Shown here in pieces: positions 1 through 25,161 of a stretch of DNA of 25,161 nt. Under the pieces are notes generated by a model. That model had not been told where the DNA came from and did no database searches. It worked only from the letters and a program-made list of their open reading frames with translations. Origin of the DNA: a virus; IMG/VR virus record IMGVR_UViG_3300035438_000119, positions 1-25,161 of that record. The stretch is one strand, 5' to 3'. A program made the translations under genes and the position numbers. How positions within the stretch are numbered: the first letter of the stretch is position 1; every line of letters starts with the position of its first letter.

Positions 1-2450
1 TTATAGTTGAAGAACAAATAACACCTGAACTGGTAAAGGCAAATGTAAGTTTAACAACTGGATGGTCACAGGCAGCACCACTTACGTCAAATTCTGTTAT
101 AGTTGTATATGCACCAGATGCTGAACATCGTTGGGTTAGACTTAAATATGTTAGCGCAATGGGAAATGCTTCTGTATATTCAGATATTGCAGATATAACT
201 CCAGATGCATTTCAGCCACCAAACACAGATCCACCAGACCAGTTTACAGAAGCAAGCATAGCATGGGTTGGAGATGATATAAAGGTTACTTTTACATTGC
301 CAGAAGAAAATGTTCCAACAACTATAAAAGTAAAGCTTGTTCCTTATGTTAATGGTGCAGAAAGTCAAATTTTTTATTCAGATCATTACCATGTAATTGT
401 TCCACCAGTAGATTTTTTTATGATAAGGTCAACAGAGTTATTTGCAAACTATGGTAAATATTATTCAGAATTTAGGGGATACATAACATCCTTGTCTGGT
501 CAAGGTGTTCCAACAGCTGGAGCAACAATTGTTACTAACAAAATTACTAGATCTAGCTTGTTATCAAGTGTATATCCAATATTAGGAATACCAGATGCAT
601 CTAATCCAACAGGAAAATTTAGAGTTACGCCATCTGTTAATGGATACATAGTTGACTTTGATATGCCTGCAGGTGCATCAAGATTAGAGGTTTATGAAAG
701 TCCTACTGCATGGACAGCTATACCAACAAACGATGATCTTGTAGTTTATTCAGGATTGAGCCCAGCAAATGTTCCAACACCTGTTGGAGACTTTGATGAC
801 AGATATGTTATTGTAAGATACTATGATTCATATGGTGGATACTCTCACTATAGTATGGAAACTGCTGGTCAAGGTTCTGGAAAGTTAGTAAAACCAATTG
901 ATATTGGTTTAGAGTCATTAATTACATACCCAATTAAAATATCAGCAGATGGTGGAAGTATATTTGCTGGATCTGGCGATGTAGACAATTACCCACAGGT
1001 ATTCTTTAATGCACTTGGATTATTTGCTTATGACCAAGGTCAAAACAATACAACATCAATCATAAGTAATGCTGCAACTGGGCAGCCAACATTTATTACA
1101 AAGAAGGCAACAATTGGTGCATGGTCAGTAGGAGAAGGAGTTGTTTCAGAAAATCCAACAGTAACAAAAACTTTTATTCAAAACAATATCTATGCTGCAA
1201 CTAAAACTAAAGAATACACTGGGCTGTCTTCGGACGGAACATATTCTTTTTGGGCTGGAGCAACATCATCACTTAATACAGACAATGATGCTGAGTTTTC
1301 TGTAAAGCCAAACGGAGAAGTTGAAGCTAGGAAATTAATTATTAGAGGTGGGGGAACAAATGGAATTTTAATAGATACTCCAAACTTTACAGTTGATCGT
1401 GATGGTGAGGTTGTTGCACTAAAGGCAGAACTTGAAGGAACCCTCACTGTTAACGGACAATCTTATTTTGATGCTAATGTAAACATTAGAAACGGCTACC
1501 TAATTACTGGAGAAGGAGACTTTGGAGAAGGGCCTAACGTACAAATAGGATCAATGGGATTACAAGCACTTGATTCAGAAGATGATCCAACCACAAAAAT
1601 ATACTCAGATCCTAAATCAGTAACTGTTACAAATGCTTTAACTGGGGATTCATCTACAGTGTCTGGAATTACTCTATGGACTAAAAAAGCTTTATTTAAA
1701 TCTCAAGAACCAGGAGAAGAAGGATCAGGTGGATTTGTTATAAGTGATGGTGTAATTCAGTCAAACCAAATACTTATAGATTCAGTAAATGAACAATTTG
1801 TTATTAGATCAACAACAACTAATTCAACAAATGGTATTATATTACAAGCTTCAGATGATAGCGACTACTCAATAGCAGTTGGAAATCTTAATTATTTTGT
1901 AGACCCAGATGAGTATCCAGCACTCCCAATATTTTCTGTTAGTACTACAGGATTGATGACAGCAAATAATGCTGTAGTTAAGGGAATAATAAAGGCAACT
2001 GAAGGATTTTTTGGAACAGAAAACGGTACACGATGGGAAATTGGTTCAACAGGCATAACCGCAAATGGAGTTGCAAGCATAGATTTATCATCAGGTGGAG
2101 TAATTAAAGTTGGCAGTTATGAAATAAAAGCTGTTGTAGCAACAGAAGGAAACGAATTTTCAATTATTGATACTCGTACTAATCAGGCTATATTAGTAAC
2201 AGATAAAAAATCAGGAACAAATAGAATATTTTTGGGTCAAAATGGACGACAAGTTGAAGTAAAAAAACCTGCACAAATATCTGGAGCTGGAACAACGTTA
2301 GCAGATCCAGGAGACAGTTCTTTAGCATCTCAAGCATATAGATCTGGAGGCTTAAGAAACATGTTTACTGTTCAAAAGAGCAACTATGATGAAAACCCAG
2401 CACAATTTCCTTCTGCAGAAAATGGAGATGTACTATTGGTATATACCTAA
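1..2450 (+). CDS. Large minor tail / tail-fibre protein, 5' partial
   Basis: The reading frame is open from the first bases (first full codon at 3), so the gene begins left of the window; the ATG at 159 is internal. 815 residues are visible. The start of the visible part (ending VRLKYVSAMGNASVYSD) and the following ~150 residues look like FN3-type beta sandwiches. The middle and end are rich in short beta-strand motifs of the kind FSVKPNGEVEARKLIIRG, FTVDRDGEVVALKAELEG and FSVSTTGLMTANNAVVKG. Such strand-turn-strand repeats are typical of the shaft and tip regions of phage tail fibres and central tail proteins. It ends ENGDVLLVYT. No signal peptide or membrane segment is seen. It lies 15 bp ahead of another huge tail protein, so the two probably form part of the tail tip or fibre. 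The tail assignment rests on architecture and position, not on a named family. Confidence 0.8.
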   Translation, partial: IVEEQITPELVKANVSLTTGWSQAAPLTSNSVIVVYAPDAEHRWVRLKYVSAMGNASVYSDIADITPDAFQPPNTDPPDQFTEASIAWVGDDIKVTFTLPEENVPTTIKVKLVPYVNGAESQIFYSDHYHVIVPPVDFFMIRSTELFANYGKYYSEFRGYITSLSGQGVPTAGATIVTNKITRSSLLSSVYPILGIPDASNPTGKFRVTPSVNGYIVDFDMPAGASRLEVYESPTAWTAIPTNDDLVVYSGLSPANVPTPVGDFDDRYVIVRYYDSYGGYSHYSMETAGQGSGKLVKPIDIGLESLITYPIKISADGGSIFAGSGDVDNYPQVFFNALGLFAYDQGQNNTTSIISNAATGQPTFITKKATIGAWSVGEGVVSENPTVTKTFIQNNIYAATKTKEYTGLSSDGTYSFWAGATSSLNTDNDAEFSVKPNGEVEARKLIIRGGGTNGILIDTPNFTVDRDGEVVALKAELEGTLTVNGQSYFDANVNIRNGYLITGEGDFGEGPNVQIGSMGLQALDSEDDPTTKIYSDPKSVTVTNALTGDSSTVSGITLWTKKALFKSQEPGEEGSGGFVISDGVIQSNQILIDSVNEQFVIRSTTTNSTNGIILQASDDSDYSIAVGNLNYFVDPDEYPALPIFSVSTTGLMTANNAVVKGIIKATEGFFGTENGTRWEIGSTGITANGVASIDLSSGGVIKVGSYEIKAVVATEGNEFSIIDTRTNQAILVTDKKSGTNRIFLGQNGRQVEVKKPAQISGAGTTLADPGDSSLASQAYRSGGLRNMFTVQKSNYDENPAQFPSAENGDVLLVYT

Positions 2451-2465
2451 TAGTAGAATAATAAT

Positions 2466-5400
2466 ATGCCTGGTAAATTAAAAGTCGGTGGGTCTTGGAG
2501 AGATATCACCTATATTAAACTAAAAGTTGGTTCTATATGGACTAATGTTGGAGAGGCGTATTTAAAGGTAGGCGGTGACTGGAGTAAGTTCTTTGGTGCA
2601 AGTGGACCACAGATAAGTCAAAAACCTGTAATCACGGCAAGCAGCACTACATTCCCAGCAATAGTAACTGGACGAAACTATCATTGGGATTCAGGAAATG
2701 TGTTTACTTATGTATTTCAATATTCATTGACTGCTCCAACATCAACTACAGCGTGGATAGACATAGGAGAGTACCAGTCAATTACAAACCCAGCAGTTGG
2801 ATCTTCAGTAACAAAGACATATGATTTAGCAGATTTAGAAGTTGATGTAGAAGATGATATTTGGGTAAGATTTACGGTGCTAGCCGTTAATACTGTAAAC
2901 TCAACACAGACAATTGAGAGTAGTGATCCTGTGCAAGTATCAAACAATCTTCCAGTTGGAACACCAGTATCTGCGGTAATAGTAAGAGATTCTGAAGATG
3001 GATACGTATACAGCGTATCAAATCCTGGTATATGGACAAAGACTCCTATTCTTTCATATAGATACCAATGGCAACAGAATACCTCTGGAACAACATGGGC
3101 TGATATAACAGGGGCAACATCTATATCAAGAAACATGCTTTCATTCGTTGGTAAAAATGTTAGAGTAAGGGTTTGGGCAACAAACTCATCTGGAGAATCA
3201 TTTAGGCCAATTGTTTCAAATTCAATGATGGTAACTTATGCACCACCAGAGATTAGTTCATTTACAGTAACTCCAAGAGCAGGTGGCGCTACTATTAGTT
3301 ATTCTGCAAGCACAGACGATCCTGACTATAGTATTTCTGTTTTATTAGAAAGACTGAGTGGTGGAACATATTCAGACTATTTCTTTATCCCAATACCTCT
3401 TACATCCCTTACTGCAACAGACATTGAATTTACTACTGATGTTTTGGCATCTGGTACATATCGTTTTACTCTTGTTGTAATAACTAATGATTTGATAGAA
3501 ACTACCTCACAGGTTTCTGGAGTTGTCGTACCAGCACTTTCTGCTTCTTCTTTAACGGTTACAGACACAACACCAACAACAGACTATACTCCATCAGGAC
3601 TTACAGTAACAAACCCATCAAACAATCTTGGTTTAGTTGAATGGACAAATGGAGCAAATGCAGATCTTGCCACATTGGTTTTAAGCGGTGCAGCAACTGG
3701 AACAACAATTTTTGATCCAATAGAATCAAGTAAAACCTTTAGCGTAACAGTAAGTGGAACAGTAACAGCTTCTTTAACCAATACTATAAAAGGTGAAGCA
3801 ACTATAGCATGGAGTCAAAGTGGTGCTAGAAGTTTTAAATTAAAATATGAGGTTGGTGGAAATCCTGTAACATACAATGTTGCAGATACTACATCTACAT
3901 CTCCAAGTCTAAATATAATGTCTAATGGTCTTCAGGTTAAAGCAGTTTCTGTTGAGGTATTCCCTTTGACAAATTATCAAGGTACATCAACACTGTTTAC
4001 TCCATCAGTAGCACCAACTGCAACACCAACAAACAAGGTTAGCACTCCAGCCATTACTGCAAGTGGAACAGTAGAATTCCTTAATCCAAGTGCATCCTCT
4101 TTGGCAATTGCAAACACAACACCAAACGCAACACCTACTGTAACTAGTGTTAGAAACAGTGCAACAACAAATGTTGGAACTGTAGATTGGGAAAATGGAA
4201 CTGGAGCAACTAGTGGCTGGCTAGAAAAGATGACAGCAGCTGGAATTGTAACTGGACAACCAATTGCCGATCCTGGAAGTCTGTCTACTACTGGATCATT
4301 TAATATTTTAATTACTGGAAATGCAACGGCAGTAGTAAAAAATAGATCAAATGCACAAGTCACCATATCTTGGTATCAATCTTCTGTAAAAAGCTATAGG
4401 CTAAGATATACCGTTGCTGGAACTTCTTATACTAGAAATGCAAATACTGTAGATGAAAATGGAGCTGCAATAACTGGAACAACTTCTTTTATTATTCCAA
4501 TTGATGTAAACAATAAAGCAGTTGTTGTTACAGAGCTAGTTGTATATTCTGGATTAAACCAAAATGGAATTCCATCTGCTGCTGTACTACCAGGTTCAGC
4601 ATCTGTTACAGCAACAAACATAACAAATGAAGCAACAGGATCTGGTGCAGTGACTTATGCAGCACCAGCAACAGCTCCAGGAACTCCAACAAACCTACAA
4701 AGAAACCTTGATGGAGCATCAAAAACATTTACTTGGACCGCACCATCTGACGGTGGTTCGCCAATAACAAATTATGAGTTCAATATAAATAACACTGGAT
4801 GGTTTGCTAGAAGTCCAGCATCTTCAGCTACATCTTATTCACTTACAGCAGTAACTGGAAATATTGGAAACACTTTTCAAGTTCGTGCAGTAAATGCAGT
4901 AGGTTCTTCTGCTACCCCAGCTAGTTCTGGAACTTATTATGTTCCATCTGTTGGAGCTCTTACTACATCATCTATTACTAAGACTTCAGCAATAATTACT
5001 TGGACTTCAGGTACAGCTGCACAAGCTGCATGGTCACTATCACTTCCAGGAGCATCAGGTTCACCATTTACTGCAAATAATAGTAATACGTCCTTTGGTG
5101 TTACTGGATTAGTAGCAGGAACATCTTATACACCAACATTAACTCTTACATCTTCAAGTGGTGATACAAACTCTAGAACTGGAACTGAATTTACTACAGT
5201 AGGTCTTTCAGGAATTAAAACGTTGTCAAACCTTACAGTATCTTCTGGAACACTAAGTCCATCATTTCTTTCTGGTACTAATTCATATACTGTTTCTGGA
5301 CTATCTAATGCAACATCATCTATTACTGTTACTCCTACAGTTACAGACTCTACATCTACCGTCACAGTAAATGGAGTTTCAGTAGCTTCTGGGTCAGCAT

Positions 5401-7889
5401 CAGGTGCAATTTCACTCACTGCTGGATCAACAACTAATATTAACATTATAGTTACTGCAGAAAATGGAACCACTAATACTTATACAATTGCAGCTAGCAG
5501 AAATCTTCCAGCACTTAGCATTTCTCTTTCCAATGTTACTAAAACGCTTACTGGATTTACATTTACTTTAACAAGTACGTATGATTCCAACTATACATGG
5601 ACAGCATCTGTTCAATCACCTGCCACCATCTCCCCTTCTTCAGGATCTTCTAGTGGGCAAACCTACACGGTATCTGGAATGACATCTGATGGTGGACCAA
5701 AAATGGCCACAATAACTGCCTCACGTCCTGGATATGATACAGGATCTGATACAAGGACTGGATCTGTTCTAGCACCATCTGTATCTAATTTTACTATTTC
5801 AAATACAACGGCAAACCCAGTTCCTAGTTCAATTACCGTTGGAAATAGTGCAACAGTAAATGTTGGTACAGTAAATTGGGCAAATGGAACTGGTACAGAT
5901 AGATCTTGGGTATCATCTGTGACACCTGGATCATCCTTTACTGGCTCAGAAGGTACACTGAGCCCTACATCACAAAATTTCACCATTACATCTACTCAGT
6001 CAGCAGCAGTTGCAACAGTATTTAATAAAGCATTTGGTACAGCAACAATTTCTTGGAATCAGTCTGATGCACAAAGCTATACATTAATATATACCATTAG
6101 TGGAGTACCTGGACAACAAACAGTTAATGCAAATAGTACAGCATCCAGTGTATCCCGTTCTGTTAATGTAGATGGTTTAGCTGTTACCCTTGTATCAATT
6201 AAGGTTTTTACTGGACCAAATCAAACTGGAAACTTTAATAGTATAACATCAAGTTCATCAGTAACACCAGTTGATAAGATTAACTCAGCAACTGGTTCTG
6301 GATCTATAACACGTGTATCACCTCCAGGTACTCCAACAATAACAATATCAAGTAAAACAACATCTGGATTTAACGTGAGTTGGTCAGCATCTGGTGCAAC
6401 AACATATAATGTTAATGTATATAACGTAAGCACTGGAGTTTCAGTTTCTGGATATCCTTTAACAAATACAACCAATACATCTGCAACCATATCAGGATTG
6501 ACTGCAGACACTAACTATAAGGTTGAGGTTTTTGGAAATAATGCAGCTGGGTCTGGATATAATTTTGCAGATGTGACAACACTTTCAGTAACTCCAACTA
6601 TTAGTGGAATATCTATTAGTAATAATGCTATTTCTCCAGGTTCTTCTACTAGCATATCTGTTTCTAATACCCCACCATCAAATACTGGATCTGTATCATG
6701 GGCAAACGGATCTAATACATCAGCAGCAGGCTTGTTTACAGTATCTGGAGCAGGTTCTGGTGGTTCATCTCCAACAAACCCATCATCACTGTTAACCGCT
6801 GGAACGTTTACGGTAACATCAACTGGAACTGCATCGGTTGGTATACGTGCAATTAATACAAATAAGGGTGCAAATGTTTCATGGACACAATCTGCAGCAC
6901 AAAGCTATTCAATTAATATAACTGCATCAGGGCTTTCCACCTTCAATGTCACTGGAAACTCAAGTGCAAGCAGTCCAAGCATTCCTGTTATATCTAATGA
7001 TTCATTATCTAGAACAGTTACAGTAAATAGTGTTACAGTTTATTCTGGACTAAATCAGACTGGTACACCAGCATCACTTTCTTCTGGATTAAGCATAACA
7101 ACTGCAAATGGTATTACAGATACCCCAGGTTCTGGCTCTGTAACTTATAGTCTTCCATCTCCTGGAACACCAAACTTCCTTACTGCATCCACAGGAAGAA
7201 CAGATGGAGTTGAGCTTTCATTTAGTGGTTCTTCTAATGCAACTAGTTATGATATTTATTGGAATACTACTTCAGCAGTAAAGCCAGCAACAACTGTTAC
7301 TCCAGATTTTCCAGGAGTAACTTCACCATACCTAGATTCTGGAATACCACCTGGAGGAAGTAGACAATATTGGGTTAGAGGAAAAAATTCAACTGGATTT
7401 TCTGCATGGTTCCCAACAGGAACAGGTTCTAGTGGAAGAGTTGGAACAAGAGCTTCAGCTCCTCCTTTCTTCCCTCCTTTCTTCCCTCCTTTCTTCCCAT
7501 TCTTCCCACCGTTCTTCCCATTCTTCCCACCGTTCTTCCCACCGTTCTTCCCACCGTTCTTCCCACCGTTCTTCCCACCGTTCTTTGGTGCTTCAACACC
7601 ACCATTAACACCAACAGGTCTAACAGCACAACTATCTGGATCAAGTACTGTGCTTAACTGGAATGCAGCATCTGGTGCAACAAGCTATGAGCTATGGTAT
7701 CAACCAAGTTCTGCTCAATATTCTGGAACAACTTTTGACTATCCAGCTCCTGGACAACCAGCTATAACAAATACTACATTCTCTGCACCAGTTGGTTACT
7801 CACAGTACTGGACAGTTAGAGCAAGAAATTCAGCAGGTGTAAGTTCATGGTCTACAATGGTACAGTCATCATCAGGTGGTCCAGTATAG
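2466..7889 (+). CDS. Giant multidomain tail protein (Ig/FN3/cadherin-like, PPFF tract)
   Basis: 1807 residues. Approximate order: residues 4-45, three 14-residue repeats of the type LKVGGxW, common at the start of phage minor tail proteins; ~48-262, two Ig-like domains; ~263-355, FN3-like; ~357-518 and ~534-734, two copies of an unnamed module; ~738-913, two FN3 domains; ~914-1012, a cadherin-like beta-sandwich domain (starts LSNLTVSSGTLSPSF); ~1015-1100, a beta domain; ~1103-1287, module copy 3; FN3; ~1377-1566, module copy 4; FN3; 1666-1707, a Pro-Pro-Phe-Phe tract; ~1708-1807, final FN3. It likely forms an elongated, host-facing tail appendage that binds surface glycans or protein. The start is the first ATG after the preceding stop and has no good Shine-Dalgarno, so expression may depend on coupling to the upstream gene. 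Neighbours and domain content support tail origin; the receptor is unknown. Confidence 0.85.
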   Translation: MPGKLKVGGSWRDITYIKLKVGSIWTNVGEAYLKVGGDWSKFFGASGPQISQKPVITASSTTFPAIVTGRNYHWDSGNVFTYVFQYSLTAPTSTTAWIDIGEYQSITNPAVGSSVTKTYDLADLEVDVEDDIWVRFTVLAVNTVNSTQTIESSDPVQVSNNLPVGTPVSAVIVRDSEDGYVYSVSNPGIWTKTPILSYRYQWQQNTSGTTWADITGATSISRNMLSFVGKNVRVRVWATNSSGESFRPIVSNSMMVTYAPPEISSFTVTPRAGGATISYSASTDDPDYSISVLLERLSGGTYSDYFFIPIPLTSLTATDIEFTTDVLASGTYRFTLVVITNDLIETTSQVSGVVVPALSASSLTVTDTTPTTDYTPSGLTVTNPSNNLGLVEWTNGANADLATLVLSGAATGTTIFDPIESSKTFSVTVSGTVTASLTNTIKGEATIAWSQSGARSFKLKYEVGGNPVTYNVADTTSTSPSLNIMSNGLQVKAVSVEVFPLTNYQGTSTLFTPSVAPTATPTNKVSTPAITASGTVEFLNPSASSLAIANTTPNATPTVTSVRNSATTNVGTVDWENGTGATSGWLEKMTAAGIVTGQPIADPGSLSTTGSFNILITGNATAVVKNRSNAQVTISWYQSSVKSYRLRYTVAGTSYTRNANTVDENGAAITGTTSFIIPIDVNNKAVVVTELVVYSGLNQNGIPSAAVLPGSASVTATNITNEATGSGAVTYAAPATAPGTPTNLQRNLDGASKTFTWTAPSDGGSPITNYEFNINNTGWFARSPASSATSYSLTAVTGNIGNTFQVRAVNAVGSSATPASSGTYYVPSVGALTTSSITKTSAIITWTSGTAAQAAWSLSLPGASGSPFTANNSNTSFGVTGLVAGTSYTPTLTLTSSSGDTNSRTGTEFTTVGLSGIKTLSNLTVSSGTLSPSFLSGTNSYTVSGLSNATSSITVTPTVTDSTSTVTVNGVSVASGSASGAISLTAGSTTNINIIVTAENGTTNTYTIAASRNLPALSISLSNVTKTLTGFTFTLTSTYDSNYTWTASVQSPATISPSSGSSSGQTYTVSGMTSDGGPKMATITASRPGYDTGSDTRTGSVLAPSVSNFTISNTTANPVPSSITVGNSATVNVGTVNWANGTGTDRSWVSSVTPGSSFTGSEGTLSPTSQNFTITSTQSAAVATVFNKAFGTATISWNQSDAQSYTLIYTISGVPGQQTVNANSTASSVSRSVNVDGLAVTLVSIKVFTGPNQTGNFNSITSSSSVTPVDKINSATGSGSITRVSPPGTPTITISSKTTSGFNVSWSASGATTYNVNVYNVSTGVSVSGYPLTNTTNTSATISGLTADTNYKVEVFGNNAAGSGYNFADVTTLSVTPTISGISISNNAISPGSSTSISVSNTPPSNTGSVSWANGSNTSAAGLFTVSGAGSGGSSPTNPSSLLTAGTFTVTSTGTASVGIRAINTNKGANVSWTQSAAQSYSINITASGLSTFNVTGNSSASSPSIPVISNDSLSRTVTVNSVTVYSGLNQTGTPASLSSGLSITTANGITDTPGSGSVTYSLPSPGTPNFLTASTGRTDGVELSFSGSSNATSYDIYWNTTSAVKPATTVTPDFPGVTSPYLDSGIPPGGSRQYWVRGKNSTGFSAWFPTGTGSSGRVGTRASAPPFFPPFFPPFFPFFPPFFPFFPPFFPPFFPPFFPPFFPPFFGASTPPLTPTGLTAQLSGSSTVLNWNAASGATSYELWYQPSSAQYSGTTFDYPAPGQPAITNTTFSAPVGYSQYWTVRARNSAGVSSWSTMVQSSSGGPV
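7461..7586 (+). repeat. 12-bp/9-bp coding tandem repeat (Pro-Pro-Phe-Phe units)
   Basis: Eleven tandem units lie in frame within the giant tail gene: three CCTCCTTTCTTC units, then alternating 9-bp CCATTCTTC and 12-bp CCACCGTTCTTC units, ending in five of the latter type (the final one has TTT for the last codon). Translated, they give nine PPFF and two PFF units, residues 1666-1707, joining two FN3 domains. Codon choice differs between the 5' and 3' blocks (CCT-CCT-TTC versus CCA-CCG-TTC), suggesting two separate expansions. Confidence 0.95.
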
Positions 7890-7910
7890 TATGTTAACAA
7901 ACAATCAGTA

Positions 7911-7919
7911 TGATATAAT
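7911..7919 (+). promoter_or_regulatory. Candidate extended -10 promoter (TGATATAAT)
   Basis: A perfect extended -10 element (TG, one base, TATAAT) sits in the 47-bp gap between the tail gene and the first small gene. The identical 9-mer occurs in the intergenic gap at 24009. There is no good -35; TTAACA at 7894 is only 14 bp away. A start about 7 bp downstream would fall at the edge of the ribosome binding site AAAGGAGG (7923-7930), which weakens the case. Confidence 0.35.
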
Positions 7920-7936
7920 AATAAAGGAGGAATAAA

Positions 7937-8149
7937 ATGAGCGCACTTTTAACTTATGAAGAAAAATCTGGGATTATTAATCAACACATTAAAAATCTTG
8001 ATTATTCTATTTTTAATATTGAAATGTCTTTAGTTGAAGAAAAAGCAATTAAAACATCAGAGACTTCAGATTCTTTAGAATCTCAACTGGCAGATTTAAA
8101 CTTAAAACGAGATGCCCTGCTTGCAGAGCTGGCAAAACTTTCAAAATAA
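7937..8149 (+). CDS. Small coiled-coil protein, unknown function
   Basis: 70 residues, preceded by the strong ribosome binding site AAAGGAGG seven bases upstream of ATG. The sequence is helical and heptad-like, especially the C-terminal half (SLESQLADLNLKRDALLAEL), which suggests a dimeric or trimeric coiled coil. No signal peptide, cysteines or membrane helix. It opens a run of small genes between the tail and replication regions and is followed 16 bp later by another coiled-coil protein, so the pair may interact. I do not recognise a family. A virion accessory or regulatory role is possible but unsupported. Confidence 0.8.
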   Translation: MSALLTYEEKSGIINQHIKNLDYSIFNIEMSLVEEKAIKTSETSDSLESQLADLNLKRDALLAELAKLSK

Positions 8150-8165
8150 AATAAAGGGGTAAGGT

Positions 8166-8351
8166 ATGGATAATAAAGCAGAGCTAGTTATAATGGCATT
8201 GCAACAACGCATAGGTGAGCTTGTTTCAAACTATGAAACACAGGTTGCAATTCTTAGGGCTGAAATTACTCAAGCTGCTCAAGAAAAAGAAGCAAAGCAA
8301 AAAGCTATGGAAGAATACTCTAATAGTATTGAAGAAAAAATTTCTAACTAA
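8166..8351 (+). CDS. Small coiled-coil protein, unknown function
   Basis: 61 residues with a GGGGTAAGG-type ribosome binding site just upstream. Almost entirely predicted helix: residues ~5-35 (AELVIMALQQRIGELVSNYE and on) show hydrophobic heptad spacing, followed by a Lys/Glu/Gln-rich stretch. Likely cytoplasmic and oligomeric. It follows another small coiled-coil gene and precedes a zinc-knuckle gene by 8 bp. Proteins of this general look are common in phage genomes, but I can name no family or function. Confidence 0.78.
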   Translation: MDNKAELVIMALQQRIGELVSNYETQVAILRAEITQAAQEKEAKQKAMEEYSNSIEEKISN

Positions 8352-8359
8352 GGGGCATT

Positions 8360-8551
8360 ATGCTAAAATGCAATAGGTGCACTGGTCGTGTATTTGTAGA
8401 TAGGCAGTACACTACTGCTGAACATATAGAGACAGCCTGCATAACATGTGGAAATAGAAAGTTCTATCATCCACCTTCTGCAACAAAAGAGGGAAAATGG
8501 ATACTTCAAAAGGAAAAATCCAGAGCCAAGCATACAATAACGAACCTATAA
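8360..8551 (+). CDS. Small zinc-ribbon protein
   Basis: 63 residues. Two cysteine pairs, C4-x2-C7 (CNRC) and C27-x2-C30 (CITC), spaced as in a zinc ribbon, followed by a basic tail. Such small zinc ribbons in phages may bind nucleic acid or host proteins; no specific partner is visible. ATG at 8360 follows AAGGGG by a few bases. Its end overlaps the next gene by 55 bp in another frame, which is long for this window. Either the overlap is real or the next gene starts later; no convincing later start was found. Confidence 0.72.
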   Translation: MLKCNRCTGRVFVDRQYTTAEHIETACITCGNRKFYHPPSATKEGKWILQKEKSRAKHTITNL

Positions 8552-9039
8552 TAAAAGGTAAGGTTAAGGTATGGTTTATCAATGGAGACCTAGTGAAGGT
8601 TTACCACAGCTCTCGTTCTACTGGCATGGTAACGTTTTATAATATAACTAAAGATCGTTTAGAGACATGTCTGCTTTCTGATTTTAAAAAGGGTCGTGAA
8701 AGAGCATACAGTGTAGCAGAGACTGCTAAGCTTGTCAATAGACATAGAAAATATATTCCAAGTTTAATTAAACGAGGAGTGATTCCACCACCAATTGGTG
8801 CATCACTAAATGGAGAAAGATCTTTTAAAGTAAGAGCTTACTACTCTGAATCTCACGTTAGGGAGATACGTGCTATACTTGCAAGTATACATATTGGACA
8901 ACCAAGAAAAGACAAATTAATAACGAATAACATGACTCCTACAAGCCAAGAGTTGACACGGCGAATGGGAGACGGTATACTTACATATACGAGAACAGAA
9001 GATGGACGATTTATTCCAGTGTGGAATGAGTCTATATAA
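8497..9039 (+). CDS. Helix-turn-helix (MerR/excisionase-like) DNA-binding protein
   Basis: 180 residues. Residues ~71-130 read like a MerR or excisionase-type winged helix-turn-helix: RAYSVAETAKLVNRHRKYIP, then IKRGVIPPPIG, then a wing-like segment and helix YYSESHVREIRAILASI. The N-terminal ~60 residues are beta-rich and unrecognised; the end is TEDGRFIPVWNESI. Probable sequence-specific DNA-binding protein, perhaps a transcriptional regulator of the downstream replication genes. ATG at 8497 is preceded by GAGGG with good spacing, although this creates a 55-bp overlap with the zinc-ribbon gene. The DNA-binding fold is moderately secure, the role is inferred. Confidence 0.72.
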   Translation: MDTSKGKIQSQAYNNEPIIKGKVKVWFINGDLVKVYHSSRSTGMVTFYNITKDRLETCLLSDFKKGRERAYSVAETAKLVNRHRKYIPSLIKRGVIPPPIGASLNGERSFKVRAYYSESHVREIRAILASIHIGQPRKDKLITNNMTPTSQELTRRMGDGILTYTRTEDGRFIPVWNESI

Positions 9040-9058
9040 TTTAGAAATGGGTGGGGTA

Positions 9059-9286
9059 ATGGAAAATAGCAATTACGTAGTAACAAACGAACCAACAAAG
9101 ATAAATGTAACACTAGGATACACACTTAATTTAGGAAACTTTCAATCACTAAGACTTGATCTGGGAGTTGTAGATAGCAAGCGTGATGGTGAGACTACAA
9201 ATGAAGCTTTTGAGCGTGTATATAAGTTTGTAGAAGATAAGCTAACTGATAAAATTAACGAAGCAAAGTCTGAAATCAACGAGTAA
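9059..9286 (+). CDS. Conserved-looking small phage protein, unknown
   Basis: 75 residues from ATG at 9059, which follows GGGTGGGG; in-frame ATGs at 9026 and 9047 would add up to 11 residues and cannot be excluded. The core KINVTLGYTLNLGNFQSLRL followed by a long helix (AFERVYKFVEDKLTDKI) suggests a small alpha/beta domain. I recall similar TLNLGNF-type sequences in phage genomes but no assigned function. Its stop overlaps the next start (TAATG), so it is co-translated with the putative helicase loader and DnaB helicase. Confidence 0.7.
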   Translation: MENSNYVVTNEPTKINVTLGYTLNLGNFQSLRLDLGVVDSKRDGETTNEAFERVYKFVEDKLTDKINEAKSEINE

Positions 9287-9594
9287 TGGCTGAACGCAAA
9301 GACCGAATGGCTTTGCTTAGTAGATACTCAAAATTGCATACAGCAAGATATGAGCAAAAGCCATCTCTAAATTTAAATGTTGAACAGTGGGCAGCTGACG
9401 GCCTTGTTGAATCATACGGAATGTCTCAGTGCTATGACTTATTAGACTATTACTTTTCTGTTGCACAAGATCCAACTTGGAACTACTTTGCTTATAATGC
9501 AGAAAAAATTCTTAATGGTAAACTAGATGTAGAGCAAGATATAAAAGATAGACAAGAGCGTAGGGCTAAAGCAAAGGAGTGGCTAAGTGAATAA
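9286..9594 (+). CDS. Unknown protein; candidate helicase loader
   Basis: 102 residues, predicted all-helical, with a distinctive aromatic and acidic core (WAADGLVESYGMSQCYDLLD then YYFSVAQDPTWNYFAYNAEK) and a charged C-terminal helix. It begins one base inside the stop of the gene before and its end overlaps the DnaB-like helicase by 8 bp. Position immediately upstream of a DnaB-family helicase is where several phages carry a small helicase loader or primosome protein. No AAA+ motifs are present, so it would be of the small non-ATPase type. The function is inferred from position only. Confidence 0.72.
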   Translation: MAERKDRMALLSRYSKLHTARYEQKPSLNLNVEQWAADGLVESYGMSQCYDLLDYYFSVAQDPTWNYFAYNAEKILNGKLDVEQDIKDRQERRAKAKEWLSE

Positions 9595-10810
9595 TACAGA
9601 AGCTAAAGTAATTTCAGCTGTATTGCAGGATAAGCAACTCCATGTATTATTACAGGCAAACGTAGAAACATTCCTTAGAACACATAATGATGTATGGAAC
9701 TTTATTCGTCTTTATGCTGAGAACAATGGAACAGTGCCTCCAGCATCTTTGGTCGTAGAAAAGTTTAGAGACTTTGAGATTATTAAAGAAGTTGGAGCAA
9801 CCAAGCACCACCTAGAAGAATTACAAACAGAATATTTAAACGATACATTAAAAGATATTTTAAGATCAGCAGCAACTGAAGTACAAGGTGGTCAGGGATC
9901 AATAGCACTTGAAGAACTTATCACCAAGACATCTACTCTAAAAAAGAATACATCTTCTATTCGTGATATTGATGCTACAGATATTGATTCTGCGATTGCT
10001 TACTTTGAAAATGTAAAAGAGCAAATGGCTTTAGGTCATCGTGGTATAAAGACAGGCTTGCCAGGTTTTGATAACTACCTACCTTCTGGAATTATGCCAG
10101 GGCAGCTGGGAGTCTTTCTAGCCTATCCAGGTATAGGAAAGTCTTGGATGGCTCTATACTTTGCTGTACAGGCCTGGAAACAGGGTAAGACACCCCTTAT
10201 TATCTCCCTTGAGATGAGCGAGACAGAGGTTCGTAATCGTGTCTTTACAATTATGGGTGAGGGTCTATGGTCACATAGAAAGCTTTCTAATGGTGAAGTA
10301 GAACTTGATATGATGAAGAAGTGGCATACAGATAGAATTGATGGTCGCCCACCATTTCACATTATCTCAAATGACTCTGGTGGAGAAGTAACACCTTCTG
10401 TGATTCGTGGAAAGCTAGATCAGTACAAGCCTGACTTTGTTGTAGTTGATTACCTACAGCTTATGTCTCCAAACCAAAAGGCTGATAACGAAACGGTAAA
10501 AATGAAAAACCTTTCCCGTGAACTAAAGCTTATGGCTATTAGTGAAGAAGTGCCTATCATTGCTATCTCATCTGCAACACCTGATGATGTAAAGGATATG
10601 TCTACTGTTCCTACCCTTGCACAAACTGCATGGTCAAGACAGATTGCATATGATGCTGACTGGGTTTTAGCGCTAGGTCGTGGACTCAATAGTGACATTA
10701 TTGAATGTGCCTTTAGAAAGAACCGTAATGGTTTTATGGGAGACTTTTTAGTACAAGCAGACTTTGACAAGGGATATTACAGATACAAGGACTTTGAAGA
10801 TGGCAAGTAA
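9587..10810 (+). CDS. DnaB-like replicative DNA helicase
   Basis: 407 residues. Unwinds duplex DNA at the fork as a hexameric ATPase. N-terminal ~100 residues match the helical DnaB interaction domain in style (EAKVISAVLQD). The RecA-like motor follows: Walker A AYPGIGKSW at 179-187 (A in the first position, as in DnaB ARPSMGKT), motif SLEMSETEVRNRV with E209, and Walker B VVVDYLQLM at 285-293. The C-terminal part contains SRQIAYDADWVLAL and FRKNRNGFMG, as in DnaB motifs H4 and beyond. GTG start with AAAGGAG 8 bp upstream; overlaps the previous gene by 8 bp and the primase by 11 bp, forming a helicase-primase pair. Slightly shorter than bacterial DnaB (~450-470). Confidence 0.93.
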   Translation: MNNTEAKVISAVLQDKQLHVLLQANVETFLRTHNDVWNFIRLYAENNGTVPPASLVVEKFRDFEIIKEVGATKHHLEELQTEYLNDTLKDILRSAATEVQGGQGSIALEELITKTSTLKKNTSSIRDIDATDIDSAIAYFENVKEQMALGHRGIKTGLPGFDNYLPSGIMPGQLGVFLAYPGIGKSWMALYFAVQAWKQGKTPLIISLEMSETEVRNRVFTIMGEGLWSHRKLSNGEVELDMMKKWHTDRIDGRPPFHIISNDSGGEVTPSVIRGKLDQYKPDFVVVDYLQLMSPNQKADNETVKMKNLSRELKLMAISEEVPIIAISSATPDDVKDMSTVPTLAQTAWSRQIAYDADWVLALGRGLNSDIIECAFRKNRNGFMGDFLVQADFDKGYYRYKDFEDGK

Positions 10811-11726
10811 AGAGATATATACAGAAGAACAAATTCGTCGTATTCTTAATGGAGCAGGTTTGGACATTGAGGCTGAGTTTGGAAACGACTTTATAATTTA
10901 TTGCCCATACCACAATAACACCAGAACTCCTGCTGGAGAAGTAGCAAAAGATAGTGGCTTATTCTTTTGTTTTGGTTGCCAAACAACAAAAAACCTTGTT
11001 GAGCTTATTATGTTTACTTCAAATAGATCTTATTTTGAAACGGTACGCTATATTAAGGGAAAAGAGCAGCAGTCTGATATACAAACCATAGTAGATAAAG
11101 CACTCTATGCACCACCAGATTTTGTACAGTATGATGAGTTACTTATTAAAAGATTAAATAAGCAGGCACTTGATAGCCCAACAGCGATGAATTATTTTCA
11201 TGGTCGTAGAATTACTAAAGAGTCTGTGGTAAAGTTTGACCTTGGCTATTCAGAAAAACAAGGATCAGTAACCATACCCATCCACTCACCTGACGGAATG
11301 TGTATTGGGTTTGTTGCTAGAACAATTGAAGGTAAAGAATTTAAAAATACTCCAGGGCTTCCCAAGAGCAAGGTTTTATTTAACTTACACAAAGTCAAGA
11401 GCTCTAGTATAGTATATGTAGTGGAGTCATCTTTTGATGCTATACGCTTAGATCAAGTTGGTTTTCCAGCAGTTGCAACGCTGGGTGCTAATGTGTCTGT
11501 ATCACAAATCAGACTATTAGAAAAGTACTTCAATAATGTAGTACTAGTTGCAGACAATGACGAGGCTGGTACAATTATGAAAGACAAACTAATTGAAAAA
11601 TTAGGAAGTCTTGTAACTGTAATTAAGCTAGACACAAAATACAAAGACATAGGAGACATGGATGATGATGAGATTAGAAAACTAGAGTTCCAGTTTGACA
11701 ATTCAATCATTTCTATGCTAAAATAA
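10800..11726 (+). CDS. DnaG-like primase
   Basis: 308 residues from ATG at 10800, preferred over an upstream in-frame start because the zinc domain then begins at the usual distance. CHC2 zinc finger: C35-x2-H38 (CPYH) and C57-x2-C60 (CFGC). Catalytic Toprim domain: VVESSFDAI with E209 and D213, ATLGANVS, and VADNDEAG with the metal-binding D252-x-D254. Synthesises RNA primers for replication. It lacks the C-terminal helicase-binding domain of bacterial DnaG (~580-600 residues), so any contact with the phage helicase must use another surface. It overlaps the helicase gene by 11 bp. Its 3' end contains a promoter candidate for the next gene. Confidence 0.92.
   Translation: MASKEIYTEEQIRRILNGAGLDIEAEFGNDFIIYCPYHNNTRTPAGEVAKDSGLFFCFGCQTTKNLVELIMFTSNRSYFETVRYIKGKEQQSDIQTIVDKALYAPPDFVQYDELLIKRLNKQALDSPTAMNYFHGRRITKESVVKFDLGYSEKQGSVTIPIHSPDGMCIGFVARTIEGKEFKNTPGLPKSKVLFNLHKVKSSSIVYVVESSFDAIRLDQVGFPAVATLGANVSVSQIRLLEKYFNNVVLVADNDEAGTIMKDKLIEKLGSLVTVIKLDTKYKDIGDMDDDEIRKLEFQFDNSIISMLK
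11695..11724 (+). promoter_or_regulatory. Candidate sigma-70 promoter for the ssDNA-binding gene
   Basis: A perfect -35 TTGACA (11695-11700), an 18-bp spacer, and -10 TAAAAT (11719-11724) extended by TG at 11716-11717. All of it lies in the last codons of the primase gene. The predicted start near 11731 leaves a ~25-nt leader carrying AAGGAG (11742-11747), well placed for ATG at 11757. This fits a need for abundant ssDNA-binding protein. Confidence 0.6.
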
Positions 11727-11756
11727 AAACAATAAACAAACAAGGAGAAATAAAAA

Positions 11757-12413
11757 ATGGCAATTGTAAAAGGATTAAAAAACATTAACGCATTAGTAGA
11801 CAAGCCAAAGTTTGAAGGCACAGGTGCAAAGGTTCGTTGGTTCAAGATCGCTGATGGTCAAGCAGTAAAGATTCGTTTTATTGAAGAGCTTGATGAAGAT
11901 TCAGCTAACTATAATGAGGCTCGTGGCCTTGCATTGGTTGTTTCAGAGCACACAAATCCAAAGGACTACAAGCGTAAGGCTGTAGACACGATGGAATCAG
12001 AAGGTCGTGACTGGGCAGAAGAAATGCACCGTAAGGACATGAAGGCAGGATGGCGTGCACGTCTTCGCTTTTACTGCAACGTTCTTGTAGATGATGGCAT
12101 TGAGGCACCATATGTTGCAATTTGGAACATGGGTGTTAGCAAGCAGTCTGCATTTAATACTATTCGTGAGTATGCACTAGAAACAGGAAGCATCTCAAAT
12201 CTTACTTGGAAGGTAAAGCGCAACGGTCAGGGAACTGAGACAAGCTATACATTGATTCCAAGCTCTCCAGATTCTGCACCATTTGATTGGTCAGGAGTTG
12301 AACCTTATCCTTTGGAGAAGGCTCTCAACAAGGTTCCATATGCGGAACAAGAAGCCTTTTATCTAGGCTTTGATACTCCTTCATCTTCATCATCAGCAAA
12401 CATTGACTGGTAA
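11757..12413 (+). CDS. Probable single-stranded DNA-binding protein
   Basis: 218 residues. Sits between primase and DNA polymerase, has the strongest ribosome binding site of the replication block (AAGGAGAAA), its own promoter candidate and a codon choice that looks tuned for high expression. The N-terminal AIVKGLKNINALV and the beta-rich middle (AKVRWFKIADGQAVKIRFIE; WRARLRFYCNVLVDDG; YVAIWNMG) resemble an OB-fold type phage ssDNA-binding protein. The C-terminus is serine-rich and ends ANIDW, a short acidic-aromatic tip reminiscent of SSB protein-interaction tails. It would coat single strands at forks and during UvsX-like strand exchange. No zinc motif as in T4 gp32. The family is not certain; context is the main argument. 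Confidence 0.65.
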   Translation: MAIVKGLKNINALVDKPKFEGTGAKVRWFKIADGQAVKIRFIEELDEDSANYNEARGLALVVSEHTNPKDYKRKAVDTMESEGRDWAEEMHRKDMKAGWRARLRFYCNVLVDDGIEAPYVAIWNMGVSKQSAFNTIREYALETGSISNLTWKVKRNGQGTETSYTLIPSSPDSAPFDWSGVEPYPLEKALNKVPYAEQEAFYLGFDTPSSSSSANIDW

Positions 12414-12416
12414 TAG

Positions 12417-15400
12417 ATGAACTACGTTGGCTTACATGTCCATACACACTACTCCTTAATGGATGGTGTTGCTACTCCAGAAGAATACGTGAACCGTGCA
12501 GTTGAGTTAGGAATGACAGCAATTGCCATTACTGACCACGGTACTTTATCTGGGCATAGGGAACTGCACCGTATTGCAAAAGCAAATGGAATTAAGCCAA
12601 TTCTTGGTGTAGAAGGCTATATGACGACAAGTATGGAAGATAAGAGAGCAAAGGCAGACCGCCTTGACCCTCTTGACCAAAACTATCATCATATAGTCCT
12701 TCTCGCTAAGAACCAACAAGGTTTGGAAAACCTTAACAAGATTAATGAAATTGCATGGACAGATGGTTTCTTTAGTAAGCCAAGATTTGATTTTGAAACA
12801 TTGGCAAAGTATAAAGAAGGCATTATCGTAACCTCTGCATGTCTTAGTGGCTGGATAGCCAAGGCTGTTGAACTAGGTGAGCTTGCAACAGCAAAGAAAC
12901 ACATACAGTGGTTTAAAAAAGAATTTGGTGATGATTACTATATTGAGGTAATGCCACACAACCCACCAGAAGTTAATAAGGGAATTATTGAGCTTGCGGA
13001 TGCAGCCAAGGTTAAGATTGTTGTAACACCAGACTGCCATCACTCTGACACAAGTCAAAAAGAAGTTCAGGAGCTAATGCTACTTCTAAATACTCATGCC
13101 AAGTTACAGAAAGATGTAACATATGATAAGTCAAAGAAGCATGAGTCATTCATGGATCGCCTTGATTATCTTTATGGTGCAGACCGCATGATGAGTTTTA
13201 ATAAGTTTGACATTCATCTTCTTTCATATGATGAGATGAAGGATGCAATGCTTAAGCAGGGCATTGATCGTGAAGACATGTTTGCTTCTACAAACGAAAT
13301 TGCTGACAAGGTTGAAGGCTATGACATTAAAGAGCATTTAGATTTACTTCCAGTACAGTATAAAAAGCCAATGGATGAACTTAAGAAGCTTGCACTTGAA
13401 GGTCTTAAGGAAAGAAAGTTAGACAAGGATAAAAAATATCTTGAACGACTTGATGAAGAGTTAGAGATTATTGGTGAGAAAAACTTTGGTCCATACTTTC
13501 TAGTTGTTCGTAATATGCTTAACTGGGCAAAGAGTGAAGGCATTATGGTTGGTCCTGGTCGTGGATCTGCTGCAGGTTCACTACTATGTTATGCGCTTGG
13601 TATTACAGACATTGACCCAATCAAGCATGGATTACTGTTTTTCCGTTTTATTAACCCAGACCGTAATGACTTTCCTGATATTGACTCAGACATTCAAGAT
13701 ACTCGTCGTGATGAAGTAAAGGATTATCTAGTTCGTCAGTACCGTCACGTTGCATCTATTGCTACATTTTTACAGTTTAAAGACAAGGGTGTGGTACGAG
13801 ATGTTGCAAGATGTTTAAATATTCCTTTGCCAGACGTTAACAAGGTTCTTAAGGTTGTTGATACATGGGATGACTTCTGTACTTCAAAAAATACTTATTG
13901 GTTTAGAGAAAAGTATCCAGAGGTAGAGCGCTACGGAGACCAACTTCGTGGAAGAATTCGTGGTACTGGAATTCACGCAGCAGGAGTTGTAACAAGCAAA
14001 GACCCAATCTTTAGATATGCACCATTAGAAACACGATCAGTTACTGGACAAGATGAACGTATTCCAGTAGTAGCGGTAGACATGGGCGAAGCAGAAAACA
14101 TTGGTCTGATTAAGATTGATGCACTTGGACTAAAGACTTTAAGCGTTCTCAAGGATTGCATTGATATTATTAAGGAACGTGAAGGCACAAAGATTGATCT
14201 ATTAAAGATTGATATGGACGATGCAAACGTATATACAATGCTATCTGATGGATACACAAAGGGTGTGTTTCAGTGTGAAGCAGCACCATATACAAACCTT
14301 CTAGTTAAGATGCGTGTTAAGAATCTAGCAGAGCTTGCAGCATCAAATGCACTCGTTCGCCCTGGTGCTATGAATACAATTGGTAAGTCTTATATTGCTC
14401 GTAAACATGGACGAGAGAATATTGATTATAAGCATCAGGTTATGAAATCATTTACGGAGGAAACATATGGCTGTATTCTTTACCAGGAACAAGTTATGCA
14501 AGCATGCGTACAGCTTGGCGGTATGTCCATGTCGGAAGCAGATAAAGTTAGAAAGATCATTGGAAAGAAAAAAGATGCTAAAGAATTTGATGTTTTCAAA
14601 GATCAATTTGTTAAGGGTGCTTCGCAATATCTTTCGCCAAACGATGCGCTAGATCTATGGCATGACTTTGAGGCTCACGCAGGGTACTCATTTAACAAGT
14701 CTCACGCAGTAGCATACTCAACATTGTCATATTGGACAGCGTGGTTAAAGTACCACTATCCACTAGAGTTTATGTTCGCACTTCTTAAAAATGAAAAGGA
14801 CAAGGATGGACGAACAGAGTATCTTATTGAAGCAAAGCGTATGGGAATTCCTATCAAGCTTCCTCATCTTAATGATTCAGACATTGACTTTAAGATTGAG
14901 GGTAAGGGAATTAGGTTTGGACTAACTGGAATCAAGTATATATCTGATAAGATTGCTGAAAGATATATTGCTGGTCGTCCATTTGCCTCATACAAAGAGG
15001 TTGAAGAGTTTACATTTACAAAAGGTAACGGAGTAAATAGTCGTGCATTACAAGCAATGCGATGTGTGGGAGCACTTACATTTCCAGATAATCCAGCAAA
15101 TCCGCAGGAAGTTAAAGAAAATCTTTATGAGTATTTAAATCTTCCTGAGTTCAATACATCTATACCTCAACACTATTATGCATACATCAATGATGTTGAA
15201 GAATATGAGGAGACTGGATCGTTTGTATTGTTGGGAATGGTAAAGTCAATCAAGCGTGGAACAGGGTGGTCAAGAGTTGAAGTTTTGGACAAGACTGGCA
15301 GTGTTGGTATATTTGATGAAGAGTCTCCGTCTATTGAGACTGGTCGCACTTATCTTATTCTTGCAAGTGACAATAGGATTGTATCTGCAGTTCCTGCTGA

Positions 15401-15692
15401 CGAGATAAAAGGATCTAAAAGCTCATTAGTAAAGTTCTTAAACTATAAGATGCTTCCTTATAAAGAAGGCGAACACTTTGTTGTTTCTTTCAAGCCAAGA
15501 GTAACAAAGGCTGGCAAAAAGATGGCATCTCTTGTTGTTGCTGATGCAGGAAGAGAGATGCATTCAATAGTTGTATTTCCAATGCAGTTTGCAAAGGCAT
15601 ACATGAAGATTGAAGAAGGCAGTGTATACAAGTTTGATTTTGGAAAAACAAAGGATGGAACTATAACAATGAATGAGGTAGAAAATGTTTGA
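12417..15692 (+). CDS. dnaE: DNA polymerase III alpha subunit (DnaE-type, C family)
   Basis: 1091 residues. The replicative polymerase of this phage. N-terminal PHP domain with intact metal-binding motifs: HVHTHYSLMDG (H7, H9), AITDHGTLSG (D40, H41), EGYM (E66) and TPDCHHSD (D206, H208). Catalytic palm: GPGRGSAAGSLL, then PDIDSD with D421 and D423, and IDALGLKTL with D568. These correspond to the three catalytic aspartates of the family. Next come GIHAAGVV, CILYQEQVMQACVQLGGMSM with RKIIGKKK, a helix-hairpin-helix region, and an OB-fold from about residue 935 (VLLGMVKSIKRGTGW). The chain ends soon after the OB fold, so the C-terminal tau-binding domain of DnaE (~1160 residues) appears absent. 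There is no inserted exonuclease; proofreading might come from the PHP domain. Only 3 bp separate it from the upstream gene and the ribosome binding site is weak, implying coupling. Confidence 0.96.
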   Translation: MNYVGLHVHTHYSLMDGVATPEEYVNRAVELGMTAIAITDHGTLSGHRELHRIAKANGIKPILGVEGYMTTSMEDKRAKADRLDPLDQNYHHIVLLAKNQQGLENLNKINEIAWTDGFFSKPRFDFETLAKYKEGIIVTSACLSGWIAKAVELGELATAKKHIQWFKKEFGDDYYIEVMPHNPPEVNKGIIELADAAKVKIVVTPDCHHSDTSQKEVQELMLLLNTHAKLQKDVTYDKSKKHESFMDRLDYLYGADRMMSFNKFDIHLLSYDEMKDAMLKQGIDREDMFASTNEIADKVEGYDIKEHLDLLPVQYKKPMDELKKLALEGLKERKLDKDKKYLERLDEELEIIGEKNFGPYFLVVRNMLNWAKSEGIMVGPGRGSAAGSLLCYALGITDIDPIKHGLLFFRFINPDRNDFPDIDSDIQDTRRDEVKDYLVRQYRHVASIATFLQFKDKGVVRDVARCLNIPLPDVNKVLKVVDTWDDFCTSKNTYWFREKYPEVERYGDQLRGRIRGTGIHAAGVVTSKDPIFRYAPLETRSVTGQDERIPVVAVDMGEAENIGLIKIDALGLKTLSVLKDCIDIIKEREGTKIDLLKIDMDDANVYTMLSDGYTKGVFQCEAAPYTNLLVKMRVKNLAELAASNALVRPGAMNTIGKSYIARKHGRENIDYKHQVMKSFTEETYGCILYQEQVMQACVQLGGMSMSEADKVRKIIGKKKDAKEFDVFKDQFVKGASQYLSPNDALDLWHDFEAHAGYSFNKSHAVAYSTLSYWTAWLKYHYPLEFMFALLKNEKDKDGRTEYLIEAKRMGIPIKLPHLNDSDIDFKIEGKGIRFGLTGIKYISDKIAERYIAGRPFASYKEVEEFTFTKGNGVNSRALQAMRCVGALTFPDNPANPQEVKENLYEYLNLPEFNTSIPQHYYAYINDVEEYEETGSFVLLGMVKSIKRGTGWSRVEVLDKTGSVGIFDEESPSIETGRTYLILASDNRIVSAVPADEIKGSKSSLVKFLNYKMLPYKEGEHFVVSFKPRVTKAGKKMASLVVADAGREMHSIVVFPMQFAKAYMKIEEGSVYKFDFGKTKDGTITMNEVENV

Positions 15693-16002
15693 TGAGTTAG
15701 CAAGAGACATACATAAGAATGCAGTAGACAAAGGTTTTTGGGATCGTCCAGCAGATGAAATATTTGTTACAAAACAAATGATGATGATTGTCTCTGAGGT
15801 TGTTGAAGCAATGGAAGCACTAAGAAAAGAGATGGACCCAGACCAACTATCAGATGAGTTTGCAGATATCATTATTCGCACACTAGATTTATATGCAGGT
15901 ATGGTAAGTGCAGGGTATATGACTAAATCATTAAACATGGCCATAAAAGAAAAGATGGCAAAGAACTCTGATAGACCAAAGAAGCATGGAGTAAGATTTT
16001 AA
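15685..16002 (+). CDS. MazG-like nucleotide pyrophosphohydrolase
   Basis: 105 residues, one MazG-type all-helical domain. The metal-binding signature is visible: E38-x2-E41 (SEVVEAMEALR) and E58-x2-D61 (DEFADIIIRTLD), with the family's C-terminal RPKKHGVRF. Such enzymes hydrolyse NTPs or dNTPs to monophosphates and pyrophosphate. In phages they are proposed to adjust nucleotide pools or alarmone levels, or to remove non-canonical nucleotides. Overlaps the polymerase gene by 8 bp and the recombinase by one base, so it is made together with the replisome. The precise substrate cannot be read from sequence. Confidence 0.9.
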   Translation: MFDELARDIHKNAVDKGFWDRPADEIFVTKQMMMIVSEVVEAMEALRKEMDPDQLSDEFADIIIRTLDLYAGMVSAGYMTKSLNMAIKEKMAKNSDRPKKHGVRF

Positions 16003-17015
16003 TGATGACTGTAGAAGAGGTATTGGCTCAGCTTAGTCCTAAGCTACGCAAGACAGTAATGGCAGGAGACACTATCCCTGCAACACAATATGCAGCAACT
16101 CCTAGTTTTGGTTTAAACCGTGCTCTTAATGGTGGTCTACCATATGGTCGTCAGGTGTTAGTCTGGGGATCAAAGTCTTCTGCAAAGTCATCTTTGTGTC
16201 TGCAGATGATTGGTTTAGCACAGAAAGAAGGAAAGATCTGTGCTTGGATTGATGCAGAAATGTCATATGATAAGAAGTGGGCAGAAGGTCTTGGTGTTGA
16301 CTCATCAAAGCTTATTGTGTCACAATGTCGCACCATTAATGAAATGGTTGATGTAGGAACAAACCTAATGAATGCAGGGGTTGATATAATTGTTATTGAC
16401 TCTATAACATCTTTATTGCCAGCTATCTATTTTGAAAAGGACTCAGATGAACTTAAACAACTTGAAAATACAAAACAAATTGGTGCAGAGTCTAGAGACT
16501 TTAGCAACGCTTGGAAAATGCTTAACTATGCTAATAATAAGGTTAAGCCTACGATGCTTGTTCTTATTAGTCAGTCTCGTAACAATATTAGCGCTATGTA
16601 TACTAGCCAGCAGCCTACTGGTGGTCAAGCTACTAAGTTCTATTCTTCTACTGTTATTAAATTATTTTCATCGGAATCCGACAATCAAGCAATTAAAGGT
16701 AAGATTCATGTTGGAGATAAACTTATTGAAGAAAAGATTGGTCGCAAGATTCGTTGGGAACTCCAATTTTCTAAGACCTCTCCTGGCTTTCAGTCTGGCG
16801 AGTATGACTTTTATTTCAGGGGAGATAATGTTGGTATTGATAGCATTGGTGATCTTGTTGATACGGCTGAAATGATGGGAATTGTTGAACGTACAGGTGC
16901 TTGGTATGTCTTGCCAGATGGAACCAAGGTGCAAGGCAGAGAAGGTTTTGTCAACAGGGTTCGTGAAGATTTAGATCTACAAGATTCTATTAAGAATAAG
17001 ATTTTAGATGTCTGA
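16002..17015 (+). CDS. UvsX/RecA-like recombinase
   Basis: 337 residues. Catalyses ATP-dependent strand pairing and exchange. RecA-core motifs in order: Walker A GSKSSAKSS at 56-64, WIDAEMSYD with catalytic E86, Walker B IIVIDSITSLL with D133, LISQSR with Q191 (sensor position), and GGQATKFYSSTVIKL, matching the RecA GGNALKFYAS segment. The Walker A has Ala in place of the last glycine of GxxxxGKS; T4 UvsX also departs from consensus there (GPSKSFKS), so this fits the phage UvsX branch rather than bacterial RecA. Starts at the overlapping TAATG (a second ATG follows directly). Next to nucleases and resolvases, it probably drives recombination-dependent replication and repair. Confidence 0.9.
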   Translation: MMTVEEVLAQLSPKLRKTVMAGDTIPATQYAATPSFGLNRALNGGLPYGRQVLVWGSKSSAKSSLCLQMIGLAQKEGKICAWIDAEMSYDKKWAEGLGVDSSKLIVSQCRTINEMVDVGTNLMNAGVDIIVIDSITSLLPAIYFEKDSDELKQLENTKQIGAESRDFSNAWKMLNYANNKVKPTMLVLISQSRNNISAMYTSQQPTGGQATKFYSSTVIKLFSSESDNQAIKGKIHVGDKLIEEKIGRKIRWELQFSKTSPGFQSGEYDFYFRGDNVGIDSIGDLVDTAEMMGIVERTGAWYVLPDGTKVQGREGFVNRVREDLDLQDSIKNKILDV

Positions 17016-17190
17016 AAAATTTACAATATTTTCAGGAAAGTTTCCATGCAAAACATGTGGAGAAGAAGTTACGTCTATAAGATTATGGAAAGACAGTGCA
17101 GACTTGACATGGATGTGCACTAACAAGCATCTGTCAAGAGTAGCTATTATTATGACAAGGAAAGACTTTGAGCGAAAGAGCGGAAAGTAA
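17008..17190 (+). CDS. Small zinc-knuckle protein
   Basis: 60 residues. Contains C14-x2-C17 (CKTC) and a later C37-x3-H41 (CTNKH), spaced to bind one zinc. The rest is short beta strands with a basic tail. Starts 8 bp inside the end of the recombinase gene (ATGTCTGA), which favours coupled translation. Possible nucleic-acid-binding helper of the recombination genes; I do not recognise a named family. Confidence 0.75.
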   Translation: MSEKFTIFSGKFPCKTCGEEVTSIRLWKDSADLTWMCTNKHLSRVAIIMTRKDFERKSGK

Positions 17191-17458
17191 AAGGATTGGT
17201 GCTAAGCAGCACAAGAACTCAGGTCGTAACACCCATAAGGGTGATGCTACTTGGAAAAATTTTACTGTTGACTTCAAAGAGTGCTCTAAGTCTTTTACCC
17301 TAAACAAAGATGTGTGGGCTAAGGCTGTTACTGATGCAATAAGAAATGGAAATGATCCAGCCATACTCGTTGTACTTGGCGAAGGTAACTCAAAAATAAG
17401 ATTAATGATAACAGAGTTTGAACTAATAGAACAAATAATAGGAGAAGAAAATGAGTGA
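17168..17458 (+). CDS. Hjc-like PD-(D/E)XK Holliday junction resolvase
   Basis: 96 residues. Likely cuts four-way junctions made by the recombinase. PD-(D/E)XK pattern: E6 in the first helix, then SGR, D26 in HKGDA, and D35-F-K37 (FTVDFKE). These are followed by FTLNKDVW and a helix plus DPAILVVLGE strand, the order seen in Hjc-like phage resolvases (a GD, then E/D-x-K, then SxSLxxxxW). The chain is shorter than archaeal Hjc (~120-140). The start is TTG at 17168, with AAGGA six bases upstream, giving a 23-bp overlap with the zinc-knuckle gene; no in-frame ATG fits. It could be another small PD-(D/E)XK endonuclease. Confidence 0.78.
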   Translation: MSERAESKRIGAKQHKNSGRNTHKGDATWKNFTVDFKECSKSFTLNKDVWAKAVTDAIRNGNDPAILVVLGEGNSKIRLMITEFELIEQIIGEENE

Positions 17459-17753
17459 ACAAACAACAATAGAAATGGTAAACGGGCTATCTGAAATAGC
17501 TGATTATATGCAGGATGAGGAGCTTACTCAAGCTCTTACATTTATTGCTAAGGTCATCATTAAGCCAGATATTCCACTAAATGTAGCAACTGTAGAGATC
17601 GTAAGGCTACAGGCAATAGCAGCAAAGATGGCTTTTAAGGCTACCTGGATGGCTAATGTTGACAAAAATGACAGGGCAAAGAAGAATATTTACTATACAG
17701 CAGCAGAATCAATCAACAACTTGGTATCAGCACTCAAATATATTATGCGCTAA
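17451..17753 (+). CDS. Unknown all-helical protein in the recombination cluster
   Basis: 100 residues, predicted fully helical (for example ELTQALTFIAKVIIKP, ATVEIVRLQAIAAKMAFKAT). GGAGAAG precedes ATG, and it overlaps the resolvase gene by 8 bp. No cysteines, no signal peptide. I do not recognise a family; placement between two nuclease genes suggests a role with DNA or as a partner protein, but nothing in the sequence proves it. Confidence 0.75.
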   Translation: MSEQTTIEMVNGLSEIADYMQDEELTQALTFIAKVIIKPDIPLNVATVEIVRLQAIAAKMAFKATWMANVDKNDRAKKNIYYTAAESINNLVSALKYIMR

Positions 17754-17755
17754 CC

Positions 17756-17764
17756 TGGTATACT
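17756..17764 (+). promoter_or_regulatory. Candidate extended -10 promoter for the Cas4-like gene
   Basis: TGGTATACT fits an extended -10 (TGnTATACT, one mismatch to TATAAT) in the 31-bp gap ahead of the Cas4-like gene. A start near 17771 would give a ~14-nt leader that still contains AAAGGA (17774-17779). No convincing -35. Confidence 0.4.
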
Positions 17765-17784
17765 TATATAAACAAAGGAATATA

Positions 17785-18570
17785 ATGACAAAGAATTTAC
17801 TAAAGCAAATAATGATTAAAGAGGTTGAGACACCAGCACAGATTGACGCACAGGAGCTTGTAAAAGCTATTGAGGCTGGATATCTTGTTGGGCGTGAGCC
17901 TAAGCATACACAGAAGAAAACTTTTGGTCCATCTACTATTGCCTATGGCCATGGAGAATGTCCTAGATATTGGTACCTTGCATTTGAGGGTGCGGTATTT
18001 GAGGATAACTCTGACCCATATGCAGTAGCAAATATGACTAATGGAACTCTTGCTCATGGAAGAATTGAGACAGCGTTTAAGAACTCTGGTATTTCAATTG
18101 ATTCAGAGTTTAAGATTTTCAATGACGATCCTCCAATTTTTGGTTATGTAGATAACTTTATTAATTGGAAGGGTGAAGAGGTAGTTGTTGAAGTAAAGAC
18201 AACCAACAACGAAGTCTTTGAATACCGTAAGCGTACAGGTAAGCCTAAAATGGGTCACGTTGTGCAGATACTTATCTATATGAAGATTCTTAAGAAGGCA
18301 AAGGGAGTTCTTATTTATGAGAATAAGAATAACCATGAACTTCTTGTAATCCCAGTAGAGGTAAATGATCATTACCGTAAATGGATTGATGAAGCTTTTG
18401 AATGGATGAGAGTTGTTCGTAAGTCTTGGGAAGTCAAAGAGCTTCCAACCAAGAACTATAGATCAAACTCAAAGGTTTGCAAGAACTGTCCAATTAAAAA
18501 AACATGTGATGAAGCAGGAGCAGGCGTAGTTAAAATAGCCTCTCTGGAGGAATTGAGTGAAACTTTGTAG
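17785..18570 (+). CDS. Cas4-like PD-(D/E)XK exonuclease with Fe-S cysteines
   Basis: 261 residues from ATG at 17785 with AAAGGA upstream; an earlier in-frame start at 17656 would lie inside the previous gene and is not used. RecB-family nuclease motifs: GYVDNFI with D123, VVVEVKTT with E136-x-K138, and VVQILIYM with Q161-x3-Y165. Four cysteines in the Cas4/AddB arrangement, C59 (GECPR) and C232, C235, C241 (CKNCPIKKTC), should hold a 4Fe-4S cluster. The likely activity is DNA-end resection giving single strands for the UvsX-like recombinase. Phage Cas4-like proteins without CRISPR are known, and some are proposed to act on host CRISPR adaptation, but there is no array here and the replication setting argues for recombination. 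Confidence 0.88.
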   Translation: MTKNLLKQIMIKEVETPAQIDAQELVKAIEAGYLVGREPKHTQKKTFGPSTIAYGHGECPRYWYLAFEGAVFEDNSDPYAVANMTNGTLAHGRIETAFKNSGISIDSEFKIFNDDPPIFGYVDNFINWKGEEVVVEVKTTNNEVFEYRKRTGKPKMGHVVQILIYMKILKKAKGVLIYENKNNHELLVIPVEVNDHYRKWIDEAFEWMRVVRKSWEVKELPTKNYRSNSKVCKNCPIKKTCDEAGAGVVKIASLEELSETL

Positions 18571-18847
18571 CAGATGTGATAATAGGTTTCAACCAAAGGT
18601 CAGTTATCAAATATACTGCAGCCTTGAATGTAGAGACCTTGCTACAAAGGATAAGATTAAAGAAAGATATCAGGTAACTCGTAGACAAAAGAGGAAGGGG
18701 AAGGATCGCAGGTGTTTGGGTGGATGCGGTACTTCTCTTTCTATCTACAACGACTCTGGTTTTTGTGCAAACTGTAACGTTAGTGAAAAAGCTGTTCAGA
18801 AAATGATTAAAGAACTGAAAGGTTTTATTGAATATGAGCAAGACTAA
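18557..18847 (+). CDS. Double zinc-knuckle protein
   Basis: 96 residues with a GTG start and GGAGG six bases upstream; overlaps the Cas4-like gene by 14 bp. Two cysteine clusters: CSRC (C4, C7) with CSLEC (C21, C25), and CLGGC with CANC further on, enough for two zinc sites. A very basic helix lies between (RRQKRKGKDRR). The first cluster (CxxC, FxP, QxYCSxxC) is typical of small phage zinc-finger proteins. Likely binds nucleic acid; partner unknown. It sits between two nucleases, so it could help recognise branched DNA, but that is speculation. Confidence 0.8.
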   Translation: MKLCSRCDNRFQPKVSYQIYCSLECRDLATKDKIKERYQVTRRQKRKGKDRRCLGGCGTSLSIYNDSGFCANCNVSEKAVQKMIKELKGFIEYEQD

Positions 18848-19430
18848 GTGGGGTGCAGAGATAACTCCTAAAAGGATATGTGCTATTGATGCTAGCACTA
18901 ATAGTCTTGCTTTTGCTATTTTTGATACCTTTACAAAAGATCTTATTAGTGTTGGAAAGATTAATTTTGAAGGCAAGAATACCTATGAAAAGGTTATGGA
19001 TGCTGGTAAAAAGGTAAAAGCTTTCCTAGATATCTATGGTGGTTTTGAGGCGATAGTAATTGAGCATACTGTTTTTATGAATAGCCCAAAGACTGCTGCA
19101 GATTTAGCACTAGTTCAGGGAGCTATCTTAGGATCAGCTGGACAATCAGGAACTACAAGAATTGGAAGAGTGTCACCAATAACTTGGCAAAATTTTATTG
19201 GCAATAAAAAGATTTCAAAGGATGAGCAGTTATTTATTAGATCTCAGAATCCAGGTAAGTCTGTTTCTTGGTATAAAACATATGAAAGAAATTTAAGAAA
19301 AGAAAGAACTATAAAGTTTATTAATATTAATTATGGTAGAACGATAACAGATAATGACGTAGCAGATGCGTGTGGAATTGGTCATTGGGCATTAAAGAAC
19401 TGGGATAAGGCGGTTGGCAATAATGACTGA
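18834..19430 (+). CDS. RuvC-like Holliday junction resolvase
   Basis: 198 residues with an RNase H-like fold. First catalytic Asp in ICAIDASTNSLAFAIFD (D19), Glu in AIVIEHTVF (E77), and the C-terminal pair in DNDVADACGIGHWAL (D175, D178), the order and spacing expected of RuvC. Resolves four-way junctions or debranches replicated DNA before packaging. ATG at 18834 is chosen; TTG at 18828 has better spacing from AAAGG (18818-18822) and would add two residues. Overlaps the zinc-knuckle gene by 14 bp. Slightly longer than bacterial RuvC (~170) with an insertion around residues 110-165. With the Hjc-like gene at 17168 the phage carries two unrelated resolvase candidates. Confidence 0.87.
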   Translation: MSKTKWGAEITPKRICAIDASTNSLAFAIFDTFTKDLISVGKINFEGKNTYEKVMDAGKKVKAFLDIYGGFEAIVIEHTVFMNSPKTAADLALVQGAILGSAGQSGTTRIGRVSPITWQNFIGNKKISKDEQLFIRSQNPGKSVSWYKTYERNLRKERTIKFININYGRTITDNDVADACGIGHWALKNWDKAVGNND

Positions 19431-19605
19431 AAGAGAAGCCAGGGTGTTTAAGGAAGAAGATGCTGATGTTATACTGACTGTCAGAACCCTTTCTCCAACC
19501 AAGTGGTTATTAATGGACCGTGAGACGGGGCAAATTTATCAGGGTAGTCCAAAGGGGTACTGGGATAGGTTAGAGCCAGTTATCAAAGTTGACAAGGATG
19601 CATGA
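19423..19605 (+). CDS. Small unknown protein
   Basis: 60 residues from ATG at 19423, which overlaps the resolvase stop by 8 bp; a TTG nine bases earlier is less likely. Compact beta-rich sequence: VILTVRTLSPTKWLLMDRET then GQIYQGSPKGYWDRLEPVIK. This reads like a small single-domain cytoplasmic protein. No cysteines or membrane segment. Not recognised. Confidence 0.72.
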   Translation: MTEREARVFKEEDADVILTVRTLSPTKWLLMDRETGQIYQGSPKGYWDRLEPVIKVDKDA

Positions 19606-19760
19606 TGCCTGGTAAACTATATACATCAGAAGTATGGTTAAAGAAAAGATTTCTTATTGACAAGAAGTCTCCAGAAGAAATTGCAAAAGAATGTGGTGCA
19701 AGCGTAGAGACTATCTACGTTTATCTTGCTAAATTTGGACTAAGAAAGAGTAGAAGATGA
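19605..19760 (+). CDS. Tiny helix-turn-helix protein
   Basis: 51 residues. AAGGA ends six bases before ATG at 19605 (another ATG lies at 19602, too close to the ribosome binding site). The sequence SPEEIAKECGASVETIYVYL is a clear helix-turn-helix of the type found in sigma region 4 and homeodomain-like phage proteins, followed by a basic end KFGLRKSRR. Probably a small DNA-binding regulator or part of packaging initiation, given the terminase genes nearby. Overlaps both neighbours by a few bases. Confidence 0.75.
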   Translation: MPGKLYTSEVWLKKRFLIDKKSPEEIAKECGASVETIYVYLAKFGLRKSRR

Positions 19761-19882
19761 ATAAATTACAAAAAGTTATAATTGCAGTTGGTGTTGCAGG
19801 TGCTGTTGGTATTACCTATGTCCTAACAGCTTTAAAGGGCATGCCAGAGGCTTTTGATTGGGAAGACGAAGAAGATGAGTGA
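19757..19882 (+). CDS. Tiny single-pass membrane protein
   Basis: 41 residues from ATG at 19757, overlapping the previous stop (ATGA). A short basic start (MNKLQK) leads into one hydrophobic helix (VIIAVGVAGAVGITYVLTAL) and ends in a strongly acidic tail (DWEDEEDE). The layout suggests a small inner-membrane protein with the N-terminus inside by the positive-inside rule, or a short signal-anchor. Its end overlaps the next gene (ATGAGTGA). Function unknown; a holin- or antiholin-like role cannot be judged from one helix. Confidence 0.7.
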   Translation: MNKLQKVIIAVGVAGAVGITYVLTALKGMPEAFDWEDEEDE

Positions 19883-20117
19883 TAATATAAAAATCACGGT
19901 TGACCAAGTTAATCACCCATCACACTATGTCTCTGACCCATCAGGAGTAGAGTGTATTCAAATTACACGTCACCGTAATTTTAATATAGGTAATGCATTT
20001 AAGTATCTTTGGAGAGCAGGGCTTAAAGATGAGTCTAAAACTATTCAAGATCTTGAAAAGGCAATATTCTACATTAAAGATGAAATTAATAGACTAGAGG
20101 GCAAGTATGTCAACTGA
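19875..20117 (+). CDS. DUF3310 family protein
   Basis: 80 residues from ATG at 19875, eight bases inside the previous gene. Carries the family's recognisable core: VNHPSHYVSDPSGVECIQIT, then NFNIGNAFKYLWRAGLKD, then QDLEKAIFYIKDEI. DUF3310 proteins are widespread small phage proteins, often near replication or nucleotide-metabolism genes; their biochemical activity is not established to my knowledge. Here it precedes the terminase genes and overlaps the next by 11 bp. Confidence 0.88.
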   Translation: MSDNIKITVDQVNHPSHYVSDPSGVECIQITRHRNFNIGNAFKYLWRAGLKDESKTIQDLEKAIFYIKDEINRLEGKYVN

Positions 20118-20643
20118 AGAAGAACTAATAAAGCATCTTGACGTAATGAACGATGTTGTTAGTGAATATCTAAAAGGCAGCGATCCAACCACTATTTCAA
20201 AAGAATTAGCTATTCCACGCACTCGTGTAGTGGCATACATTGATGAATGGAAAGAAAAGACTTCCAATAATACAGCAATCCGTGCTCGTGCAAAAGATGC
20301 ACTTGCTGGAGCTGATGCACACTATAGCAAGCTTATACTTAAGTCTTATGAAGTAATTGATGAAGCCTCTATGACTAATAATCTTAGTGCAAAGACTGCT
20401 GCTATTAAGCTTGTGATGGATATTGAGTCTAAGAGAATTGACATGTTGCAAAAAGCTGGACTTCTTGAAAATAAAGAACTTGCAGAAGAGATGGTTGAGA
20501 TTGAGCGTCGTCAAGAAATTTTAGTTGGTATTCTTAGAGACATAGCATCATCTCACCCAGAGGTTAGAGACATTATTATGCAAAGACTTTCTGTTATTGC
20601 AAAAGAGGGAGAAGTGATTACTGTTGTCCACGACGTTCAATGA
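20107..20643 (+). CDS. Probable terminase small subunit
   Basis: 178 residues. Immediately upstream of the large terminase and overlapping it by 20 bp, the usual place for the small subunit, which recognises packaging-site DNA and forms a ring. The N-terminal third holds a helix-turn-helix (SEYLKGSDPTTISKELAIPR then TRVVAYIDEW). The rest is long helices (AAIKLVMDIESKRIDMLQK and EEMVEIERRQEILVGILRDI) suitable for oligomerisation. GAGGG lies upstream of ATG at 20107. The assignment rests on position plus architecture rather than a diagnostic motif. Confidence 0.75.
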   Translation: MSTEEELIKHLDVMNDVVSEYLKGSDPTTISKELAIPRTRVVAYIDEWKEKTSNNTAIRARAKDALAGADAHYSKLILKSYEVIDEASMTNNLSAKTAAIKLVMDIESKRIDMLQKAGLLENKELAEEMVEIERRQEILVGILRDIASSHPEVRDIIMQRLSVIAKEGEVITVVHDVQ

Positions 20644-22405
20644 TTTTTTTGAGGTACTAAAAGAAAACCATTTTGTTGAGACTCCAGTTGACGCAAAGAC
20701 TTTTGTTGAGTCTCCAGACTATCTTGGTCAACCACCACTATCTGAAATTCAATACACCATTGTAGAGGCAATGAGCCAAATTTATCGTAAAGAAGATGTT
20801 GTTGACATGCTTGGCGACAAAGGTGAAGAATACTATAAAAAATATACAAAGAATGAGCTAATCCTGCAACTTGGCAAGGGATCTGGAAAAGACTTTGTAT
20901 CAACAGTGGCCTGTGCATATGTAGTATATAAAATGCTTTGTCTTAAAGACCCTGCTATTTATTATGGAAAGCCTGCTGGAGATGCTATTGATATTATTAA
21001 CGTTGCTGTTAACGCTCAACAGGCTAAGAATGTTTTCTTTAAAGGTTTTAAATCTAAGATTGAGAGATCACCATGGTTTGCTGGCAAGTACAACCCAAAG
21101 GCTGACTCTATTGAGTTTGATAAATCAATTACAGTTTATTCTGGTCACTCAGAACGAGAGTCCCATGAGGGTTTGAACTTGTTTATGGCTGTACTTGATG
21201 AAATTTCTGGATTTGCATCTGAGGTTGCAACTGGAAATGAGCAAGGCAAGACTGCTGACAATATCTATAAAGCTTTTCGTGGTACCGTAGATTCTCGCTT
21301 TCCTGATCTTGGTAAGGTAGTTCTACTTTCATTCCCACGATATCAGGGTGACTTTATTTCTCAACGGTATGATTCAGTAATTGCTGAGAAAGAAATAATA
21401 GATAGATCACACAGGTTCATTATTAATGAAGATTTGCCAGAGGACAGCCCAGAAAATAGTTTTGAGATAGCTTGGGAAGAAGACCATATTCTTTCGTATA
21501 AGATTCCAAAGATATTTGCACTTAAAAGGCCAACATGGGAGGTTAATCCAACTCGTAAGATTGATGACTTTAAGATTGCATTCCTAACAGATTTAGGAGA
21601 TGCAATGATGCGTTTTCTTTGCACACCAACATACTCATCAGATGCTTTCTTTAAGCAAAAAGAAAAGCTTGTTAACTGTATGACACTTACAAACCCTGTT
21701 GATAGTTTTAGAAGGTTTGCAGAAAACTTTAAGCCAGACCCAGACAAGCAATATTATGTCCATGCTGACCTTGCACAAAAGCACGATAAGTGTGCTGTTG
21801 CTATTGCACATGTGGATAAGTGGGTAAATATCCAGGTAATTAAAGATTATGAACAAGTAGCACCTATCGTAATAGTAGATGCTGTAGCTTGGTGGGAACC
21901 AAAAGCAGAAGGACCAGTCAACCTATCTGAGGTAAAGCAATGGATTATTAATCTAAGAAGACAAGGTTTTAATATTGGAATTGTTTCATTTGACCGTTGG
22001 CAGTCATATGATATTCAGCAAGAGCTTAAGCAGGTAGGAATAAGAACTGACACTGTTTCTGTTGCAAAAAAACACTACGAAGATTTAGCAATGATGGTCT
22101 ATGAAGAGCGTATTGCTATGCCCATGATTCCCTTGCTTCTGGAGGAAATGTCAGAGCTCAAGATCATGAAGGGTAATCGTGTAGATCACCCTAGAAAGAA
22201 GTCTAAGGACTTAGCAGATGCTGTTTGTGGGGCAGTATTTGGTGCCATATCTCATACCCCAAAGGAAATGAATATTGAAATAGATATTCATACCTGGGGA
22301 TCTGCTGATAAAGTTGCAAGACAGCAGAGGGCTATGGTAGAATTGGAAGACAGGCAAATGCCTAATGATGTCAAGAGCTTTCTTGACAATTTAAAACTAA
22401 TATAA
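20624..22405 (+). CDS. Terminase large subunit (packaging ATPase-nuclease)
   Basis: 593 residues. Motor of DNA packaging: an ATPase followed by an RNase H-like nuclease that cuts concatemers. Walker A LGKGSGKD at 83-90, Walker B LFMAVLDEISGF with D192 and E193, coupling motif VVLLSFPRYQGD near 232-243. The nuclease has three acidic positions: D382 (YYVHADLAQKHD), D457 (GIVSFDRWQS) and D529 (KKSKDLADAVCGA). The length fits the family. The start is TTG at 20624, because an in-frame stop at 20615 and the absence of ATG or GTG leave no other choice before residue ~50; AGGGAG sits 12 bp upstream, a little far. No portal gene follows within the window. Confidence 0.93.
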   Translation: MSTTFNDFFEVLKENHFVETPVDAKTFVESPDYLGQPPLSEIQYTIVEAMSQIYRKEDVVDMLGDKGEEYYKKYTKNELILQLGKGSGKDFVSTVACAYVVYKMLCLKDPAIYYGKPAGDAIDIINVAVNAQQAKNVFFKGFKSKIERSPWFAGKYNPKADSIEFDKSITVYSGHSERESHEGLNLFMAVLDEISGFASEVATGNEQGKTADNIYKAFRGTVDSRFPDLGKVVLLSFPRYQGDFISQRYDSVIAEKEIIDRSHRFIINEDLPEDSPENSFEIAWEEDHILSYKIPKIFALKRPTWEVNPTRKIDDFKIAFLTDLGDAMMRFLCTPTYSSDAFFKQKEKLVNCMTLTNPVDSFRRFAENFKPDPDKQYYVHADLAQKHDKCAVAIAHVDKWVNIQVIKDYEQVAPIVIVDAVAWWEPKAEGPVNLSEVKQWIINLRRQGFNIGIVSFDRWQSYDIQQELKQVGIRTDTVSVAKKHYEDLAMMVYEERIAMPMIPLLLEEMSELKIMKGNRVDHPRKKSKDLADAVCGAVFGAISHTPKEMNIEIDIHTWGSADKVARQQRAMVELEDRQMPNDVKSFLDNLKLI

Positions 22406-22422
22406 CAAGGAGAAATACAAGT

Positions 22423-23949
22423 ATGAATTCATTCAAGAAAATCTCAATTGCTACTGCTGCAGCTTTAGCAATCGTTGGTCTTTCTGTAGCACCTTCTTCG
22501 GCAGCACCGCTGACCGTTTCAGTTGCATCAGTAACTAACGCTACAACAGCAGCACTTCCAGCAACCGTTGCAGTACCATCAAATAATCAAATTTTGGCTG
22601 GTACATCAGTTGCAATTGCAGCAACAGCAGATACAGGAACAAGTGTTTCTTTTGCTGCTTCATCAACAGTTAAGTTGGTAACAGCACTGCACACAGTAGA
22701 TGCACCAAAGACAGTTGCATCAGGAGTTTCATCTCTATCACTTACATCTGCAGGAGCAGCAATCACTGTTTATGCATACACAACAACAACAGCAGTTGGA
22801 TCAGTAACCGTAACAAACGGATCATATTCAACAATTGTTTACATTGCAGGTACTCCAGGATCTGCATATAATCTAGGACTTTCAGTTCCATCTGCAACAG
22901 CAGTAGGAACAGTTCCAACAATTGCTCTTACAACAACAGATGTATTTGGTAACGCAGTATCAGATACAGCAACAGTAACCTTGATTGGTTCAACTTTTGC
23001 TAATGGATCAGTTTCAACAATATTGACAACTGCTGCAGCAACAAATGCTTCAACAGGTGCAGTTCTTGGAACAGTAACAGCAGCACTTGCAACAGCAGTT
23101 GCTGGAGATATTACAGTAGTTGCAACAGGTCTTGCAGCAGTAACACCAGTAACTGGTCTTGCTACTCCAACAAAGTCTGTAATTGCTAAGTTCACAGTAT
23201 CTGATCTTGCTGGTATTATTACAGCACTAAAGTCTGATCTTGCTTCAGAAAAGTCTGCCCATGATGCAACTAAGGCTGCTTCAACAGCAGCAGCAAAGGC
23301 TGCAGCAGATCTTTTGGCAACAGAAAAGGCTACACATGATGCTACAAAGGCAGCACTAACAGCAGAGTCAAAAGCTAAGTCAGAGCTTGCAGTAGCACTT
23401 TCCAAGGCAAATGCAGAGATTGCAACAGCACTTGCAGACTTGTCAGATGCTAAGAAGGCTAAGGCAGATGCGGATAAGGCTATTGCGGATGCTAAGACAT
23501 CTACAGATAAGATTATTGCAGATCTAAAGTTGCTTCTTGATAAGTCAAATGCAGATCTTGCATCAGCTAAGAAGGCTCTTGATGACCTAAAGGCTTCTTC
23601 AGATAAAGCACTTGCAGATGCAAACTCAGCCCATTCAAAGGCTATTGCTGATGCTAAGGCTTCTTCAGAAAAGTTGCTTGCTGACCTAAAGGCTTCTTCA
23701 GATAAAGCACTTGCTGATTTGAAGACATCTTCAGATAAGGCTCTTGCTGATGCTCAGGCATCACATGCAAAGGCTATTGCTGATGAGGTTACTGCACATG
23801 CAGTAACAAAGGCAGCACTTGCTAAGGCACAGTCAGATGCAGCAGCTAAGGCTGCAGCAGATGCTAGAGCAAAGGCAGCACTAAATGCAAAGATTAAGGC
23901 AGCAAACAAGAAGCTTCCTAAGTCATTGCAGATTCCTTTGGTTAAGTAA
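22423..23949 (+). CDS. Secreted surface-type protein with 11-residue-repeat coiled coil
   Basis: 508 residues. Classical Sec signal peptide: MNSFKK, hydrophobic ISIATAAALAIVGLSV, and cleavage at about residue 27-28 (SSA-AP). Residues ~30-265 are a threonine/alanine/valine-rich beta region resembling bacterial S-layer or adhesin Ig-like domains (for example TTDVFGNAVSDTATVTLIGS). Residues ~266-470 form a coiled coil built largely of 11-residue units such as LKASSDKALAD, AKTSTDKIIAD and AQASHAKAIAD. The end is basic: AKIKAANKKLPKSLQIPLVK. It should be exported and sit on or outside the host cell, or be carried by virions after export. AAGGAG precedes ATG, and a strong terminator follows. No LPXTG or membrane anchor is seen. 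Codon use (GCA/GCT/ACA) is skewed by composition. A host origin is plausible. Confidence 0.85.
   Translation: MNSFKKISIATAAALAIVGLSVAPSSAAPLTVSVASVTNATTAALPATVAVPSNNQILAGTSVAIAATADTGTSVSFAASSTVKLVTALHTVDAPKTVASGVSSLSLTSAGAAITVYAYTTTTAVGSVTVTNGSYSTIVYIAGTPGSAYNLGLSVPSATAVGTVPTIALTTTDVFGNAVSDTATVTLIGSTFANGSVSTILTTAAATNASTGAVLGTVTAALATAVAGDITVVATGLAAVTPVTGLATPTKSVIAKFTVSDLAGIITALKSDLASEKSAHDATKAASTAAAKAAADLLATEKATHDATKAALTAESKAKSELAVALSKANAEIATALADLSDAKKAKADADKAIADAKTSTDKIIADLKLLLDKSNADLASAKKALDDLKASSDKALADANSAHSKAIADAKASSEKLLADLKASSDKALADLKTSSDKALADAQASHAKAIADEVTAHAVTKAALAKAQSDAAAKAAADARAKAALNAKIKAANKKLPKSLQIPLVK
23584..23714 (+). repeat. 32-bp direct repeat within hendecad coiled-coil region
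   Basis: Two identical 32-bp copies (23584-23615 and 23683-23714) start 99 bp apart, exactly 33 codons or three 11-residue units. They encode the same LKASSDKALA stretch, indicating recent in-frame duplication or recombination among repeat units of the secreted protein gene. Confidence 0.9.
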
Positions 23950-23963
23950 AACTTAATTAAGTT

Positions 23964-23999
23964 AGAGGGGTTAGCCAAGTGCTAGCCCCTCTTTCTTTT
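23964..23999 (+). terminator. Rho-independent terminator after the secreted protein gene
   Basis: A 12-bp stem (23964-23975 paired with 23981-23992, one G-T wobble), a five-base loop CAAGT, then TTCTTTT. The stem core is AGAGGGG with CCCCTCT. It begins 15 bp after the stop codon and ends 10 bp before the next promoter candidate, insulating the two secreted-protein genes. Confidence 0.92.
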
Positions 24000-24008
24000 G
24001 CAATAAAA

Positions 24009-24017
24009 TGATATAAT
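24009..24017 (+). promoter_or_regulatory. Extended -10 promoter for the PA14 gene (TGATATAAT)
   Basis: Perfect TGnTATAAT directly after the terminator. Predicted transcript start near 24024, leaving a ~38-nt leader with AAGGAG at 24050-24055. No -35 match at the expected distance, as is usual for extended -10 promoters. The same nine bases occur at 7911. Confidence 0.6.
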
Positions 24018-24049
24018 AGCCTTATTAGTCATATCACCACTACGACTAT

Positions 24050-24064
24050 AAGGAGAGAATTATT
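24050..24064 (+). promoter_or_regulatory. Ribosome binding site fixing an ATT start codon
   Basis: AAGGAG at 24050-24055, then six bases, then ATT at 24062-24064 followed by AAGAAA, the usual basic opening of a signal peptide. In this frame there is no ATG, GTG or TTG between the upstream stop (TAG 24026-24028) and a TTG at 24152, which lies after the signal-peptide cleavage site. Another ATT at 24059 is only three bases from the Shine-Dalgarno. Confidence 0.7.
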
Positions 24065-25161
24065 AAGAAATTAATAAGAACAGGTATTGTTCTATCTTTA
24101 ATTTTAGTACCACTATTTTTATCCACAGATAAAGCTCATGCAGCAGAAGGTTTGACTGCTCAAGTCTATAATGTGCAGGGTCAAAATGCTTCCCCATATA
24201 TCCCACAGGGTTCCTCTCCAGTACTAACTACAAACGTACCCAACATTGACCACCAATGGGGTTCTGGTAGCGTCTTAGGTGGCCCAGCAGAGGACGTTAT
24301 TGTACGTTTTACGGGCTCAATCAGAAGTGACTCTACTCAAAATATATCCTTTATGGCTACAGGAGATGACGGTACCAGGCTCTACATTGATGGAGCATTA
24401 ATAACAGATGATTGGGTTGACAAGGGTGGTGGAGGATCAACCTCTGCTCCAGTATCTTTTACAGCAGGAGTTCCAAAAACCATAGAATTAATGTACTATG
24501 AAAATGGTGGGGGAGCAAATGTATTCCTATATTGGGATCAATCTGGATCTATGGGAATTGTCCCAGCATCAGCCTTTACTTCACAAGCAGCCCCAGTAGT
24601 AAGAACAATAGGTGCTCCAAGAAATCTTACAGTAACAGATGGGGAAACTTCAACATTATTAATTTGGGAAGCCCCTAATACTGGTAATACTCAACCAGAA
24701 AGATATGCAATAGGTCTTAACACTGAAGGGCAAAATGGTTGGGGTATTGCAACTGGAAATGTTGGAGATGCTAACGCATTAAACACAACAATAACAATTA
24801 ATCATTCTTTACTTGAAAGCCTAATGCCAAGCGGAACTGTATGGTCATTTCATATTAGATCAGACAATGACACGTTAGGAGTTTACTCTGAAAATTCAAA
24901 TGTTGTTACACTTAAAATTGGAAAAACTGCAGAGGAAATTGCAGCAGAACAGGCAGCAGCACAGGCTGCTATTGATGCAGAGAATGCAAGATTAGCAGCC
25001 ATCGCTGCAGAAGAAGCAAGACTAGCAGAGATTGCACGATTAGAAGAAGTTGCTAGGCTGGCTGAAATAGCAAGACTTGCAGAGGTTGCTAGACTAGCAG
25101 AAGTCGCTAGACTTGAAGCAGAAGCAGCAGCATTACTGGCAGCTCAACAAGAAGCAGCACG
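24062..25161 (+). CDS. Secreted PA14-FN3-coiled-coil protein, ATT start, 3' partial
   Basis: Open from 24029 to the right edge; 366 full codons from ATT at 24062. Signal peptide: KKLIR, hydrophobic GIVLSLILVPLFL, cleavage after AHA (residue ~27). Residues ~31-173 form a PA14 domain (LTAQVYNVQG; FMATGDDGTRLYIDGALITD; KTIELMYYENGGGANVFLYW), a beta-barrel fold that usually binds sugars. Residues ~184-284 are an FN3 domain (GAPRNLTVTDG; YSENSNVVTL). From ~286 on it is an alanine-rich helix with six-residue units such as ARLAEI and ARLAEV. It has its own promoter and terminator-insulated position. Likely an exported glycan-binding surface protein or an adhesin-like virion part that needs export. 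A non-standard ATT start is inferred; an ATG changed by one base (mutation or sequencing error) is the alternative. Confidence 0.82.
   Translation, partial: MKKLIRTGIVLSLILVPLFLSTDKAHAAEGLTAQVYNVQGQNASPYIPQGSSPVLTTNVPNIDHQWGSGSVLGGPAEDVIVRFTGSIRSDSTQNISFMATGDDGTRLYIDGALITDDWVDKGGGGSTSAPVSFTAGVPKTIELMYYENGGGANVFLYWDQSGSMGIVPASAFTSQAAPVVRTIGAPRNLTVTDGETSTLLIWEAPNTGNTQPERYAIGLNTEGQNGWGIATGNVGDANALNTTITINHSLLESLMPSGTVWSFHIRSDNDTLGVYSENSNVVTLKIGKTAEEIAAEQAAAQAAIDAENARLAAIAAEEARLAEIARLEEVARLAEIARLAEVARLAEVARLEAEAAALLAAQQEAA

Follow-up and report, generated by a model that had tools for sequence, protein, structure and literature searches.

Phage virion proteins commonly contain Ig-like and fibronectin type III (FN3) domains, the latter forming one of the Ig-like superfamilies known from them (PMC9022992), and receptor-binding proteins are known to exchange fragments, as a general process, between tail fibres that otherwise differ (PMC10684548). 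The window studied here, 25,161 nucleotides of viral DNA (IMG/VR record IMGVR_UViG_3300035438_000119), encodes a tail-fibre-like protein with four diverged copies of one module. We propose, with a probability of roughly 0.7, that each module is an FN3 domain (D2) that carries a second, FN3-like domain (D1, ~75–80 residues) between its strands A and B. None of the domain databases searched (Pfam, PHROGs and NCBIfam) has a name for this nested arrangement, and a search of the open-access literature yielded nothing relevant on FN3 domains interrupted by another domain or by an AB-loop insert. Below, each module is described as four consecutive segments, x, D1, D2 and y (Table 1).

The window corresponds to the last 25,161 bases of a longer contig, IMGVR_UViG_3300035682_000045 (56,321 bases); the 15,169 bases compared match at 100% identity, and both coordinate ranges stop at the same point. 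Judged from length, order and visible sequence, the upstream ORFs of the longer contig resemble a capsid protein, a tail tube protein and a 1,779-residue tape measure, followed by a distal tail protein, a 1,377-residue tip protein and a further tail protein, and the fibre ORF closes the series of tail genes. The large terminase has 53% identity to its counterparts in Streptomyces phages, which makes an actinobacterial host likely. Three xLKVGGSWRxI-type repeats open the module-bearing fibre ORFs, both here (within 2466–2600) and in sister fibres, and are perhaps a tail-attachment segment. Pfam fn3 recognizes four stretches in the 1,807-residue protein, the best of which (1286–1366) lies outside the modules. 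Elsewhere in the window, directly after the large terminase gene, 22423–23949 encodes an Ala/Ser-rich protein with a signal peptide and a long C-terminal part that resembles a coiled coil; this protein has the look of a secreted host protein that the phage carries; at 24152–25159, an ORF cut by the window end combines a PA14 domain, a weak FN3 match and a charged Ala/Glu-rich tail, and is possibly another adhesin.

Table 1. Features of the fibre protein, with window coordinates and residue numbers, and FN3 domains of related fibres used for comparison
Feature	Window position	Strand	Residues	Segments or basis
Tail-fibre-like protein carrying the four modules	2466–7889	+	1–1807	ORF reading; 1807 aa
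Module M1	3534–4082	+	357–544	x 3534–3566, D1 3567–3791, D2 3792–4034, y 4035–4082
Module M2, abuts M1	4086–4661	+	541–740	x 4086–4115, D1 4116–4352, D2 4353–4619, y 4620–4661
FN3 domain, ordinary, after M2	4671–4943	+	736–826	Pfam fn3; boundaries by eye
Cadherin-like beta sandwich (PF12733)	5223–5501	+	920–1012	E 3.6e-14
Module M3, copy modelled	5772–6317	+	1103–1289	x 5772–5804, D1 5805–6035, D2 6036–6275, y 6276–6317
FN3 domain, ordinary, between M3 and M4	6315–6587	+	1284–1374	Pfam fn3 1286–1366
Exchanged DNA block, 93.4% identical to L006 (IMGVR_UViG_3300042556_001053) module	6576–7149	+		DNA comparison
Module M4	6591–7151	+	1376–1568	x 6591–6623, D1 6624–6863, D2 6864–7109, y 7110–7151
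FN3 domain after M4	7158–7436	+	1565–1657	
Uninterrupted FN3s near the C-terminus of related fibres			L006 1481–1562, L007 1033–1117, L073 300–384, L096 204–286	

The four copies, diverged and ~190 residues each, exist as originally predicted: their pairwise Smith–Waterman scores lie 11–25 s.d. above composition-preserving shuffles, and a four-copy profile has just four strong matches in the fibre protein (218–253 bits), with nothing else above 5 bits. All of the motifs quoted in the original prediction are present (GLVEWTNG, GTVDWENG, GTVNWANG and GSVSWANG, ISWxQS, and the VYSGLNQxG-like strings), and W, N and G of the WxNG motif, like W, Q and S of ISWxQS, are among the positions that never vary. 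The first copy, previously placed to end near residue 518, instead runs to ~544, with no linker between copies 1 and 2.

For all module members, searches of Pfam, PHROGs and NCBIfam gave no convincing family match; stray matches to SurE, MIB_HERC2 and DUF5047 (E 1e-3 to 1e-2) involved one to four members each and were mutually unrelated. Pfam and NCBIfam returned no CBM family for the module, Pfam no Big family, and none of 13 modules reached the curated PF00041 fn3 cut-off (25 bits), the best being E 8.5 for one member. A profile search of the PDB gave nothing at the 0.01 level, antibody light chains appearing at E 0.06 and worse. The earlier statement that the module could not be matched to a known domain holds for the curated libraries, but both of its parts are FN3-like when profiles are compared with shuffles and structures with one another.

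Relatives are confined to uncultured viruses in our searches. Four viral-contig scans found module-bearing tail-fibre ORFs in 23 other IMG/VR contigs, some of them near-duplicates, with one or two copies per fibre, making the four copies described here the maximum; those ORFs with the N-terminus present start with similar xxVKxxGxW repeats. No match was obtained by tblastn of the whole fibre, a sister fibre and one module against 50,697 phage records, and no module emerged from 84,980 species genomes, which were scanned twice, with one narrow peptide pattern per scan and hence as a weak negative. Far more divergent probable modules, at ~20 bits with the family profile, occur in L062 (ORF residues 364–511), L064 (300–494) and L163 (219–364); the family extends beyond the reach of the contig scans, as these divergent members surfaced only through a scan for a second element, an (FFPP)n tract.

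This tract, with a 12-bp period, lies at 7467–7585 of the window (residues 1668–1707), and also occurs in L006, L007, L046, L047 and L056–L135 onwards. An exact-pattern scan of viral contigs found at least 120 stretches, and all 120 listed encode FFPP in frame. Many of them lie at the C-terminal end of fibre-like ORFs or close to it; the codons vary, and Y, H or W occasionally stands in for F. The string ‘FFPPFFPP’ was not found in the open-access literature searched, and the tract is possibly a widespread, undescribed aromatic–proline fibre element. Two further elements accompany the module in related fibres: YTVTWNANGGNGGGSTTQ...SGFTFNGYY-type repeats, which follow it in L005, L009, L010 and L050 and resemble InlB/Listeria–Bacteroides beta-grasp repeats, and a ~150-residue domain starting YTFxxGNRISVSTNGYISLG, common to L006, L007 and L047, which stands ahead of the FFPP tract and has the module as a neighbour in several fibres.

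The structural case for nesting comes from an AlphaFold2 model of M3, built from a 13-sequence alignment (pLDDT 91.1, pTM 0.78), which contains 13 strands in two beta-sandwich parts (module residues 3–11, 19–25, 31–37, 44–51, 67–71, 78–87, 90–98, 102–109, 116–121, 126–132, 138–146, 155–159 and 169–178). In a VIA-align comparison of this model, the best 50 rows are all FN3 domains (Z 9.0–10.0, rmsd 2.2–3.1 Å), with 83–94 residues aligned over a model span of 1–2 to 165–173 to targets of ~100 residues. Only strand 1–11 joined to ~90–169 fits these values, which means that ~77 residues are skipped. D2 with x superposes on a solved FN3 domain as a seven-strand sandwich (Z 10.0, rmsd 2.5, 88 residues aligned); its strands A and B are ~77 residues apart in sequence rather than contiguous, as strands A–G otherwise are in FN3. 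D1 superposes less completely: modelled alone, its pLDDT falls to 70, and its match to FN3 covers strands A to F, with G missing, at Z up to 6.1, a weak structural match that could reflect a common arrangement. The structural comparison therefore marks D2 strongly as FN3 and D1 weakly, and we base the nesting on the aligned residue ranges of the model together with sequence tests.

A Foldseek search with the M3 model gave no PDB match at E ≤ 0.001 (best 0.002) and whole-module TM values of ~0.2–0.3; a Big_2–CBM56 structure was weakly among the matches, and the best PDB matches were tandem FN3 pairs. The last result agrees with the simplest reading, in which the module would be two consecutive, very divergent but complete FN3 or Ig-like domains (~1–88 and ~89–180) with no nesting; the N half also looks Big_2-like by eye, and y, again by eye, looks like the G strand of uninterrupted FN3s. 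A separate second domain, however, cannot yield the residue ranges seen in all 50 VIA-align rows, and the profile and joining tests that follow also speak against this reading, which we consider unlikely.

For sequence tests independent of the model, we used hhalign with a reference profile built from 20 FN3 domains of these fibre proteins; the alignments are shallow (13–21 rows) and Ser/Thr-rich. D1 scored 25.1 over FN3 columns 2–75 (strands A–F), compared with 7.6 ± 1.8 (maximum 14.7) for 100 column shuffles and 9.2 for a reversed control. D2 scored 30.1 over columns 20–95 (B–G), compared with 8.3 ± 1.6 (maximum 13.8) for shuffles and 14.5 for the reversed control. Scores of 22.2 (D1) and 28.4 (D2) remained when the two most D2-like FN3s were removed from the profile, and the Ig-like profile of the same proteins, which has two rows only, gave 10.4 and 13.0. 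Because D1 aligns with A–F and D2 with B–G, the centre of the module holds neither a G strand for D1 nor an A strand for D2, contrary to the expectation for two complete domains in tandem, and in the hhalign alignments x does not serve as the A strand of D1.

Ordinary FN3s that resemble D2 occur in sister fibres, for example L007 1033–1117 (PTISSVTASNIIRTGAVITWTSTGQASYLI...VTVYSGSNQTG). When D1 was excised in silico and x joined to D2, the summed match to four uninterrupted FN3s (from L006, L007, L073 and L096, which are mutually similar and so not four independent tests) rose from 144.4 to 173.9 bits (+29.5), whereas the best of 72 control joins with other 12-residue segments reached 154.3 bits (+9.9). 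This specific gain, which speaks against a plain tandem, points to x as strand A of D2 and to D1 in the A–B loop. That D1 and D2 are FN3-like, and that x belongs to D2, is well supported by these alignments and the model, and on this reading the two signatures of the module are the B strands of D1 and D2. A genuinely new fold unrelated to FN3 would suit the lack of a convincing Pfam, PHROGs or NCBIfam family and of a PDB sequence match at the 0.01 level, but is very improbable given the FN3 structural match at Z 10 and profile scores for both parts far above shuffles; the same two results rule out the module as one large new fold.

The role of y is less clear-cut. Considered as strand A of D2, it gave no alignment; added to D1, it neither extended the FN3 alignment nor gained or lost score. 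In the FN3 topology, the A–B loop and the end of strand G share one pole. If D1 were stacked at this pole, the chain could pass from strand A of D2 to strand A of D1, from strand F of D1 to strand B of D2, and from strand G of D2 to y in short collinear steps (~7, 2 and 5–9 residues), making an in-line double-decker with three crossings, and y as strand G of D1, plausible. We infer that y supplies this missing strand. The chain order would then be x (D2 strand A), D1 strands A–F, D2 strands B–G and finally y, and the two domains would interlock, with strand A of D2 contributed from upstream of D1 and strand G of D1 from downstream of D2. We hold this mutual interlock only tentatively, at somewhat less than even odds. 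In such a double-decker rod, the decks would be joined by three chain crossings rather than one, owing to which neighbouring domains would be unable to hinge or swivel.

Alternatively, D1 could protrude laterally from an FN3 stalk as a head that binds receptors or glycans, with y belonging to D2 and the chain exit adjoining the entry to D1. Loop insertion is a common means of domain display, adding y does not extend the FN3 alignment of D1, and the lowest-confidence, variable loop of the M3 model (residues 52–66) lies in D1. On the other hand, the poor prediction of D1 alone is expected if D1 needs y, the conserved W, N and G of WxNG fall in or just after strand B, where the tryptophan is probably part of the core, and no carbohydrate-binding family in Pfam, PHROGs or NCBIfam matches. 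We judge a protruding head to be rather unlikely. With D1 nested in line instead, the modules could serve as stiff, interchangeable units of length and spacing in the distal tail fibre of a siphophage-like actinobacteriophage, their loops free to diverge; phages may gain or swap the module as a single cassette, so that fibre length and surface vary. In short, the module would probably be a stiff, exchangeable fibre segment.

Comparison among fibres bears on this exchange. In a tree of 28 modules, which has long branches and weak deep support, the four copies of the window do not form one clade, four changes being needed; plain tandem duplication therefore does not account for all of them. M4 and a module of L006 share 574 bases of closely similar DNA, with flanks that have no detectable DNA similarity, in fibres that are otherwise different. 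The shared block runs from x to y, exactly one module without the neighbouring FN3, and is a recently exchanged cassette that matches the proposed structural unit. Shuffling of the module, as originally predicted, is borne out by this exchange. It is also literally true, by Pfam fn3, that three of the four copies here are followed by PGTP and an FN3 domain, but the suggestion that module and FN3 multiplied partly as a unit is not upheld: sister fibres have quite different domains after the module, the recent exchange involved the module alone, and the four copies form no single clade.

More broadly, these results provide a structural hypothesis that can be tested for what had been an ‘unknown domain’ in the tail fibres of uncultured phages: FN3 carrying an FN3-like insert, the whole traded between phages as a cassette. 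Annotation pipelines now miss the module, which has no family match, and a module profile would name part of many tail fibres. The interlock, if true, would stiffen a rod of normally flexible Ig-like beads in a manner so far undescribed, with up to four repeats per fibre, and would be of interest for fibre mechanics and protein design.

One of the closest described systems is the PF00041 FN3 domain of phage tail proteins, with which the module shares the fold of D2 (Z 10), the profile similarity of D1 and D2, and a tail-fibre location. In contrast to PF00041, the module falls below the Pfam fn3 cut-off, a ~77-residue second sandwich parts strand A from strands B–G, and an extra last strand, y, is present. 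The uninterrupted FN3s of related fibres have the same A strand, B–G pattern and VYSGxNQTG-like F–G region as the module, but neither the D1 insert nor the extra y, and look like its pre-insertion form. The tail tube protein of phage YSD1 (PMC9022992) offers a parallel in that an Ig-like beta-sandwich interrupts a phage tail domain between two of its strands; there, however, the recipient is the tail-tube core fold rather than FN3, and a single insertion in one class of structural protein is involved. Finally, like the shuffled fragments of receptor-binding proteins (PMC10684548), the module has been exchanged recently between otherwise different fibres, whereas the unit exchanged here is exactly one nested module, named by no library searched.

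Follow-up and report, generated by a model that had tools for sequence, protein, structure and literature searches.

Prophages encode superinfection-exclusion and receptor-masking proteins, which are exported or membrane proteins that alter the surface of the infected cell. Most are small proteins or lipoproteins, and they belong to temperate phages. The bacterial gene infC starts at an AUU codon and is under IF3 control. The sigR gene of Streptomyces starts at GTC, again a non-AUG start under IF3 control (PMC5472188). Gene 23 of the OM43 phage Melnitz is a phage gene annotated as a putative S-layer protein, and protection against superinfection has been postulated for it (PMC9004378). Freshwater acI actinobacteria are among the most abundant bacteria of their habitat, and their microdiversity has been proposed to result from heavy predation by phages (PMC10202952).

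We analysed a 25,161-nucleotide stretch, the window, from a phage that probably infects acI/Nanopelagicales actinobacteria. Behind its terminase gene lie two genes, ORF1 and ORF2. A literature search found no paper on this phage module. Among named phages we found no ORF1, and ORF2 was matched only in DSL-LC01 (the FN3 part) and in one gut contig. Our preferred reading, at a probability of a little under one half (about 0.48), is re-dressing: the phage gives the infected cell a coat that imitates the S-layer of its host, probably to keep out superinfecting phages.

The locus behind the terminase

20624 to 22405, + strand: terminase large subunit (phrog_2, E 3.5e-18), the anchor of the conserved slot
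22407 to 22412, + strand: Shine-Dalgarno sequence AAGGAG of ORF1, within the 17-nt gap after the terminase
22423 to 23949, + strand: ORF1, predicted exported S-layer-like protein, type A of five slot types, with tandem Ig-like domains and a long C-terminal helix (sequence, AlphaFold, fold comparison)
22423 to 22506, + strand: predicted signal peptide of ORF1, MNSFKKISIATAAALAIVGLSVAPSSAA, of the MNSFKK type
23964 to 23992, + strand: intrinsic terminator after ORF1, 12-bp stem with 7 G-C pairs, z = -4.6
24009 to 24017, + strand: extended -10 promoter of ORF2, TGATATAAT; 56 of 62 relatives have TGNTATAAT ahead of ORF2
24026 to 24048, + strand: candidate leader hairpin TAGTC(13)GACTA, short, directly before the ORF2 Shine-Dalgarno sequence (recurring stems)
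24050 to 24055, + strand: Shine-Dalgarno sequence AAGGAG of ORF2
24062 to 24064, + strand: predicted AUU initiation codon of ORF2, from the start column over 60 distinct loci
24062 to 25161, + strand: ORF2, 5' part, with predicted signal peptide, PA14 domain (about 24227-24556), FN3 domain (about 24614-24916) and start of a helical stalk (from about 24926), from sequence, Pfam, profile and fold searches

The terminase large subunit is 53% identical to that of Streptomyces BE-cluster phages such as Karimac. ORF1 begins 17 nt behind it in the window and has no clear promoter of its own; over 158 loci the two genes are co-directional with a median gap of 17 nt. A signal-peptide gene of the MNSFKK type lies directly after the terminase in all 77 testable terminase relatives. 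The ORF1-type gene, linked to the terminase, belongs to the core genes of a clade of freshwater actinophages in which no integrase is recognised (none in five long contigs, three of which carry WhiB), and this clade is large and widespread among freshwater phages. A second phage clade has ORF1 near the subtilase gene rather than the terminase.

The first-pass annotation had described a moron-like cassette of two adjacent signal-peptide genes after the terminase, insulated by a terminator and a dedicated extended -10 promoter, and had proposed checking its synteny. Hydropathy, conservation and sequence bear out the two adjacent genes, and the synteny holds throughout the 77 relatives. The term moron is wrong, because a gene present in all of these relatives is not an accessory insertion. 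The terminator and promoter are both present, but they lie between ORF1 and ORF2, and ORF2 is the only one of the two with its own promoter.

It is extremely improbable that the pair is ordinary host-derived cargo without a selected function, or the product of a chimeric contig. Host chromosomes do carry ORF1 homologues, but ORF2, its promoter and its start codon are strongly conserved. A join between phage and host DNA near 22405 is ruled out by the conservation of the ORF1-type gene in the 77 relatives and by the junction itself, across which the window is 100% identical to three other contigs (L002, L003 and L004).

ORF1 and the host surface proteins

ORF1 has 508 residues and an ATG start. 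Its signal peptide would be cleaved after MNSFKKISIATAAALAIVGLSVAPSSA, before an A, and that of ORF2 after IKKLIRTGIVLSLILVPLFLSTDKAHA, again before an A. Both were called by eye, by hydropathy scan and by conservation, and both proteins are predicted to be exported through Sec. The body of ORF1 has Ig-like beta domains (residues 31-260) followed by a long helix (residues 262-497; AlphaFold pLDDT 79). Foldseek returned Ig-like matches, including invasin, complement, SbsC and SbsB, with TM-scores too low for a family name. No family for ORF1 was found in PADLOC, NCBIfam or Pfam, and PADLOC gave no match that would point to superinfection exclusion.

Sequence comparison places ORF1 among the relatives of acI (Nanopelagicales) surface proteins, with homology that extends beyond the coiled coil and the Sec signal peptide, itself recognised from sequence and conservation. 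Five protein types occupy the phage slot, all at one position and with a common signal peptide, as expected of a variable surface protein. At least three of the five match host genes, two of them (B and C) over their full length. Among 296 genomes from the order to which acI strain IMCC26077 belongs, the type-B profile has full-length matches in 69, with E values down to 5e-117, and type C has matches in 4. For type A, the type found in the window, there are two strong host matches, one with a clear chromosomal context. Type A is 35% identical to host L263 over 162 residues (profile E 4.8e-66), and each of the 113 type-A proteins matches a homologue on a host chromosome.

In host chromosomes, types B and C alternate as alleles at a single slot, where the gene order is ECF-type sigma factor, surface protein, Wzy, UDP-glucose dehydrogenase, and in the tree phage types B and C group with different host alleles. 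The C-termini of phage and host proteins are near-identical (for example ITxLTNLVIKIQKKVKA), and the motif CVKGKxxKKVTxVxPxCPxGYKKK at the C-terminus of two phage ORF1s occurs, among genomes, only in actinobacterial records. The host protein is putatively S-layer-like, as judged by sequence, locus and codon bias. Homology between phage and host proteins is not in itself proof that their subunits co-assemble.

ORF1 and the host surface gene both have the codon bias typical of very highly expressed genes. GC at fourfold sites is 0.035 in ORF1 and 0.12-0.15 in the replication genes (P = 1.6e-7). In the host it is 0.09-0.10 in the surface genes, compared with about 0.36 in their neighbours and 0.13-0.19 in EF-Tu. 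In a 105-kb relative it is 0.078 both for ORF1 and for the probable major head protein. Expression as high as this would suggest exceeds what simple receptor masking needs.

ORF2, its leader and its start codon

ORF2 appears from its sequence to begin at a conserved AUU codon. Over 60 distinct loci the start column reads ATT in 42, TTG in 9, CTG in 5, ATG in 2, and GTG and ATC in one each, and in the window ATG, GTG and TTG are absent between the upstream stop and the hydrophobic core. In the leader, 19 distinct stems occur at the same place, with a mean of 5.7 bp against 3.8 in shuffles, although the loci are not independent. Single-sequence folding of the hairpin is weak (mean z about -1), so the case rests on different stems recurring at one place. 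A MAFFT alignment of the leader misplaced the 3' arm, and its pair counts were excluded.

The window end cuts ORF2; the full protein has 935 residues (L082). Its helical stalk runs for roughly 450 residues and is followed, beyond the window, by a C-terminal domain, a membrane segment (hydropathy at least 1.77 in 18 of 18) and an overlapping gene for a 2-TM partner. The first-pass annotation had proposed PA14, FN3 and a coiled coil for this protein. The PA14 domain (Pfam 7.3e-9; 6qe7 profile E 5e-27; fold E 6e-10) and the helical stalk stand, and the FN3 match is weak. D102, D103 and G104 are invariant in 19 sequences. We take the paired aspartates D102-D103 to be the calcium and sugar site of the PA14 domain, and the head is predicted to bind carbohydrate.

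The earlier view that both products resemble host surface proteins holds for ORF1, but not for ORF2 as a whole. The N-terminal head has matches in only 5 of the 296 host genomes, mostly to the PA14 part alone, and the C-terminal domain in none of them; by this comparison ORF2 is phage-specific. In phage DSL-LC01, ORF2 and its 2-TM partner look fused. There, support is confined to the 2-TM end (E 1.5e-4, 0 of 60 block shuffles), and for the C-terminal domain hhalign finds no significant homology (probability 2%).

Phage tail proteins often contain Ig-like, FN3 and PA14 domains, and virion proteins are among the distant fold matches from the viral library. The two proteins could then decorate the particle or form fibres, with domains for host recognition and hydrophobic N-termini unused for export. 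We find this quite improbable. Across the five types, no part of ORF1 is better conserved than its canonical signal peptide, relatives of ORF1 are located in host surface-polysaccharide loci, and ORF2 terminates in a membrane segment and has a 2-TM partner. In the 105-kb relative the structural genes form a block apart from ORF1 and ORF2, and virion homologues lacking signal peptides were not found.

The surface of the infected cell

Downstream of ORF2, the window's own phage (L004) and its relatives encode the 2-TM protein, further membrane proteins with a weak holin match, an HslV-like protein and a secreted subtilase that keeps its D, H, N and S positions. An endolysin with CHAP and peptidoglycan-binding domains is seen downstream in relatives. 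Another candidate subtilase, L161 16918-17958, aligned as one, but by eye is a PstS-like phosphate-binding protein and was rejected. The CHAP endolysin, holin-like proteins and secreted protease would fit a role in lysis equally well.

Because a secreted subtilisin-like protease and an endolysin lie just downstream, dismantling of the envelope for lysis is the main rival to re-dressing, although we think it unlikely. ORF1 would act as a dominant-negative subunit and disrupt the S-layer lattice, ORF2 would tie the membrane to the coat, the protease would cut the coat, and the cell would open after holin and endolysin had acted. This would be an S-layer counterpart of the spanins, by analogy only; spanins link inner to outer membrane in diderm hosts, and we take acI cells to be monoderm. 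The make-up of the downstream run, the proximity of ORF1 to a subtilase in the second clade, and the overlap of ORF2 with its 2-TM partner all agree with such a role, and a weak AUU start would fit a timed lysis protein. However, a codon-optimised, complete, full-length ORF1 with several alleles goes beyond the needs of a poison subunit, and the window's clade couples ORF1 to the terminase rather than to lysis genes. We found no known spanin-like motif, and a sequence search with the L004 subtilase gave no match to a solved structure.

Alternatively, infected cells with a new coat and a sticky stalk that binds sugars might adhere, sink or resist grazers differently. Solved PA14 relatives include adhesins and RsgI sensors, and S-layer-like proteins govern surface contacts, but the benefit to the phage would be indirect and no adhesin-type export or sorting signal was found. 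We regard this as improbable.

Remodelling of the cell surface, suggested in the first-pass annotation, is now the leading idea, because export is predicted for both proteins and ORF1 has relatives among the host surface proteins. Re-dressing builds on computed export signals, host homology, conservation, the AUU start and codon bias. ORF1 would be a phage-borne copy of the kind of protein that coats the acI/Nanopelagicales cell, made in quantity from the terminase-linked transcript and exported through Sec. As its C-terminal coiled-coil ends are of the host kinds, it may be able to join or cover the host surface layer. ORF2 would be a membrane-anchored stalk whose PA14 head extends to the host-coat glycans. 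Its own promoter would drive it, with output limited by the conserved AUU start. Jointly they would give the infected cell a new coat. The likeliest gain is that coat receptors are masked or replaced, so that competing phages fail to adsorb during a long lytic infection. Coat incorporation, expression levels and superinfection exclusion are what we infer here.

More tentatively, it is possible that the fixed phage slot draws on the allelic variety at the host's S-layer locus to clothe infected cells in a coat that matches theirs or differs from it, partnered by a sugar-binding membrane stalk whose translation is throttled. This S-layer mimicry would be a coat-exchange system in virulent-looking phages. 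At a fixed position, a whole phage clade retains a relative of what is probably the main coat protein of the host, in several types of which at least three match host proteins. If the coat is a battlefield, S-layer exchange or dismantling becomes directly testable.

The S-layer-like proteins of acI/Nanopelagicales (L296, L297, L299-L301; sigma factor, surface protein, Wzy_C, UDP-glucose dehydrogenase) share with phage ORF1 a signal peptide, a beta-rich body, a coiled-coil C-terminus and a bias to A/T-ending codons, and are homologous to types B and C over their full length. In contrast to these host proteins, the phage copies sit behind the terminase, bear their own MNSFKK signal peptide and form separate clades, at 32-43% identity to the nearest sampled host copies. 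ORF2 shares the PA14 fold and the invariant Asp-Asp with RsgI3 and the Marinomonas primoryensis adhesin (6qe7, 6m8m, 6x8a), but it is a phage protein, and its head tops a long helical stalk followed by a membrane segment at the C-terminus. Like infC and Streptomyces sigR, it has a non-AUG start under selection, but it is a phage surface gene, which IF3 may control. With its AUU found in dozens of independently assembled loci, ORF2 offers an uncommon example from nature of a phage gene held on a non-AUG start.

Melnitz gene 23, set beside ORF1 by its description, is a single gene of a marine methylophage, and the available text of PMC9004378 reports no allelic series or host-locus match for it. 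ORF1 and ORF2 resemble the prophage superinfection-exclusion proteins in being phage-encoded, predicted exported or membrane proteins that may alter the cell surface. They differ from them in that ORF1 is a large homologue of the host coat, carried by phages without a recognised integrase.

The locus behind the terminase

The gene order of the window, a 25-kb IMG/VR virus fragment (DnaB, primase, DnaE-type polymerase, MazG, RecA, nuclease, RuvC-like, terminase), and a terminase 53% identical to those of Streptomyces BE-cluster phages place it near the BE-cluster Stanwilliamsviridae, such as Karimac. WhiB is a mark of actinophages and was present in three of five long contigs (56-113 kb); none of the five, which are possibly incomplete, carried a phage integrase. 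The open reading frame at 2466-7889 encodes an 1807-aa FN3/cadherin-like, tail-type protein with low-complexity Phe-Pro blocks (FFPPFFPPFFPF...) at 7429-7644, where the underlying DNA is repetitive.

The features downstream of the terminase are:

22423-23949, ORF1, starting 17 nt after the terminase
23964-23992, strong terminator between ORF1 and ORF2
24009-24017, extended -10 promoter between ORF1 and ORF2
from 24062, ORF2, truncated at the window end (935 aa at full length, in the window's own phage, L004, and in locus L082)

The first-pass annotation described a moron-like cassette of two signal-peptide genes insulated as a pair. Both signal peptides, the strong terminator and the extended -10 promoter stand, but the last two separate ORF1 from ORF2 rather than insulating the pair. 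Promoter-like sites in the region are weakly above expectation (19 against 13.6 +/- 3.6 in shuffles). The term moron does not fit. A terminase query returned 80 loci, 77 of them with sufficient downstream sequence for scoring, and all 77 have, directly behind the terminase, an open frame starting with an MNSFKK-type signal peptide, so that the gene belongs to the core of this clade. A chimera at the terminase/ORF1 junction, also raised by that annotation, is ruled out, as contigs L002, L003 and L004 match the window identically across it.

In a second phage clade (contigs L016, L024 and L062; L024 terminase 59% identical over a fragment) both genes are placed elsewhere, ORF2 clustered with membrane proteins and ORF1 near a secreted subtilisin-like protease. 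Such proteases, with the D, H, N and S positions retained, lie near ORF1 or ORF2 in two phage clades:

L004 15688-16551
L190 17863-18741
L016 8150-9262
L062 8249-9262

In most relatives examined, an HslV/proteasome-like Ntn hydrolase (phrog_1040; L014 11568-12134 and relatives) separates ORF2 from the lysis genes. The same accessory region holds a PstS-like phosphate-binding protein with a signal peptide (L161 16918-17958, L310 13459-14505), with small heat-shock-like, Dps-like and thioredoxin-like genes seen nearby by eye.

ORF1 and its host homologues

The 158 complete first genes in the terminase-adjacent slot comprise five types with one common signal peptide (A, the window's type, 113; B 29; C 9; E 4; F 2); locus L114 has one unrelated frame instead. 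C-termini are swapped between types B and A. A C-terminal motif, TITCVKGKLTKKVTAVAPVCPTGYKKK (from locus L209), matched only actinobacterial records among 84,980 species genomes, mostly freshwater and including Nanopelagicaceae and acI strain IMCC26077, which belongs to acI-C1 (PMC5301498).

Profiles were searched against 296 genomes from the order to which IMCC26077 belongs. Type B matched 69 at full length (E to 5e-117), type C four and type A 13, two of these strongly (4.8e-66 and 1.7e-55) and the rest through the signal peptide or helix. The first host type-A gene is flanked by ordinary metabolic genes (host locus L298). A second type-A homologue (L264, host genome G200) has an adjacent gene resembling the neighbour of the homologue at L263, so type A is also a host chromosomal gene, though rare. 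Host matches of types E and F are partial, reaching 28% over 292 aa or being confined to the C-terminal helix. Host types B and C occupy the same chromosomal slot, in the order sigma-70 factor, surface protein, O-antigen ligase-like Wzy_C, UDP-glucose dehydrogenase and epimerase. Over the final 40 residues up to 32 positions agree between phage and host proteins, and ORF1 is, by homology, a relative of a host coat protein. In a tree with a midpoint root and modest sampling, the phage copies of type B group into one clade and those of type C into another, with different host alleles as neighbours, which suggests that the two types were captured separately into the single phage slot.

Varied alleles occupy the host slot flanked by the sigma factor and Wzy: types B and C and, in L301, a form of 907 aa. 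This slot is likely to be a hypervariable S-layer locus of acI. Host-genome coordinates of its surface-protein gene are:

L300 4364-6436
L296 3399-5096

At fourfold-degenerate sites, 3.5% of ORF1 codons end in G/C; for the replication genes and terminase the figure is 12-15% (Fisher P 1.6e-7). Host surface genes show 9-10%, against about 36% in their neighbours and 13-19% in EF-Tu; the acI surface-protein gene exceeds EF-Tu in its bias towards A/T-ending codons. The value for ORF1 in a 105-kb relative is 7.8%, equal to that of the probable major head protein there. This bias in ORF1 and the host surface genes is as expected for very abundant proteins, and amino-acid composition and repeats may contribute to it.

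ORF2, a putative membrane stalk

ORF2 begins with a signal peptide, PA14 and FN3; a helical stalk of ~450 residues then leads to a conserved C-terminal domain, followed by a hydrophobic segment and a basic tail. The nearest solved relatives of its PA14 are those of RsgI3 and a Marinomonas adhesin; confidence in the structure model is low (pLDDT 63). All 18 sequences have the hydrophobic segment, with a mean hydropathy of 1.77-2.07. The C-terminal domain was found in none of the 296 host genomes, in a search run without a positive control, and ORF2 is on this comparison phage-specific. One variant (L024 3732-5696) differs from the usual PA14 start in its head (SP-SEISATVSEGEVLTLSAPSGFKIDRVLFASYGTP...) and has the same later part and C-terminus; this is read as a head exchange.

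The gene after ORF2 overlaps it and encodes 56-60 aa with two hydrophobic stretches. A protein of the lake phage DSL-LC01 combines the same FN3 domain (49%) with an end segment matching this small protein (E 1.5e-4, 0/60 block shuffles), and so the two products probably act together at the membrane.

At the ORF2 start position, 60 distinct loci have ATT (42), TTG (9), CTG (5), ATG (2), GTG (1) or ATC (1), all start or near-start codons downstream of a Shine-Dalgarno sequence. ATA, though common where the rest of the gene encodes conserved Ile, occurs at the start in none of the 60. The start codon of ORF1, by contrast, is ATG in 153 cases and GTG in 5. A short hairpin recurs at a constant place in the ORF2 leader; its stems come in 19 different sequences and average 5.7 bp, against 3.8 in shuffles. 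The GTC start of Streptomyces sigR is repressed via IF3 (PMC5472188), and by analogy ORF2 may be under similar control.

Action on the host coat

The analysis shows, by computation, export signals and a membrane segment, host-coat homology and conservation, a sugar-binding fold, codon bias and the AUU start. In the reading we favour, ORF1 would join or cover the host surface layer, ORF2 would sit in the membrane as a stalk binding coat glycans, and receptors would be masked against superinfection; we give this whole statement slightly less than an even chance (about 0.48). The strongest rival, unlikely in our estimate, is that the coat is dismantled for lysis. It draws on the same stretch: a CHAP endolysin and holin-like proteins are encoded there in relatives, and the secreted subtilisin-like protease occurs both in relatives and in L004 (15688-16551), the window's own phage. 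Masking and dismantling have in common an action of the phage on the host coat, and this step we consider probable.

We found no literature report of the ORF2 family, and none of a single phage locus occupied by several types of host-coat homologue. An S-layer gene in a phage is a kind known in outline from the OM43 phage Melnitz: an S-layer protein gene was noted there and superinfection exclusion proposed (PMC9004378), the same idea as that suggested here.
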